Below the pieces are notes generated by a model. The model did no database searches, had not been told where the DNA came from, and worked only from the letters and a program-made list of their open reading frames with translations. A program made the position numbers and the translations under genes. Of a stretch of DNA of 64,000 bases, positions 1 through 64,000 are shown one piece after another. Every line of letters begins with the position of its first letter. Position 1 is the stretch's first letter. The stretch comes from Streptomyces sp. ISL-100 (GTDB lineage Bacteria; Actinomycetota; Actinomycetes; Streptomycetales; Streptomycetaceae): the NCBI RefSeq assembly GCF_018614615.1, contig NZ_JAGGOK010000069.1:1-64000 (forward strand), in the 5' to 3' direction.

Positions 1-6
1 GGGGAC

Positions 7-1224
7 GTGCCGGGGCGCTCCCCGCAGGGCGTTGAACGCAACGAGCCCACACGAAACAACGCAGTACCCGAACGTTCGACGACCGAGGAGGCGCCACGGC
101 GCGGCACCGACCCCAGAGCCCCCGCAACCAGTGGCCACACCCGACCCGCAAACCCAACCGCAGCCCTCCTCAACCGCCTCCACGCCGCCTGGCTGGGCCG
201 CGCCGCCGGCTGCCTCCTCGGCAAACCAGTCGAGAAACTCCCCCTCACCGCCATCCGCCAACTCGCCGCCGCCACCGGCAACTGGCCCCTGACCACCTGG
301 TTCACAGCCCAAGGTGTCCCCCGCCACCTCCTGGCCCGGCACCCCTGGAACCGCCGCTCCGCCCCCACCTCCCTGGCCGAGAACATCAACGGCATGCCGG
401 AGGACGACGACCTGAACTACCCCCTCCTGAACCTGCTCCTCCTCCAACGCCACACCAAGGCCTTCACGACAACCCACCTCGCCCACCTATGGCTGGACGA
501 ACTCCCGGCCGGCCGCACATTCACCGCCGAACGCATCGCCTACCGCAACCTCCTCCTAGGCCTGACGCCCCCTCAAACCGCAACACACCACAACCCGTTC
601 CGCGAGTGGATCGGCGCCCTGATCCGAGCAGACATCCACGGCTGGACACACCCCGGCAACCCGGCCGCCGCCGCCGAACAGGCCCACCGAGACGCCACCC
701 TCACCCACACCGCCAACGGCGTGTACGGGGCGATGTTCATCGCCGCGACCATCGCCGAAGCCGCCGCCGGCACCACCGACGTACACCACTGCCTGCGCAC
801 CGGCCTGACCGTCGTCCCCCCGAAGTCCCGCCTGGCCCAAGCGGTCCGCCACGGCATCGAAACGGCCCGCACACACGCCCACACTGCCTTCGACACCGTC
901 GTGGACGACCTCCACGCCGCCTACGGCCACCACCACTGGGTGCACGTAATCCCGAACGCCGCTCTCATCGCCGCCGCCCTCACCCACGCCGACGGCGACT
1001 TCGCCGGCTCCATCTGCCGCGCCGTGTCCGGCGGCTGGGACACCGACTCCAACGGCGCCACCACAGGCAGCATCGCCGGCCTCATCGTGGGCTCCCCCGA
1101 AGCGCTCCCGGCCCACTGGACCACCCCCCTCCGCAACCGCCTGGCCACGTCCGTCGCCGGCCTCGACGGCATCGGCTTCGACACCCTGGCCCACCTCACC
1201 CACACGGAGGCACACCGGCCATGA
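7..1224 (+). CDS. ADP-ribosylglycohydrolase family protein (5' end probably outside window)
   Basis: Predicted cytoplasmic hydrolase of the ADP-ribosylglycohydrolase (ARH/DraG) fold, which removes ADP-ribose from proteins or small molecules using two metal ions. The conserved core starts near residue 60 with LGRAAGCLLGKP. The acidic metal-site motif MPEDDDLNYP is at about 130-139, and the C-terminal GGWDTDSNGA motif with metal-binding Asp residues lies near 343-352. The first 50 residues look like linker sequence without a clear start or ribosome binding site. The frame is open to the window edge, so the true start may lie upstream. The stop overlaps the next ATG as ATGA, implying translational coupling to a CoA-transferase and a CoA-ester lyase. 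The substrate is unknown. The family call is firm; the start is not. Confidence 0.85.
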   Translation: MPGRSPQGVERNEPTRNNAVPERSTTEEAPRRGTDPRAPATSGHTRPANPTAALLNRLHAAWLGRAAGCLLGKPVEKLPLTAIRQLAAATGNWPLTTWFTAQGVPRHLLARHPWNRRSAPTSLAENINGMPEDDDLNYPLLNLLLLQRHTKAFTTTHLAHLWLDELPAGRTFTAERIAYRNLLLGLTPPQTATHHNPFREWIGALIRADIHGWTHPGNPAAAAEQAHRDATLTHTANGVYGAMFIAATIAEAAAGTTDVHHCLRTGLTVVPPKSRLAQAVRHGIETARTHAHTAFDTVVDDLHAAYGHHHWVHVIPNAALIAAALTHADGDFAGSICRAVSGGWDTDSNGATTGSIAGLIVGSPEALPAHWTTPLRNRLATSVAGLDGIGFDTLAHLTHTEAHRP

Positions 1225-2447
1225 CCACGAGTGAAGACCAAAAGATGAAACCGACCACACCGGCACCCCTCACCGGCCTCCGCGTCCTGGACCTGGCCAC
1301 CCTCTTCGCCGGCCCGCTGGCTGCCACGATGCTCGGCGACTTCGGCGCGGACGTAATCAAGGTCGAGCACCCCACCAGACCCGATCCCTCCCGCGGCCAC
1401 GGCCCGTCCAAGGACGGCATCGGCCTGTGGTGGAAACTCCTCGGCCGCAACAAGCGCACGATCACTCTCGACCTCTCCGCCCCCACCGGCCGCGACGCCC
1501 TCCTGCGCCTGGCCGCCACCACAGACGTGATCGTCGAGAACTTCCGCCCGGGCACCCTGGAGAGATGGGGCCTCGGCCCAGCCGAGCTGAGCGCGGCAAA
1601 CCCCCGCCTGGTCCTGGCCCGCGTCACCGGCTTCGGCCAGTTCGGCCCGTACTCCCACCGCCCGGGCTTCGGCACACTCGCGGAGGCGATGAGCGGCTTC
1701 GCGGCGATCACAGGTGAGCCAGAAGGCCCGCCCACGCTCCCGCCGTTCGGCCTGGCCGACTCGATCGCGGCGCTCGCGACCGCCTACGCGGTGATGACCG
1801 CACTGACAGCCCGCGCCACCACCCACCGCGGCCAGGTGGTCGACATGGCCATCATCGAACCCATCCTCACGATCCTCGGCCCCCAGCCGCTCTGGTACGA
1901 CCAGCTCGGCTACGTCCAGCCCCGCACCGGAAACCGCTCCCGCAACAACGCCCCCCGCAACACCTACCGCACCGCCGACGGCGCCTGGGTGGCCGTCTCC
2001 ACGTCGGCCCAGTCCGTGGCCGAGCGCGTGATGCGCCTGGTGGGCCGCCCCGACCTGATCGACGAGCCCTGGTTCACCACGGGAAGTGGCCGCGCCGAGC
2101 ACGCCGACGAACTCGACGAGGCGGTCGGCCACTGGATCTCCCGCCGCACCCGCGACGAGGCGCTGGCCGCGTTCGAGAAGGCGGAAGCAGCGATCGCGCC
2201 CATCTACGACGTACAGGACGTCATGACCGACCCGCAGTACCGCGCCCTGGACACGATTACCAAGGTCGAGGACCCGGAACTCGGCCCGCTGCGCATACAG
2301 AATGTCCTCTTCCGCCTCTCCGAGACCCCAGGCGCGATCCGCTGGGCCGGCCGCCCGCACAACGCCGACACCCAAGCCGTACTCACCGAAGCGGGCCTCT
2401 CCGAGTCCGACATCGCCACCCTCCGCGCCACCGGCGGCACACGATGA
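1221..2447 (+). CDS. CaiB/BaiF family CoA-transferase
   Basis: Family III CoA-transferase of 408 residues, which moves coenzyme A between carboxylic acids through an aspartyl-CoA thioester intermediate. The N-terminal signature LRVLDLATLFAGPLAA is followed by GDFGADVIKVEHP, typical of the CaiB/formyl-CoA transferase fold. The likely catalytic Asp is residue 208 in GQVVDMAIIE. I chose the ATG overlapping the upstream stop (ATGA) because the signature begins shortly after it; the longer upstream reading frame is only a shadow of the first gene. The stop again overlaps the next start. Its partner, an HpcH-type lyase, suggests a route in which an acid is activated to its CoA ester and then cleaved. 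The acyl substrate cannot be read from the sequence. Confidence 0.93.
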   Translation: MTTSEDQKMKPTTPAPLTGLRVLDLATLFAGPLAATMLGDFGADVIKVEHPTRPDPSRGHGPSKDGIGLWWKLLGRNKRTITLDLSAPTGRDALLRLAATTDVIVENFRPGTLERWGLGPAELSAANPRLVLARVTGFGQFGPYSHRPGFGTLAEAMSGFAAITGEPEGPPTLPPFGLADSIAALATAYAVMTALTARATTHRGQVVDMAIIEPILTILGPQPLWYDQLGYVQPRTGNRSRNNAPRNTYRTADGAWVAVSTSAQSVAERVMRLVGRPDLIDEPWFTTGSGRAEHADELDEAVGHWISRRTRDEALAAFEKAEAAIAPIYDVQDVMTDPQYRALDTITKVEDPELGPLRIQNVLFRLSETPGAIRWAGRPHNADTQAVLTEAGLSESDIATLRATGGTR

Positions 2448-3274
2448 CCACAACCCCGCTGACCGCCCTGACCTGGCTGTACGTACCGGGTGACCGCCCC
2501 GAGACGGTGGCCAAGGCGCTGGGCTGCGGCGCCGACGTCGTGATCGTCGACCTGGAGGACGCGGTCGCGCCCGACCGCAAGGAGTACGCCCGCTCAGCCA
2601 CCGCCGAGCTACTCACCGAGCGTCCGTCCGCCACCCCGGTCCACGTCCGCGTGAACGCCCTCGGCAGCCTCTTCGCCGAGGCCGATCTGCACGCCCTGGC
2701 CCGACTGCCTGGCCTCTCGGCTCTCCGCCTCCCCAAGGTCACCGACCCGGCCGAGGTGCGGCACGTCGCGAACCTGATGCCCGACGTACCGCTGTACGCC
2801 CTGCTCGAATCGGCGCTGGGCATCGAACACGCCCACGTCATCGCGGGGGCGCACCCCTACCTGCGGGGCATCGCTCTGGGCGAGGCCGACCTCCGCGCGG
2901 ATCTGGGCGTACGGGACGACGCCGGCCTCGCGTGGCCGCGCAGCCGGGTGGTGGTCGCCGCACGGGCGGCGGGCCTGGAGCCGCCGGTCCAGTCGGTGCA
3001 CCCGGACATCCGTGACCTGCACGGCCTGGCGGAGTCGTGCGCCCGAGCCCGCGCGCTGGGCTTCCTGGGCCGCACGGCACTGCACCCCCGCCAGCTGCCG
3101 GTGATCGAGCGCGCGTTTCTGCCCACACCCCAGGAGGTCGAGGAGGCGGAGCAAATCGTCAAAGCGGCAGCAGCAGAGGGAGGCGCACTGGCCCTCCCCG
3201 ACGGCCGCTTCGTAGACGCGGCGGTAGTAGCACAAGCCCACCGAACCCTGTCCCTGGCATCCCGCCCCGGGTGA
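2444..3274 (+). CDS. HpcH/HpaI aldolase / citrate lyase-type CoA ester lyase
   Basis: This 276-residue (beta/alpha)8-barrel protein resembles the citrate lyase beta subunit and malyl- or citramalyl-CoA lyases. These cleave beta-hydroxyacyl-CoA esters, usually with Mg2+. Visible motifs are TWLYVPGDRPE at the N-terminus, VDLEDAVAPDRKE near residues 30-45 (metal and CoA region), LRLPKV near 97, and ALLESALGIEHA with a conserved Glu. It overlaps the CoA-transferase by four bases and ends the three-gene unit just before a perfect 21-bp hairpin. The pairing with a family III CoA-transferase fits a thioester activation and cleavage pathway. It could be a malyl-, citramalyl- or methylmalyl-CoA lyase; the sequence does not decide. 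Confidence 0.92.
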   Translation: MTTTPLTALTWLYVPGDRPETVAKALGCGADVVIVDLEDAVAPDRKEYARSATAELLTERPSATPVHVRVNALGSLFAEADLHALARLPGLSALRLPKVTDPAEVRHVANLMPDVPLYALLESALGIEHAHVIAGAHPYLRGIALGEADLRADLGVRDDAGLAWPRSRVVVAARAAGLEPPVQSVHPDIRDLHGLAESCARARALGFLGRTALHPRQLPVIERAFLPTPQEVEEAEQIVKAAAAEGGALALPDGRFVDAAVVAQAHRTLSLASRPG

Positions 3275-3282
3275 CCGTGGGC

Positions 3283-3331
3283 CGGGGTCGCGGCCTGTCC
3301 GGCGGATCATGCCGGACAGGCCGCGACCCCG
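3283..3331. terminator. Perfect 21-bp bidirectional hairpin
   Basis: The arms at 3283-3303 and 3311-3331 are perfectly complementary over 21 bp and flank a 7-base loop. The hairpin sits between the stop of the CoA-ester lyase (+) and the stop of the convergent DUF1062 gene (-). This is the expected place for a two-way terminator in Streptomyces, where a U-tract is often missing. Confidence 0.85.
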
Positions 3332-3339
3332 AGGAGGGC

Positions 3340-3888
3340 TCAGCGCTTGAGCGTGAAGGTGAAGTCGCCTGAGAGCTTGCCGCTCAGCCGGACTGCCGAA
3401 ACGAGATTCCCCTCCGTGATCAGTCTCTCGACCTCGGCCCGCGAAAGGCCGCAACCTTCAGCGATCAGTCGCACCGGCCGGACAGGGATCCGCGCCGCAA
3501 AGCGGACCGAGACGTCGATTACCTCGCGGTCCAGGTGATCCAATCCGCCGGTGTCGAGGCGCCAGGCGTTGTCCCAGTCGAGGGCGATGCGATTACGGCG
3601 CCGCACGACCGGATCCTGGAGCAACTCAGCTGTCAGGCCAGGGTTGTTGTCATGCAGCTGGTTCAGCAGCTCAGGTCGTACGGAGCGCACATTCATCCGC
3701 TCCAGGACCGTGAGCTTTGTGGTTTCCCCGCAAGCGGTACAGAGCGCGAGGAGCCAGGCGTCGATGAGCTTGTGGTTTGCGTTGACGCGAAATTTACCGC
3801 TTGCCCGGAAGCGCTCGGACGCGCACGCGTGGCAACGGCGGAGAACGAGCGGCAGGCAGGTGGGCACGACCACCCAGTTTTTGAGCAC
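3340..3888 (-). CDS. DUF1062 domain-containing protein, zinc-ribbon-like
   Basis: Protein of 182 residues that I recognise as the DUF1062 family from the RCHACxxxxF and SGKFRVNANHKLIDAWLL stretches. Two CxxC pairs (Cys19/Cys22 and Cys50/Cys53) look like a zinc ribbon near the N-terminus. The C-terminal 50 residues (IAEGCGLSRAEVERLITEG) resemble a small helix-turn-helix or S4-like nucleic-acid-binding element, which hints at an RNA- or DNA-linked role. The function is unknown in the family as I know it. It is convergent with the lyase operon and divergent from the HEAT gene. It lies in the least core-like part of the window, next to a possible transposase scrap, so horizontal acquisition is plausible. 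No nearby partner suggests a pathway. Confidence 0.8.
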   Translation of the reverse strand: MLKNWVVVPTCLPLVLRRCHACASERFRASGKFRVNANHKLIDAWLLALCTACGETTKLTVLERMNVRSVRPELLNQLHDNNPGLTAELLQDPVVRRRNRIALDWDNAWRLDTGGLDHLDREVIDVSVRFAARIPVRPVRLIAEGCGLSRAEVERLITEGNLVSAVRLSGKLSGDFTFTLKR

Positions 3889-4063
3889 AGAAGTACACCG
3901 GTTTCAGTGAGAAGTCCGCAGCAAAAAGGAGCGCGGCGCACATGCGCGACGCGCGACGATTCAGCGCTCGGGAGGTCTCACAGGGTGTACAACGGCGCGT
4001 CCTTGACTGGGCGACTTGGTTCGGCAGCACGGTAATGGCGAGCAGCGGCGCTGCTCCACTGGT

Positions 4064-4126
4064 TTTCGAGCGCGCGGCTTCGCCTACCTGGAGAACCGGC
4101 GGGTCCTCGGCAAGGCCCGGACCGCG
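4064..4126 (+). pseudogene. Possible transposase C-terminal scrap
   Basis: The 388-base stretch between the DUF1062 start and the HEAT gene has no good gene. In one forward frame a short segment reads RGFAYLENRRVLGKART. This resembles the 'AFAHLKNWRVL-K-R' motif near the end of IS5-type transposases common in Streptomyces. Flanking translation makes no sense and no terminal inverted repeats are visible, so at most this is a heavily decayed remnant. Confidence 0.25.
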
Positions 4127-4276
4127 CATACCAGCTCCGTGACCGGCAACTTCACGATGGCCAGTGCTCATGGGGCACGCTCGGGACGCAGCAGGCGACT
4201 GGTGATCGCGCAGCGGGCCCGGTTTGACCTTGACACGGTGACAGGGCCTTCACTGCTTGCCGAGGAGGTGGTCCCG

Positions 4277-4948
4277 ATGACCACGACGAGACAGGACACG
4301 GATGCGATACGAGCGCTCCAGGGGTTGGAGGACGGCCGTTCGTCCATGCGACTGCGGGCTGCTCTGGCGGTCGGCACGACGCCTGACCCGCGCTTCGTCG
4401 ACAAGCTCATCGAGCGATGCGCGATCGAACCCGCGTTCCTCGTCCGCGACATGCTGACCTGGGCGCTCACCCGCCACCCGGTGTCCATGACGCTCCCCGG
4501 GCTGCTCCGCGAAGTCCGCTCGGAGCGTGCGCAGGCGCGGAGCCAGGCGCTGCACACGCTGTCCAAGATCGGGGACCGGCAGGCGTGGCCGGCGATCACA
4601 CGGGCGCTGTTGTCCGACGCCGACGACGAGGTGGCGCGGAGCGCCTGGCGGGCCGCGGTCGTGCTCGTACCGGAAGGCGAGAAGTCCGCGTTGGCAGCGG
4701 AGTTGGCAGCGCAGCTCGGGCGCGGTGGGCGGGAGACGCAGCTGAGTCTCAGCCGGGCACTGGTCGCGCTGGGTGAAGTGATTGCGCCGGCTCTGCGTGC
4801 TGCGACGACGGCCCCTGACCCGCTCGTGCGCGCGCACGCGCTCGCCACACAACGGCTGCTGCGCGACCCGGACGCCGGATTCGAGTTCGCCATCGAGGAG
4901 GCGAAGCGCGTCGTGGCCCTCGGCGGGTCCGGCCGAGAGGGACGATAG
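4277..4948 (+). CDS. HEAT-repeat domain protein paired with MerR regulator
   Basis: Protein of 223 residues built almost wholly of alpha-helical HEAT-like units. Recurrent pieces include VRDMLTWAL, ARSQALHTLSKIGD, DDEVARSAWRAAVVL and DPLVRAHALATQRLL. No enzymatic motif, signal peptide or membrane segment is visible, so it is probably a cytoplasmic scaffold or protein-binding module. The ATG at 4277 has a strong ribosome binding site (GAGGAGGTG, 4262-4270); the open frame further upstream has neither. It ends three bases before the GTG of a MerR regulator whose C-terminal half is also HEAT-like, so the two are surely co-expressed and may interact. The function is not recognised. Confidence 0.85.
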   Translation: MTTTRQDTDAIRALQGLEDGRSSMRLRAALAVGTTPDPRFVDKLIERCAIEPAFLVRDMLTWALTRHPVSMTLPGLLREVRSERAQARSQALHTLSKIGDRQAWPAITRALLSDADDEVARSAWRAAVVLVPEGEKSALAAELAAQLGRGGRETQLSLSRALVALGEVIAPALRAATTAPDPLVRAHALATQRLLRDPDAGFEFAIEEAKRVVALGGSGREGR

Positions 4949-4951
4949 GGC

Positions 4952-5956
4952 GTGTTGATCGGTGAGGTGGCGCGACGGTCCGGGGTCAGCGCCCGCATGC
5001 TCCGGCATTACGAATCGCTCGGCCTGGTACGGCCTTCAGGCCGTACGGGCTCCGGGTACCGGGAGTACTCCAGCGAGGACATCCGGCGGATCTTCCACAT
5101 CGAAAGCCTGCGGTCGCTGGGGCTGTCGCTGCGTGAGATCGGGCGCGCGCTCGACGATCCCGGCTTCACGCCCTCGGCGCTCGTCGGCGACCTCATCCGT
5201 CAGACACGCGACCGCATCGCGGCCGAGACCGAGCTGCTCACGCGGCTGCGCCGGATCGATGCCGCGGACCCCGTCGGCTGGGAGCACGTCCTCCAGGTCG
5301 TTGCGCTCCTCCAGGCACTGGGCTCGAAGAGCGCCGACGCCCGCCAGCGCGCGGCCCTTTCCTCGGTCGACGAGGTTCCGGTGCCGGTGGAGGCCCTGGT
5401 CGAGGCGGCACTGAGCGAGACGGAGCCGAACGTCGCCGGAGCCCTTCGCTGGGCGCTGGCTCGATCAGGCGACGGCGGCCCGGCACTGCTGGCGGAGGGC
5501 CTCGGCTCACCGGTGGCCGCGGTGCGGAAACGCGCCGTTCAGTCCCTCGCCGAGATGCCCGGCGGTGAGGCTACCGCGCACCTGCGGGACGCTCTCGCGA
5601 ACCCCGACGTCGTGGTCCGCGGGTATGCGGCTCTGGCGCTCGGGACACGTGGAGTGGCCGAAGCGGTCCCGACGCTCATCGACATGATCGTGGAAGGAAG
5701 GAACGACGTCGACGCAGCCGATGCACTGAGCGTGCTGGCGAGCGACACCGCGACGGCGGATCAGATCGCGACCAGGCTCGTCGACCGCCTCGCCCACGAC
5801 ACCACTGAAGCGCCTGCACGCGGACGGCTGACCCAGGCGCTGGCGGCCGTCCCGGGGACGACGGCGTCACGTGCCCTCATGGAGCTGTCGCATGACGAGG
5901 ACCGTGCCGTTGCGCTGACTGCGGCGTACCTTCTTCAGCTACGCGACGTACGGTGA
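4952..5956 (+). CDS. MerR-family transcriptional regulator with HEAT-repeat effector domain
   Basis: Residues 1-70 form a MerR winged helix-turn-helix (LIGEVARRSGVSARMLRHYE, then GYREYSSEDIRRIFHIESLR), followed by the usual long dimerisation helix to about 125. From about 130 to the end (334) the protein is a series of HEAT/ARM-like helical repeats, for example VAAVRKRAVQSLAEM, DVVVRGYAALALGTRGV and DRAVALTAAYLLQL. These replace the short metal- or drug-binding region of classical MerR proteins. No metal-binding Cys cluster is visible. It starts with GTG just after the HEAT-only gene. I infer that the helical domain senses a protein or peptide, possibly through the neighbour. The ligand and target promoter are unknown. 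Confidence 0.9.
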   Translation: MLIGEVARRSGVSARMLRHYESLGLVRPSGRTGSGYREYSSEDIRRIFHIESLRSLGLSLREIGRALDDPGFTPSALVGDLIRQTRDRIAAETELLTRLRRIDAADPVGWEHVLQVVALLQALGSKSADARQRAALSSVDEVPVPVEALVEAALSETEPNVAGALRWALARSGDGGPALLAEGLGSPVAAVRKRAVQSLAEMPGGEATAHLRDALANPDVVVRGYAALALGTRGVAEAVPTLIDMIVEGRNDVDAADALSVLASDTATADQIATRLVDRLAHDTTEAPARGRLTQALAAVPGTTASRALMELSHDEDRAVALTAAYLLQLRDVR

Positions 5957-5971
5957 CGCCATCCCAGGTTG

Positions 5972-6059
5972 CTAGGTGGTGTCCGATGGTTCGTGGAACC
6001 GCGTGGGCATCAGCGAAGCGCCCGATGGAGAGTCACGTGACCCATCGGACAGTGCCTAG
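5972..6059. repeat. Long-range inverted repeat between convergent genes
   Basis: The segment 5972-5989 (CTAGG..GTGTCCGATGG) is the near-perfect reverse complement of 6042-6059 (CCATCGGACA..CCTAG). The two are about 52 bases apart, between the MerR gene and the end of lgt. It may form a large hairpin that terminates transcription from both sides, or be a remnant of a small mobile unit. Confidence 0.6.
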
Positions 6060-6973
6060 TCCTTGGCCTCGGCGTCGGTCTTGGCATCGGCGTCGCCCAC
6101 GGCATCGCTGCCAGGATCCGCATCGGCACCGTCGTCACCCCCCGCGTCGCCCTTCCCCAAGGAAACCGGCTCGACGATCTCCTCGCGCCCCGGCCGCACC
6201 TTCGCCGAGATCACGAAGTACGCGACGGCGAACACGAACACGACGATCGAGGTCCACACGTTGAGCCGCAGCCCCAGCACGTGGTGCGCCTCGTCGACCC
6301 GCATGTACTCGATCCAGCCGCGGCCGGTGCAGTACAGCGCGACGTACAGCGCGAAGACCCGCCCGTGCCCGAGCTTGAACCGGCGGTCGGCCCAGATAAC
6401 CAGCAGCGCCGCGCCGACGCACCACAGCGACTCGTACAGGAAGGTCGGGTGGTACGTCCCCGCTTCGCGGTTCACGCCTTCCGAGATCTTGAGCGCCCAC
6501 GGCAGATCCGTCGGCCGCCCGTAAAGCTCCTGGTTGAACCAGTTGCCCCAGCGGCCGATCGCCTGCGCGAAGGCGAGACCGGGAGCCATCGCGTCGGCCC
6601 AGGCCGGGAGCGGGATCCCGCGGCGGCGGCAGCCGATCCAGGCGCCGACCGCGCCGAGCGCGACAGCGCCCCAGATACCGAGACCGCCCTCCCAGATCTT
6701 GAAGGCGTCGACCCAGTTCTGACCCTCGCTGAAGTACAGCTGGTAATCAGTGATGACGTGGTAGAGCCGCCCGCCGACCAGGCCGAACGGCACCGCCCAC
6801 ACAGCGATGTCGGCCACCGTCCCGGCTTTGCCTCCCCGGGCGACCCACCGCTTGTTGCCGTACCAGACGGCCACAAAAACGCCAATGATGATGCAGAACG
6901 CGTAGCCGCGGAGCGGGATCGGTCCGAGCTCGATCACACCGGTCGACGGGCTGGGGATATAAGCAAGTTCCAT
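6056..6973 (-). CDS. lgt: Phosphatidylglycerol-prolipoprotein diacylglyceryl transferase
   Basis: Integral membrane enzyme of 305 residues that transfers a diacylglyceryl group from phosphatidylglycerol to the lipobox Cys of prolipoproteins, the first step of lipoprotein maturation. The Lgt signature GRWGNWFNQELYG is at residues 140-152. GGRLYHVITDY (His72) and HPTFLYES are also conserved, and about seven hydrophobic segments are visible. The ATG at 6973 matches the usual family start (MELAYIPSP); the longer frame upstream is unconvincing. The last 30 residues are an Asp/Ala-rich acidic tail encoded by short GC-rich repeats. It follows a DsbA-like gene at the end of the trp block. lspA, the next lipoprotein-processing enzyme, is 40 kb away in this window. 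Confidence 0.97.
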   Translation of the reverse strand: MELAYIPSPSTGVIELGPIPLRGYAFCIIIGVFVAVWYGNKRWVARGGKAGTVADIAVWAVPFGLVGGRLYHVITDYQLYFSEGQNWVDAFKIWEGGLGIWGAVALGAVGAWIGCRRRGIPLPAWADAMAPGLAFAQAIGRWGNWFNQELYGRPTDLPWALKISEGVNREAGTYHPTFLYESLWCVGAALLVIWADRRFKLGHGRVFALYVALYCTGRGWIEYMRVDEAHHVLGLRLNVWTSIVVFVFAVAYFVISAKVRPGREEIVEPVSLGKGDAGGDDGADADPGSDAVGDADAKTDAEAKD

Positions 6974-7073
6974 GGCAGGGTCGACGCTACCCTGCCGGGC
7001 GGGAGGTACGGCAACCCACCCGGCAACGTCTGGATAACGAGCGACCCCACGCCCCACGCCCCACGCCCAGCGC

Positions 7074-8069
7074 CTACGGCGTAACCGGCGGCACAGAAGC
7101 CTGAGGCTCGGAGGCCGGAGGCACAGAAACCTGGGGCACGGACGACGCCGGAGGCACAGAAGCCTGCGGCGCGGCCCCCGGCGGCACAGAAGCCTGGGGC
7201 GCGGACGAAGCCGGAGGCGCGGGCGCCGGGGACGTGGCGGACGCGGACGCCGGCGGGGTGGCGGTCGCCGTCCCCGCCTTCTTGCCCTTGTTCGCCTCGG
7301 CGACCCACTTCTTCAGGTTGTCCGGCGAGATCTGCTCATTGCCCTTCTGCGGGAAGATGGACTCGCCATTGAGCTGCACGGTCGGCGTCCCACGGAAGTC
7401 GCCCTTCTGGAACGCCTCATTCGACTTCCGCACCCAGCCGTTGTGCGTCCCGTCGGCGACACACTGCTTGAACGATTCGGTGACGAGCCCGTCGACCTTG
7501 CCCGCCAGCTCGATCAGACGGCTGTCCTTGCTGAAGGCGTCATCGGTCTCGGGCGGCTGGTTCTGGTACAGCACGTCGTGGTACGGCGCGAACTTGCCCA
7601 CGTCCTGCGCGCAGGCCGCCGCATTGGCCGCCTTCAGGGAGCCCGAGCCGCCCATGTTCCCGTCAATGAGCGTGGCCAGGTGGTACTCGACCTTGATCTG
7701 GCCGGCCCGCTCCAGCTCATGGATCGTTTCCCGGAAGGCGTTCTCGAACTGGGCGCAGGCGGGGCAGCGGAAGTCCTCCCACACCGTGAGCGTCGACGGT
7801 GCGTCCTTCGCCCCCACCGGGATCATCGGATCGCCCTTGGAGTCCGTGCCCTTGGGCGTCACCACGGCATTCGCGCTGTCGTCGCCGTCCCCGTCCGAGC
7901 CCATGTTCGCGGCGAGGATGCCCGCCACGGCGGCCAGGCCCAGCACGCCGACCACGGCGGCGGCCACGATCAGTGTCCGCCTGCGCCTGTCACGCGCCTT
8001 CTGCGCCTCGCGCTCCTCGATGAGGCGCTCGCGGGCGGTTCGTTTTCCGTCACGGTTCTTGTCACTCAC
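7074..8069 (-). CDS. DsbA-like thioredoxin-fold protein, membrane-anchored, with Pro/Ala/Ser-rich tail
   Basis: Extracytoplasmic thiol oxidoreductase candidate of 331 residues. It has a basic N-terminus, one transmembrane anchor (LIVAAAVVGVLGLAAVAGIL, near residues 32-51), then a thioredoxin fold with the active-site motif FRCPACAQFE and the cis-Pro loop GTPTVQLNG. The last 55-60 residues are a low-complexity tail with repeated units like PPAS-PQ-SVPP, absent from the usual family length. I chose the GTG at 8069 (VSDKNRDGKRTARERL) because the family begins this way; another GTG lies 54 bases upstream. It lies between trpA and lgt and probably acts in folding of exported proteins. The second DsbA-like gene at 37.1 kb is a paralogue. 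Confidence 0.9.
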   Translation of the reverse strand: MSDKNRDGKRTARERLIEEREAQKARDRRRRTLIVAAAVVGVLGLAAVAGILAANMGSDGDGDDSANAVVTPKGTDSKGDPMIPVGAKDAPSTLTVWEDFRCPACAQFENAFRETIHELERAGQIKVEYHLATLIDGNMGGSGSLKAANAAACAQDVGKFAPYHDVLYQNQPPETDDAFSKDSRLIELAGKVDGLVTESFKQCVADGTHNGWVRKSNEAFQKGDFRGTPTVQLNGESIFPQKGNEQISPDNLKKWVAEANKGKKAGTATATPPASASATSPAPAPPASSAPQASVPPGAAPQASVPPASSVPQVSVPPASEPQASVPPVTP

Positions 8070-8167
8070 ATCCGCAGCAACGAACCGGGGAGGCACCAGC
8101 GTGCCTCCCCGGTCCAGGTCCACCCGTACGGGCTACACCACTCAGTTGTCCGTGTCAGGTGTTCGTG

Positions 8168-8992
8168 TCAGTTGTTCGTGCCGCTCCTGCGCACGCCTTC
8201 CGCCAGCTCCCCGGCCAGCGCCCGTACGGCCTCCAGACCCGCCGCGGCGTCCGGGGCGTCCAGCAGCCGCTGCACGAAGGCCGAGCCGACGATCACACCG
8301 TCCGCGAAGGCGGCGACCTCCTTGGCCTGTACGGCGTTGGAGACCCCGAGCCCGACGCACACCGGAAGCTCCGTTGTCGCCCGCGTCCGCCGCACCAGGT
8401 CCTGCGCCTGTGCGCCCACCGACTCACGCGTACCCGTAACGCCCATCAGGGAGGCCGCGTAGACGAACCCGGACCCGGCCGCAGTGATCGTCGCGAGCCG
8501 CTCGTCCTTGCTGCTCGGCGCGACCACGAAGACCGTGGCCAGGCCCTGCTTCTCCGCGTGCTCGCGCCACAGCGCGGACTCCTGCACCGGCAGGTCGGGC
8601 AGGATGCAGCCCGCGCCGCCCGCCTCGGCCAGCTCCGCCGTGAAGCGCTCGACGCCGTACCGGTCGATCGGATTCCAGTACGTCATGACGAGCACCGGGG
8701 CCCCGGTCGCCTCATGCGCTTCGCGAACCGTCCGCATCACGTCGGCGATCTTCACGCCACCGCGCAGCGCGATGTCGTCGGCGGTCTGGATGACCGGGCC
8801 GTCGAGCACCGGGTCGCTGTGCGGCAGGCCGACCTCGACGACGTCCGCGCCGCCCGCGATGACCGCCTTGACCGCGTCGATGCCGCCGTCCACGGACGGG
8901 AATCCGGCCGGGAGGTAGGCGATAAGAGCCGCCCGGTCCTCGGACTTGGCCCGCTCCAGGGTGTCGGTCAGCAGCTGAATGTTCCCGCTCAC
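8168..8992 (-). CDS. trpA: Tryptophan synthase alpha subunit
   Basis: TIM-barrel subunit of 274 residues that cleaves indole-3-glycerol phosphate to indole and glyceraldehyde 3-phosphate; indole is channelled to TrpB. Typical motifs are [31 protein letters not shown] (family catalytic Glu and Asp region), LPDLPVQES and [15 protein letters not shown] (phosphate-binding end of the barrel). Its ATG overlaps the trpB stop by four bases, so the two subunits are translationally coupled, which suits their 1:1 complex. Length is normal for the family. A weakly defined gap of about 100 bases separates it from the downstream DsbA-like gene. Confidence 0.98.
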
Positions 8993-10287
8993 TTGGTGTC
9001 CCTCTGGATCTCGGCGGCGCCGTTGACGGCGGAGGCGTCGGCCTCGACCGTGGCGTCGGCTTCGGTGTCGTACAGGCCGAAGTAGCGGGCGGCCGTGTCC
9101 ATGTCCTTGTCGCCGCGCCCGGACAGGTTGACCAGGATCAGCCCGTCCTTGCCGAGCTCCTTGCCGAGCTCCAGCGCGCCGGCGAGCGCGTGCGCGCTCT
9201 CGATGGCCGGGATGATGCCCTCGGTGCGGGACAGGAGGAGCAGCGACTGCATCGCCGCGTCGTCCGTCACGGCCCGGTACTCGCCGCGCCCGCTGTCCTT
9301 GAGGTACGCGTGCTCCGGGCCGATGCCGGGGTAGTCGAGGCCCGCCGAGATCGAGTAGGGCTCGGTGATCTGGCCCTCCTCGTCCTGGAGGACGTACGAC
9401 CGCGAACCGTGCAGGATGCCGGGCTCGCCCGCGGACAGCGTGGCCGCGTGCTCACCGGTGTGGATGCCGTGCCCGGCGGGCTCGCAGCCGACGAGGCGTA
9501 CGTCCGTGTCCGGGATGAACGCGTGGAAGAGACCGATGGCGTTGGAACCGCCGCCGACGCAGGCCACGGCCGCGTCCGGCAGTCGTCCCGCGCGCTCCAG
9601 GATCTGGCGGCGCGCCTCAACGCCGATGACCCGGTGGAAGTCGCGGACCATGGCGGGGAAGGGGTGCGGTCCGGCGACCGTGCCGAAGAGGTAGTGCGTA
9701 CGGTCGACATTGGCGACCCAGTCGCGGAAGGCCTCGTTGATGGCGTCCTTCAGCGTCCGGCTGCCGGACTTCACGGCGACGACCTCGGCGCCGAGCATCC
9801 GCATCCGGGCGACGTTGAGCGCCTGGCGCTGGGTGTCGATCTCGCCCATGTAGATGGTGCATTCGAGGCCGAAGAGGGCGCACGCGGTGGCGGTGGCGAC
9901 GCCGTGCTGGCCGGCGCCGGTCTCCGCGATGACGCGCGTCTTGCCCATGCGCTTGGTGAGCAGCGCCTGGCCCAGCACGTTGTTGATCTTGTGCGAGCCG
10001 GTGTGGTTGAGGTCCTCGCGCTTGAGGAAGATCCGCGCGCCGCCCGCGTGTTCGGCGAACCGCGGCACCTCGGTGAGCGAGCTGGGCCGGCCCGTGTAGT
10101 TGACCATCAGCTCGTTCAGCTCGGCCACGAAGGCCGGATCGGACTTGGCCTTGTCGTACTCGACGGCGACCTCGTCGACCGCGGCGACGAGCGCCTCGGG
10201 GATGAACTTGCCGCCGTACGCGCCGAAGTAGCCATCGGCGCTGGGGATTTGACCCTCGGGGTCCGGAATGAAGAAGTCAGAAGACAT
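8989..10287 (-). CDS. trpB: Tryptophan synthase beta subunit
   Basis: PLP-dependent enzyme of 432 residues that condenses indole with serine to give tryptophan. The PLP lysine is Lys100 in [13 protein letters not shown], and the phosphate-binding loop is [10 protein letters not shown]. The N-terminal [13 protein letters not shown] motif marks the TrpB1 (alpha-associated) class. A ribosome binding site (GAGGAG) precedes the ATG at 10287. The upstream gap of 145 bases to trpM is larger than other gaps in the block and could hold an internal promoter. An extension of about 25 residues after the normal C-terminus ([13 protein letters not shown]) is divergent and probably disordered. Confidence 0.98.
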
Positions 10288-10431
10288 CCGACGTACTCCT
10301 CAGAAGGGGCTCGCGCCCCATGAAAGATCAACGGGTGGACTTGACCGTATGCGCCGCGCGCGAGTCCGCCCCGTTACGCCCCGATACGCCTCAAACCATT
10401 CGGGCGTACGGGTACGACGGATCGCGGATCG

Positions 10432-10659
10432 CTAAAGCGCGCCTTCGGCGCGACGCCATCGCATGCCGTTGATCTGACCGGGCTCGGAACCGATGTGGTA
10501 CCGCACCCGGCGCCCCCGCACCCGCCGCGCCGGAGCCCGGCACCCGCGCGGACGGCACCCGCGCGCCAGCGGCGCGTGCGGGTCGCGCGCCCGCACCCCG
10601 GCGAGCGGGCGGAGGCCCGGCCGGGTGAGTGCAGCGGTACGGCGCATGGCGGTGGTCAT
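10432..10659 (-). CDS. trpM: TrpM small modulator of tryptophan biosynthesis
   Basis: A very basic small protein of 75 residues between trpC and trpB, the position of trpM in S. coelicolor. The conserved C-terminal half contains LARGCRPRGCRAPARR and RVRYHIGSEPGQINGMRWRR, which I recognise from that protein. S. coelicolor TrpM is reported to modulate tryptophan biosynthesis and morphological differentiation. Two possible ATGs lie at 10659 and 10647; neither has a strong ribosome binding site. The first starts 11 bases after the trpC stop, so coupling by reinitiation is likely. No catalytic motif is visible. Two Cys residues close together (CRPRGC) and many Arg residues would suit nucleic-acid or protein binding, but that is inference. 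Confidence 0.85.
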   Translation of the reverse strand: MTTAMRRTAALTRPGLRPLAGVRARDPHAPLARGCRPRGCRAPARRVRGRRVRYHIGSEPGQINGMRWRRAEGAL

Positions 10660-10670
10660 GGCAGTCGGTG

Positions 10671-11480
10671 TCAGCTCCGGCCGTGGCGCAGGGCCGGGTG
10701 GGCGCCCGCGGCCACCAGGTCGGCGACGGCGCCCTTCGGGTCGCGGCCGGTGACCAGGGACTCGCCCACGAGCACCGCGTCGGCGCCCGCGTTGGCGTAC
10801 GCGATGAGGTCGTGCGGGCCGCGGACGCCGGACTCGGCGACCGTGACGATGCCGGCCGGGACCTCGGGGGCGACGCGCTCGAACGTGCCGCGGTCGACCT
10901 TGAGCGTCTTCAGGTTGCGCGCGTTGATGCCGATGATCTTCGCGCCGGCCTCGACCGCGCGCTCGACCTCTTCCTCGTCGTGCGCCTCGACCAGCGGCGT
11001 GAGCCCGATGGACTCGGCCCGCTCGATCAGGGAGACCAGGGCTTCCTGCTCCAGGGCGGCCACGATCAGCAGCGCCAGGTCGGCGCCGTACGCACGCGCC
11101 TCCCACAACTGGTAGGCCGTGACGATGAAGTCCTTGCGCAGCACCGGGATGTCGACCTTGGCGCGTACGGCCTCGAGGTCGGCCAGCGAGCCGCCGAAGC
11201 GACGCTGTTCGGTCAGTACGGAGATGACGGCCGCGCCGCCCGCTTCGTAGTCTGCGGCGAGCCCGGCGGGGTCGGCGATCGCTGCGAGCGCGCCCTTGGA
11301 GGGGCTGGAGCGCTTGACTTCGCAGATGACCTTGACGCCGTCGCCGCGCAGTGCCGCAACCCCGTCCTTGGCCGGGGAGGCCTTGGCCGCGCGGTCCTTG
11401 AGCTCGTCGAGACTTACGCTTGCCTGCCGCTCCGCAAGGTCGGCGAGCACGCCTTCGATGATCTCGTCGAGCACACTCAC
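10671..11480 (-). CDS. trpC: Indole-3-glycerol-phosphate synthase
   Basis: TIM-barrel enzyme of 269 residues that cyclises carboxyphenylaminodeoxyribulose 5-phosphate to indole-3-glycerol phosphate with loss of CO2 and water. The signatures [11 protein letters not shown] (catalytic Glu/Lys near residues 54-60), [11 protein letters not shown] (catalytic Lys), [21 protein letters not shown] and VAESGV are all present. The GTG at 11480 ([11 protein letters not shown]) has GGAAGGGGG upstream and matches the family start; the larger open frame extends well beyond it. Product goes straight to TrpA/TrpB encoded downstream. Its substrate needs phosphoribosylanthranilate isomerase activity, expected here from PriA. 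Confidence 0.98.
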
Positions 11481-11595
11481 GCGAGCGGCCCCCTTCCGGG
11501 AGGGTAATGGTGGACCAGGATCAGCCATACCAATGCTATCCGCAGGAGCCCTCAGGTCTCGCATCGAGTGGCGATCAGTCCCACTACCTGGGACT

Positions 11596-12087
11596 TCACG
11601 GCGCGAGCGCCGAGCCGAACGGAAGGTTCCGGACGACGCTGAAGACCGCCGCCACGGCGCCGATGCTCCACCAGTGGACGGGCTTGAGGGCGATCCGCAT
11701 CGGGATTCCCCGGCCGGCGCGTACCACCCAGACGGTCCACAGCACGGCGAAGACCCCGTACCCGACGACGGCCATGGCGTTGGCGCCGAACGCACCGGCG
11801 AGATCGCCAGTAGCGACGCCGTGCGCGCTGCGCAGTCCGCCGCAGCCGGGGCAGTAGATCCCGGTGAGCTGGAGGAGCGGGCAGACGGGGTAGTGGCCCG
11901 GCTCATTGGGGTCGACCGTGCCGACGTACGCGAAGGCCGCGAGGACTCCCGCCAGCGTGACGGCCGGCGCGGCGAGCCGCCGGGCGAGGGACACCGGAGC
12001 GGGTGGCACGGGGGCCGGTGAGGGCGGCGGCGAAGGGGCCGGGTCGGGCGAAGGCACGGTATCCACCCGCCGATTGTCCCCGCTCAT
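11596..12087 (-). CDS. DUF2752 membrane protein of the trp block
   Basis: Small membrane protein of 163 residues with a proline-rich cytoplasmic N-terminus (about residues 12-32) and three to four hydrophobic segments. The DUF2752 hallmark [19 protein letters not shown], with closely spaced Cys residues, is at about residues 69-87 and could bind metal or redox partners. The biochemical function is unknown. It sits between trpC and an HGxxPAAW protein, an order conserved in Streptomyces. The annotated ATG has no visible Shine-Dalgarno because a hairpin and U-rich run end directly at it; the GTG at 12066 is an alternative start. Confidence 0.85.
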
Positions 12088-12093
12088 GAGGAA

Positions 12094-12120
12094 AGGCGCA
12101 GCCCGTCAGGGGCTGCGCCT
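12094..12120 (-). terminator. Hairpin directly before the DUF2752 start
   Basis: An 11-bp perfect stem (12094-12104 with 12110-12120, loop of 5) is followed on the minus strand by TTTCC, then the DUF2752 ATG. It lies in the 58 bases between the HGxxPAAW gene and DUF2752. It may terminate transcription coming from trpE or act as an attenuator in front of the trpC-M-B-A half of the block. Confidence 0.65.
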
Positions 12121-12145
12121 CACATCAGAGGATCCTTGGCGGTCG

Positions 12146-12412
12146 TCAGTGCGTCTGGATCTGGCTGCCGGGCTGCGCCCGACCCGCCTCGTTACGGGCC
12201 CGCACCATCTCCTCGGACTCCTTCGGCATGCCGAGACCCGCGGCCTTCATGGCCATTCCGACGACACCACCGAGCAGTATCACGACGACTCCGGCCCAGA
12301 AGCCGAGCGGGTTGGCCAGCACCATGAAGGCGCCCGAAATGCAGAAACCGATGAAGGAGATGGTGACACCGGTCCAGGCGGCCGGGGTGTGTCCGTGGCT
12401 AGTGCCCGCCAT
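12146..12412 (-). CDS. HGxxPAAW family membrane protein
   Basis: Small membrane protein of 88 residues that carries the family-naming motif HGHTPAAWTGV near the N-terminus (residues 6-16). Two transmembrane helices follow (IGFCISGAFMVLANPLGFWA and the next AGVVVILLGGVVGMAM). The C-terminus is charged and soluble (MPKESEEMVRARNEAGR). It is a conserved actinobacterial protein of unknown role, nearly always beside trp genes in Streptomyces, so a link to tryptophan metabolism or transport is often guessed but not shown. The ATG has a GAGGAG ribosome binding site. Confidence 0.88.
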   Translation of the reverse strand: MAGTSHGHTPAAWTGVTISFIGFCISGAFMVLANPLGFWAGVVVILLGGVVGMAMKAAGLGMPKESEEMVRARNEAGRAQPGSQIQTH

Positions 12413-12450
12413 GAGTTGCTCCTCGTTGCTGTTGCTCTGTATTGAGATGG

Positions 12451-12490
12451 TGAGTCGGCTGAGTCAGCTGAGTCGGTGAGTCCGTGAGTC
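12451..12490. repeat. Five TGAGTC iterations
   Basis: TGAGTC occurs at 12451, 12460, 12469, 12477 and 12485, spaced by 9, 9, 8 and 8 bases. The repeats fill the 137-base gap upstream of the HGxxPAAW gene and downstream of the Trp-associated membrane protein gene. They may be replication-slippage debris or a multi-site operator. Confidence 0.75.
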
Positions 12491-12549
12491 GTACGCTCGT
12501 CGCTCGCCACTCATTGTCCCGCACGGGGACCGGCGAGGTGATCTCGGGG

Positions 12550-13206
12550 TCATGCGTCGCGCGTCGGGTCCTCGCCGCGGTCGAGGGCCTTCCAGAGGTC
12601 CTCGGGCCGGTCGGGGTCCGGGGCGGCGGCCGCCTTGCGGGCCCGCGGGCTGCCGTCGCGCTCGTAACGGCCCGACATCGCGGGCCACTTTCTGCCGCAC
12701 CACAGCGCCAGCAGTCCGGCGACCAGGATCAGCAGGCCGCCGGCCGCGGTCACGTACGGCCAGGCGGTGTGCGTCAGCGAGGTGGCCGTAGCGGCGGCGT
12801 CGCCGGTCGTCTTCGCGGCCTTCTCGTCCAGCGCCGCGTTGCCGAAGGCGCCGAGGAGGGCGGTGAGAGCGGCGCCCGCGCCGCTGAGAGCGAGCAGCCC
12901 GGCGACCAGCAGCCGGCCCGCCCTGCGGACGGCGAAGACGGCGACGAGGGCGGCGAGACCGACGATGGCCAGCGCCGCCGGGGCGCCGGTGACGTCCTGG
13001 CCCTCGACCACGAGCGGCAGCGTGCCGCCCGGGACCACGGCCGCGCCCTCGGCCCAGGGCCGGCCGGAGGCGAGGAGCACGACGGCGGCGCCGAGGGCGC
13101 CGAGCAGCAGCGCGGCGGCGAGACTGCGGCGGCCGGTGGAGACGGCCGCCGCGACCGGTGTCTCGCTTCGCGGAAGCGGAAGGGGTACGGGGTTTGCGGC
13201 ACTCAC
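12550..13206 (-). CDS. TIGR02234 family tryptophan-associated membrane protein
   Basis: Membrane protein of about 218 residues with roughly four transmembrane helices (AAALLLGALGAAVVLLASG, PAALAIVGLAALVAVFAV, AGLLALSGAGAALTALLG and WPYVTAAGGLLILVAGLL). The ectodomain between the first two carries GRPWAEGAAV, a feature of the TIGR02234/Trp_oprn_chp family. This actinobacterial family is named for its constant location beside trpE. It may be a transport or sensing component, but no function is established to my knowledge. The start is uncertain between GTG at 13215 and GTG at 13206; neither has good ribosome-binding-site spacing, and I prefer the second. The cytoplasmic C-terminus is rich in charged residues. 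Confidence 0.85.
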   Translation of the reverse strand: MSAANPVPLPLPRSETPVAAAVSTGRRSLAAALLLGALGAAVVLLASGRPWAEGAAVVPGGTLPLVVEGQDVTGAPAALAIVGLAALVAVFAVRRAGRLLVAGLLALSGAGAALTALLGAFGNAALDEKAAKTTGDAAATATSLTHTAWPYVTAAGGLLILVAGLLALWCGRKWPAMSGRYERDGSPRARKAAAAPDPDRPEDLWKALDRGEDPTRDA

Positions 13207-13238
13207 GTACCCCACTATCCCTTACGTCCCGATCGCGC

Positions 13239-14717
13239 TCAGAGGCGGTTCGCCGTGTGCACCGCGCGCAGCACCGCGGCCGCCTTGTTGCGGCACTCGG
13301 TGTCCTCGGCGACGGGGTCCGAGTCGGCCACTACACCGGCTCCCGCCTGCACGTATGCCGTGCCGTCGCGGAGCAGGGCGGTGCGGATGGCGATGGCGGT
13401 GTCGGAGTCGCCCGCGAAGTCGAGGTAGCCGACGCAGCCGCCGTACAGTCCGCGCCGCGACGGCTCCAGCTCCTCGATGATCTGCATGGCGCGTGGCTTG
13501 GGCGCTCCGGACAGGGTCCCGGCCGGGAAGCATGCGGTCAGTACGTCGAAGGCGCTGCGGCCCTTCGCGACCCGCCCGGTCACGGTCGACACGATGTGCA
13601 TGACGTGCGAGTACCGCTCGACCGACATGAAGTCGACGACTTCGACGCTGCCCGGCTCGCAGACCCGTCCGAGGTCGTTGCGGCCGAGGTCGACGAGCAT
13701 CAGGTGCTCGGCGCGCTCCTTGGGGTCGGCGAGCAGTTCGTCGGCGAGCGCCTGGTCCTCCTGCGGCGTGGCGCCGCGGTGCCGGGTGCCGGCGATGGGG
13801 TGCACCATGGCCCGCCCGTCCTCGACCTTGACCAGCGCCTCCGGGCTCGACCCGACGACGTCGAAGCCGTCGAAGCGGAAGAGGTACATGTACGGCGAGG
13901 GATTGGTGGCGCGCAGCACCCGGTAGACGTCCAGCGCGCTCGCCGTGCAGGGCGTCTCGAAGCGCTGGGACGGTACGACCTGGAAGGCCTCGCCCGCGCG
14001 GATGCGCTCCTTGATGTCGTCGACGGCGGCCTGGTAGGCCTCGCCGCCCCACAGCGCGGTGTACGGCGGAAGCTCGGACGGCGGCAGAGCCGCGTACGAC
14101 GTCGGCACGGCCCGGCCGAGGTCGGCCTCCATGGCGTCGAGCCGGGCCACGGCGTCCGCGTACGCCTCGTCGACACCCGTGTCGAGGTCGTTGTGGTTGA
14201 TCGCGTTGGCGATCAGCAGGACCGAGCCGTCCCAGTGGTCGAGTACGGCGAGGTCCGAGGTGAGCAGCATGGTCAGCTCGGGCAGTTTGAGGTCGTCCCG
14301 CCCGTGCTCGCCGATCTTCTCCAGGCGGCGTACGACGTCGTATCCGAGGTAGCCGACCATGCCGCCGGTGAACGGCGGCAGGTTGCCCGCGAGGTCGCGC
14401 GGGGTGTGCAGGGCTTCGATGGCGGCGCGCAGCGCGTCGAGCGGATCGCCGTCCACCGGTACGCCGACGGGCGGGGTCCCGAGCCAGTGCGCCTGCCCGT
14501 CGCGGGCGGTGAGGGTCGCGGCGCTGCGTACGCCGACGAAGGAGTACCGGGACCAGGAGCGGCCGTTCTCGGCGGACTCCAGGAGGAACGTGCCGGGGCG
14601 CTCGGCGGCGAGCTTGCGGTAGAGGCCCACGGGGGTGTCGCCGTCGGCGAGCAGCCGGCGGCTGACGGGGACGACTCGCCGGTCGACGGCCAGCTTGCGA
14701 AAGGTCTCGATGTCCAT
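13239..14717 (-). CDS. trpE: Anthranilate synthase component I
   Basis: Chorismate-utilising enzyme of 492 residues that makes anthranilate from chorismate and ammonia, the latter usually supplied by a glutaminase (TrpG) that is not in this window. The family motifs [60 protein letters not shown] and the C-terminal [17 protein letters not shown] are all present. The N-terminal [19 protein letters not shown] contains the LLES element associated with tryptophan feedback binding. It starts 11 bases after hisI, and no leader peptide with Trp codons is visible there, so attenuation of the classical type is not evident for this copy. Confidence 0.98.
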
Positions 14718-14728
14718 GATTCGGCGCC

Positions 14729-15097
14729 TTACTTCGCGAGCGGGACGAGGACGTCGGAGTCGAAGCAGGTGCGGTCGCCGGTGTGGCAGGCGGCGCCGAC
14801 CTGGTCGACCTGAACCAGCACGGTATCGGCGTCGCAGTCCAGGGCAACGGACTTGACGTGCTGGAAGTGGCCGGAAGTGTCGCCCTTGACCCAGTACTCC
14901 TGGCGGCTGCGCGACCAGTACGTGCAGCGCCCCGTGGTGAGGGTCCGGTGCAGCGCCTCGTCGTCCATCCAGCCGAGCATGAGCACCTCGCCGGTGTCGT
15001 ACTGCTGGGCAATGGCCGGGACCAGGCCGTCGGCGCTCCGCTTGAGGCGGGCAGCGATGGCGGGGTCGAGGCTGCTGGGAGGGGGCGTACTGGTCAT
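14729..15097 (-). CDS. hisI: Phosphoribosyl-AMP cyclohydrolase
   Basis: Zinc enzyme of 122 residues that opens the adenine ring of phosphoribosyl-AMP, the third step of histidine synthesis. The hallmarks [30 protein letters not shown], the Asp-rich [13 protein letters not shown] (Mg2+ site) and CHTGDRTCF (zinc Cys pair) are all visible. The length shows it is the stand-alone cyclohydrolase without the HisE pyrophosphohydrolase domain. The ATG at 15097 (MTSTPPPSS) was preferred over one nine bases upstream. It heads the reverse trp block and diverges from a TIGR03085 gene, with a shared 105-base promoter region. Confidence 0.97.
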
Positions 15098-15202
15098 GTC
15101 CGCCATTGTGCCGCGCCGTGGGGCCTCGTCACCGACGCCGTCCGGTCATTGGACGCGCGGCGCCGTGGCCCCGGAGGGGGTGCCGGGCCTACGCTGGCCG
15201 TC

Positions 15203-15841
15203 ATGTCGACCCATGCCAAGCGCGAACGCCTGCTCCTCGCCGACCTGCTGGAGGCGGCCGGACCCGATGCCCCGACGCTGTGCGACGGCTGGAACACCCG
15301 TGAACTCGCCGCCCATGTGGTGGTGCGCGAGCGCCGTGCGGACGCGGCCGGCGGGATAGTGCTGGCGGCGCTGAAGAGCCGGCTGGAGAGGGTGCAGGCG
15401 GAGTTCGCCGCCAAGCCGTACGAGGAGCTGATCCAGCTCATCCGTACCGGTCCGCCGCGGATGTCCCCGTACGCCCTGAAGCAGCTCGACGAAGCAGCCA
15501 ACACCGTCGAGTTCTACGTCCACGCCGAGGACGTCCGGCGCGCCCAGCCCGACTGGACACCGCGCGAACCCGACGCGGTCTTCGCGAACGCCCTGTGGTC
15601 CCGGCTCGAAAAGGCGGCCCGTGTCCTCGGCCGCAAGGCGCCGGTGGGCGTGGTGCTGCGCCGCCCGGACGGCCAGACGGCGGTGGCCCATCGCGGGACC
15701 CCGGTGGTGACGGTCACGGGCGAGCCTGGCGAACTGGTGCTGTTCTCCTTCGGGAGGCAGGACGCGGCGCGGGTGGAAATGGAGGGCGACAAGGAGGCGA
15801 TCGAGCGCCTGCGCGAGGCGAAGCTCGGCATCGCGATGTAG
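15203..15841 (+). CDS. TIGR03085 family metal-binding (DinB/maleylpyruvate isomerase-like) protein
   Basis: Actinobacterial protein of 212 residues with the four-helix DinB-like fold of mycothiol-dependent enzymes. The N-terminus AKRERLLLADLLEAAGPDAPTLCDGWNTRELAAHVVVRE (quoted in part: LCDGWNTRELAAHV) is typical, with the conserved Trp and His. A second His lies in VEFYVHAEDVRRAQP. Together these could form the three-His metal site. The C-terminal half (VGVVLRRPDGQTAVAHRG, GEPGELVLFSFGRQ) is the SCP2-like extension. The ATG at 15203 was chosen at the conserved start; the larger open frame is a shadow of hisI. The reaction is unknown, and mycothiol-dependent chemistry is an inference from the family. 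Confidence 0.88.
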   Translation: MSTHAKRERLLLADLLEAAGPDAPTLCDGWNTRELAAHVVVRERRADAAGGIVLAALKSRLERVQAEFAAKPYEELIQLIRTGPPRMSPYALKQLDEAANTVEFYVHAEDVRRAQPDWTPREPDAVFANALWSRLEKAARVLGRKAPVGVVLRRPDGQTAVAHRGTPVVTVTGEPGELVLFSFGRQDAARVEMEGDKEAIERLREAKLGIAM

Positions 15842-15874
15842 CGGGTGGCCGGTTCGGGGCCCTGCGGGGCCGTT

Positions 15875-16190
15875 CCCCTACCCGCCCCTTCCCGCTGTGA
15901 CATTTTGCGGCTCCGCCGCGTGGGGGCGCTGCCCCGACCCCGGTCCTCAAACGCCGGACGGGCTGGGTGTGCCACTGAGCGGGATGCCTCCGCCGAGCTG
16001 GATGTGTCTGCTGCGCGGCACATCCAGCTCCGCCAGGCACATCCAGCCCGTCCGGCGTTGAGGACACGCCCGAAGGGCATCCGGGGTCTGGGGCGGAGCC
16101 CCAGCAGCCCACCCCGGCCACTCCAGCCCGTCCGGCGTTTGAGGACCGGGTCTGGGGCGGCGCCCCAGTTCGGGAAGAGGCGGGTAGGGG
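15875..16190. repeat. Cluster of dispersed intergenic repeats in opposite orientations
   Basis: Forward copy at 15875-15966: CCCCTACCCGCCCCTTCCC, then a GGCTCCGCC palindrome, then CCTCAAACGCCGGACGGGCT. The reverse complement of the same elements occurs at 16123-16190, with a third partial copy at 16043-16066. The same units recur near 26.4 kb, 29.2 kb and 52.2 kb. No gene is present between 15842 and 16214, so the whole gap is repeat. Such units are common downstream of Streptomyces genes and can fold into large hairpins that may end transcription. Confidence 0.85.
15995..16030. repeat. 12-bp perfect inverted repeat inside the repeat cluster
   Basis: GAGCTGGATGTG at 15995-16006 and CACATCCAGCTC at 16019-16030 are perfect complements around a 12-base loop. 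The core CACATCCAGC appears again at 16039-16048 (ACATCCAGCC), so the element may itself have been copied. It lies between the convergent ends of the TIGR03085 gene and hisF and could act as terminator. Confidence 0.7.
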
Positions 16191-16214
16191 AACAGCGCCG
16201 CTGGCACCGCACCC

Positions 16215-16970
16215 CTACCGCACCGGGTGGCCCGCCTCGCGCAGCGTGTCCTTGACCTGGGAGATCCGCAGGTCGCCGAAGTGGAAAACCGACGCCGCCA
16301 GCACCGCGTCCGCCCCCGCCGCGATCGCCGGGGGGAAGTGGGCGAGGCGCCCCGCGCCGCCGGAGGCGATCACCGGGACCGTGACGTGCTTGCGCACCGC
16401 CGCGATCATCTCCGTGTCGTAGCCGTCCTTCGTACCGTCCGCGTCCATCGAGTTGAGCAGGATCTCGCCCGCCCCGAGCTCCGCCGCCCGGTGCGCCCAC
16501 TCGACGGCGTCGATGCCGGCGGACTTGCGGCCGCCGTGCGTCGTGACCTCGAAGGAGCCGGATTCCGTACGGCGTGCGTCGACCGACAGGACCAGGACCT
16601 GGCGGCCGAAGCGCTCCGCGATCTCGCGGATCAGGTCCGGCCGGGCAATGGCGGCGGTGTTCACACCGACCTTGTCCGCGCCGGCCCGCAGCAGCTTGTC
16701 GACGTCCTCGGTGGTGCGTACGCCGCCGCCGACCGTCAGCGGGATGAAGACCTGCTCGGCGGTGCGCCGCACCACGTCGTATGTCGTCTCCCGGTTGCCG
16801 GAGGACGCGGTGATGTCGAGGAACGTCAGCTCGTCGGCGCCCTCCGCGTCGTACAGCTTGGCCATCTCGACGGGGTCACCCGCGTCGCGCAGGTTCTGGA
16901 AGTTGACGCCCTTGACGACCCTGCCGTTGTCGACATCCAGGCAGGGGATTACTCGGACCGCGAGGGTCAT
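16215..16970 (-). CDS. hisF: Imidazole glycerol phosphate synthase cyclase subunit
   Basis: TIM-barrel subunit of 251 residues that uses ammonia from HisH to convert PRFAR into imidazole glycerol phosphate and AICAR. The two catalytic Asp regions are visible: [15 protein letters not shown] near residue 11 and [12 protein letters not shown] near 130. [10 protein letters not shown] and [12 protein letters not shown] are the phosphate-binding loops. It is the last gene of the his operon; its ATG overlaps the RidA-like gene stop (ATGA). Downstream lies the repeat cluster, which probably ends the operon. The start at 16970 matches [12 protein letters not shown]. Confidence 0.98.
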
Positions 16971-17389
16971 GATTCCCGACCTCCTCGGTCTCCTCGGTAG
17001 GCCTCGATCTCGATCTCCACCACCAGGCTCGGGTCCACGAAGCCCGAGACGATGATCATCGACGCCGCCGGGCGGACGTCGTTGAACAGTTCCTTGTGGG
17101 CGCGGCCGACGTCGTCGACGTCCCGGGCGTGCGTGATGTACATCCGGGTACGGACCACGTCCGCAGGGCCGAGGCCGAGCTGCTCCAACGCGCCGAAGGC
17201 GACACCGAAGGCCGTGATGGTCTGCTGGTACGGCGTACCGGCGTCGATGACGCCGTCCACGACCGACGTACAGCCGGACACCAGGACCAGGCCGTTCGGC
17301 AGCTCCACCGCGCGGGAGTAGCCGAACTGCTCCTCCCACGGGGCGCCGGTCGTGACCTTTCGTACGGGGCCGGTGGAGGAAACCGTCAT
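16967..17389 (-). CDS. RidA (YjgF/YER057c/UK114) family protein
   Basis: Small protein of 140 residues in the RidA family, trimeric enzymes that hydrolyse reactive enamines and imines released by PLP enzymes. Family features are [20 protein letters not shown] near the N-terminus (quoted piece: [18 protein letters not shown]), [18 protein letters not shown] with the conserved Arg, and the C-terminal VVEIEIEAY with the family Glu. It is longer than core RidA (about 128 residues) at the N-terminus. It overlaps priA upstream and hisF downstream by four bases each, so it is a true member of the his operon. A role in protecting the pathway from intermediates is inference. Confidence 0.92.
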
Positions 17390-18114
17390 GCGGACACCGC
17401 CGCCAGCGCCTCTTCCAGCGTGAACGCCTTCGCGTACAGCGCCTTTCCGACGATCGCGCCCTCCACGCCCTCGGGGACGAGCGACGCGATCGCGCGCAGG
17501 TCGTCCAGCGAAGAGACGCCGCCGGACGCGACGACCGGCTTGTCGGTCGCGGCGCAGACGTTCTTCAGGAGCTCCAGGTTGGGGCCCTGGAGCGTGCCGT
17601 CCTTGGCGATGTCGGTGACGACGTACCGCGCGCAGCCCTCGGAGTCGAGACGGGCCAGCGTCTCGTAGAGGTCGCCGCCGTCCCGAGTCCAGCCGCGGCC
17701 GCGCAGGGTGGTGCCGCGTACGTCCAGGCCTACCGCGATCTTGTCGCCGTACTCCGCGATGACCTTGGCGACCCACTCCGGGGTCTCCAGGGCCGCCGTA
17801 CCGAGGTTGACGCGCTTGCAGCCGGTGGCGAGGGCCGCGGCGAGCGAGGCGTCGTCGCGGATGCCGCCGGACAGCTCGACCTTGATGTCCATGGAGCGGG
17901 CGACCTCGGCGATCTGCGCCCGGTTGTCACCGGTGCCGAACGCCGCGTCGAGGTCGACGAGGTGCAGCCACTCGGCGCCCGCCTGCTGCCAGGCCAGCGC
18001 GGCCTGGAGCGGATCGCCGTACGACGTCTCCGAGCCGGACTCGCCATGGACGAGGCGCACGGCCTGACCGTCGCGGACATCTACGGCGGGGAGCAGTTCG
18101 AGCTTCTGGGACAT
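17386..18114 (-). CDS. priA: Bifunctional ProFAR isomerase / phosphoribosylanthranilate isomerase PriA
   Basis: TIM-barrel isomerase of 242 residues. In Streptomyces and Mycobacterium this HisA homologue also carries out the TrpF step, isomerising phosphoribosylanthranilate, because no trpF gene exists. The substrate and phosphate loops [15 protein letters not shown] (catalytic Asp11), [23 protein letters not shown] and [13 protein letters not shown] are present. The segment [19 protein letters not shown], with its Arg/Trp-rich loop, is the PriA-type feature. The ATG overlaps the hisH stop by one base (TGATG). The bifunctional assignment is by family knowledge; the absence of trpF here is consistent but does not prove it for the genome. 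Confidence 0.95.
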
Positions 18115-18758
18115 CAGAGGGTTCCGATCCAGTTGGTCAGCAGCTGGGCGCCGGCGTCGCCGGACTTCTCGGGGTGGAACTGGGTCGCCCACAGCGCGCC
18201 GTTCTCGACGGCCGCCACGAAGGGCTCGCCGTGCGTGCTCCAAGTGACCTTGGGCGCACGGATCTTGGCGTTGGTGACTTCCAGGCTCCAGTCGTGCACG
18301 GCGTACGAGTGCACGAAGTAGTAGCGCGCGTCGGCGTCGAGGCCGGCGAACAGCTCGGTGTCCGCAGGGGCGTCGACCGTGTTCCAGCCCATGTGCGGAA
18401 CGATGGGTGCCCTGAGCGGGCCAACCGTGCCGGGCCACTCGTCAAGGCCCTCGGTCTCCACGCCGTGCTCGATGCCGCGCTCGAAGAGGATCTGCATGCC
18501 CACGCAGATGCCCATGACCGGGCGGCCACCGGACAGCCGGCGGCCGACGATCCAGTCGCCGCGCGCCTCGCGCAGCCCCTTCATGCAGGCGGAGAAGGCA
18601 CCGACGCCGGGGACGAGGAGCCCGTCCGCGTTCATGGCCTTGTCGAAGTCGCGGGTGATCTCGACGTCCGCGCCGACGTGGGCCAGCGCCCGCTCGGCGG
18701 AACGGACGTTGCCGAAGCCGTAGTCGAAGACGACGACCTTCTTGCTTACGTCGCTCAT
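18114..18758 (-). CDS. hisH: Imidazole glycerol phosphate synthase glutaminase subunit
   Basis: Class I glutamine amidotransferase of 214 residues supplying ammonia to HisF. The catalytic triad is Cys85 in MGICVGMQ, His195 and Glu197 in QFHPEKSG. The N-terminal [14 protein letters not shown] and the oxyanion segment LLVPGVGAF are typical. It overlaps the downstream priA by one base, while its own ATG overlaps the stop of a 55-residue membrane protein (ATGA). Length is normal. HisF is two genes downstream, so stoichiometric expression is likely from one transcript. Confidence 0.97.
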
Positions 18759-18918
18759 GCCCAGATTCCTTGAATTCGCATGACACCGGCGACCAGACAC
18801 ATCACGGCGCCGATACCGAGCAGCACGATGACGCCCTTGGGCAGCTCCTGCTTCCAGAAGGAATACACGCCGCCCAGGAGGAAGAGCCCGACGACGATCA
18901 GGATCGTCGACAGGCCTG

Positions 18919-18922
<4 letters not shown>
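18755..18922 (-). CDS. Small two-helix membrane protein in the his operon
   Basis: A 55-residue protein with two hydrophobic helices ([18 protein letters not shown] and [18 protein letters not shown]) joined by a short charged turn (KQELPKG). The GTG start overlaps the hisB stop (GTGA) and its own stop overlaps the hisH ATG (ATGA). This tight coupling on both sides is the main evidence that it is real. I know homologues at the same place in other Streptomyces but no function. It could be a membrane tether or simply a passenger of the operon. Confidence 0.85.
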
Positions 18923-21952
<3,030 letters not shown>

Positions 21953-21993
21953 GCTGCCAATTCTCTCAGACCCCATCCGACAGCCGAGCCTCT

Positions 21994-22010
21994 GTATCAG
22001 TGGCTGATAC
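21994..22010. promoter_or_regulatory. Perfect 7-bp palindrome in the hisD divergent promoter region
   Basis: GTATCAG-TGG-CTGATAC forms a perfect dyad (7+3+7) 41 bases upstream of the hisD GTG and 18 bases before the divergent gene's ATG. Its size and symmetry suit a dimeric helix-turn-helix operator. No regulator gene is adjacent, so the binding protein is unknown. Confidence 0.5.
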
Positions 22011-22028
22011 GCGCCCCACAAGTCATTC

Positions 22029-23705
22029 ATGACCACTAGCGTTCAGCCCGTCACTCAGAGGGAAGAACGGCTGTACGAATCGGCGAAAGGGGCGGCCTTG
22101 ACCGAGCCGCAGCAAGACGTCGAAGCGCCCGACTGGCTCAGTGCCTCGGAACTCGGCATGTGGCAGGCGTTCCGCAACGGCAGTACGTACGACCTTCGCA
22201 CTCGCAATCCCGTCCTGGACGACCCGCTGTCCACCCGGCCATGGCCCCCGGAACGCAGCGTCCGCGCGCGCGTGGTCGCGCTGCTGCTGCTCAGTGGGCC
22301 GTCCGCGCTGCCCGGGCGGGTCGCCGCGCTCAAGCTCAGCGGCGTACAAATCACCGGCACGCTCAAGCTCTCGGGCGGCCGCGTCGAGCCGTACGTCGAG
22401 ATGAACAACTGCCGCTTCGAGAAGGAGGTACTGCTGCCCGAGTGCCACTTCACCACGCTGCGCATGGTGGGGTGCGCCATCCCGCGTCTGGAGGCTGCCC
22501 GGCTGCACACCGAGGGCGACCTGCATCTGCCGCGCTGCCATGTCCCCGGCGGCATCCGGCTTACCGACGCCCAGATCGGCACGGATCTGCTGATCAACCA
22601 GATCGTCGTACGCCAGGACCGAAGGGGCCGCTCGATCGCGGCCGACGGTCTGTCCGTCGCCCAGGACCTCCAGGCCGAGATGATCGAGTCGCACGGCGAG
22701 TTCAGCCTGCGCGGCGCGAAGGTCGGCGTGTCGCTGAGCCTGCGCGGCAGCCGGCTGCGACGGCCGTACGGGGTGGAGGGGCGGCGTGCCCTCAACGCCC
22801 CGCAGCTGACCGTCGAGCGCACGCTCTACCTGACGCCCGCGGGGATCGGGCCCAGGGGCGCGGCGCCGGGGACCACTCCGCCGTACGGCATCGGGAACAC
22901 GCCGGTACGCGGCACGCGCGTGCAGCGGTTCGAGTGCGAGGGCGGGCTCCGGCTCGACGACGGGCGGTTCGGCGACGCGGTGGATCTCGACGGCGCGCGG
23001 TTCGTCATGTCGCTCGGGCAGGAGCTGTCGATGCGCCGGGTGCAGACCCCCGAGCTGCGGTTTCTCTGCGACCGGCCCGAGGAGGGGAAGGTCGTGCTGT
23101 CCGGCGCGAAGGTCGGCAACCTGGTGGACAAGGCGGACAGCTGGCCGCACCCCGGCGGCCTCACCATGGGCGGCTTCACTTACGAGTCCCTGGTGCCTCG
23201 CGGGCTGTTCCCGCTCTCGCGGCGGCTGGACTGGGTGACGGCCGCGACCCCGGAGTACAACCCCGAGCCGTACGAGCGTCTGGCCGCCGTCCTGCGCAGC
23301 AGCGGGGAGGACGCCGACGCTCGCGAAGTGCTCCTGGCCAAGCAGCGAAGACGGCGCGAGACGCTGCCGCTGGCCGGGAAGCTGTGGGGCTTCCTTCAGG
23401 ACTGGACCGTGGCGTACGGCTACCGTCCCGGCCGGGCAATGCTGTGGATGGCGGTGCTGTGGGCGGCGGGAGCGGTGGCGTTCGCGCAGCTCGATCCGCC
23501 TGCGATCAAACCCCAGGAACACCCGCAGTGGAACGCGTCCCTCTACGCGCTCGACCTGCTGCTGCCCGTGATCAACCTGGGGCAGGACGGGCACTGGCGA
23601 CTGGAAGGCGGCTGGCAATGGGCGGCGGCGGGCCTGATCCTGCTCGGCTGGATCCTGGCGACGACGGTGGCGGCGGGCGCGTCGCGGCTACTGCGGCGGG
23701 GCTGA
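22029..23705 (+). CDS. Membrane-anchored protein with repetitive beta-type domain
   Basis: Protein of 558 residues. After a short polar N-terminus, residues about 90-385 show a loose repeated pattern of about 20-25 residues ([74 protein letters not shown]). This looks like a right-handed beta-solenoid related to pentapeptide-like repeats. Two transmembrane helices close the protein ([19 protein letters not shown] and [20 protein letters not shown]). Genome annotations often call this an oxidoreductase, but I see no nucleotide-binding motif to support that. It diverges from hisD. The function is unknown and the homologues I know are in Streptomyces. Confidence 0.85.
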
Positions 23706-23915
23706 GCGATTTCGATCGGGGAGAGAGGGGGCACCGCGCCGGGACGCCGGGGGTTACCGGGACTCCGGGGTCACCGGGACGCCACGGTGACCCCCGCCAC
23801 CCCCGCTTCCTTTACTGTCCCTTGACTGACGTCAGCACAACCTTTCCAGCCGATGCCAAAGCTTCACAGACGCCCTCTGGCGCCGCCCCGACCTGCGGTT
23901 TTCAATGGTTCAACG

Positions 23916-24947
23916 ATGCCATTCCTTCGCGCTCTGATCAGCGCCGCGCGCATGATCCGCCACACCTCGGATCTCGGCGCCGGCCTGCTCGACGACGACG
24001 AGGTGCTGCTCGACGTACCCGACGAGCGCCTGGGGCCGACCCTCGTCGCCGCCGCCCTCGGCGACCACGGGCCCGCGGCCAAGCTCCTCGCCGCCACCCG
24101 GGAGGGCGCCGAGTGGGAGAACCGTGACCGGTACGCCACCCGCCTCGCCACGTTCGCGCACAGCCGCGAGGACTGGCTCAGCGACTGGCTGGCCGCCTCC
24201 CCGCACGACCCCGACGCCCTGCTCGTGAAGGCCGAGCTGTCCGTGCGCAGGGCGTGGGAGTCACCGGCCCGTGCCGAGCGGCTGCGGGACGTCGGCCCGC
24301 TGATCGAGGCGGCGGCCGATGCCGCTCCGCGCGACCCGGTGCCGTGGCGCATCGCCCTCGACCACGCGCGCGGCACGTACGCCACGCATTCCGCTTTCGA
24401 GGAACTGTGGGGGGAGGCGGTGGGCCGCTCCTCGCACCACTACGGGTGCCATGTCTCCGCCCTCCAGTACCTCTCCGCCCAGTGGTACGGCTCGCACCGC
24501 GAGTGCTTCGACTTCGCCGAACAGGCCGCCGAGGACGCCCTGCCCGGGTCGCTGGTGCAGGCGTTGCCCGTACGCGCGGCCTTCGCGCACCTGCTGAGCG
24601 GCGACGGCACGGCCGGCCCCACCACGGTGATTCCCGGCGAGCGCGTCGACGCGGCGGCCGATCTGGCGATCGCGCTGTCCGCCGAGTATGCGGCGGGCGA
24701 CCCGTGGCCGGCCGAGGTGCGCAACCTGCTGGCGTACGTCCTGGTCACCAGGGGGCGGTGGGCCGACGCCCTCGAACAGTTCCGGCTGATCGGGACGTAC
24801 GCGACCTCGTTCCCCTGGGCGTTTCTCAGCGACGACGTGCTGGGCGAGTTCCTGGAGCTGCGCGACGCCGCGAGGATCCAGGTGGCCTCGACGATGCCTT
24901 TGCGCAGGACGGCCCGCCGGGTCCGCTCCGACGGCCATTACGCTTAA
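23916..24947 (+). CDS. TPR-like helical protein of unknown function
   Basis: Protein of 343 residues, mostly helical, with TPR-like stretches such as PDALLVKAELSVRRAW, PWRIALDHARGTYAT and VRNLLAYVLVTRGRWADALEQF. No signal peptide, membrane helix or catalytic motif was seen. I chose the ATG at 23916 (MPFLRALISAARMIRH), where helical protein-like sequence begins; the 21 residues available upstream look non-coding. Neither start has a clear ribosome binding site. It precedes the Lon-N-domain gene by five bases, so the two are probably cotranscribed. It is a conserved hypothetical in Streptomyces as far as I recall. Confidence 0.8.
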   Translation: MPFLRALISAARMIRHTSDLGAGLLDDDEVLLDVPDERLGPTLVAAALGDHGPAAKLLAATREGAEWENRDRYATRLATFAHSREDWLSDWLAASPHDPDALLVKAELSVRRAWESPARAERLRDVGPLIEAAADAAPRDPVPWRIALDHARGTYATHSAFEELWGEAVGRSSHHYGCHVSALQYLSAQWYGSHRECFDFAEQAAEDALPGSLVQALPVRAAFAHLLSGDGTAGPTTVIPGERVDAAADLAIALSAEYAAGDPWPAEVRNLLAYVLVTRGRWADALEQFRLIGTYATSFPWAFLSDDVLGEFLELRDAARIQVASTMPLRRTARRVRSDGHYA

Positions 24948-24952
24948 CCGCT

Positions 24953-25756
24953 GTGACCACCGCTCGTCTTCCCCTCTTCCCGCTGAACTCGGTGCTGTTC
25001 CCCGGCCTGGTGCTGCCGCTGAACATCTTCGAGGAGCGTTATCGCGCCATGATGCGCGACCTGCTGAAGGGCGCGGAGTCGGGCGACTCAGGCGACTCGG
25101 CCCACTCGCCCGACCAGTCCTCCTCTACCGACTTCTCCGAGGACGAGCCGCGCCGCTTCGTGGTCGTCGCCATCCGCGACGGCCGCGAGGTCGCCACCAC
25201 CGCGCCCGGCATGCCGGACTCCACCACCATGGCCGAGCGGGGTCCCGCCGCGGGCTTCGGCCCGGACCCGGTGCAGGCCTTCCACCGGGTGGGCTGCATC
25301 GCGGACGCGGCGACGATCCGCGAGCGCGAGGACGGCAGCTACGAGGTGCTGGCCACCGGGACGACCCGCGTCAAGATCCTCTCCGTCGACGCGAGCGGCC
25401 CGTACCTCACCGCCGAGGTGGAGGAACTGCCCGAGGAGCCGGGCGACGACGCGGGTGCGCTGGCCGAGGGCGTGCTGCGGGCGTTCCGCAGCTACCAGAA
25501 GCGGCTGGCGGGCGCGCGTGAGCGCTCGCTGACCACCGGTGCGGAGCTGCCGGACGAGCCGTCCGTCGTGTCGTACCTGGTGGCAGCCGCGACGGTTCTC
25601 GACATCCCGGCGAAGCAGCGCCTGCTGCAGGCGCCCGACACGGCGACCCGCCTGCGCGAAGAGCTGAAGCTGCTGCGCGCCGAGACGGCCGTGATCCGCC
25701 ACCTTCCCTCGCTGCCGGCGGTGGAGCTGACCAGGACACCCACTAGCCCGAACTGA
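24953..25756 (+). CDS. LON peptidase substrate-binding (N-terminal) domain protein
   Basis: Protein of 267 residues with the Lon N-terminal (LAN/PUA-like) domain but no AAA+ or protease part. The start RLPLFPLNSVLFPGLVLPLNIFEERYRAM (key piece LFPLNSVLFPG) and YEVLATGTTRVKILSV are diagnostic. An acidic, Ser-rich insertion (about residues 42-65: GDSGDSAHSPDQSSSTDFS) interrupts the domain. The C-terminal helical part (VVSYLVAAATVLDIPAKQRLLQAPD) is as in Lon. The GTG at 24953 follows the TPR-like gene by five bases. It may bind unfolded substrates or act as an adaptor, but no function is shown. Confidence 0.93.
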   Translation: MTTARLPLFPLNSVLFPGLVLPLNIFEERYRAMMRDLLKGAESGDSGDSAHSPDQSSSTDFSEDEPRRFVVVAIRDGREVATTAPGMPDSTTMAERGPAAGFGPDPVQAFHRVGCIADAATIREREDGSYEVLATGTTRVKILSVDASGPYLTAEVEELPEEPGDDAGALAEGVLRAFRSYQKRLAGARERSLTTGAELPDEPSVVSYLVAAATVLDIPAKQRLLQAPDTATRLREELKLLRAETAVIRHLPSLPAVELTRTPTSPN

Positions 25757-25780
25757 CAACCGACCGGAGGCAGAGCCGCA

Positions 25781-26278
25781 GTGGCCAAGAAGAAGCGCCA
25801 GGCCGGAGGCACCCCCGCGACCGTCGCCCTGACCGAGGCGGGGACGGCGTACACGCTCCACGCGTACGAGCACGATCCGGCGTCCGCGTCGTACGGCGAG
25901 GAGGCGGCGGAGGCACTGGGCGTTCCGCCGGACCGCGTCTTCAAGACCCTGGTGGCGGACATCGACGGCACGCTGACGGTGGCGGTCGTACCGGTGGCTG
26001 GCTCCCTGGACCTCAAGGCGCTGGCGGCGGCGGTCGGCGGAAAGCGCGCGGCAATGGCGGACCCGGTCGCGGCGGAACGCACCACGGGCTATGTCCGGGG
26101 CGGCATCTCGCCCCTGGGCCAGCGCAAGAAGCTCCGTACGGTGCTGGACGCCTCGGCGTCGTCGTACGACACGGTGTGCGTCTCGGCGGGCCGCCGCGGC
26201 CTGGAGGTCGAACTGTCCCCGTCGGACCTGGCGAAACTGTCGGAAGCGGTAATAGCCCCAATCGCCCGCACGACCTGA
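25781..26278 (+). CDS. ybaK: Cys-tRNA(Pro)/Cys-tRNA(Cys) deacylase YbaK
   Basis: Trans-editing deacylase of 165 residues of the YbaK/ProX INS superfamily, which hydrolyses mischarged Cys-tRNA(Pro). Family features are YTLHAYEHDPASASYGEEAA (key YEHD), VFKTLVADIDGTLTVAVVPV with the conserved Lys, and GYVRGGISPLGQRKKLRTVLD, the GGISPxGxKK signature. It starts with GTG after a GGAGGC ribosome binding site, 24 bases from the upstream Lon-N gene, so it is likely in the same transcript. Length is standard for the family. A dispersed repeat follows at its 3' side. Confidence 0.95.
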   Translation: MAKKKRQAGGTPATVALTEAGTAYTLHAYEHDPASASYGEEAAEALGVPPDRVFKTLVADIDGTLTVAVVPVAGSLDLKALAAAVGGKRAAMADPVAAERTTGYVRGGISPLGQRKKLRTVLDASASSYDTVCVSAGRRGLEVELSPSDLAKLSEAVIAPIARTT

Positions 26279-26334
26279 CGGCGACTGACATGCCGGCAGG
26301 CCCAGAACCCTTCAGCCCCGCCCGGCACCGCTTC

Positions 26335-26446
26335 ACCCCCTCCGGCACCCTCCAGCCCGTCCGGCGGCTCTTGTCAGCCCGTCCGGCGTTTGAGGACCGG
26401 GGCCTGGGGCGGAGCCACAGTTTCGGGAAGGGGCGGGTAGGGGAAT
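26335..26446. repeat. Dispersed intergenic repeat, second locus
   Basis: CAGCCCGTCCGGCGTTTGAGGACCGG at 26375-26400 (key part CCGTCCGGCGTTTGAGG), then CTGGGGCGGAGCC and CGGGAAGGGGCGGGTAGGGG, matches the reverse-orientation copy at 16.1 kb. A second partial CAGCCCGTCCGGCGG lies at 26353-26367. It lies between the convergent ybaK and DUF2567-like genes and may be a terminator. Confidence 0.85.
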
Positions 26447-26463
26447 GAACCCGCCCACCGGCG

Positions 26464-27192
26464 TCAGCTCGGCGTACCGTCCTGCGGCGCACCGGAACCC
26501 GCACCAGACCCCGGCCCGGGCATCGGCGCCGCGTCCCCATACCCCGCCCCCCACTCCGGCTCCGGATCCCGCGGTCCGAACAGCGCGGTCAGCCCCAGGT
26601 GAACCAGCAGCGCCGCCATCGGCCACGCCAGCAACGCCCCCTTCGCCCCCAGCTTGAGCGGCGCGTCGAACGCCACGCCCTGCCCGACCTCCCGCGCCCG
26701 TTCGACCACATCGTCCGTCGGCCCGACCCAGACGCCGACTCCCCACGCGAGCAGCGAGCCCAGCAGCCCGCCCAGGGCGAGCCCGATGACCAGCGGAATA
26801 CCGCCACGCCGGTTGAACCAGAAGACCAGGGCCGCACTGACCGCGCCGAACGCGAGCGCCAGCAGCACGAACGTGCCGTCCGCCCCGACCGCTTCCTCGC
26901 CCTCGGTGTCCTTGAGGAAGACGGCCTTGTCGGTGGATATCAGCGGGACGCGCGGCGCCAGCCACAGCCACAGCAGCCCGAGCGCGACACCCAGGACCGT
27001 CAGCGCCAGAACCACCACCGCGGCCCTGACCACCTCCGTCGAGATGCTGGGGTCCGATTCCCCGCCTGCGGCGCCCCCGGCACCGTGGCCGGGGTGGGGC
27101 TCGGACGGCGGCTGCGGGGCGCCCCCGGCGTCGGACTTCTGCCAGGGGTCGTTCGGCGGCTGGTGGTGAGGCGGCGTCAGAGGAGCGATCAC
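26464..27192 (-). CDS. Membrane protein, probably DUF2567 family
   Basis: Protein of 242 residues with a proline- and glycine-rich cytoplasmic N-terminus, followed by four transmembrane helices (VVLALTVLGVALGLLWLWL, FVLLALAFGAVSAALVFWF, LVIGLALGGLLGSLLAWGV and ALLAWPMAALLVHLGLTAL). Between the first two is a loop with LISTDKAVFLKDTEGEEAVG. I believe this matches DUF2567, but that is from memory. The GTG at 27192 is the best start since the frame upstream contains no plausible sequence. The C-terminal tail is Pro/Gly-rich. It is adjacent to an ABC permease gene on the same strand (60 bases away). The function is unknown. Confidence 0.8.
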   Translation of the reverse strand: MIAPLTPPHHQPPNDPWQKSDAGGAPQPPSEPHPGHGAGGAAGGESDPSISTEVVRAAVVVLALTVLGVALGLLWLWLAPRVPLISTDKAVFLKDTEGEEAVGADGTFVLLALAFGAVSAALVFWFNRRGGIPLVIGLALGGLLGSLLAWGVGVWVGPTDDVVERAREVGQGVAFDAPLKLGAKGALLAWPMAALLVHLGLTALFGPRDPEPEWGAGYGDAAPMPGPGSGAGSGAPQDGTPS

Positions 27193-27251
27193 CCTGCCAT
27201 CGTGCCAGGCGTCCCGGGCCCCCGCCTCACCGGACCGCTGCGGGCGGTCGG

Positions 27252-28109
27252 CTAACGGACCGCTGCCCGCCGGTACGCCCACGTCGCGACCGCCAGCGAC
27301 ACGACGCCGACGGCCGCGCACACGGCCAGATCGAGCGCCACCGCGGGCCAGTCGGGATGCGCGTCGAAGGTCCGCGCGAAAGCCTCGACGCCGTACGTCG
27401 AAGGCAGCAGATCCCGGGCGTACGAGATCGGCACGGGCAGCCGCTCGGCGGGCAGCACCCCGAGCAGCAGCGCCGCCGACATGCCCAGCTGCCCGAGCAG
27501 CGTCGCGAGTTCCTGGCGCGGAGCGAGCAGCCCGAGCGCAGCGCCGAGACCGGCCAGCGCGGCCCCCGCGAGCGGGACGACGGCCGCCAGCACCCACAGA
27601 TGCGTGAGCGGCAGCTGGAAGAGCACGCACCCGACGACGGCCGTGACGAACGTGCCCGGCACGGTGAAGGAGGCGTACGCGGCGGCCGCCCCCAGCACCA
27701 CCGCGGCCGGCGGCACCGGCAGCGTGGCGTAGTGGTCGAGGCCGCCGCTGGCCCGCAGCTGCCCGAAGTACTGGGCGAGCAGGTTCAGCGCGACAAAGGC
27801 GACGACGAGCACGCTCGACCCGGCGACGACGGCACGCGCCTCATGGCCCCCGTCGACGACCCCGCGCATCAGAACCATGATCCCGACGGACTGGAACGTC
27901 GCCACGCAGAGCAGCGGGATACGCGCCACCCGCGCCCGGGACAGCTGCGCCCGGTAGACGGCGGCGAGAGACGGCAACAGCCGCGCGCGGGGCGCGAGCG
28001 GCGCGGGCCACACCTCACCGGCCGCACCGGCCACACCCGCTTCCGCGTCCACCCTCACCCCCCGGATCGGCACGGAGCCGGTCTCCGCCTCCGCGGGCAC
28101 GACACTCAC
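27252..28109 (-). CDS. ABC transporter permease
   Basis: Membrane protein of 285 residues with six hydrophobic segments typical of the ABC-2 exporter class, for example IPLLCVATFQSVGIMVLMRG, LVVAFVALNLLAQYFG, AAAYASFTVPGTFVTAVVG and LAVCAAVGVVSLAVATWAY. The motif YARDLLPSTYGVEAFARTF before the last helix is common in such permeases. The GTG start overlaps the stop of the ATPase gene (GTGA), and the N-terminal 40 residues are cytoplasmic and acidic. With its ATPase it should form a homodimeric exporter. The cargo (drug, lipid or peptide) cannot be inferred. Confidence 0.92.
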   Translation of the reverse strand: MSVVPAEAETGSVPIRGVRVDAEAGVAGAAGEVWPAPLAPRARLLPSLAAVYRAQLSRARVARIPLLCVATFQSVGIMVLMRGVVDGGHEARAVVAGSSVLVVAFVALNLLAQYFGQLRASGGLDHYATLPVPPAAVVLGAAAAYASFTVPGTFVTAVVGCVLFQLPLTHLWVLAAVVPLAGAALAGLGAALGLLAPRQELATLLGQLGMSAALLLGVLPAERLPVPISYARDLLPSTYGVEAFARTFDAHPDWPAVALDLAVCAAVGVVSLAVATWAYRRAAVR

Positions 28110-29128
28110 GCCTTGACCAGCCCCTTCGTACCGTTCGTGCTTCCGCCGAGTGCCAGGTAGACGTCTTCGAGGCTCGGCGTCGCCAGAGTGAAGTCGTCGA
28201 GCGCCGCGAACGCCCTGCCCCCGGTCACGGCGGCGACGGCCGCCCGCGCCTCGTCGGGAGCCAGCCGCAGCACCCAGCGCCGCCCGGACTCCTGCGCGAA
28301 CTCCCGCAGCACCGCGACCTCGGGCACGTCCAGCGGCGCCCGTTCCCGCCATACGAGGTCGAGCCGCACCTCACCGGCGACGCGCGCCTTGAGCCCGGCG
28401 GGGGTGTCGCACGCGATCACCCGGCCACTCTCCAGCACCGCGACGCGGTCCAGCACCGTCTCGGCCTCGATGACATTGTGCGTAACGAGCAGCACGGTCG
28501 CGCCGTTCTCCGCCCGCCGCCGGTCGACGGCCGCCCACACCGCGCGGCGCGCGACGGGGTCCATGCCGGTGGTCGGTTCGTCCAGTACGAGTACGGGCCG
28601 CTCGCCGACCAGCACGGCGGCGAAGCAGGCGAGCCGCCGCTGTCCGCCGGAAAGCTTCTTGAGCGGACGCCCGGCGATGTCGCCCAGGCCGAGTTCTTCG
28701 AGTACGTCGTCCCGCTCGGCCCGCGCGGCCTTCGCGGTGAGCCCGCGCAGCCGCCCGGTCGTCTCGGCGGCGAGCGACACGGTCAGCTCGTCCAATGCGG
28801 TCGATTCCTGCCCGAGGTACCCGACGAGCCGTGAGGCGCGCTCGGGATGCCGGACGAGATCGTGCCCGAGCAGCTCAACACTCCCGGAGTCGGGCCGCAT
28901 GAGGCCGGTCAGCTGACGTACCAATGTCGATTTACCGGCGCCGTTGGGCCCGAGCAGCCCGAAGATCTCACCGCGGCGTACGTCGAGGGAGATCCCGTCA
29001 GTGGCCCGCACGGCCGGTGTCGCGGGCACCCCGCGGCGGCCCCGGGCGGCGGGATACGTCTTGACCAGCTCCCGCACCGCACACACGACTCCCGTGCTGC
29101 GTCCCGCCTGCGCTGTGCCCGTACTCAC
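28106..29128 (-). CDS. ABC transporter ATP-binding protein
   Basis: ATPase of 340 residues of the ABC-2 (CcmA/DrrA-like) exporter group. Walker A is GLLGPNGAGKST, followed by Q-loop GYLGQES, signature LSGGQRR, Walker B VLVLDEPTTGMDP and H-loop LLVTHNVIEAE. The C-terminal 90 residues (VRLDLVWRERAPLD onward) form the extra domain seen in DrrA-like proteins. The GTG at 29128 (VSTGTAQAG) gives a sensible N-terminus; the longer upstream frame enters the dispersed repeat. It is translationally coupled to the permease. It could give self-resistance or export a metabolite; no biosynthetic genes are nearby. Confidence 0.95.
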   Translation of the reverse strand: MSTGTAQAGRSTGVVCAVRELVKTYPAARGRRGVPATPAVRATDGISLDVRRGEIFGLLGPNGAGKSTLVRQLTGLMRPDSGSVELLGHDLVRHPERASRLVGYLGQESTALDELTVSLAAETTGRLRGLTAKAARAERDDVLEELGLGDIAGRPLKKLSGGQRRLACFAAVLVGERPVLVLDEPTTGMDPVARRAVWAAVDRRRAENGATVLLVTHNVIEAETVLDRVAVLESGRVIACDTPAGLKARVAGEVRLDLVWRERAPLDVPEVAVLREFAQESGRRWVLRLAPDEARAAVAAVTGGRAFAALDDFTLATPSLEDVYLALGGSTNGTKGLVKA

Positions 29129-29210
29129 GAGGGACGAGCCTACGGGGTTCACAGCCCGGCGCGGTCCCCGGGGCGGTCCCCGGGCAGTGTCGGCGCGGGT
29201 GCCTGCGGCG

Positions 29211-29308
29211 CTTTCCCCTACCCGCCCCTTCCCGGCTGTGACCATTTGCGGCTCCGCCGCGTGAGCGGCTCCGCCCCAGACCCGGTCCTCACACGCAGGA
29301 CGGGCTGA
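29211..29308. repeat. Dispersed intergenic repeat, third locus
   Basis: CCCCTACCCGCCCCTTCCC at 29216-29234, a GGCTCCGCC palindrome, then CCGGTCCTCACACGC and GGACGGGCTG repeat the forward copy at 15.9 kb with few changes. It lies between the NYN gene stop and the ABC ATPase start, both on the minus strand, so here it is not between convergent genes. Confidence 0.85.
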
Positions 29309-29334
29309 CGATCGCGGGGCCACCCACCCGCCCC

Positions 29335-30705
29335 CTACTCCCCCGCCGTCACATGCTCCGCCGCGGCCCGTACGTCGATCTCTCGCCAGAAGCCCGCCCT
29401 GATCGCGTACCGGTCGTGCTCGTCGATCTGGTCGTCCTTGTGCGCGAGCAGCCCGAACCGTGCCGCGTACCGCAGCAGTTCACCGTCGATCCGGTGCGGA
29501 ATCCTCGGGTACATCGTCGACAGCTTCTGCGTGTGGCCGGGGTCCGGCAGTCGTTCCATCCATCGTCGGGCGAAGACCTGGCCGACCTCGAACGGGTCAC
29601 CGCCGACCGTCGTGATGTCCTCTTCACGGTCCGCCCAGCGCTGTTCCGCGCTGGTCAGCTGCGCCAGCGTCGGCAGCGAGGCGGTCTCGGCCGGCTCGCC
29701 GAGCGCACTGCCGTTGCCCGGACGCTCCGCCCAGCCCTTGTCGGACGACCAGCGCAAGGTGGCCCCGGTGGCGGCGCCCGCCGCCGGGGCGGTGTTCGGA
29801 TGCGGATGCTGCGCCGCCTGCGTGCCGGGCCCGCGCAGGCTCGCGAGGTCCTTCGGGGTCGGCACGCCCTTGGTGCCGTGCGCCGGATGCGCCCCCTCCT
29901 CGGAACCGTTCGCAGCGCCGGCGGACGCGGGAGCCGGCGGGGCGGCGGGATCCGCGGCCCCTGCGGACCCGTTCCGTGCGGCGCCCGCACCCGCCGCTTC
30001 CGCCTCGGCCCGCGCCTGAGCCTGGGTGTGCGCCGCCCGCTCGGCCCGCTCCGCTCGCTCCGCCGAAGCTGCGAGCGCCGACTCCGGCAGCGGCGCCGAC
30101 AGAATCGCGGCGATCTCCGGCCGCGGCACCGGTGGCGGAGCGCAGATCCCGGTGAGGTCCTTCGCCCGTACGGCCTTGGTGATCCAGACGCGGTCCAGGA
30201 CACGCCGCTCGTCGGCCTCGGCGACCAGGTCCTCGGACTGGTTGTAGTCCCCGTCGGCGGCCTGCACGGCCCACAGGTGCACCGCTACGCCGTGCTCCTT
30301 CGCGGACATCAGCCCCGGTAGCAGATCCCCGTCCCCGGTCACCAGCACAATGTCCGAGCAGGCGCGATTTCTGGCCAGCTCGGTCAGCTCCGCGTGCATC
30401 GCCGCATCGACGCCCTTCTGCGCCCACCGCCCGTCGCTCCGGGTCAGAGCGCCGAGCCTGACCGTCACGCGCGGCATGACGCGCAGCCGCCGGTGCTCGG
30501 GCTGCGGAACGCGGTCGGGCGCGCCGTCGAACCAGTAGATGCGAAGCAGCGGCTGTTCCGTATCCGCTTCGGCCCGTTCTCGCAGGCCCTGGATGAGGGC
30601 CGCGTGATCCACGGTGATGCGGGAGCGGGCCGGTTCTCCGGCGAGCAGGCTCGCGGCGGCGCCCAGCAGGTAGCCGGCGTCCACCAGGACGACGCAGCGG
30701 TCCAC
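29335..30705 (-). CDS. NYN-domain (PIN-like) protein
   Basis: Protein of 456 residues. Residues 1-175 form a NYN/PIN-like nuclease domain: CVVLVDAGYLLGAAASLL with the first catalytic Asp, WAQKGVDAAMHAELTEL, and DIVLVTGDGDLLPGLMSAKEHG with the second Asp pair. A long Ala/Glu/Pro-rich linker follows (about 210-360). A conserved C-terminal domain (QVFARRWMERLPDP, MYPRIPHRIDGELLRYAARFG) ends the protein. NYN domains are predicted metal-dependent RNases, so RNA cleavage is likely but unproven. The GTG at 30705 is preferred because AGAGGGTGG lies about seven bases upstream; another GTG is nine bases before it. It diverges from a small Lys-rich protein gene. Confidence 0.9.
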   Translation of the reverse strand: MDRCVVLVDAGYLLGAAASLLAGEPARSRITVDHAALIQGLRERAEADTEQPLLRIYWFDGAPDRVPQPEHRRLRVMPRVTVRLGALTRSDGRWAQKGVDAAMHAELTELARNRACSDIVLVTGDGDLLPGLMSAKEHGVAVHLWAVQAADGDYNQSEDLVAEADERRVLDRVWITKAVRAKDLTGICAPPPVPRPEIAAILSAPLPESALAASAERAERAERAAHTQAQARAEAEAAGAGAARNGSAGAADPAAPPAPASAGAANGSEEGAHPAHGTKGVPTPKDLASLRGPGTQAAQHPHPNTAPAAGAATGATLRWSSDKGWAERPGNGSALGEPAETASLPTLAQLTSAEQRWADREEDITTVGGDPFEVGQVFARRWMERLPDPGHTQKLSTMYPRIPHRIDGELLRYAARFGLLAHKDDQIDEHDRYAIRAGFWREIDVRAAAEHVTAGE

Positions 30706-30987
30706 GCGTTCCACCCTCTTTCGGGAACCTCGGGATCGAAAGGTGCTCAGGTGCTTCGGCAGTGCTTGAGGAGTGCTTTGGGAGTGCATCAGGCTTCGGG
30801 CTTCCTTCGAGTCTGCCCGACTGCGTAAGGGTTAACGGCCGGAACTCGATCATCGGCGTGGCGGATGCCGAAGTTGCTTCACAACAGCCCCAATTACGCA
30901 CGGTAATGATCCAAAATGCGAGCTATGTCGCGCTGTGTGAATCTGGTCCCGGCCCTGGCCCCCAGAACCCCCACAGGAGGCAGCACC

Positions 30988-31167
30988 ATGGCCAAGAACA
31001 AGAATCGCAAGCAGGGCGCCCAACAGGACCGCGCGTCCTCGGTGGTGCGTGGAACCGAGCAGGCCAAGGACAGTGCCTTCGAGTCCCACGCCCAGCCGCA
31101 GACGCACGCTCAGGGCAGCCCTGCTGATGTTGCCCGTAAGCACCAGCGGCGCTTCGGCCACAACTGA
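30988..31167 (+). CDS. Small Lys/Gln-rich conserved protein
   Basis: A 59-residue hydrophilic protein beginning MAKNKNRKQGAQQDR and ending with ARKHQRRFGHN. The ribosome binding site AGGAGG at 30975-30980 is ideal, eight bases before the ATG, and a strong terminator follows. This marks a real monocistronic gene despite its size. It has no Cys, Trp or predicted structure and looks disordered. I recall similar 'MAKNKNRK' proteins across Streptomyces, with no known function. It could bind RNA or ribosomes because of its charge, but that is a guess. Confidence 0.85.
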   Translation: MAKNKNRKQGAQQDRASSVVRGTEQAKDSAFESHAQPQTHAQGSPADVARKHQRRFGHN

Positions 31168-31178
31168 TCACGCCGCGT

Positions 31179-31202
31179 AAGTACGTAGCGAAGTACGTAG
31201 CG
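31179..31202 (+). repeat. Tandem 12-mer
   Basis: AAGTACGTAGCG occurs twice in perfect tandem (31179-31190 and 31191-31202), between the stop of the small Lys-rich gene and its terminator hairpin. It is probably slippage debris. Confidence 0.8.
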
Positions 31203-31203
31203 C

Positions 31204-31241
31204 AGAAGGGGCACACCCGTGACGACGGGTGTGCCCCTTCT
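31204..31241. terminator. Perfect 17-bp bidirectional terminator hairpin
   Basis: The arms 31204-31220 and 31225-31241 are perfectly complementary over 17 bp with a GACG loop. It separates the convergent small Lys-rich gene and dnaE and probably stops both transcripts. Confidence 0.92.
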
Positions 31242-31258
31242 CAGTGCGTGCTCGGCCC

Positions 31259-34200
31259 TCAGCCCGCCAGGCAGGACGGGCCGAGCAGCACCTTCAGGTC
31301 CCCGAAGAGCGCCGGGTCCGGCTGCACGCGGTGCCGGTCGAGCCGCAGCACCGTCGTCTTGCGCGCCCCCTGGAGCTTGATCCGGACCTCCGTGTTGCCC
31401 CGGTGGTGCTTGAGGATCTCGCCGAGCTTGGTGACCATCGGCGGCGTCACCTTCACCGTCGGGATGGTGAGGACCACGGGCGCGTTGGTCCCGGCCGAAG
31501 AGACGTCCGGGACCATCAGCTCCATCGCGACCAGCCGCGGAATGTCCTCGCGCTTGTCGAGCCGGCCCTTGACGAAGACCACGGTGTCCTCGACGAGCTG
31601 GGTCGAGACCAGCTGGTACGTCGCCGGGAAGAACATGCACTCGATGGAGCCGGCCAGGTCCTCGACGGTCGCGATCGCCCAGGCGTTGCCCTGCTTGGTC
31701 ATCTTGCGCTGGAGGCCGGAGATGATGCCGCCGATGGTGACGATCGCGCCGTCGGAGTGCTCACCGCCGGTGAGTTGCGAGATCGCGGCGTCGGCCTTGT
31801 CGCTCAGGACATGCTCGATGCCGAAGAGGGGGTGGTCCGAGACGTACAGGCCGAGCATCTCGCGCTCCTGCGCGAGCAGGTACGACTTCTCCCACTCGAT
31901 GTCGGAGAACTCCACATCCAGCCCGAAGCCCGGCTCGTCGCTCTCCTCCTCGCCCATGCCGCCGAAGAGGTCGAACTGCCCCTCCGCCTCCTTGCGCTTG
32001 ACCTGCACCACGTTGTCGATCATCGGCTCGTGGTGCGCGACGAGGCCCTTGCGGGTGTGCCCCATCTCGTCGAAGGCACCGGCCTTGATGAGCGATTCGA
32101 CGGTCCGCTTGTTGCAGACGACCGCTTCCACCTTGTCGAGGAAGTCGGGGAAGGAGCTGTACTTCCCCTTCGCTTTCCGGCACCGGATGATCGAGTCCAC
32201 AACGTTCTGACCGACGTTACGAATGGCGGTCAGGCCGAAAAGGATCACGTCGTCGCCCTGCGCGGCGAAGTTCGACTGCGACTCGTTCACATTCGGCGGC
32301 AGCACCTTGATGCCCATGCGCCGGCACTCGTTCAGGTAGACGGCCGACTTGTCCTTGTCGTCCTTGACGGAGGTCAGCAGCGCCGCCATGTACTCGGCGG
32401 GATAGTTCGCCTTGAGGTACGCCGTCCAGTAGGTGACCAGCCCGTACGCCGACGAGTGCGCCTTGTTGAACGCGTATCCGGCGAAGGGGACCAGCACGTC
32501 CCACAGCGCCTGGATCGCCGCGTCGGAGTACCCCTTCTTCTTCGCGCCCGCCTGGAAGAGGACGAAGTTCTTCTGAAGCTCGTCGGGCTTCTTCTTGCCC
32601 ATCACGCGGCGCAGGATGTCGGCCTCGCCGAGCGAGTAACCGGCGATGATCTGCGCGGCCTTCTGCACCTGCTCCTGGTACACGATCAGGCCGTGGGTGA
32701 GGCCGAGGACCTCCTTGAGAGGCTCCTCCAGCTCCGGGTGGATCGGCGTGATCTCCTGCTGGCCGTTCTTGCGCAGCGCGTAGTTCGTGTGCGAGTTCAT
32801 GCCCATCGGGCCCGGCCGGTACAGGGCCGAGACGGCGGAAATGTCCTCGAAGTTGTCGGGCTTCATCAGCCGCAGCAGGGACCGCATCGGGCCGCCGTCG
32901 AACTGGAACACGCCGAGCGTGTCACCGCGGCACAGCAGCTCGTACGTCGCGGGGTCGTCCAGCGGGAGGCTGAGCAGCTCCAGGTCGATGCCCTTGTTGG
33001 ACTTCACCATCTTGACGGCGTCGTCCATGATGGTGAGGTTGCGCAGGCCGAGGAAGTCCATCTTCAGCAGGCCGAGCGACTCGCAGCTCGGGTAGTCCCA
33101 CTGCGTGATCGTCACGCCGTCGGTGTGCCGCACCCACACCGGCACATGATCCGTGATCGTCTCGCTGGACATGATCACGCCGGCCGCGTGCACACCCATC
33201 TGCCGGACCAGGCCCTCGACACCCTTTGCCGTGTCGATGACCTTCTTCACGTCCGGCTCGTTCTCGTACATCCCCCGGATCTCGCCCGCCTCGCTGTAGC
33301 GAGGGTGCTTCGGGTCGGTGATGCCGTTGAGGTCGATGCCCTTGCCGAGTACGTCGGCGGGCATGGCCTTGGTGAGCCGGTCGCCCATCGCGTACGGGTA
33401 GCCCAGGACACGCGCGGAGTCCTTGATCGCGTTCTTGGCCTTGATCTTTCCGTACGTGCCGATCATGGCGACCTTGTCGGCGCCGTACTTCTCCGTCACA
33501 TACCGGATCACCTCGCCACGCCTGCGCTCGTCGAAGTCGATGTCGACGTCGGGCATGGAGATGCGCTCAGGGTTGAGGAACCGCTCGAAGATCAGGCCGT
33601 GCTCGATCGGGTCGAGGTCGGTGATGCCCATGGCGTACGCGACGATCGAACCGGCCGCGGAGCCACGCCCAGGGCCGACCGCGATGCCGTTGTTCTTCGC
33701 CCACATGATGAAGTCGGCGACCACGAGGAAGTACCCCGGGAAGCCCATGTCGATGATGATCTTCATCTCGTACTCGACCTGCTGGAGCCGGTCTTCCGGG
33801 ATGCCGTTCGGGTAACGCCGGGCCATGCCGCGCATGGTCTCCTCGCGGAACCACGTCACCTCGGTGTACCCCTCGGGCACATCGAACTTGGGCATCAGGT
33901 TCCGCTCCTGGAACCAGCCCTCCGTGTCGATCTGCTGCGCGACCAGGAGCGTGTTGGCGCAGCCCTCCTGCCAGGCGTCGGAGGAGTCGACGGCGTACAT
34001 CTCGTCGGTCGACTTCAGGTAGTAGCCGGTGCCGTCGAAGCGGAAGCGGTCCGGGTCGGAGAGGTTCTTGCCGGTCTGGATGCACAGCAGCGCGTCGTGC
34101 GCGGTCGCCTCGTTGGCGTAGGTGTAGTGCGAGTCGTTCGTGACGAGCGGCGGGATGTTGAGCTTCTTGCCGATCTCCAGCAAGCCGTCACGGACCCGGC

Positions 34201-34798
34201 GCTCGATCTCGATGCCGTGGTCCATCAGCTCCAGGAAGTACTTGCCCTCACCGAAGATGTCTTTGTAGTCCGACGCCGCCTGCACTGCCTCGTCGAACTG
34301 CCCGAGCCGCAGCCGCGTCTGCACCTCGCCCGACGGACACCCGGTGGAGGCGATCAGGCCCTCCGACCACTGGGAGATCGTCTCCTTGTCCATGCGCGGC
34401 CACTTCGTCAGCCAGCCCTCGGCGTACGCGTCCGAGGAGAGCCGGAAGAGGTTGTGCAGGCCAGTCTTGTTCGCCGCCCAGATCGTCTTGTGCGTATATC
34501 CACCGGAACCGGACACGTCGTCGCGCTTCTGATGCGGCTGACCCCACTGGATGCGCCGCTTGTTGCGCCGCGACTCGGGGGCGACGTACGCCTCGATGCC
34601 GATGATCGGCGTCACACCCGCCTTCTTCGCCGAATGGAAGAAGTCGTACGCCCCGTGCAGGTTGCCGTGGTCGGTCATCGCGATGTGCGACATGCCCATC
34701 TCGTTGCAGGCCTCGAACATGTCCTTGAGCCGCGCGGCACCGTCCAGCAGCGAGTACTGGGTGTGAACGTGGAGGTGCGTAAAGGGCGGCTTGGTCAC
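31259..34798 (-). CDS. dnaE: DNA polymerase III alpha subunit (DnaE1)
   Basis: Replicative polymerase of 1179 residues. The N-terminal PHP domain starts with FTHLHVHTQYSLLDGAARL and contains AMTDHGNLHGAYDF. The palm has GPGRGSAAGS and MPDVDIDFDERRR, with catalytic Asp residues near 410-420, and GYAFNKAHSSAYGLVTY. The C-terminal third holds the tandem helix-hairpin-helix, the OB fold (IVTIGGIISGLQRKMTKQG) and the tau-binding end. The GTG at 34798 with GGAGG eight bases upstream gives the normal family length. The longer frame reads into the divergent promoter region. It is the essential DnaE1 type rather than the error-prone DnaE2, judged by length and motifs. Confidence 0.98.
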   Translation of the reverse strand: MTKPPFTHLHVHTQYSLLDGAARLKDMFEACNEMGMSHIAMTDHGNLHGAYDFFHSAKKAGVTPIIGIEAYVAPESRRNKRRIQWGQPHQKRDDVSGSGGYTHKTIWAANKTGLHNLFRLSSDAYAEGWLTKWPRMDKETISQWSEGLIASTGCPSGEVQTRLRLGQFDEAVQAASDYKDIFGEGKYFLELMDHGIEIERRVRDGLLEIGKKLNIPPLVTNDSHYTYANEATAHDALLCIQTGKNLSDPDRFRFDGTGYYLKSTDEMYAVDSSDAWQEGCANTLLVAQQIDTEGWFQERNLMPKFDVPEGYTEVTWFREETMRGMARRYPNGIPEDRLQQVEYEMKIIIDMGFPGYFLVVADFIMWAKNNGIAVGPGRGSAAGSIVAYAMGITDLDPIEHGLIFERFLNPERISMPDVDIDFDERRRGEVIRYVTEKYGADKVAMIGTYGKIKAKNAIKDSARVLGYPYAMGDRLTKAMPADVLGKGIDLNGITDPKHPRYSEAGEIRGMYENEPDVKKVIDTAKGVEGLVRQMGVHAAGVIMSSETITDHVPVWVRHTDGVTITQWDYPSCESLGLLKMDFLGLRNLTIMDDAVKMVKSNKGIDLELLSLPLDDPATYELLCRGDTLGVFQFDGGPMRSLLRLMKPDNFEDISAVSALYRPGPMGMNSHTNYALRKNGQQEITPIHPELEEPLKEVLGLTHGLIVYQEQVQKAAQIIAGYSLGEADILRRVMGKKKPDELQKNFVLFQAGAKKKGYSDAAIQALWDVLVPFAGYAFNKAHSSAYGLVTYWTAYLKANYPAEYMAALLTSVKDDKDKSAVYLNECRRMGIKVLPPNVNESQSNFAAQGDDVILFGLTAIRNVGQNVVDSIIRCRKAKGKYSSFPDFLDKVEAVVCNKRTVESLIKAGAFDEMGHTRKGLVAHHEPMIDNVVQVKRKEAEGQFDLFGGMGEEESDEPGFGLDVEFSDIEWEKSYLLAQEREMLGLYVSDHPLFGIEHVLSDKADAAISQLTGGEHSDGAIVTIGGIISGLQRKMTKQGNAWAIATVEDLAGSIECMFFPATYQLVSTQLVEDTVVFVKGRLDKREDIPRLVAMELMVPDVSSAGTNAPVVLTIPTVKVTPPMVTKLGEILKHHRGNTEVRIKLQGARKTTVLRLDRHRVQPDPALFGDLKVLLGPSCLAG

Positions 34799-34966
34799 GG
34801 TGAAGGCCTCCGGCAAAACGGTCGGTGACAGGTTGGGTGGACAGCTCGGAAGTCTACTTCGGCGGACTGACAACGAGGGGGCACTCACGAGTACGGTCAG
34901 GCGTTGGAAACAGGGAATGCCCTGTCCTTTTTGTCAAAGACGTCATGCACCAGGAGGCAACCGGCG

Positions 34967-36292
34967 ATGTCGGTCCAGCAGACAGACGCCGCTCAGCGCG
35001 GCGAGCAGATCCTCGCCGTCTTCGAGACCTCGTTCGGCAGGCTTCTGGCCGCCGACCCAGCCGCCTTCCGGGTCAAGTTCCGCAAGATGGCCGCCTCCGC
35101 CTTCGCCTTCTACCGGGGCACGGCCGGCCTGTTCTACGCCGACCTCGAGCGCGAGCAGAACGCCGGCCCGTACCTGGACGAGCGCACCGGGCGGGTGTGG
35201 ATCCACGGCGACCTGCACGCCGAGAACTTCGGCACCTACATGGACTCCCAGGGCCGGCTGATCTTCAACGTCAACGACTTCGACGAGGCGTACGTCGGCC
35301 CCTTCACCTGGGACCTCAAGCGCTTCGCCGCCTCCGTCGCGCTCATCGGCTACACCAAGGCCCTCAGCGACGACCAGATCACCGATCTGGTGCTGACCTA
35401 CGCCGCCGCCTACCGCGAGCGCATCCACGCCCTGGCGACCGGAGCGAAGAACGACGAGGTGCCGCCCTTCACCTTGGACACGGCCGAGGGCCCGCTGCTC
35501 GGCGCGCTGCGCTCCGCCCGGTCGCTGACCCGCTTCGGGCTGCTCGAATCGATGACCGAGATCCGCGACTTCGAGCGCCGCTTCGCCCCCGACGGCGGCT
35601 CGATCGACCTCGACGCCGCCACCCGCTACAAGGTCCTGGCGGCCTTCGACGGCTACCTGGAGACGCTGCCCGAGTCCAGCCTGACCCGCCCCGAGTCCTA
35701 CCGGGTGAAGGACGTCGTCGGGCGGCGCGGCATCGGCATCGGCTCCGCCGGGCTGCCCTCGTACAACATCCTGCTCGAAGGCAACAGCGACGCCCTCGAG
35801 AACGACGTCGTGATCTACATGAAGCAGGCGCAGACCCCGGCGGTCTCCCGGCACATCACCGACAGCGCTGTCCGCGAGTATTTCCAGCACGAGGGCCACC
35901 GCACGGTGATCTCGCAGCGCGCCCTCCAGGCGCACGCGGACCCGTGGCTGGGCTGGACCGAGCTGGACGGGGCGGGGCAGCTGGTCGCGGAGGTCTCGCC
36001 GTACGCCGTGGACCTGGACTGGTCGGACATCGACGACCTGGAGGAGATCGCGGCGGTCGTCGCCGACCTCGGCAGGGCGACCGCCACCATGCACTCGGCG
36101 GCGGACGACGAGAGCGGCCACTCACTGGTGCCGTTCTCCACCGAGCGCGCGATCGACGCGGCGATCGCGGGCGACGAGGACAGCTTCGGGGACCTGCTGG
36201 TGGACTTCGCGCACTCCTACGGAGCGCGGGCGCGGGCCGACCACCAGATCTTCGTCGACCTGTTCCGCAACGGCCGGATCCCGGGGCTCTGA
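34967..36292 (+). CDS. DUF2252 domain-containing protein
   Basis: Protein of 441 residues of the DUF2252 family, which has a distant protein-kinase/aminoglycoside-phosphotransferase-like fold. Visible motifs are VWIHGDLHAENFGTYMDSQG (kinase-like HGDxHxxN), IFNVNDFDEAYVGPFTWDLKRF (DFD-like metal motif) and VVGRRGIGIGSAGLPSYNILLEG (Gly-rich loop) with VIYMKQAQ. Phosphotransfer is therefore plausible, but the substrate is unknown. The ATG at 34967 has AGGAGG nine bases upstream, and the 21 residues available before it look non-coding. It is divergent from dnaE across 168 bases. It appears monocistronic. Confidence 0.93.
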   Translation: MSVQQTDAAQRGEQILAVFETSFGRLLAADPAAFRVKFRKMAASAFAFYRGTAGLFYADLEREQNAGPYLDERTGRVWIHGDLHAENFGTYMDSQGRLIFNVNDFDEAYVGPFTWDLKRFAASVALIGYTKALSDDQITDLVLTYAAAYRERIHALATGAKNDEVPPFTLDTAEGPLLGALRSARSLTRFGLLESMTEIRDFERRFAPDGGSIDLDAATRYKVLAAFDGYLETLPESSLTRPESYRVKDVVGRRGIGIGSAGLPSYNILLEGNSDALENDVVIYMKQAQTPAVSRHITDSAVREYFQHEGHRTVISQRALQAHADPWLGWTELDGAGQLVAEVSPYAVDLDWSDIDDLEEIAAVVADLGRATATMHSAADDESGHSLVPFSTERAIDAAIAGDEDSFGDLLVDFAHSYGARARADHQIFVDLFRNGRIPGL

Positions 36293-36352
36293 CCGACCAC
36301 CCGGCACGGCCTTAGGGCTCTCTTACAGCAACCCGTGGCAAACTCACGAGCT

Positions 36353-37051
36353 ATGGACGTATCGGGGACGCAGCTGAGGGCGGTGCGGGCGGCGCTTTTC
36401 ACCGCCCTCGTCGTCACGCTCTCCGCCGCGTCCCATGTGCTGCTCTCCCGGGTCCCGCTGCCGCTGACCGTGGTGGCCGGGATCGCGGCCGCCGTGTTCG
36501 CCGTCGCGTACGCACTGGCGGGCCGGGAGCGCGGCTTCGGCGCCATCGCGGGTCTGCTCGTACCACTGGAGCTGGCCGCCGACACGGTCTTCACCACCGG
36601 ACAGCACCTCTGTTACGGGGCTGCCGGCGGCCCGGTCGCGGGCTCATTGCGCTCGGTCGGGTTCGACATGCTGTGCGGCGGCGGTGCGAAGGGCGAGCTC
36701 GGTGCTCCGCTCGTACGGGTCACGGGTCCCCAGGAGAGCGCCGCCGCCCTCCTCAGCTCCCCCGATCCCGCCCTGCCCTGGCTGCTGCTCGCCGCGCACA
36801 TCGCGGTGGGGCTGCTCGCCGCGGCCTGGCTGCGGCGCGGTGAGGCGGCGCTCGCCGGGCTGGTGCGGACCGTGGCCGCGTTCACCTTCCGGCCGCTGCT
36901 GATCGCAGTCGCCGCGACCGGCGCGGCCCACTGGCCCGTACGCCGCGCGGCTCGGCCCGCCCGCCGGGTCCGTACCGTCTCCCCCGGCCGGCTGTTCGTG
37001 CACTCCGTAGGACGCAGGGGGCCGCCGCGCTCGGCATGCGTTTTCGCCTGA
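36353..37051 (+). CDS. Membrane protein of unknown function preceding DsbA-like gene
   Basis: Protein of 232 residues with about five transmembrane helices (AALFTALVVTLSAASHVLL, LTVVAGIAAAVFAVAYALAG, FGAIAGLLVPLELAADTVF, WLLLAAHIAVGLLAAAWL and FRPLLIAVAATGAAHW). Three Cys residues or so, including GQHLCYGAAGG and GFDMLCGGGAKG, lie in the central loop. The Arg-rich C-terminus is cytoplasmic. It is followed after 49 bases by a DsbA-like gene, a pairing I know from other Streptomyces; it might serve as its membrane partner, though no VKOR or DsbB motif is seen. I chose the ATG at 36353 (MDVSGTQLRAVR); one 18 bases upstream is possible. Confidence 0.8.
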   Translation: MDVSGTQLRAVRAALFTALVVTLSAASHVLLSRVPLPLTVVAGIAAAVFAVAYALAGRERGFGAIAGLLVPLELAADTVFTTGQHLCYGAAGGPVAGSLRSVGFDMLCGGGAKGELGAPLVRVTGPQESAAALLSSPDPALPWLLLAAHIAVGLLAAAWLRRGEAALAGLVRTVAAFTFRPLLIAVAATGAAHWPVRRAARPARRVRTVSPGRLFVHSVGRRGPPRSACVFA

Positions 37052-37100
37052 GCCCAGCAGCCCTCCAGCCCCCCTAGTCCCCCGTACGGAGAACACCACC

Positions 37101-37907
37101 ATGAGTGCACGCAACAACCAGGCCAACAAGGCAGCGGCCCGCGAGCGGCTGCGCGCCGAGCGCGAGCGCCAGGCCAAGAAGGACAGGACCCGCCGCCAGC
37201 TGATCGTCGCCCTTTCGATCGTCGGCGTCCTGGCGGTGGCCGGCGGCGTCGGATACGGCGTCATGCAGGCGAACAAGCCCTCCGCCTGGGAGGCCGCCAA
37301 GAACGAGAAGCAGATCACCGCTCCGGCGAACACCGAGGGCACGACCGTCGTTGTCGGCAAGAAGGACGCCAAGAAGACGCTGGAGCTGTACGAGGACTCG
37401 CGCTGCCCCGTCTGTGCGACGTTCGAGCAGGCCAACGGCGAGACGATCAAGAAGGACGTCGACGCGGGCAAGTACAAGGTCAAGTACATCGGCGCCACCT
37501 TCATCGACACGACCATCCCCGGCGAGGGCTCGCGGAACGCGCTGAGCGCGCTGGGCGCCGCGCTGGACGTCAGCCCCGAGGCGTTCCTGGAGTACAAGGG
37601 CGCGCTGTACTCGCAGAAGAACCACCCCGCGGAGCAGGACGACAAGTTCGCCAAGGACGACTACCTGATCAAGGTGGCCGACGAGGTGGACGCCCTCAAG
37701 GGGAACAAGAAGTTCCAGCAGAACGTGCAGGACGGCACCTTCGACGCCTGGGCGCTGAAGATGTCGGACACCTTCGACAAGAGCGGCGTGAAGGGCACGC
37801 CGACGCTCAAGATGGACGGCAAGAAGGTCACCGGTTCGGACGGCGAGAACCCGCCCATGACGCCCGCGGAGTTCAAGACCGCGATCGACAAGGCCCTCAA
37901 GGCGTAG
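37101..37907 (+). CDS. DsbA-like thioredoxin-fold protein, membrane-anchored
   Basis: Protein of 268 residues. A basic coiled N-terminus (AAARERLRAERERQAKKD) leads into one membrane anchor (LIVALSIVGVLAVAGGVGYG, residues 34-53). The thioredoxin domain follows with the active site SRCPVCATFEQ and the cis-Pro loop VKGTPTLKMDGKK. It is the same architecture as the protein at 7.1-8.1 kb but lacks the Pro-rich tail. The presumed role is thiol oxidation or isomerisation of exported proteins. Unlike E. coli DsbA (CPHC) the dipeptide is Pro-Val. It is probably co-expressed with the preceding membrane protein and ends just before a hairpin. Confidence 0.92.
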   Translation: MSARNNQANKAAARERLRAERERQAKKDRTRRQLIVALSIVGVLAVAGGVGYGVMQANKPSAWEAAKNEKQITAPANTEGTTVVVGKKDAKKTLELYEDSRCPVCATFEQANGETIKKDVDAGKYKVKYIGATFIDTTIPGEGSRNALSALGAALDVSPEAFLEYKGALYSQKNHPAEQDDKFAKDDYLIKVADEVDALKGNKKFQQNVQDGTFDAWALKMSDTFDKSGVKGTPTLKMDGKKVTGSDGENPPMTPAEFKTAIDKALKA

Positions 37908-37927
37908 CGGCGGCACGACACTTCACC

Positions 37928-37965
37928 CAAGGGTGGGCGAACATTCTTGCGTTTGCCCACCCTTG
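37928..37965. promoter_or_regulatory. Hairpin / possible PhoP operator upstream of phoD
   Basis: Arms 37928-37942 and 37951-37965 pair over 15 bp with one mismatch. It lies 20 bases after the DsbA-like stop, as a terminator would, but also only 27 bases before the phoD GTG. The repeated GTTCGCCC/GTTTGCCC/CTTCACCC strings resemble PHO-box units. It may be terminator, operator or both. Confidence 0.55.
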
Positions 37966-37992
37966 AGCCGTACTGATCAGTAATGTACGGCC

Positions 37993-39645
37993 GTGACCAG
38001 TCGATTCGCTTCATCTCCCAGCCGCCGCACGGCTCTCAAAGCCGCCGCCGCCACCGCTGTCGCCGCCCCTGTCGTCGCCGGTACGAGCTCCAGAGCCGCT
38101 GCTGCCGACGCCGTACAGAGACCCGCGTTCCTCCATGGAGTCGCTTCCGGCGACCCGTTGCCCGACGGCGTCCTCCTGTGGACCCGCATAACTCCCACCC
38201 CTGACGCCGGGCCGGGCTCCGGCAAGGGGCCCGACGTAGCGGTGAGTTGGGAGGTCGCCGAGGACAAGGGGTTCTCGAAGACCGTCGCCCGCGGTACGAC
38301 GACCGCGAGCGCGGCGACCGACCACACCGTCAAGGTCGACGTAAGGGGCTTGGCTCAGGCGACCGCCTATTACTTCCGCTTCACCGCGGGCGAGGTCGTG
38401 TCCCCCATCGCCCGCACCCGCACCGCTCCCGCCGCCGACGCCGCCACGCCCGGTGTGCGCTTCGGCGTCGTTTCCTGCGCCAACTGGGAGTCGGGTTACT
38501 TCTCGGCGTACCGGCATCTCGCCGCCCGCGCCGACCTGGACGCGGTCCTCCACCTCGGCGACTACGTCTACGAGTACGCGACCGGCAGCTACCCCGCGCC
38601 CTCATCCGTCGTACGGCAGCACGAGCCCACCCACGAGATCCTCACGCTCGCCGACTACCGCACCCGCCACGGCAAGTACAAGACCGACGCCGATCTCCAG
38701 GCCCTGCACGCCGCGCACCCGGTCATAGCCATCTGGGACGACCACGAAATCGCCAACGATGCCTGGTCGGGCGGCGCGGAGAACCACACGCCGGGCGCGG
38801 AGGGCGAGTGGGCCGCGCGCGTGGCCGCCGCGAAGCAGGCGTACTTCGAGTGGATGCCGGTCCGCGCCTCCACGGAGGGCACCGTCTACCGGCGGCTGCG
38901 CTTCGGCAAGCTGGCCGATCTGCACCTGCTCGACCTGAGGTCGTTCCGCTCCCAGCAGGCGAAAATCGGCAACGGATCGGTCGACGATCCGGAGCGTACG
39001 ATCACGGGCCGCGCCCAGCTGGACTGGCTCAAGTCCGGGCTCGCCTCCTCCGACGCCGCCTGGAAGCTGGTGGGTACGTCGGTGATGATCTCGCCGGTTG
39101 CCTTCGGCTCCCTTCCGGCCCATCTGCTGGAGCCGCTGGCCGAGTTGGTCGGTCTGCCCAAGGAAGGCCTCGCGGTCAATGTCGACCAGTGGGACGGCTA
39201 CACCGACGACCGCAAGGAGCTGATCACCCACCTCAGGGACCGGGCGATCAAGAACACGGTCTTCCTGACCGGTGACATCCACATGGCATGGGCCAACGAC
39301 GTGCCGGTCAGGGCGGCGACGTATCCGCTCTCGCCGTCGGCGGCGACCGAGTTCGTGGTCACCTCGGTCTCCTCGGACAACCTCGACGACATCCTGAACG
39401 TCGCGCCGCAGACCGTCTCGCTGGTCGCCGCCACGGCGGTCAAGGCCGCCAACCGACATGTGAAGTGGCTGGACATGGACTCTCACGGCTTCGGCGTCCT
39501 CGATGTCACGGGCGAGCGCTCGCAGATGGACTACTTCGTCATCTCCGACAAGACGCGGCAGGACGCGACCGCGCGCTGGGCGCGCTCGTACCGCACGCTC
39601 AGCGGAACGCAGAAGGTCGAGCGGGTGAACCAGCCGGTTCACTGA
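37993..39645 (+). CDS. phoD: Secreted alkaline phosphatase D
   Basis: PhoD-family phosphodiesterase/phosphatase of 550 residues. The Tat signal contains [17 protein letters not shown] and probably ends near the SRAAAADA segment (about residue 35). An N-terminal beta domain ([20 protein letters not shown]) precedes the metallophosphatase domain with [15 protein letters not shown] (metal Cys region), [26 protein letters not shown] and [13 protein letters not shown]. These hold the Fe/Ca ligands known in PhoD. It releases phosphate from organic esters outside the cell. S. coelicolor phoD is PhoP-controlled, and the hairpin region just upstream fits such control. The GTG start is at 37993. Confidence 0.95.
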
Positions 39646-39694
39646 CGGGCGATTTTCAGCCACCAAGCAACCTGTTGCGAGCAGATCACGTCAG

Positions 39695-39745
39695 GAGGCG
39701 GGTGGTGTTAATCCGCCATCCGAATGCGGACACACCACCCGCCTC
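39695..39745. terminator. Terminator hairpin after phoD
   Basis: GAGGCGGGTGGTGT (39695-39708) is perfectly complementary to ACACCACCCGCCTC (39732-39745). The 23-base loop holds a second nested stem (TCCGC/GCGGA). It begins 50 bases after the phoD stop and should end its transcript. Confidence 0.88.
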
Positions 39746-39932
39746 GGTAGCCCCAGGCCTTACCTGCACATCTCAATGTCTGGACCAGGCTGAAACTTTT
39801 CGTCCCGATGCCCCAATTGCTCTGCGGATTGATTGGGCTTGATCGCTTCTCTTCAAGATCTGACATGCACACATAACCTCCGGGCAGCGGCGAGGAACAA
39901 CCCACCCTCGCCCACCCCCGCGAGGAGTCAAC

Positions 39933-40934
39933 GTGCGTGCTCTTGCCCGTATATCCCCCCTTCTGCGCAAGCGGTTCATCGGTACGGCGGTGATGGCCGG
40001 AACCCTGGCCCTGTCCACCCTGTCCGCACCCGCCGGTACGGCCGTCGCCAAGGCGCCTGCCGGGAAGGCCGAGAAGTGCGTCGAGGAGACGCACGCGAGC
40101 ACCGCCCGCGAGGCGCGTCCGTCGGGTGACCAGCACGCCCATGAGCCCAACGAGGTCACCGCCGCCAAGGCCCAGGCCATGGACGCGGACCTGCGCAAGA
40201 GACTCGACAAGCTGCGTACGTCGGGCGGCGCCGCCAGGGACTTCTCGGCCACCGCCGTGAGGAACATCCCGGTGTACTTCCACGTCGTGCACAGCGGCAC
40301 CACGGGCAAGCTGACGACGACCGACATCAACAACCAGATGGCGGTCCTCAACTCGGCGTTCGGCGGCCAGGGCACCGGAAACGTCAATTCCAACTTCCAG
40401 TTCACGCTGGCCGGTACGGACTACACGGACAACGCCTCCTGGTACAACCTGGCGTCCGGCTCGACCGCCGAGAAGGAGATGAAGGCCGCCCTGCGTCAAG
40501 GCGGCGCCGGCGCGCTCAACTTCTACACCGCCAACCTCAGCGGCGGCCTGCTCGGCTGGGCGACCTTCCCGAGCTCGTACCAGTCCAACCCGACGATGGA
40601 CGGCGTCGTCGTCCTCGACAAGTCGCTCCCGGGCGGCAGCTCCGCCAACTACAACGAGGGCGACACCGCCACCCACGAGGTCGGCCACTGGCTCGGGCTC
40701 TACCACACCTTCCAGGGCGGCTGTAACGGCAACGGCGACTACGTCACCGACACCCCGGCCGAGAAGAGCGCCGCGTACCAGTGCCCGACCGGCCGTGACT
40801 CCTGCGCCAGCAAGCCCGGCGTCGACCCGGTCCACAACTTCATGGACTACACGTACGACAACTGCATGTACCAGTTCACGGCCGGCCAGGTGACGCGGAT
40901 GACCGACAGCTGGACGGCGTACCGCGCCGGCTGA
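39933..40934 (+). CDS. Secreted zinc metalloprotease, M43 (pappalysin) type
   Basis: Protein of 333 residues. The N-terminal signal ([26 protein letters not shown], quoted part [16 protein letters not shown]) and a charged propeptide of about 70 residues precede the protease domain, which starts near IPVYFHVVH. The metzincin zinc motif [11 protein letters not shown] spans 248-258 (ligands His248, His252, His258; catalytic Glu249), and the Met-turn region is [10 protein letters not shown]. Cys residues in the last 80 positions ([26 protein letters not shown]) probably form disulfides. It starts with GTG after GAGGAG. It is likely an extracellular protease used in nutrient release; it lies between two hairpin terminators, so it is monocistronic. 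Confidence 0.93.
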
Positions 40935-40949
40935 CCGAACCACTCATGC

Positions 40950-40994
40950 CGAGGCCTCGCGCGTCCCGCGGAAACGGGTACGCGCGGGGCCTCG
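40950..40994. terminator. Bidirectional hairpin between convergent genes
   Basis: CGAGGCC-T-CGCGCGT (40950-40964) pairs with ACGCGCG-G-GGCCTCG (40980-40994), and an inner CCCG/CGGG extends the stem. It lies between the M43 protease stop and the dienelactone hydrolase stop, which converge. Confidence 0.85.
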
Positions 40995-41001
40995 CGCCGC
41001 T

Positions 41002-41571
41002 TTAAAGAGTCGCCAGGAACCCGGCCGCGACCTTCCACGTCTGCGCGGCCGCATCGGCGTCGTAGTCCGGCAGATCCGGGTCGGTGTAGAGGTGCCCGGC
41101 TCCGGGATAGCGATAGATCTCCACGTCCGCGCCGGCCCGCCGTATCCGCAGATACCAGGCGTTCAGCCAGTCGTCGGACTCGAAGGGATCCGGGTCCGCG
41201 ACATGCAGCTGTACGGGCAGATCGTGCGCCGAAGCGTCGTCCGCGATGTCCGAGGTGCCGTGCAGAAGCAGCAGCCCACGGGCCTTCTCGTCACCGAGCG
41301 CCAGATTCTGCGCCACGGACCCGCCGAAGGAGAAACCGGCGTACACCAGACCGCTCTCGGAGTGCGGGGCAGCGGCCAGAACGGCACGCCGCAGCAACTC
41401 GTCCCGGCCGATGGCGTCCTTGATCGCCATACCCTCCTCCACGGTTTCGGCGGTTTGCCCGTCGAAGAGGTCGGGCACGTGCACCTGGTGCCCGGCGGCA
41501 CGTAGCCGCTCTGCTGCGGCGTGCACCGCCGGGCGCAGACCGCAGACGGAGTGGAAAAGCATGATGTCCAT
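41002..41571 (-). CDS. Dienelactone hydrolase family protein
   Basis: Alpha/beta hydrolase of 189 residues. The motifs MLFHSVCGLRPAVHAAAERL, HVPDLFDGQTAETVEEGM and YAGFSFGGSVAQNLAL fit the dienelactone hydrolase group. In the nucleophile elbow GFSFGG the residue is Ser where classical DLH has Cys. GAGHLYTDPD near the C-terminus carries the catalytic His. The ATG at 41571 has GGAGG seven bases upstream; the long upstream frame is a shadow of the MscS gene. The substrate is unknown; these enzymes often act on lactones or esters. It diverges from the MscS gene by 30 bases. Confidence 0.9.
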   Translation of the reverse strand: MDIMLFHSVCGLRPAVHAAAERLRAAGHQVHVPDLFDGQTAETVEEGMAIKDAIGRDELLRRAVLAAAPHSESGLVYAGFSFGGSVAQNLALGDEKARGLLLLHGTSDIADDASAHDLPVQLHVADPDPFESDDWLNAWYLRIRRAGADVEIYRYPGAGHLYTDPDLPDYDADAAAQTWKVAAGFLATL

Positions 41572-41601
41572 CCCGTCATCCTCCCATTTAGCGTCGGAGT
41601 C

Positions 41602-42729
41602 ATGGAGAACGTACTGCGCCCGTTGCTCGTCATCGGTGGCTCGGTCACGCTCACGCTGCTCGTCGGCTGGGCCGCCGATCTCTTTCTGCGCCGGACCGAT
41701 GCCCGTCACCACGAGACCCCCCTGTGGGGCCTGCTGCGCCGCTGCCGCGTCCCGCTGCAGGTGCTGCTGCTCGCCGCGGTCCTGAGAGGGGCGTACGAGA
41801 AGACCGACCTGAGGATGGTCCAGGACCACAGGGGCGGAATCGGCCAGACGCTCTCGCTGGTGCTGATCGGCACCGGCGCGTGGCTGGTGGTGCGGATCGC
41901 CTCCGCCGTCGTGGAATCGTCGTACGCCCGCTACGCGTCCTCGACACGCGATCCTGCCCGGGTACGGCGTGTCCGCACCCAGGTCACGCTGATCATGCGG
42001 ATCGTGACCGCGGTCGTGGCGGTGGTGGCGGCCGGCGCGATGCTGATGACCTTCCCCGGCATGCGGACGATCGGTACGTCGATGCTCGCCTCGGCCGGAA
42101 TCATCGGCATCGTCGCCGGTGTCGCGGCCCAGTCGACCCTCGGCAACCTCTTCGCCGGCTTCCAGATCGCCTTCGGCGACATGGTGCGCATAGGGGACAC
42201 GGTGGTCGTGGACGGCGAGTGGGGCACGGTGGAGGAGGTCACGCTCACGTTCCTGGCCGTACGGACCTGGGACGAGCGGCGGATCACGATGCCGGTGTCG
42301 TACTTCACCAGCAAGCCGTTCGAGAACTGGTCGCGCGGCGGCGCCCAGATGACCGGCACGGTCTTCCTCCACCTCGACCACAGCGCCCCCGTGGACCTGA
42401 TGCGGGAGAAGCTCCAGGAGATCCTGGGTACGTGCAAGGCCTGGGACGGCCGCGACTGGGGCCTGGCGGTCACCGACACGACGCCGAACACCATGGAGCT
42501 ACGGGCGGTCGTCACGGCCAAGGACGCGGACGACGTCTGGACAGTGCGGTGCACAGTGCGTGAACAACTGATCGCCTGGCTGACCGAGAAGCACCCGTAC
42601 GCCCTCCCCCGCATCGCCACAGCCCCGGCGGCCCACCCGCCGAACGGCAACGGCCGCCGCCCGCCGGAGGCGAACACGCACGCCGAGGACGACACGACCG
42701 ACCCGACCCCGCGCACGGGCCGCGGCTGA
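41602..42729 (+). CDS. MscS-type mechanosensitive ion channel
   Basis: Membrane protein of 375 residues. Four hydrophobic segments at about 8-28, 53-70, 84-105 and 132-155 precede the pore helix TSMLASAGIIGIVAGVAAQ and the canonical MscS stretch STLGNLFAGFQIAFGDMVRIGD. A beta domain follows (VVDGEWGTVEEVTLTFLAVRTWD, RRITMPVSYFTSKPFENWSR). The channel opens under membrane tension to release solutes on osmotic downshock. The C-terminal 40 residues are Pro/Asn/Thr-rich and disordered. ATG at 41602. It ends 15 bases from a convergent Na+/H+ antiporter gene with no space for a terminator, so antisense overlap of the transcripts is likely. Confidence 0.93.
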   Translation: MENVLRPLLVIGGSVTLTLLVGWAADLFLRRTDARHHETPLWGLLRRCRVPLQVLLLAAVLRGAYEKTDLRMVQDHRGGIGQTLSLVLIGTGAWLVVRIASAVVESSYARYASSTRDPARVRRVRTQVTLIMRIVTAVVAVVAAGAMLMTFPGMRTIGTSMLASAGIIGIVAGVAAQSTLGNLFAGFQIAFGDMVRIGDTVVVDGEWGTVEEVTLTFLAVRTWDERRITMPVSYFTSKPFENWSRGGAQMTGTVFLHLDHSAPVDLMREKLQEILGTCKAWDGRDWGLAVTDTTPNTMELRAVVTAKDADDVWTVRCTVREQLIAWLTEKHPYALPRIATAPAAHPPNGNGRRPPEANTHAEDDTTDPTPRTGRG

Positions 42730-42744
42730 CCCGGCGCGAGGCGC

Positions 42745-44331
42745 CTACCTCAGGCTGCGCACATCAAGGTGATGCAGCACCCGGTCCACAACCTCCGGGT
42801 CCGCCCCCGGTTCGTTCCGCGCGGACAGCACCTCGTGCCGCGCCGCCGACATCATCTCGCGCTGGATCCGGTGCACGGACTTCATCCGCTCGACGCGCTG
42901 CGCGTACGCCTCGCGCCGCTCCTCGTCCACGATCTCCGGACTGATCCTGGCCCCGATGTCGAACGCACCGCGCAGGAGCCGCTCCAGGACGTCCTCCGGC
43001 AGCTCCTCGACGTCCTGGATCTCCTTCAGCCTGCGCTTGGCGGCCTTGGCTGCCCGCACCGCGAGCTCATGTTCGAGCTCGCGCTCCACCCCCGTGTCCG
43101 CGCGTACGCCGAGCCTGCGCACCAGCCACGGCAGCGTGAGCCCCTGAACGACGAGTGTCGTCAGGATGACGGCGAACGCGATGAAGATGATCTCGTCCCG
43201 CGCCGGGAACGGCGAACCGTCGGCCGTCCTGAGCGGAATCGCCAGCGCCAGCGCGACCGACGCCACGCCCCGCATCCCCGACCACCACATGACTACGGTC
43301 TCCCGCCAGCTGACGGGAATGTCCTCGTCGTAGTCCCGGAGCGTGTGCAGCCGCTTGGCCAGCCAGGTCGCCGGCAGCAGCCACGCCAGCCGTACGCCGA
43401 CGACGACTCCTACGATCGCCGCACCCCAGCCGAGCATCGCGCCCAGGCGGTCCTCGGCCGTACCGAAGACGTTGTGCAGCTCAAGGCCGATCAGCCCGAA
43501 GGCGACACCGGTGACCAGAGTGTCGACGATCTGCCAGAACGTCCGTCCGGCGATGCGGCCGAGTACGTCGTCGGCGTCGACGGCGTGCTCCGCCAGATAG
43601 AGCGCGATGACGAGCACGGCGAGCACGCCGGACCCCTTGAACTCCTCCGCCAGCACATAGGCGACGAAGGGCGCCAGCAGCGTCAGGCTGATCTGCAGGG
43701 TCGCGTCGTCGAGGTAGCCCATCAGCTTGTCGGTCATCCAGCCGAGCCCGAACCCGACGACGACGGCGACGAGCGCGGAAAGGAAGAGCTCGCCGACCGC
43801 GACCGGCCAGGAGAACGTTCCGCTCACCGCCGCCGCGATCGCCACGTGATAGAGCACGATGGCCGTCACATCGTTGAACAGCCCTTCGCCCTCCAGGATC
43901 GACACGAGCCGCCGCGGCAGCCCCAGCGACCCGGCCACGGCGGTCGCCGCGACCGGGTCGGGCGGGGCGACGAGCGCGCCCAGCGCGATGGCCGCGGCGA
44001 GCGGCAGCCCCGGGACGAGGGCGCCCGCGACCGCGGCCACCGCGGCCATCGTCACGAAGACGAGCGCCACAGCGAGCAGCAGGATGGGCCTGATATTCGC
44101 GGCGAACTGCCGCCAGGAGGTGCGCTGTACGGCGGCGTACAGCAGCGGCGGCAGGACCAGCGGCAGGATGTACTCGGGCGCGATCTCGACGTTCGGTACG
44201 AACGGCAGCAGCGCCATAACGATCCCGGCGAGCGTCATCAGTACCGGCGCCGGCAGCCCGAGGCGCTCTCCGAGCGGCACCGTGACGACGGCCCCCAGCA
44301 ACAGCAGGAACAGCAGGGCCAATTGATCCAC
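42745..44331 (-). CDS. Na+/H+ antiporter, CPA1 family
   Basis: Cation:proton antiporter of 528 residues with about 12 membrane helices. Family features are LVLPPLLYAAVQRTSWRQF in helix 3 region, LVAPPDPVAATAVAG (Pro/Asp motif), VSILEGEGLFNDVTAIVLY with the acidic ion-binding residues, and the MRGVASVALALAIPL segment. The C-terminal cytoplasmic domain (ELEHELAVRAAKAAKRRLKE) is long and helical. It exchanges external protons for internal sodium or potassium and helps pH and salt balance. It lies downstream of the GH5 gene on the same strand, separated by 53 bases, and meets MscS tail to tail. Confidence 0.94.
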   Translation of the reverse strand: MDQLALLFLLLLGAVVTVPLGERLGLPAPVLMTLAGIVMALLPFVPNVEIAPEYILPLVLPPLLYAAVQRTSWRQFAANIRPILLLAVALVFVTMAAVAAVAGALVPGLPLAAAIALGALVAPPDPVAATAVAGSLGLPRRLVSILEGEGLFNDVTAIVLYHVAIAAAVSGTFSWPVAVGELFLSALVAVVVGFGLGWMTDKLMGYLDDATLQISLTLLAPFVAYVLAEEFKGSGVLAVLVIALYLAEHAVDADDVLGRIAGRTFWQIVDTLVTGVAFGLIGLELHNVFGTAEDRLGAMLGWGAAIVGVVVGVRLAWLLPATWLAKRLHTLRDYDEDIPVSWRETVVMWWSGMRGVASVALALAIPLRTADGSPFPARDEIIFIAFAVILTTLVVQGLTLPWLVRRLGVRADTGVERELEHELAVRAAKAAKRRLKEIQDVEELPEDVLERLLRGAFDIGARISPEIVDEERREAYAQRVERMKSVHRIQREMMSAARHEVLSARNEPGADPEVVDRVLHHLDVRSLR

Positions 44332-44384
44332 GGTGCACCATCCGGCGGTTCGGAATCTCGACGATCAAGACCCCAAGCGTGCCA

Positions 44385-45392
44385 CTACTCCCGGATTCGC
44401 TGCCGGATCCAGACGCCGGCTTCCTTCAGTACGCCGTTGCCGGTCCAGGTGTCTCCGGCACAGGTGCCGGTCTTGAAGACGGCTCCCGAGCGGTCGTCGT
44501 CGGAGTAGTTCCAATTGGTCCAGGAGATCTTCTTGCGCTTCATCAGGTCGAGGAAGCGCTGGGACTGGGCGAAGTCGTTGGCGCCCTCGCCGGCGTAGTT
44601 CTGCGTGCCGAACTCGGTGACGAACACCGGGAGCCGGTCGGAGGCCCGGTTGAGGGCGTCCAGGTACTCGCCCTGGTGCGAGGCGGCGTAGAAGTGGAAG
44701 GTGTACATGATGTTGGAGGCGTTCACCGGGTTACGGACGACCTCCTGCTCGTCGGCGCCCTCCGAGACGCCGAACGACGACCACGCGCGCGTGCCGACCA
44801 GGACCACGGCGTCCTGGTCCTGCGCCCTGATGACGGGGATGATCGTCTCGGCGTACGACTTGATCTTCGACCAGCTCGTGCCGGACGGCTCGTTGGCAAT
44901 CTCGTAGAGGACACCGGGGTTGTCCTTGTACTTCTTCGCCATCGCGGTGAAGAAGGTCTTGGCGCGCGAGAGATTGAAGTTGGGGTCGCCCGGGTCGAGC
45001 ATGTGCCAGTCGATCACGGCGTACATGCCGCGCCGGTGGGCGCCGTCGACGAATTTCTGGGCCAGCGCGGTGAAGCGCTGCGGGTCGTTCTCGTAGCCGC
45101 CCTCCTGGACGTACGTCGAGACGCGCAGGACGTCGGCGCGCCAGTCACTGGCGAGGGCGTCGAGCGACCCGTCGGTGACGCACTGGGAGTACCACTGGGT
45201 GCCGTGGGTGCTCATTCCGCGCAGTTGGACGGCCTGGCCCTGCTCGTTGCAGAGCTGGCGGCCGCAGACCTTGAGCTGTCCGTTGGCGGAGACGGCGGAG
45301 GAGGCGGAGGAGGCGGATTCGGTGGCGCCGACAGGCGATTGGAGTGCCATCACAACTCCGAGCGCCAAGGTGAAGAGCAGGGGCTTGCGCAT
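44385..45392 (-). CDS. Secreted glycoside hydrolase family 5 (endoglucanase-like)
   Basis: Protein of 335 residues with a Sec signal peptide (LLFTLALGVVMALQSPVGA; cleavage near residue 23). The catalytic domain begins at VCGRQLCNEQGQAVQLRGMSTHG. The acid/base Glu168 lies in YEIANEPSG and the nucleophile Glu260 in VFVTEFGTQ; VIDWHMLDPGD is a further GH5 signature. It is probably an endo-beta-1,4-glucanase (GH5_2-like), though mannanase activity cannot be excluded by eye. No carbohydrate-binding module is present. Upstream are two related palindromic elements (45437-45491), suggesting substrate-specific control. Confidence 0.93.
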   Translation of the reverse strand: MRKPLLFTLALGVVMALQSPVGATESASSASSAVSANGQLKVCGRQLCNEQGQAVQLRGMSTHGTQWYSQCVTDGSLDALASDWRADVLRVSTYVQEGGYENDPQRFTALAQKFVDGAHRRGMYAVIDWHMLDPGDPNFNLSRAKTFFTAMAKKYKDNPGVLYEIANEPSGTSWSKIKSYAETIIPVIRAQDQDAVVLVGTRAWSSFGVSEGADEQEVVRNPVNASNIMYTFHFYAASHQGEYLDALNRASDRLPVFVTEFGTQNYAGEGANDFAQSQRFLDLMKRKKISWTNWNYSDDDRSGAVFKTGTCAGDTWTGNGVLKEAGVWIRQRIRE

Positions 45393-45436
45393 GGGGTGGT
45401 GCTCCCTTCGGGTGGGGCCGGTACGGGAGTTCGCGT

Positions 45437-45491
45437 GAAAGTTAGGGTTCTTTCCAATGACCCGTCAAGAATGTTGGGAAACTTTCCTAAC
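45437..45491 (-). promoter_or_regulatory. Two related palindromic elements upstream of GH5 gene
   Basis: Element B (45473-45491) is a 19-bp near-palindrome, read on the gene strand as GTTAGGAAAGTTTCCCAAC. Element A (45437-45455), GGAAAGAACCCTAACTTTC on the gene strand, shares 12 of 15 bases with the second part of B. They lie about 45-100 bases before the GH5 start, as operator sites would. Confidence 0.55.
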
Positions 45492-45508
45492 TATTAGCGG
45501 GCAGCAAA

Positions 45509-45539
45509 ATGGGGCCACAGCCGTGAGCTGTGACCCCAT
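45509..45539 (-). terminator. Intrinsic terminator after the GNAT gene
   Basis: ATGGGG-cc-ACAGC pairs with GCTGT-ga-CCCCAT, loop CGTGA. On the minus strand the stem is followed by TTTTGC. It starts 20 bases after the acetyltransferase stop and ends the dksA-like/lspA/RluD/GNAT transcript. Confidence 0.85.
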
Positions 45540-45558
45540 GAACGCCTCTGAGCTGCGA

Positions 45559-46032
45559 CTACAACCCGCGCCTCATCGCCTGGTGCGGAATCCCCGCGTC
45601 CGGGAATTCCGGCCCGTACACGGCGTACCCGAGCCGCTCGTAGAAGCCGAGCGCGTGCGTTTGCGCGTGCAGGTCCACCGCGCGCAGACCGCGCTCCCGC
45701 GCCGCGTCCTCGATCGCCCGCACCAGCGCCGCCCCGACGCCGAGCCCGCGCGCCTCGCGGCTGACGGCCAGCCGGCCGAGCGAGCCGACCGACTCGTCCC
45801 CGCCGGTCTTGCCGGCCGCGGCGGCGCCGTACAGCAGCCGTCCCGTACCGAGCGGCAGCCCCTCGCCGGTCACGGCCAGGACGTGCACCGCGCCGGCGCC
45901 GTAAGCGTCGTACTCGATGTCGGCGGGCACCCGCTGCTCGACGACGAAGACCTGCTTGCGCACGGCGAAACAGGCCTCCATGTCGGCAGGCCCTTCAGCG
46001 ATCCGGACGACGTACGCAGCAGACGTGCTCAT
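45559..46032 (-). CDS. GNAT family N-acetyltransferase (ElaA-like)
   Basis: Acetyltransferase of 157 residues. ACFAVRKQVFVVEQRVP, YGAGAVHVLAV and the acetyl-CoA binding motif GRLAVSREARGLGVGAALV fit the GNAT fold; the C-terminal FYERLGYAVYGPEFPDAGIPH resembles ElaA-type proteins. The substrate is unknown. The ATG at 46032 (MSTSAAYVV) was preferred to one 39 bases upstream, which overlaps the preceding gene. It follows the RluD gene by 10 bases, with a weak ribosome binding site, so it is probably read from the same mRNA. Confidence 0.92.
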   Translation of the reverse strand: MSTSAAYVVRIAEGPADMEACFAVRKQVFVVEQRVPADIEYDAYGAGAVHVLAVTGEGLPLGTGRLLYGAAAAGKTGGDESVGSLGRLAVSREARGLGVGAALVRAIEDAARERGLRAVDLHAQTHALGFYERLGYAVYGPEFPDAGIPHQAMRRGL

Positions 46033-46042
46033 CGCCGCGCGC

Positions 46043-46984
46043 TCACTCGCTCTCGGCGCGGATGACGTCAAGCGCCTTCTGCAGGTCGGCGGGGTACGAG
46101 CTCTCGAACTCGACCCACTGCCCGTCCGACGGGTGCTCGAAGCCGAGCCGCATCGCGTGCAGCCACTGCCGCGTCAGGCCGAGCCGCTTGCCCATCGTCG
46201 GGTCGGCGCCGTACGTCAGGTCGCCCACGCACGGGTGCCGGTGAGCGGACATGTGCACGCGGATCTGGTGCGTACGCCCCGTCTCCAGCTTGATGTCGAG
46301 GAGCGACGCGGCGCGGAACGCCTCGATCAGGTCGTAGTGCGTGACGGAGGGCTTGCCCTCGGCCGTCACGGCCCACTTGTAGTCGTGGTTGGGGTGGCGC
46401 CCGATCGGGGCGTCGATGGTGCCGCTCATCGGGTCGGGGTGGCCCTGGACCAGCGCGTGGTACTTCTTCACGACGACCCGGTCCCGGAACTGCGCCTTGA
46501 GCAGGGTGTACGCCCGCTCCGACTTGGCCACGACCATGAGGCCCGACGTACCCACGTCGAGGCGGTGCACGATGCCCTGGCGCTCAGCGGCGCCCGAGGT
46601 CGAGATGCGGTATCCGGCGGCGGCGAGCCCGCCGATCACGGTGGTGCCGGTCCAGCCGGGGCTGGGGTGGGCGGCGACGCCGACCGGCTTGTCTATGACG
46701 ACGATGTCGTCGTCGTCGTGCACGATCTCCATGCCCTCGACGGGCTCGGCGACGATCTGTACGGGGGCTGCGGCCTGCGGCATCTCCACCTCGAGCCAGG
46801 CCCCGCCGTGGACCCGCTCGGACTTCCCGACCACCGCCCCGTCGACCTGAACCTTCCCGGCGGCGGCAAGCTCGGCCGCCTTCGTGCGGGAAAACCCGAA
46901 CATCCGGGAAATGGCGGCGTCGACGCGCTCGCCCTCAAGGCCATCGGGTACGGGCAGGGTGCGGAACTCGGGAATGGTACTCAC
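46043..46984 (-). CDS. RluA/RluD-family pseudouridine synthase
   Basis: Protein of 313 residues. An N-terminal S4 RNA-binding domain ([24 protein letters not shown]) is followed by the RluA-type catalytic domain, with the invariant Asp in [36 protein letters not shown] and [19 protein letters not shown] are diagnostic. It isomerises uridines, probably in 23S rRNA as RluD does. The GTG at 46984 ([10 protein letters not shown]) fits the family. It lies 17 bases after lspA, an arrangement conserved in many bacteria. Confidence 0.95.
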
Positions 46985-47001
46985 CCGTCGAGTATGCCTT
47001 G

Positions 47002-47613
47002 TCAGTCCTTGTGAACGGTCCCGTCGGGGTCCAGCCCCCGGAACGAGAGGATCACAATCAGAATGCCGCCGCACACGATCGCCGAGTCCGCGAGGTTGAA
47101 CACCGCGAAGTTCGCCGGCGCGATGAAGTCGACGACAGCGCCCTTGAAGACGCCCGGCGAGCGGAAGATCCGGTCGGTCAGGTTGCCGAGCGCGCCGCCG
47201 AGCAGCAGGCCCAGCGCGATGGCCCAGGGCAGGCTGTAGAGCTTGCGCGCGAGCCGGGCGATCACCACGATCACGGAGGCCGCGATGGCCGTGAAGATGA
47301 CGGTGAAGGCCTCGCCGATGCCGAACGCGGCGCCCGCGTTCCTGATCGCCTCGAACCTCAGGAGGTCACCGATGACCTCGATCGGCTCGTGATGCTCCAG
47401 CTTGGCCACCACGAGCATCTTGGTGCTCAGATCGAGCACATAGGCGATGAGGGCAACCGTGAACAGCACAGCGATCCTGCGCTTGCCCCTGCCCGCCGGC
47501 TGCTCGTCCGCAGCCGTGTCCGGGGCCGCCGCATCGGAGGTCTCCTCCGGCTCAGCTCCCCCAACCTCATCAGGGGTATCCGGCGTACCGATGATGCGCT
47601 CCGCCTCTGCCAC
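47002..47613 (-). CDS. lspA: Lipoprotein signal peptidase (signal peptidase II)
   Basis: Aspartic membrane protease of 203 residues that removes the signal peptide from diacylglyceryl-prolipoproteins made by Lgt. The catalytic pair is Asp147 in GNLTDRIF and Asp176 in [16 protein letters not shown] (92-98) is conserved. Four membrane helices are visible. A 45-residue cytoplasmic acidic extension ([20 protein letters not shown]) precedes the first helix, longer than in E. coli but usual for Streptomyces. It lies between the DksA-like gene and the pseudouridine synthase gene. Confidence 0.96.
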
Positions 47614-47684
47614 GTGAGTCCCTCAACCTAGGTGCCTGACTGAGGACGAGGGTACGGCACACACGTACGGACAGACTTGTGGTG

Positions 47685-48449
47685 TCAGTAGCGGCGCTCC
47701 TGCTTCTGCTTGTCCTCCATGCACAGCGTGGCGCGCGGGAAGGCCTGCATGCGCGCCTTGCCGATCGGCTTGCCGCAGACCTCACAGAGTCCGTACGTCC
47801 CGGCGTCCAGCCGCTCCAGGGCCCGCTCGGTCTGTTCCAGACGCTCGCGGGCGCTGGCCGCCAGTGCCAGCTCGTACTCCCGGGAGATGTTCTTGGTACC
47901 GGTGTCGGCCTGGTCGTCGCCCGCACCGTCCCCGGAGTCCCGCATCAGCCCGGTCACCGCCGCCTCCGACGCGATGATCTCGGCCCTGAGACCGGCGACC
48001 TCCTGTTCCAGCGCGGCCCGTGCCTCTGCGACCTCGTCCGGGGTCCAGGGATCCTCCCCCGGCCTGACGGCGAGCTCGTCGGGGGCCGCCGGGACGACCG
48101 TGCGGGACGTGGGAAGTGCTGTCGTCGTAGCCGTGGCCGCCTTCTTGGCGGCCGTGGTCCTGCTCGCGGTCTTCTTGGCAACCACCGTCTTGGCTCCTGT
48201 CTCTTCCGCGGCCGCAGCCGCCCCCTTGGCCGCAGGAGCGGCCCTCTTCGCAGCCGCCTTCTCGGCAGGTGCCTTCTTGGCCGGTGCCGCCTTCTTCGCG
48301 ACGGCCTTCTTCGCGACGCTCTTCTTCGCGGCGGTCTCCTTGGCGGCGGCCTTTTTCGCGACGGCCTTCTTCGCGACGGCTGCGTTGTCCGCGTCCTCCG
48401 TCGTGCCGATCCCGTCTGCGCTCTCTGCGGCGGTCTTCTTAGCCACCAT
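47685..48449 (-). CDS. TraR/DksA-type zinc-finger protein with H1-like Lys/Ala tail
   Basis: Protein of 254 residues. The first 110 residues are a histone H1-like array of AVAKK/AAKK units; the rest is DksA-like, with a coiled-coil (EAIIASEAAV to ERLEQTERALERLDAG) and zinc-finger region GTYGLCEVCGKPIGKARMQA and FPRATLCMEDKQKQ. Only three of the four canonical Cys are present: the fourth position is Asp, so the zinc site may be altered. DksA-type proteins act on RNA polymerase; the basic tail suggests DNA or RNA association as well. ATG at 48449. It stands upstream of lspA and divergent to the ileS leader. Confidence 0.9.
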   Translation of the reverse strand: MVAKKTAAESADGIGTTEDADNAAVAKKAVAKKAAAKETAAKKSVAKKAVAKKAAPAKKAPAEKAAAKRAAPAAKGAAAAAEETGAKTVVAKKTASRTTAAKKAATATTTALPTSRTVVPAAPDELAVRPGEDPWTPDEVAEARAALEQEVAGLRAEIIASEAAVTGLMRDSGDGAGDDQADTGTKNISREYELALAASARERLEQTERALERLDAGTYGLCEVCGKPIGKARMQAFPRATLCMEDKQKQERRY

Positions 48450-48737
48450 GGCCGCGGCCCCTTCACATATTGTGATCTTGCTCGCGCATCGTGCTGGGAC
48501 GATAAGTCGACCCCAGCCCCGCGGCAACGGGGCACGCCGCCGGTTCGGCCCCGCCGCACGCGGGACACGGTGAGCCTGCATCGGTTGTGCCCAGCTCTCC
48601 GCCCGGTAATCCGCTCGGAGGGCGCGGACGGAGTCCGCAGAGCGGCGTATGGCCATTCGGGTTATCGCCGTACGCTCCGGCGCCGCGCGAAAAACGGGGC
48701 GGCCCCCCGGCCCCCCGGCCCGTACACTGGGCGCAGC
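48450..48737. other. Divergent promoter region between DksA-like gene and ileS T-box
   Basis: No convincing gene is present in these 288 bases. A possible -10 element TACACT at 48723-48728 lies just before the start of the conserved leader RNA and may be the ileS promoter, though no clear -35 was seen. The left part must hold the promoter of the DksA-like gene. Confidence 0.5.
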
Positions 48738-49017
48738 GAAAGGCCTCGAAGGGGACGAGTAGCGTCGTACGCAGCCAAGAGCGACCCGGGGACGGTGTGA
48801 GCCCGGGGGCAGGCCCGACGTGAAGCATCACCCCTGAGCCGCCGGAAGAAAGCTTTGAACAGTGGGCTCCGCCCACGGACGCAAGGCCAGTAGAACCGGC
48901 ATCGCTGCCCCAATGAGGGGGTCACGGGCGCCGCCCGGGGCCAAGGAGGGTGGTACCGCGGGAGCAGCACAGCGCTCTCGTCCCTCCGACGGAAGTCACA
49001 GTCCGCCGGAGGAATCG
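48738..49017 (+). ncRNA. T-box riboswitch (Ile), translational type
   Basis: The leader contains the diagnostic T-box AGGGTGGTACCGCGG (48947-48961), with the TGGT bulge that pairs to the uncharged tRNA 3' end, and the downstream CTCGTCCCT (48977-48985). A likely Ile specifier ATC is at 48827-48829 in GAAGCATCACC. CCTCCGACGGA (48983-48993) can pair with TCCGCCGGAGG (49002-49012), hiding the ileS Shine-Dalgarno. No intrinsic terminator is present. Control should thus be at translation initiation: uncharged tRNA(Ile) frees the ribosome binding site. Confidence 0.93.
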
Positions 49018-52000
49018 ATGTCGATGTACCGCCAGGTGCCCGCCCAGGTCGACCTGCCCGCGCTCGAGCACGCCGTGCTCGAATTCTGGCGCGAGAACAA
49101 GGTCTTCTCGAAGAGTCTCGAACAGTCCGAGGGACGCCCGGAGTGGGTGTTCTACGAGGGCCCGCCCACCGCCAACGGCATGCCGGGCGCGCACCACATC
49201 GAGGCCCGCGTCTTCAAGGACGTCTTCCCGCGCTTCCGCACCATGCGGGGCTATCACGTCGCCCGCAAGGCCGGCTGGGACTGCCACGGCCTGCCCGTCG
49301 AGCTCGCCGTCGAGAAGGAGCTCGGCTTCAACGGCAAGAAGGACATCGAGGCGTACGGCATCGCGGAGTTCAACGCGAAGTGCCGCGAGTCGGTGACCCG
49401 CCACACCGACGCCTTCGCCGAGCTCACAACCCGCATGGGGTACTGGACGGACCTCGACAACGCGTACCGGACCATGGACCCGTCGTACGTCCAGTCGGTC
49501 TGGTGGTCCCTGAAGGAGATCTTCAACAAGGACCTGCTGGTCCAGGACCACCGCGTGGCCCCTTGGTGCCCCCGCTGCGGCACGGGCCTGTCCGACCACG
49601 AGCTGGCGCAGGGTTACGAGACGGTCGTCGACCCCTCGGTCTTCGTCCGCCTCCCCCTCACCTCGGGCCCGCTCGCGGGCGAGGCGTCGCTGCTGATCTG
49701 GACGACGACGCCCTGGACCCTCGTCTCCAACACGGCGGTGGCGGCCCACCCGGACGTCACCTACGTGGTGGCCACGAACGGCGAAGAGAACCTCGTCGTC
49801 GCCCAGCCCCTCCTGGAAAAGTCCCTGGGCGAAGGCTGGCAGTCCACCGGCCAGACCTTCACCGGCGCGGAGATGGAGCGCTGGACGTACGAGCGCCCCT
49901 TCGCCCTGGTCGAGTTCGAAAAGCCGGCCCACTTCGTGGTGAACGCCGACTACGTCACCACCGAGGACGGCACGGGTCTGGTCCACCAGGCCCCCGCATT
50001 CGGTGAGGACGACCTGAAGACCTGCCGGGCGTACGGCCTCCCGGTGGTCAACCCGGTCCTCCCGGACGGCACCTTCGCCCCGGAACTCACACTCGTCGGC
50101 GGCCAGTTCTTCAAGAAGGCCGACGAGGCCCTCACCGCGGACCTGGACGCGCGCGGCCTGCTCTTCCGCCACACCCCGTACGAGCACAGCTACCCGCACT
50201 GCTGGCGCTGCCACACCGCGCTTCTGTACTACGCACAGCCGTCCTGGTACATCAGGACCACCGCGGTCAAGGACGCGATGCTGCGCGAGAACGAACGGAC
50301 GAACTGGTTCCCGGACTCGGTGAAGCAGGGCCGCTTCGGCGACTGGCTGAACAACAACATCGACTGGGCGCTGTCCCGCAACCGCTACTGGGGCACCCCG
50401 CTCCCGATCTGGCGCTGCGAGGACAACCACCTCACGTGCGTGGGCTCGCTGGCCGAGCTCTCGGACCTGACCGGCACCGACCAGTCGTCCCTGGACCCGC
50501 ACCGCCCGTACATCGACGCGGTCACGTTCCCCTGCCCCACCTGTCAGCAGACCGCGACGCGCGTCCCCGAGGTCATCGACGCCTGGTACGACTCGGGCTC
50601 CATGCCGTTCGCGCAGTGGGGCTACCCGTACCAGAACAAGGAGCTCTTCGAGAAGCGCTACCCGGCGCAGTTCATCTCGGAGGCCATCGACCAGACCCGC
50701 GGCTGGTTCTACACGCTCATGGCGGTGGGCACGCTGGTCTTCGACAAGTCGTCGTACGAGAACGTCGTCTGCCTGGGTCACATCCTGGCCGAGGACGGCC
50801 GGAAGATGTCGAAGCACCTGGGCAACATCCTCCAGCCCATCCCGCTCATGGACCAGCACGGCGCCGACGCGGTCCGCTGGTTCATGGCGGCCGGCGGCTC
50901 GCCGTGGGCGGCGCGCCGAGTGGGCCACGGCACGATCCAGGAGGTGGTGAGGAAAACCCTCCTCACCTACTGGAACACGGTCGCCTTCCAGGCCCTGTAC
51001 GCCCGTACGTCGAACTGGGCGCCCAGCGCCGCGGACCCGGCCCCGGCCGACCGCCCGGTCCTGGACCGCTGGCTCCTGTCGGAACTCCACGCGCTGACGG
51101 ACCAGGTCACGCAGTCGATGGAGTCGTACGACACCCAACGAGCAGGCAAGCTCCTCTCTTCCTTCGTCGACGACCTGTCGAACTGGTACGTGCGCCGCTC
51201 GCGCCGCCGCTTCTGGCAGGGCGACAAGGCGGCGCTGCGCACCCTGCACGACGTAGTCGAGACGATCACGCGCCTGATGGCCCCGCTCACCCCCTTCATC
51301 ACCGAGCGGGTCTGGCAGGACATGATCGCCCCGGTCACGCCGGACGCCCCGGAGTCGGTCCACCTCTCGACGTGGCCGGACCCCGACCTCACAGCGATCG
51401 ACCCCACGCTCTCCCGGCAGATGGCGCTGGTACGCCGCCTGGTCGAGCTGGGGCGGGCGACGCGGGCGGAGTCGGGCGTCAAGACCCGCCAGCCGCTGTC
51501 CCGGGCCCTGATGGCGGCCTCGGGCTTCGAGTCCCTGACCCCGGAGCTCCAGGCGCAGATCACGGAGGAGCTGAACGTCTCCTCGCTCGCGTCCCTCTCG
51601 GAGGTCGGCGGCTCCCTCGTCGACACGACCGCCAAGGCGAACTTCCGCGCCCTCGGCAAGCGCTTCGGCAAGGGCGTCCAAGCAGTGGCCAAGGCGGTGG
51701 CGGAGGCGGACGCGGCAGCCCTCTCCCTTGCCCTGCGCGAGGGCACGGCAACGGTGCCGGTGGAGGGCGAATCGGTCACACTCTCCCCCGACGAAGTGAT
51801 CATCACCGAGACCCCGCGCGAGGGCTGGTCGGTGGCCTCGGACTCGGGCGCGACGGTCGCGCTGGACCTGGAGATCACCCCGGAGCTGCGGCGGGCGGGC
51901 CTGGCCCGTGACGCGATCCGGTTGATCCAGGAGGCCCGCAAGAACAGCGGCCTGGACGTGGCGGACCGCATCGCGGTCCGCTGGACCACCACGTCCGAGG

Positions 52001-52155
52001 AGACGGCGGCTGCCCTGTCCGAACACGCGGCCCTGATCGCGGACGAGGTCCTGGCCCTGGACTTCGCGTCCTCGGAAGCGGACGCCACGTACGGCACTCC
52101 CTTCACAGACGAGGGCCTGTCCCTGACCTTCCGCCTCCGCAAGACCGAGGCGTAA
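49018..52155 (+). CDS. ileS: Isoleucyl-tRNA synthetase, IleRS2 type with G-x-H-H motif
   Basis: Class I synthetase of 1045 residues that charges tRNA(Ile). The HIGH region reads GMPGAHHIEAR, with GAHH at residues 57-60 in place of HxGH; the KMSKS loop is KMSKH at 596-600 in EDGRKMSKHLGN. The CP1 editing domain includes LLIWTTTPWTLVSNTAVAAHP and EDGTGLVHQAPAFGEDD; the anticodon-binding helical domain lies after 690. The size and CP1 features fit the eukaryote-like IleRS2 clade. Literature that I recall links the GxHH form to very high mupirocin resistance. ATG at 49018 has the GGAGGA site inside the T-box sequestrator stem. Confidence 0.98.
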   Translation: MSMYRQVPAQVDLPALEHAVLEFWRENKVFSKSLEQSEGRPEWVFYEGPPTANGMPGAHHIEARVFKDVFPRFRTMRGYHVARKAGWDCHGLPVELAVEKELGFNGKKDIEAYGIAEFNAKCRESVTRHTDAFAELTTRMGYWTDLDNAYRTMDPSYVQSVWWSLKEIFNKDLLVQDHRVAPWCPRCGTGLSDHELAQGYETVVDPSVFVRLPLTSGPLAGEASLLIWTTTPWTLVSNTAVAAHPDVTYVVATNGEENLVVAQPLLEKSLGEGWQSTGQTFTGAEMERWTYERPFALVEFEKPAHFVVNADYVTTEDGTGLVHQAPAFGEDDLKTCRAYGLPVVNPVLPDGTFAPELTLVGGQFFKKADEALTADLDARGLLFRHTPYEHSYPHCWRCHTALLYYAQPSWYIRTTAVKDAMLRENERTNWFPDSVKQGRFGDWLNNNIDWALSRNRYWGTPLPIWRCEDNHLTCVGSLAELSDLTGTDQSSLDPHRPYIDAVTFPCPTCQQTATRVPEVIDAWYDSGSMPFAQWGYPYQNKELFEKRYPAQFISEAIDQTRGWFYTLMAVGTLVFDKSSYENVVCLGHILAEDGRKMSKHLGNILQPIPLMDQHGADAVRWFMAAGGSPWAARRVGHGTIQEVVRKTLLTYWNTVAFQALYARTSNWAPSAADPAPADRPVLDRWLLSELHALTDQVTQSMESYDTQRAGKLLSSFVDDLSNWYVRRSRRRFWQGDKAALRTLHDVVETITRLMAPLTPFITERVWQDMIAPVTPDAPESVHLSTWPDPDLTAIDPTLSRQMALVRRLVELGRATRAESGVKTRQPLSRALMAASGFESLTPELQAQITEELNVSSLASLSEVGGSLVDTTAKANFRALGKRFGKGVQAVAKAVAEADAAALSLALREGTATVPVEGESVTLSPDEVIITETPREGWSVASDSGATVALDLEITPELRRAGLARDAIRLIQEARKNSGLDVADRIAVRWTTTSEETAAALSEHAALIADEVLALDFASSEADATYGTPFTDEGLSLTFRLRKTEA

Positions 52156-52164
52156 CGCCGGGGG

Positions 52165-52197
52165 AAGGGCCCGGCCGACTGAGTCGGCCGGGCCCTT
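52165..52197 (+). terminator. Terminator hairpin after ileS
   Basis: AAGGGCCCGGCCGACT (52165-52180) and AGTCGGCCGGGCCCTT (52182-52197) are perfect 16-bp arms, followed by T-rich TCGTGTTT. It begins nine bases after the ileS stop. Confidence 0.92.
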
Positions 52198-52203
52198 TCG
52201 TGT

Positions 52204-52322
52204 TTCCCCTACTCGCCCCTACCCGCCCCTTACCGAACCGGGGGCAAGCCCCCAGACCCCTGCTGCCGCACCCCTCCAGCCTTTCCGGCGTCTGAGGGGC
52301 GGGTCCGGGGCGGAGCCCCCGA
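52204..52322. repeat. Dispersed intergenic repeat, diverged fourth locus
   Basis: CCCCTACTCGCCCCTACCCGCCCCTT (core CCTACCCGCCCCTT), CCCCAGACCCC, CCAGCCTTTCCGGCGTCTGAGG and GGGGCGGAGCCCC keep the order of units seen at 15.9, 26.4 and 29.2 kb, with more changes. It occupies the gap between the ileS and divIVA terminators. Confidence 0.7.
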
Positions 52323-52373
52323 GCCCGCCGCAGGCGCCACCCACCCGCACCCACCCCTGCGTGCGTACGCAAA

Positions 52374-52413
52374 AGGGCCGGGCCCCGGGGATAAATCCCC
52401 GGGGCCCGGCCCT
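52374..52413 (-). terminator. Strong terminator of divIVA
   Basis: A 19-bp perfect stem (52374-52392 with 52395-52413) with a minimal loop, followed on the minus strand by TTTTGCG. It lies 43 bases past the divIVA stop. Confidence 0.93.
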
Positions 52414-52455
52414 CAGCCTGCCGACGGCTACGCGCTCAGCGCGCGCAAGCGCCCG

Positions 52456-53676
52456 TCAGTTGTCGTCCTCGTCGATCAGGAACCCACGCATCGGCGAGGG
52501 CGCCTGCTGCATCGGCTGCGGCGCCTGCGGCCGAACCGGAGCCATCGGCTGAGTCATCGCCGGTGACATCTGCTGCTGGCCACCGTACGACGGACCGTTC
52601 GAGGACTGGCCGTGGCCGCCCATCGACGGGTTGCCACCCATGGAGTGCCCCATCGAACCCGCACCGGCCTGCGCCATGGAACCGCTCATCTGCGGAGCCG
52701 GCGGCAGCGACGCGGTCGCCGGAGTCCGCGGCGGAGCCAGCGAGTCGTCCGACTGGGTCTCCAGCTGACGCAGCTGGCTCTCCAGGTAGGACTTCAGCCG
52801 GGTACGGTACTCGCGCTCGAAGCCACGCAGGTCCTCGACCTTGCGCTCCAGCGTCGCGCGGGCCGACTCCAGCGAGCCCATCGCCACGCGGTGCTTCTCC
52901 TGCGCGTCCCGCTCCAGCGCGTCCGCCTTCGCACGGGCGTCCCGCTCCAGACCCTCGGCGCGGCTGCGTGCCTCACCGACGATCTTGTTGGCCTCGGAAC
53001 GGGCCTCGGCGATCGCCTGGTCGGCGGTCTGCTGCGCCAGCGAGAGCACACGTGCGGCGCTGTCGCCGCCGGGGCCCTGACCGGGCTGCGGGAGCTGCGG
53101 ACCGTGACCGCCCATGGGGCCGCCCATCGGGCCACCCATGCCCTGGCCCATCTGGCCCTGACCCATCTGCTGGCCCATCTGGCCCTGCATCTGGCCCTGA
53201 CCCATCGGGCCCTGCCCCATCGGGCCGGGACCGTGCTGGCCCTGACCGTGCTGGCCCTGACCGTGCTGACCGGGACCGAGCTGGCCCTGACCCATCTGAC
53301 CCTGACCGTGCTGGCCCTGCTGCTGGTGACCACTGGGTCCGGCGGGCAGCTGCGGCGCACCACCGGGCAGCTGGGGCGGACCCATCTGCGGCGGTTGCTG
53401 CTGGACCGGCGGGCCGGATATGGCCGCAGGCACGGGCGCGCCGGGACGATCCTGCTGCTCCGGCGGCTTGCGCATACCCTGCTGCTGCTGGTTCTGCGCG
53501 GCGGCACGCGTCGCGGCGGCCAGCTTGGCGCGCAGGTCCTCGTTCTCGCGCAGCAGGCGCGTCAGTTCGGCTTCGACCTCATCGAGGAAGGCATCGACCT
53601 CGTCCTCGTCATAGCCTTCTCGGAGGCGGACGGTCGTGAACTGCTTGTTCCGCACGTCCTCGGGGGTCAACGGCAT
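52456..53676 (-). CDS. divIVA: DivIVA polar growth protein
   Basis: Coiled-coil protein of 406 residues that marks hyphal tips and directs polar cell-wall growth; it is essential in Streptomyces. The membrane-binding N-domain is MPLTPEDVRNKQFTTVRLRE and GYDEDEVDAFLDEVE. A short first coil ends near 60. Residues 118-190 are a Gly/Gln/Met/His-rich repeat array (GQGQHGQGQ, MGQGQM) coded by nearly identical 6- to 9-base units. A long second coiled-coil (SAARVLSLAQQTADQAIAEA to QLRQLETQSDD) follows, then a Gly/Met/Pro-rich tail ending GFLIDEDDN. The repeat linker probably varies in length between strains. Confidence 0.97.
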   Translation of the reverse strand: MPLTPEDVRNKQFTTVRLREGYDEDEVDAFLDEVEAELTRLLRENEDLRAKLAAATRAAAQNQQQQGMRKPPEQQDRPGAPVPAAISGPPVQQQPPQMGPPQLPGGAPQLPAGPSGHQQQGQHGQGQMGQGQLGPGQHGQGQHGQGQHGPGPMGQGPMGQGQMQGQMGQQMGQGQMGQGMGGPMGGPMGGHGPQLPQPGQGPGGDSAARVLSLAQQTADQAIAEARSEANKIVGEARSRAEGLERDARAKADALERDAQEKHRVAMGSLESARATLERKVEDLRGFEREYRTRLKSYLESQLRQLETQSDDSLAPPRTPATASLPPAPQMSGSMAQAGAGSMGHSMGGNPSMGGHGQSSNGPSYGGQQQMSPAMTQPMAPVRPQAPQPMQQAPSPMRGFLIDEDDN

Positions 53677-53725
53677 CTCTTCTTCACCTCTACGTAGTCG
53701 TCGGCAGTCGGCAAGACCGTATCGC

Positions 53726-54010
53726 TCACACCCTGACCACGATGGTGATCAAGATGTAGACGATGATCATCAGAACGAAGAAGGACAGGTCGAGTGCCAC
53801 GCCCCCGAGACGCAGCGGCGGAATGAACCGCCGCAGGAGCTTGAGCGGTGGATCGGTGACAGTGTAGGTGGCCTCCAGAACGACCACCATCGCCTTGCCG
53901 GGTTCCCATGAGCGCGCGAACTGGAAGACGTAATCCATGACCAGCCGGAAGATCAGCACGATGAGGAAACACATCAGCGCGATGTAGATCACGTCCAGTG
54001 CCACACTCAT
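53726..54010 (-). CDS. YggT family membrane protein
   Basis: Protein of 94 residues with two membrane helices (VIYIALMCFLIVLIFRLVMDY and DLSFFVLMIIVYILITIVV) joined by a loop with TVTDPPLKLLRRFIPPLRLGG, the YggT signature PxLxxxRRxxPP. It belongs to the conserved division cluster between sepF and divIVA. A role in cell division or osmotic tolerance is suggested by its neighbours, but the molecular function is unknown. The ATG is at 54010, 70 bases after sepF; 49 bases separate it from divIVA. Confidence 0.93.
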   Translation of the reverse strand: MSVALDVIYIALMCFLIVLIFRLVMDYVFQFARSWEPGKAMVVVLEATYTVTDPPLKLLRRFIPPLRLGGVALDLSFFVLMIIVYILITIVVRV

Positions 54011-54080
54011 CTCGTGCTTCCCTCTCCCCGTGCTCTCACAACTCCGGCCTGCCGGCCGGGTTCGTTCCCGTTGTCATGTC

Positions 54081-54698
54081 TCAGCTCTGGTTGAAGAAAC
54101 CGCCCTCTGCGATACGGGCCTTGTCCTCCGCCGTGACATCGACGTTAGCAGGCGACAACAGGAACACCTTCTGCGTCACTCGCTCAATGCTGCCATGCAG
54201 GCCGAAGACGAGTCCCGCCGCAAAGTCGACAAGTCGCTTCGCGTCCGTGTCGTCCATCTCGGTCAGGTTCATGATCACCGGCGTGCCCTCGCGGAAGTGT
54301 TCCCCGATGGTACGGGCCTCGTTGTAGGTCCGGGGGTGCAGCGTGGTGATGCGGTAGGGCTCCCGCTCGGACACAACCTTGGGCATGATCACCGGTGCGT
54401 TCTTCTCCAGGTTCGGACGTTCAGGTGTGATGGATGCCACGGGGGCAATACGTGCGGGTCGTCCGATTTCCGCGGAAAGCGGAGCGACGTGGGGCGCAGG
54501 CTCGCGCTGCGCGGGCGGCTGCACCACGCGGACCGGTTCTTCGTGCCGCTCCTGGTGCGGGGGCTGGTGCCGGCGGTGCTCCCGCTCGGGCTCCGGCTCG
54601 GGCTCGAAATCGTCATCGGGATCGAAACCCCGGCCGTCGTACCCATCGTCCTCCACGAGGCCGAGGTAGACCGCCATCTTGCGCATCGCGCCGGCCAT
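54081..54698 (-). CDS. sepF: Cell division protein SepF
   Basis: Protein of 205 residues that links FtsZ filaments to the membrane. The N-terminal amphipathic helix ([14 protein letters not shown]) is the membrane anchor; an acidic/Pro-rich linker (residues 17-85) is followed by the conserved SepF domain, with [42 protein letters not shown] and [12 protein letters not shown]. The ATG at 54698 has GGAGGA upstream. It is the main SepF copy in the ftsZ neighbourhood; Streptomyces genomes also carry SepF-like paralogues elsewhere. Confidence 0.96.
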
Positions 54699-54838
54699 TC
54701 TCTGAGTCCTCCGCTCTGTGGTGGATCGCCCTTGCTGCCAATCTCGCAGCGTCACCAAGTGCCCGCGATCCACTCGGCCCGCCCACTATCAGTGGGAATG
54801 ACCATATTTTCTGCTGTGGTCCGACTTGCTTCGCGACG

Positions 54839-55558
54839 TTACCCGAGCCTGGGGCGGACTCCGAGCACCGCAGTACCGACGCGTACATGTGTCGCTCCGG
54901 CGGCCACGGCCTGCTCAAGGTCCGCACTCATCCCCGCGGAGACCATGTTCGCAGCCGGATGGGCGGCGCGCAGGCTGGATGAGAATTCCATCAGCCGCTC
55001 GAACGCCGCCTGTTCGCGCCCCGCGTACGGTCCGGCGAGCGGCACGACCGTCATCAGCCCGCCGAGCCTCAGGCCCGGTGCGTCGGCCACCTTCGCGGCC
55101 AACTCCTCGATACCGTCGGGCGCGACGCCGCCGCGCTCCCCCCGCTCGCCCGACTCCGCGTCGAGTGCGACCTGAATGAGGCAGTCCAGCTCGCGCCCGG
55201 CCCGTACCGCCGCCGTAGACAGCGCAGTAACGAGCTTCGCGCGGTCGACGGACTGAACAACATCGGCATAACTCGCAACAGAACGGACCTTATTGGTCTG
55301 AAGCTGTCCGACGAAGTGCCAGCTGACCGGCAGGTCCGCCGACTCGGCCGCCTTGGGGGCCGCCTCCTGGTCCTTGTTCTCCGCGACATGGCGTACGCCG
55401 AGCTCGGCGAGCAGGCGCACATCGCTCGCCGGGTACGTCTTGGTGACCACGATCAGGGTCACCTCCTCACGCGCCCGCCCCGCGGCGGCGCACGCGGCGG
55501 AGATACGTTCCTCCACCTGCGCCAGATTTGCGGCGAGTTGAGTCTTACGGTCCGTCAT
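54839..55558 (-). CDS. YggS family PLP homeostasis protein
   Basis: Single-domain TIM barrel of 239 residues that binds pyridoxal phosphate and helps PLP balance (YggS/PLPHP). The PLP Lys is in LIVVTKTYPASDVRLLAE. GVRHVAENKDQEAAPKAAE, WHFVGQLQTNKVRSV and NMVSAGMSADLEQAVAAGATHVRVG are diagnostic. The usual family motif reads GENRVQE; here it is AENKDQE. The ATG is three bases downstream of the pgeF stop, so the two genes are coupled. A 140-base gap lies before sepF. Confidence 0.95.
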   Translation of the reverse strand: MTDRKTQLAANLAQVEERISAACAAAGRAREEVTLIVVTKTYPASDVRLLAELGVRHVAENKDQEAAPKAAESADLPVSWHFVGQLQTNKVRSVASYADVVQSVDRAKLVTALSTAAVRAGRELDCLIQVALDAESGERGERGGVAPDGIEELAAKVADAPGLRLGGLMTVVPLAGPYAGREQAAFERLMEFSSSLRAAHPAANMVSAGMSADLEQAVAAGATHVRVGTAVLGVRPRLG

Positions 55559-55561
55559 GTC

Positions 55562-56299
55562 CTACCCATCCAGCCAGACATATCCGGCGAGCCGCCCCGT
55601 GGTGCGGTCCCGGCGGTACGAGAAGTGGTCGCGCGACTCCAGCGTGCAGACCGGCGACTGCCACCGGTCGCGTACGCCGAGCGCTTCGAGCTGGGCGTGC
55701 ACTCCGGCGCTCACATCGACGGCCGGTCTTCCCCAACTGGTCTCCGACCAGGCCGCGGGCACGACTTCCGCGACCTCGGCTCGCATCCGCTCCGGTACTT
55801 CGTAGCAGCGCCCGCAGACGGCGGGCCCCGTACGCGCGGTGATACGGGAAGGATCGGCGCCCAGTGTGATCATCGCCTCGACTGCGGCGGGAACGACCCC
55901 CGCGACCATGCCGGGGCGTCCCGCGTGTGCGGCGGCCGCGACACCGGCGACCGGGTCGGCCAGCAGAACGGGCGTGCAGTCCGCGGTGAGTACGGCGAGC
56001 GCGAGTCCGCGCCGGGCGGTCACGACGGCGTCGACGGGAGGAATTCCCGCGTCGCCCCACGGCCCTTCGACCACGGCCACGTCCCGCCCGTGCACCTGAT
56101 TCATCCAGACGACCAGGTCCGGGTCGAGACCGAGCGACTTGGCCGCGAGTTCCCGGTTGCCGAGCACGGCGGCGGGGTCGTCGCCGACCGCGCCGCCGAG
56201 ATTGAGCTCCTCGTACGGAACGGCGCTCACCCCGCCCCACCTGTCGGTGAAGGCGAAGTGGGCGCCGCCCACGTGTATCGCGTCTTGCCGCACTGTCAC
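55562..56299 (-). CDS. pgeF: Laccase-domain protein, peptidoglycan editing factor PgeF
   Basis: Protein of 245 residues of the YfiH/YlmD family. The zinc-binding residues are visible in [30 protein letters not shown] and [16 protein letters not shown]. Older annotations call it polyphenol oxidase; members hydrolyse or phosphorolyse purine nucleosides or edit peptidoglycan precursors (removing Ser added in place of Ala). The ATG overlaps the ftsZ stop by four bases, so it is translationally coupled to ftsZ, in line with a cell-wall role. Confidence 0.93.
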
Positions 56300-57528
56300 T
56301 TCAAGAAGTCCGGGACATCCAGCTCTTCGGCCTGGCTGTCCTGGTGGTACGGACGTGCCGGCGGCACGTGCGTCGCCGACGGGACCGGCGTGCTCGGCAG
56401 CTCGTGCGCCGGGGCGGCCTCGGCCTGGGCCGGGGCCGGCTCCTCGCGCTCGCGCGGCGGGACCGTACCGATGCCGCCGGCCGGCCGAGAGGTCTCGGCG
56501 GGCCGGGACGGTGCGGGCTCCTCGCGCTTGGCGGCCGCCCCCGAGCTGGCGCCCAGCACGTTCTCGCGGCGGGCCGGCGGCTGTCCGCCGTCGAAGCCCG
56601 CGGCGATGACGGTGACCCGTACCTCGTCGCCCAGCGCGTCGTCGATGACCGCGCCGAAGATGATGTTGGCCTCGGGGTGAGCGGCCTCGCTCACCAGCTG
56701 CGCGGCCTCGTTGATCTCGAAGAGCCCGAGGTCCGAGCCACCCGAGATGGAGAGCAGCACGCCACGGGCGCCGTCGATGGAGGCCTCCAGGAGCGGCGAG
56801 GAGATCGCCATCTCCGCCGCCGCCACCGCGCGGTCGTCGCCGCGCGCCGACCCGATGCCCATGAGAGCCGAACCGGCCTCCGACATGACCGACTTGACAT
56901 CGGCGAAGTCGAGGTTGATCAGACCCGGAGTCGTAATGAGATCGGTGATGCCCTGAACACCGCTCAGCAGGACCTGGTCCGCCGACTTGAAGGCATCCAG
57001 CACGCTGACCTGACGGTCCGAGATGGACAGTAGCCGGTCGTTCGGGATGACGATGAGGGTGTCGACCTCTTCGCGGAGCTCGGCGATGCCGTCCTCCGCC
57101 TGGTTCGCGCGGCGCCGGCCCTCGAAGGTGAACGGGCGGGTGACCACACCGATCGTGAGGGCGCCGAGCGAACGCGCGATGTTGGCGACGACGGGTGCGC
57201 CACCGGTTCCGGTGCCACCGCCTTCGCCGGCCGTGACGAAGACCATGTCGGCCCCCTTGAGGACCTCCTCGATCTCCTCGCGGTGGTCCTCTGCCGCCTT
57301 GCGGCCGACTGCCGGGTTGGCTCCGGCGCCGAGGCCGCGGGTCAGTTCACGTCCGACGTCGAGCTTGACGTCGGCGTCGCTCATCAACAGGGCTTGCGCG
57401 TCGGTGTTGATCGCGATGAACTCGACGCCCTTGAGACCGACCTCGATCATTCGGTTGATGGCATTGACACCACCGCCGCCGACACCGATGACCTTGATGA
57501 CTGCGAGGTAGTTCTGCGGTGCTGCCAC
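56296..57528 (-). CDS. ftsZ: Cell division protein FtsZ
   Basis: Tubulin-like GTPase of 410 residues that forms the division ring and, in Streptomyces, the ladders of sporulation septa. The N-terminal [18 protein letters not shown], the GTP-binding [12 protein letters not shown] (GGGTGTG at 103-109) and [11 protein letters not shown] (T7 loop) are exact. A Pro/Ala/Glu-rich linker (about 320-400) leads to the C-terminal tail DVPDFLK, the docking peptide for SepF. The ATG at 57528 lies 272 bases from ftsQ; this region should hold the vegetative and sporulation-specific promoters known in S. coelicolor. Confidence 0.98.
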
Positions 57529-57620
57529 GTCGAAGGCCTCTCGCCTCGAGTTACGTGCCGCCGCGGGGTTGCAGCGCCGCGACGACTGATGCCGATTGGG
57601 ACGGTCCGAACGCCGACCCG

Positions 57621-57645
57621 AACCCTAACGGTGAAGTTTAGGGTT
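57621..57645. promoter_or_regulatory. Inverted repeat in the ftsZ upstream region
   Basis: AACCCTAA (57621-57628) and TTAGGGTT (57638-57645) form an 8-bp dyad about 95 bases upstream of the ftsZ ATG, within the 272-base ftsQ-ftsZ gap. No gene is in this gap. A second perfect palindrome, TGCTGGCCAGCA (57779-57790), lies ten bases past the ftsQ stop. They may be operator and terminator respectively. Confidence 0.5.
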
Positions 57646-57800
57646 ACCAGTGTGTCTGTTCCTTGGACTCTCCGAACAGGACACTAAGTCGACAAGTGGC
57701 GCACGTTCAACGAACACGCCGAACCTCCCGTTTTTCTTTTCACCCTATGTGATCACCCATATCGCTGGCCAACCAGGGTGCTGGCCAGCACGTATGACCG

Positions 57801-58616
57801 TCAACTCCCCGACGCGGCGGGCGCGGTGGGCGCACTCACATTGAAGTGCCCGGCCCCCGGAGCTGCTTTCATGAGCGCCTTCAGTGCTCGCGCCTTCGCC
57901 TCTCCCTGCTCGGCGCTGCCCCAGATGACAGTACGGTCCCCACCCAGCCCCAGGGTGATGGAGTCGTACGAGCCGACCTGGATGGTGCGTACGTCGGGAG
58001 CCACAGTCTCCGGCAGATCACCCGTCACCCGTACCGCCTCACGGAGCAGTCGATCGGCGCCGAAGCGGCGCAGACTCGGGGAGTCGCCGGACACCAATTC
58101 CAGCAGCGGCACGCCCGCGGGCGCCTTGGCGACCGTGGCGAACCGCACACTCTCATCGTCCACTTCGATGAAGTTTGCGCCCTTTTTCATGAGCAGTACC
58201 GGCTTTCGCTCGGTCACTTTCAGACCAATGCCGTGCGGCCATGAACGAACGACTTCCACCGAGTCGATACGGGGCAATTTCCGGCGCAGCCGGTCCTCGA
58301 TGTCGTCCGTGTCGACTGAAATCAGAGGCGCCCCGACCGGGACGGCCGCGGCATCCAGTACCTCATTGGGCGTCAGAACCTGCGTGCCCGACGCCTTCAC
58401 CTGCTCCACGCGCAACCAGGAAGAGCCGTAAAGCACCCAGATTCCGCCCCCCGTACCCAGCACCGCCAGGACGAGTACCAGGATCAGGACGCCACGCCCG
58501 GGCAGCCGGAAGCGGCGGCCGGCTCCACCCCGACCGGCAGGGCCGTGCGGCGGGCGGGCCGCCGACGACCCCTGCGCCTGTCGTTCACCGCGCTGGGCGG
58601 TCGTCGGTCCGGCCAC
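57801..58616 (-). CDS. ftsQ: Cell division protein FtsQ
   Basis: Single-pass membrane protein of 271 residues in the divisome core with FtsL and FtsB. The cytoplasmic part (1-42) is Gly/Arg-rich; the membrane helix is VLILVLVLAVLGTGGGIWVLYG (about 43-64, quoted in part as VLILVLVLAVLGTGGG). The POTRA domain begins LRVEQVKASGTQVLTPNEV and the beta domain contains PRIDSVEVVRSWPHGIGLKVTE and ERKPVLLMKKG. It starts after murG by 37 bases. In Streptomyces FtsQ is mainly needed for efficient sporulation septation. Confidence 0.95.
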   Translation of the reverse strand: MAGPTTAQRGERQAQGSSAARPPHGPAGRGGAGRRFRLPGRGVLILVLVLAVLGTGGGIWVLYGSSWLRVEQVKASGTQVLTPNEVLDAAAVPVGAPLISVDTDDIEDRLRRKLPRIDSVEVVRSWPHGIGLKVTERKPVLLMKKGANFIEVDDESVRFATVAKAPAGVPLLELVSGDSPSLRRFGADRLLREAVRVTGDLPETVAPDVRTIQVGSYDSITLGLGGDRTVIWGSAEQGEAKARALKALMKAAPGAGHFNVSAPTAPAASGS

Positions 58617-58653
58617 TGCCTGTCGCCTCCTGGGACCTGCGTCGGTGGGCCGT

Positions 58654-59748
58654 TCAGCCGGCCCTGCGTGCGGCGATCGCCTCGTACACCATGCCGACGA
58701 GCAGGTCGTCGGCGTCCCGGCGGCCGAACTCGGCGGCGGCGCGGGACATCTCGAACAGCCGGTGCGGGTCCGCGAGGACCGGCAGCACCTGGCTCTGCAC
58801 CCACTCGGGCGTCAGCTGCGCGTCGTCGACCAGCAGGCCGCCTCCGGCGTTGACCACCGGCTGGGCGTTGAGCCGCTGCTCGCCGTTACCGATGGGCAGC
58901 GGGACGTAGGCGGCGGGCAGCCCGACGGCGGAGAGTTCGGCGACGGTCATCGCGCCCGCGCGGCAGAGCATCATGTCGGCCGCTGCGTACGCGAGGTCCA
59001 TCCGGTCCACGTACGGTACCGGGATGTACGGCGGCATCCCGGGCATGTTGTCCACGCGCGGCAGTTCGTTCTTGGGGCCGACCGCATGCAGGATCTGGAT
59101 GCCGGAGCGCTGGAGCACCGGCGCGATCTGCTGCACCACCTCGTTGAGCCGCCGCGCGCCCTGCGAGCCGCCGGAGACCAGCAGCGTCGGCAGGTTCGGG
59201 TCGAGACCGAAGGCGGCACGCGCCTCCGGGCGGACCCGGGCCCGGTCGAGGGTGGCGATGGTGCGGCGCAGCGGGATGCCGATGTAGCGGGCGCCGCGCA
59301 GCTTGCTGTCGGGGGTGGAGACGGCGACGGCGTGCGCGTAGCGCGAGCCGATCTTGTTGGCGAGGCCGGGCCTGGCGTTGGCCTCGTGGACGATGATCGG
59401 TACGCCGAGGCGCTTGGCCGCGAGGTAGCCGGGCAGGGCGACGTAACCGCCGAAGCCGACGACGCAGTCCGCCTTCGTACGCTCCAGGATCTGCTCGGCG
59501 GCCTTGATGGTGCCGCGCAGCCGCCCGGGAACGGTGATCAGTTCGGGGGTGGGCCTGCGGGGCAGCGGCACCGCCGGGATCAGCCCGAGTTCGTAGCCGC
59601 GCTCGGGTACGAGCCTGGTCTCAAGTCCGCGCTCCGTGCCGAGGGCTGTGATGCCCACGGAAGGGTCCTGCCTCCGCAGTGCGTCCGCGAGGGCAAGCGC
59701 GGGCTCGATGTGGCCGGCGGTCCCCCCACCGGCGAGTACGACATGCAC
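58654..59748 (-). CDS. murG: UDP-GlcNAc:lipid I N-acetylglucosaminyltransferase
   Basis: GT28 glycosyltransferase of 364 residues that adds GlcNAc to lipid I to give lipid II on the inner membrane face. The N-terminal glycine loop [33 protein letters not shown] and [12 protein letters not shown] mark the acceptor half. [15 protein letters not shown] and [18 protein letters not shown] mark the UDP-GlcNAc donor half. The ATG at 59748 lies six bases after the ftsW stop. It is a normal member of the dcw cluster. Confidence 0.98.
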
Positions 59749-59754
59749 CGAAAT

Positions 59755-61182
59755 TCACCGCTCTCCGGACGGACGCTTCTTGACGCGCCGTCTCATCGTC
59801 TTCCATCTCACCCCGGCCCCTTTGCCAAGGACTGTCCTTCGCATGGCGAGGGCGGCCTTCGCAGCGGGATCCTCTCGCGCGAAGGCGATCAGCAACCCTA
59901 CGGCGAACATGGTCGGCAACAGGGACGAGCCCCCGTAGGAGAACAGCGGGAGCGGGACCCCGGCGATCGGCAGCAGGCCGAGCACCGCACCGATATTGAC
60001 CACGGCCTGAGCCGTGATCCAGGTGGTCACACCTCCCGCGGCGTACCTCACGAAGGGGTCCTCCGTGCGTCCGGCCACGCGGATACCCGCATAGCCTAGA
60101 GCCGCGAAGAGGGCGAGTACCGACAGCGTCCCCGCCAGACCCAGTTCCTCACCCGTGATCGCGAAGATGAAGTCGGTGTGCGGCTCGGGGAGTTGACCCC
60201 ATTTCTCCACACTTGCACCCAGCCCGGAACCGAACCATCCGCCCGACGCCAGAGCATAGATTCCGTGCACCGCCTGCCAGCATTCACCCTTGGGGCCGAG
60301 GTCGGTCGCGCCGGTGCAGGCGAGGCGCGACATCCGGTTGGGGTTGTTGCTGATGAGGACAAAGCCGACGAAGGCCGCGAAGCCGAGCACGCCGGCGAAG
60401 AGCCGGGTGGGCGCTCCCGCGAGCCACAGCAGGCCGAAGAGGATGGCGGTGAGGAGGATCGCCGTACCCATGTCGCCGCCGAGCATGATCAGGCCGAGCA
60501 GCAGGAAGGCGACCGGGACGAGCGGCACCAGCATGTGCTTCCACTGGGTCAGCAGCCGCTTCTCCTGCTTGCGGGCGAGCAGGTCGGCCCCCCACAGGAC
60601 GAGAGCCAGCTTGCCGAACTCGCTGGGCTGGAGCATGAAGGGGCCGCCCAGCGAGATCCAGTTCTGATTGCCGCCGATCGCCACTCCTATCCCGGGGATC
60701 TGGACGAGCACCATCAGGAAGACGGACACGGCCAGCAGCGGGTACGAGAGCGCGCGGTGCAGCTTGGCGGGCATCCGGGAGGCGGCGAGCAGCAGAGCCG
60801 TGCCGATGAGCGCGGCGAGGAACTGCTTGCGGAAGAAGTACGAGGCGGGCAGCGACAGCTCCAGCGCCTTGATCATCGACGCCGAGTAGACCATCACGAG
60901 GCCGAGCACGGTGATCAGCAGGGCGCTGCCCAGGATGAGGTAGTACGCCGTGAGAGGCCGGTCCCAGGTGCGGCGCGCCTGCTCGTACAGCCGGCGCGGA
61001 CCGTTCTCACCGGGCGGTCTCGGCAGGAGCCTGCCGCGGCGGCGCGTGGCGGCCGGACGGCGGGGGGTCCGCGTCCCGGCCGACCGCATCCGTACCGTCC
61101 CGGCCCCGGAGCGCCCGCGCAGCGCGGTGCGGCCGCGCGGGGCACTGTCGTCGGCCAACATCTCGGCGTCCCCTCCACTCAT
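59755..61182 (-). CDS. ftsW: Peptidoglycan glycosyltransferase FtsW
   Basis: SEDS-family membrane glycosyltransferase of 475 residues that polymerises lipid II at septa. A basic 65-residue cytoplasmic N-terminus precedes ten membrane helices. SEDS signatures are GNQNWISLGGPFMLQPSEFGKLALVLW (key QPSEFGKL), GDMGTAILLT with the catalytic-loop Asp, FIFAITGEELGLAG and PLPLFSYGGSSLL. The Cys pair in SRLACTGATDLGPKGECW, in an extracellular loop, could be disulfide-linked. The ATG lies 39 bases after murD. The basic tail is KTMRRRVKKRPSGER. Confidence 0.96.
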   Translation of the reverse strand: MSGGDAEMLADDSAPRGRTALRGRSGAGTVRMRSAGTRTPRRPAATRRRGRLLPRPPGENGPRRLYEQARRTWDRPLTAYYLILGSALLITVLGLVMVYSASMIKALELSLPASYFFRKQFLAALIGTALLLAASRMPAKLHRALSYPLLAVSVFLMVLVQIPGIGVAIGGNQNWISLGGPFMLQPSEFGKLALVLWGADLLARKQEKRLLTQWKHMLVPLVPVAFLLLGLIMLGGDMGTAILLTAILFGLLWLAGAPTRLFAGVLGFAAFVGFVLISNNPNRMSRLACTGATDLGPKGECWQAVHGIYALASGGWFGSGLGASVEKWGQLPEPHTDFIFAITGEELGLAGTLSVLALFAALGYAGIRVAGRTEDPFVRYAAGGVTTWITAQAVVNIGAVLGLLPIAGVPLPLFSYGGSSLLPTMFAVGLLIAFAREDPAAKAALAMRRTVLGKGAGVRWKTMRRRVKKRPSGER

Positions 61183-61221
61183 GAGCTGCGCCGGCCGGTC
61201 CGTGGCGCGGGGACCGGTCCG

Positions 61222-62640
61222 CTAGTCCCGCTCCGCGGCCAACTCGCGTACGGCATCGGCGAACGCCTCGCCGCGCTTGTTGTAGTTGGTGTACATGTCC
61301 ATGGAGGCGCAGGCCGGGGCCATCAGGACCGTGTCCCCGGGCCGGGCGAGCCGCGCCGCTTCCCGCACCGCCGCCGACATCGCCCCAGTGTCGGTCCGGT
61401 CGAGGTCGACCACCGGTACTTCGGGCGCGTGTCGCGCGAGGGCTTCGCGGATCAGCTCGCGGTCGGCGCCGATGAGGACGACGCCGCGCAGCCGCTTTGC
61501 CGACTTCTCGACGAGCTCGTCGAAGGTGGCGCCCTTGGCCAGGCCGCCCGCGATCCACACGATCGGGTCGTACGCCGCCAGAGAGGCCTCGGCGGCATGG
61601 GTGTTGGTGGCCTTGGAGTCGTCGATGTACGCGACACCGGCGACGTCCGCGACATGCTCGATGCGGTGGGCGTCGGGGCGGAAGGCGCGCAGTCCGTCGC
61701 GTACGGCGGCGGGCTCGACGCCGTAGGCGCGGGCCAGGGCGGCGGCCGCGAGGGCGTTGGCGATGTTGTGCGGGGCCGGCGGATTGACGTCCGCCACCTC
61801 GGCCAGCTCCTGCGCGTTCTTCTGGCGGTTCGTGACGAAGGCGCGGTCGACCAGGATGCCGTCGACGACACCGAGTTGGGAGGGCGCGGGCGGGCCGAGG
61901 GTGAAGCCGATCGCGCGGCAGCCCTCCTCGACGTCGGCCTCGCGGACCAGGTCCTCGGTCGCCGGGTCGGCCGCGTTGTAGACGCAGGCGACCTGGTTGC
62001 CCTGGTAGATGCGGCCCTTGTCGGCGGCGTACGCCTCCATGGAGCCGTGCCAGTCGAGGTGGTCGGGGGCGAGGTTCAGCACGGCCGCGGAGTGGGCGCG
62101 CAGCGAGGGCGCCCAGTGCAGCTGGTAGCTGGAGAGCTCGACGGCCAGCACGTCGTACTTCTCGTCGCCGAGGACGGCGTCGAGCAGCGATACGCCGATG
62201 TTGCCGACGGCGGCGGTACGCAGGCCCGCGGCCTCCAGGATGGAGGCCAGCATGCGTACGGTCGTGGTCTTGCCGTTGGTGCCGGTGACCGCGAGCCAGG
62301 GGGCGGCATCCGGACCACGCAGGCGCCACGCCAGCTCGACGTCGCCCCAGATCTCCACGCCCGCCTCGGCGGCCGCCAGGAACAGCGGCTTGTCGGGCTT
62401 CCAGCCGGGCGCGGTGACGATCAGCTCGGTGCCCTCGGTAAGGGTGGCGCCGTCGCCGAGGCGCACGGTGACGCCCAGGGCTTCGAGTTCGGTGGCCTGG
62501 GCGCGGGATCGCTCGTCGTCACCGTCGTTGACGACGGTGACGTGTGCCCCCAGGCCCCGCAGCACACGTGCCGCGGGGATCCCGGAGACGCCAAGACCCG
62601 CGACGGTCACCCGCTTGCCGGTCCAGGTCACTGCTGTCAC
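61222..62640 (-). CDS. murD: UDP-N-acetylmuramoylalanine--D-glutamate ligase
   Basis: Mur ligase of 472 residues that adds D-Glu to UDP-MurNAc-L-Ala. The N-terminal Rossmann domain starts [17 protein letters not shown]; the ATP P-loop is [13 protein letters not shown] (Lys in GKTT); [17 protein letters not shown] and [16 protein letters not shown] belong to the central domain; [12 protein letters not shown] and [16 protein letters not shown] to the C-terminal domain. The GTG at 62640 overlaps the mraY stop (GTGA) and is the natural start; a longer open frame inside mraY exists. Confidence 0.97.
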
Positions 62641-63707
62641 TTGTCGGCCGCCCAGCCCGCGTAGAAGAGCCCCAGACCGATGATTACGCACATGCCCTGG
62701 ATGATCCAGAAGCGGACCACCACAAGGACTTCGGACCAGCCCTTGAGCTCGAAGTGATGCTGGAGCGGCGCCATCTTGAAGACGCGCTTTCCGGTCATCT
62801 TGAACGAGCCGACCTGGATCACGACGGACATCGTGATCAGGACGAACAGACCGCCGAGGAGCGCCATCAGGAACTCGGTGCGCGAGCAGATCGCCAGACC
62901 CGCGAGCGCGCCGCCGAGGGCGAGCGAGCCGGTGTCACCCATGAAGATCTTGGCGGGCGAGGTGTTCCACCACAGGAAGCCGAAGCAGGCGCCCATCAGG
63001 GCCGCCGCGACGACCGCGAGGTCGAGTGGATCTCGTACTTCGAAACAGGCTTCGGGGTTGGTCAGGCTCGGCGCGTCCGCACAGGACTCCTGGAACTGCC
63101 ACAGACCGATGAAGGTGTACGCGCCGAAGACCATCACGGAGGCGCCGGTGGCGAGTCCGTCGAGGCCGTCGGTGAGGTTCACACCGTTCGACATCGCCAG
63201 GATCATGAACAGCGCCCACACCACGAACAGCACCGGGCCGATCGACCAGCCGAAGTCCTGGACGAAGGAGAGCCTGGTGGAGGCCGGGGCGTTGCCGCGG
63301 ATGTCCTTGAACTGCAGGGCCAGCACGGCGAACGCGATGCCGACGATCAGCTGTCCGGCCATCTTCGCCTTGGCCCGCAGGCCCAGCGAACGCTGCTTGA
63401 CGATCTTGATGTAGTCGTCGAGGAAGCCGACCAGGCCCATGCCCGCCATGAGGAAGAGCACCAGCAGGCCGGAGACGCTCGGCTTCTCGCCGGTGATCAC
63501 CTTCGCCATGGCGTACGCGATGAGCGTCGCCAGGATGAAGGCGATGCCGCCCATGGTCGGGGTGCCGCGCTTGCCGTGGTGGCCGCGCGGACCGTCGTCC
63601 CGGATGAACTGCCCGTATCCCTTGCGGGCCAGCAGTTTGATGAGCAGCGGGGTGCCGATCAGGGTCAGAAAGAGCCCGATGGCTCCCGCGAAGAGGATCT
63701 GCCTCAT
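62637..63707 (-). CDS. mraY: Phospho-N-acetylmuramoyl-pentapeptide transferase
   Basis: Polytopic membrane enzyme of 356 residues that links phospho-MurNAc-pentapeptide to undecaprenyl phosphate to form lipid I. Ten membrane helices are visible. The Asp-rich motif GFLDDYIKI, then [15 protein letters not shown] (catalytic Asp) and the His motif [14 protein letters not shown] are all present, and [13 protein letters not shown] lies near the N-terminus. The ATG overlaps the murF stop (ATGA) and its own stop overlaps murD. It is a known target for uridyl-peptide antibiotics. Confidence 0.98.
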
Positions 63708-64000
63708 CGGCCGGTGACCTCGCCCTCGGTGCGGTGGTCGAGGAGCGCCTGCGCGACTCGCTCGAGACCGACCGACCTGGAAGCCTTCACCAGCACGACG
63801 TCTCCCGGACGCAGTTCACTGCGCAACAGGTCGACCGCCGCTTGCGCGTCGGACACGTGCACCGACTCCTCACCCCACGAACCCTCGTTGTAAGCGCCCA
63901 GCTGCAGCCAGGACGCTTCCCTGCCCCCGACTGCCACGAGCTTGCTGACGTTGAGCCGGACGGCGAGCCGTCCGACCGCGTCGTGCTCGGCGAGCGAATC
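63704..64000 (-). CDS. murF: UDP-N-acetylmuramoyl-tripeptide--D-alanyl-D-alanine ligase, C-terminal part only
   Basis: The last 98 residues of a Mur ligase run off the right edge of the window in an open reverse frame. [50 protein letters not shown] and the closing [12 protein letters not shown] (quoted in parts up to 20) match the C-terminal substrate-binding domain of MurF, with the KASR motif. The gene overlaps mraY by four bases, in the standard murF-mraY-murD order. MurF adds D-Ala-D-Ala to the UDP-MurNAc tripeptide. The start and ATPase domain lie outside the window. Confidence 0.95.

Follow-up and report, generated by a model that had tools for sequence, protein, structure and literature searches.

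The leader of ileS in Streptomyces sp. ISL-100 shows how a Streptomyces that appears to depend on one GxHH IleRS would adjust the supply of this enzyme to uncharged tRNA-Ile. In the window analyzed here, the whole stretch of 64,000 nucleotides at positions 1 to 64,000 of contig NZ_JAGGOK010000069.1, ileS follows a leader (48737-49017, + strand) that covariance-model alignment identifies as an isoleucine T-box, and which we read with high confidence as a tRNA-Ile-sensing translational T-box controlling the gene. A sequence-only reading of this stretch had proposed such a leader in front of a GxHH IleRS2 and had singled out their joint presence as notable.

The ileS gene and the parts of its leader

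The ileS gene (49018-52155, + strand) encodes an IleRS2 whose product scores 901.7 bits against TIGR00392, above the cut-off of 621.4, and carries the predicted GxHH signature as GAHH (49186-49197), which places it on sequence among the G/AXHH IleRS2 enzymes, together with a KMSKH motif (50803-50817). A protein search of the genome found one full IleRS gene; three further matches, at 27-29% identity, fall in a single 877-residue frame that presumably encodes another class I synthetase. The reading frame of ileS is open upstream as far as a GTG at 48862, within the T-box, and an automatic caller may therefore put the start in the wrong place; the real start is likely the ATG at 49018, which has its own Shine-Dalgarno sequence.

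A search of 501 bases with RF00230 returned a match to the full model (positions 1-219) at 48737-48988 with an E-value of 3.3e-11, a hit whose absence the sequence-only reading had named as refuting it, though the 54.4 bits obtained lie below the gathering score of 93 and an Rfam scan of the window at gathering scores accordingly gave no match. At its 5' end the match lies within one base of the span first proposed (48738-49017). One T-box was found in the genome with RF00230, and our own model R1, built with this leader included, returned the same place, the next match having an E-value of 2.09. Upstream of Stem I lies a putative -10 box, TACACT (48723-48728, + strand), and a TANACT-like hexamer precedes Stem I in 33/33 same-genus loci; a consensus scan of 48600-49060 found no full sigma-70 promoter.

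All parts of the leader lie on the + strand. Stem I (48742-48840) is of the long form according to the RF00230 alignment and helices 1-5 of the structure tested below, with a K-turn, a specifier loop, an internal AGAGCGA and a distal loop with GGTG; this long distal arm sets it apart from ultrashort Stem I, in which the specifier occupies the apical loop and a distal arm is absent. The AUC at 48827-48829, earlier named as the probable specifier, falls where RF00230, once aligned to the leader, has its specifier, and is found in all 33 same-genus loci. It stands before ileS and fits the GAU anticodon of the tRNA-Ile found in the genome. This tRNA has discriminator A and no encoded CCA, and should therefore end in ACCA when mature.

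Stem II (48842-48899; helices 6-7 of the alignment of 30 leaders described below) has an S-turn motif, AGTAGA, in its 3' strand and is capped by the apical palindrome GTGGGCTCCGCCCAC (48862-48876). We considered this palindrome as a mobile repeat and rejected the idea, since the genome holds one copy at up to one mismatch. The palindrome, or a form with at most two mismatches, lengthens the tip of Stem II in three of the 33 same-genus loci and in seven of the 79 named loci, L025 and L030 being among the carriers; the script anchor was misplaced at two of the 79. Streptomyces leaders also carry a CCCC-AATGA-GGGG hairpin where a Stem IIA-like element would sit.

The inner helix of Stem III follows at 48925-48937 (helix 8; both partners have changed in five of its five pairs, and 78.0% of its cells are paired), and then the antisequestrator at 48947-48985, formed by helices 48947-48950/48982-48985 and 48959-48965/48974-48980. 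It contains the T-box core AGGGTGGTACCGCGG (48947-48961), the T-box sequence of the sequence-only reading, here located inside the full-model match, and a UGGU bulge (48951-48954) of the UGGN type, complementary to the tRNA 3' end. The sequestrator (48983-49012) pairs 48983-48993 with 49002-49012 and has bases 48983-48985 in common with the antisequestrator. Inside it lies the Shine-Dalgarno sequence of ileS, GGAGG (49008-49012), five bases before the ATG.

Covariation and the expression platform

The structure was drawn on the window's sequence and evaluated in a structural alignment of 30 leaders, five from the same genus and 25 others. Over 42 pairs, 92.7% of cells held standard pairs, and 21 of the 42 had changed on both sides; none of 500 shuffles equaled the real alignment by any of the measures, and sliding the partners left no more than 59.6% paired. 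Stem III was the weakest helix (78.0%). The AGGG/CCCT helix is invariant in the 30 leaders and hence neutral, providing no covariation evidence. RNAalifold independently predicted much the same helices. Two rows of the alignment (L012 and L083) were trimmed slightly off near the Shine-Dalgarno sequence, where none of the counted pairs lies.

The segment proposed to mask the ribosome binding site is borne out by the pairing: CCTCCGACGGA (48983-48993) stands opposite TCCGCCGGAGG (49002-49012) with 10 of 11 standard pairs and one A.C mismatch, and GGAGG is covered. Sequestrator arms were extracted by rule in 75 of 80 regex-positive GxHH leaders, five being skipped (L118 among them). The four pairs inside CCTCC/GGAGG, typically GTCG/CGAC, ACGC/GCGT or GTGC/GCAC, could form in 115 of the 136 comparisons that joined arms of one species, versus 52.9% between families (34 genera, one row each), and none of 5000 shuffles reached so high an inner-pair score. 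Covariation in both aptamer and sequestrator supports a translational reading of the leader.

When the expression platform was folded, the sequestrator was the minimum free energy (MFE) structure at -39.1 kcal/mol versus -32.4 kcal/mol with the antisequestrator enforced, energies that ignore tRNA, Mg2+ and tertiary contacts. The Shine-Dalgarno bases had an unpaired probability of 0-0.12 in the fold of the whole leader; the predicted fold masks the binding site, whereas a site always exposed would have refuted the sequence-only reading. Because the sequestrator is the MFE structure and the Shine-Dalgarno bases are predicted to be masked, the default state is predicted to be OFF, and tRNA would be needed for ON. 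A search for intrinsic terminators, limited to that type, found none on the + strand in 48600-49060, in agreement with the sequence-only reading; the two terminator-like sites present are both on the - strand. The leader thus combines a Shine-Dalgarno sequestrator that is mutually exclusive with the antisequestrator and a lack of intrinsic terminator, as in translational T-boxes.

In the proposed mechanism, the AUC of Stem I would read the GAU anticodon of tRNA-Ile, and the distal loop of Stem I would probably stack on the tRNA elbow. The ACCA end of uncharged tRNA-Ile would pair with UGGU and hold the antisequestrator, which would take 48983-48985 from the sequestrator and free GGAGG. With charged tRNA, or none, the more stable sequestrator would keep ileS translation low. 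Family membership, the individual elements, their covariation and the mutual exclusion of the helices are established at the level of sequence, and we infer tRNA binding, charge sensing and the translation switch from the known class (PMC7583486, in the part of the review available to us).

Most annotated T-boxes act on transcription, according to the available part of the same review (PMC7583486), and the leader might likewise work through an intrinsic or Rho-dependent stop within it. We consider this very unlikely: the stretch 48600-49060 holds no + strand site resembling an intrinsic terminator, and the helix that rivals the antisequestrator holds the Shine-Dalgarno sequence, a property kept by compensatory change. 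The absence of a detectable T-box before 30 of 127 GxHH-side loci indicates that this control is dispensable in some lineages, and would suit a relic leader that has lost its switching, with ileS expressed constitutively at a low or a high level. Against such a relic, UGGU and the specifier are retained in 33/33 same-genus leaders and the helices covary beyond the genus, which makes it more improbable still. The reading as a translational tRNA-Ile T-box is the one we retain.

Distribution of leader forms and enzyme types

The pairing that the sequence-only reading had thought notable proved to be ordinary. Within a draw of 295 genomes from the class, GAHH, a T-box, a long Stem I and AUC occur together in 33/33 same-genus genomes, the genus being taken as Streptomyces, and the pairing recurs in many other genera examined. 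Of 80 loci with names (Streptomyces in the title of 78, Kitasatospora and Microtetraspora in one each), 79 have a T-box core with AUC and a long arm; the regex recognized 78 of these, and L215 was recognized by eye. The sole exception, L236 of Streptomyces sp. SID5785, retains a sequestrator hairpin but has other sequence upstream in place of the T-box core, through either a deletion or a misassembly. The leader described here is a standard Streptomyces feature.

RF00230 at E ≤0.01 missed the T-boxes of L074, L066, L140 and L181 and is therefore a poor test of absence, and R1 was built for this reason from 28 GxHH leaders. R1 matched 26/26 T-box loci outside its training and 0/26 T-box-free loci (agreement 52/52); every one of the 25 GxHH loci scored as T-box-free in the first set is negative by R1. 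It was used for detection only; we think that one helix in its RNAalifold structure, pairing the specifier with the T-box core, is spurious. The T-box regex missed two of 23 added loci (L332 and L334), both found by R1. A regex match in L118 was rejected, the locus having no specifier or Stem II and being negative by R1, and was counted as T-box-free; L121 was scored long by eye. For the Stem IIA-like element, an unanchored regex was discarded, as it matched 18/79 GxHH leaders, apparently via Stem III, and 61/63 HYGH leaders; a looser regex anchored directly after Stem II gave 0/79 in the first-set GxHH leaders and 63/63 in the HYGH leaders.

A first set of 168 ileS loci, each from a different one of the 295 genomes, was hand-picked for spread over genera; its GxHH members came from the upper part of the matches listed, with T-box matches known before picking, and nine HYGH loci (L124, L135-L142) were chosen for having a T-box match. 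The 104 GxHH loci of this set comprise 79 with a T-box (68 with long Stem I, 11 with short) and 25 in which none was detectable in the upstream stretch examined (L070, L075, L076 and 22 others), L105 and L128 having less than 700 bases of upstream sequence; eight of the 25 belong to family f27. Of 64 HYGH loci, 63 have a T-box, none with long Stem I, and one (L207) has none; leaving out the nine T-box-picked loci, the count is 54/55.

The added set drew on 24 genomes over five families absent from the first set, f7, f10, f11, f15 and f25, and parts of f13 and f23. An ileS match was obtained in 22 of them, giving 23 loci with a gene start, and G029 and G042 had no match at E 1e-60. The enzyme was read as GxHH at 22 of the 23 loci, the motif not being found in L333. 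R1 detected a T-box in 18/23 and none in L316, L319, L321, L322 and L326. Stem I has the long arm in 17 of the 18, recognized by regex in 14 and by eye in L332-L334, and is ultrashort in L317. Overall, the GxHH side accounts for 127 of 191 loci; a T-box precedes ileS in 97 of them, with Stem I long in 85 and short in 12, and the other 30 have none.

Of the 63 HYGH leaders, 62 have a Stem IIA-like GGG..CCC element directly after Stem II; the regex matched all 63, but the match in L167 is false by eye. On the GxHH side it was found in 0/79 first-set leaders and in one of 18 added leaders (L317, real-looking by eye), or 1/97 in total. In some GxHH leaders neither the distal arm of Stem I nor a Stem IIA motif is present. 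Two ileS copies of one genome (L320 and L338; 7% contamination) show a long Stem I with AUC and, by eye, no Stem II, with Stem III and the T-box core within some 30 bases of Stem I. The enzymes differ in a further motif: (K/R)MSKH, not KMSKS, was read in 30/30 same-genus GxHH loci (L001, L006-L034) and in 20/20 GxHH loci of other families (L295-L314), and KMSKS in 10/10 HYGH loci (L124, L135-L142 and L145, representing nine genes, L124 and L145 being one).

Both enzyme types occur in family f20, where each T-box leader has the form of its own type, and genus g30 contains a long leader (L072) and an ultrashort one (L074). On a tree from 163 N-terminal columns, with 79 first-set GxHH rows (eight of 33 Streptomyces) and six of 64 HYGH rows, long versus short Stem I requires eight changes, and well-supported branches force at least four for the short form; the count is rough, the tree being poorly resolved with 44/82 inner branches open and as few changes for the short form arising in 26/500 shuffles.

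These distributions raise the tentative possibility that two ileS T-box architectures are largely co-inherited in the class with two IleRS2 active-site types. The GxHH/KMSKH side would then be marked by the absence of a Stem IIA-like element and a long Stem I trimmed several times, and the HYGH/KMSKS side by an ultrashort Stem I with a Stem IIA-like element. Because L317 is a counter-example, we have lowered our estimate of co-inheritance from an even chance to slightly below one. If it holds, leader and enzyme would move as one cassette whose parts are partly interchangeable. Natural variants before one gene (long, trimmed, with or without the Stem IIA element, Stem II or the T-box itself) make the contribution of each part testable.

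Comparison with known T-boxes and IleRS2 enzymes

Sherwood 2015 is said to treat translational ileS T-boxes of Actinobacteria. The tracking of enzyme type by leader form, seen in a hand-picked sample with classes assigned by regex, covariance model and eye, is the only part of this analysis that may be new: among the papers listed by literature searches, none linked the form of the T-box to the type of IleRS in its title or opening abstract lines, and Sherwood 2015 might already list the split or the Streptomyces leaders. The available part of PMC7927825 does not deal with Streptomyces ileS, and TBDB, as far as its accessible description goes, covers translational T-boxes of Actinobacteria.

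On the enzyme side, the G/AXHH IleRS2 has been described in PMC10485003 (Brkic, 2023), whose accessible text names the S. griseus IleRS2 with a mupirocin Ki in the mM range, and a JBC 2016 paper, to judge by its accessible part, characterizes the S. griseus IleRS. The ileS product here resembles the enzymes of PMC10485003 in having GAHH in place of HXGH. Within its available extent, the main text of that paper uses neither the word T-box nor the word KMSKH, the motif being aligned in its Fig. 2b. With ileS T-boxes and the S. griseus GxHH enzyme both in print, the pairing of T-box and GxHH IleRS2 is not exceptional.

That actinobacterial T-boxes of this kind were already known, as the sequence-only reading stated, is confirmed by PMC1262725 (Seliverstov, 2005), which used two Streptomyces genomes and, in the part available, describes Shine-Dalgarno-masking T-boxes before ileS in several Actinobacteria. 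Those T-boxes and the present leader share the position before ileS, the lack of a terminator and the masking hairpin, with no essential difference within that part of the paper. Against the canonical RF00230 T-box, the leader matches the full model, including distal Stem I and the T-box core, and departs from it in having a sequestrator instead of a terminator and a score below the gathering cut-off. According to the sections available of the 2020 review (PMC7583486), Stem I is intermediate or ultrashort in most translational T-boxes, and the canonical long form is found in a few. The ultrashort ileS T-boxes of Nocardia farcinica and Mycobacterium tuberculosis, as presented there, have the isoleucine specificity, the Stem II S-turn and the translational output in common with the leader here, which differs from them in that a Stem IIA-like motif is not seen and Stem I is long, with a distal arm.
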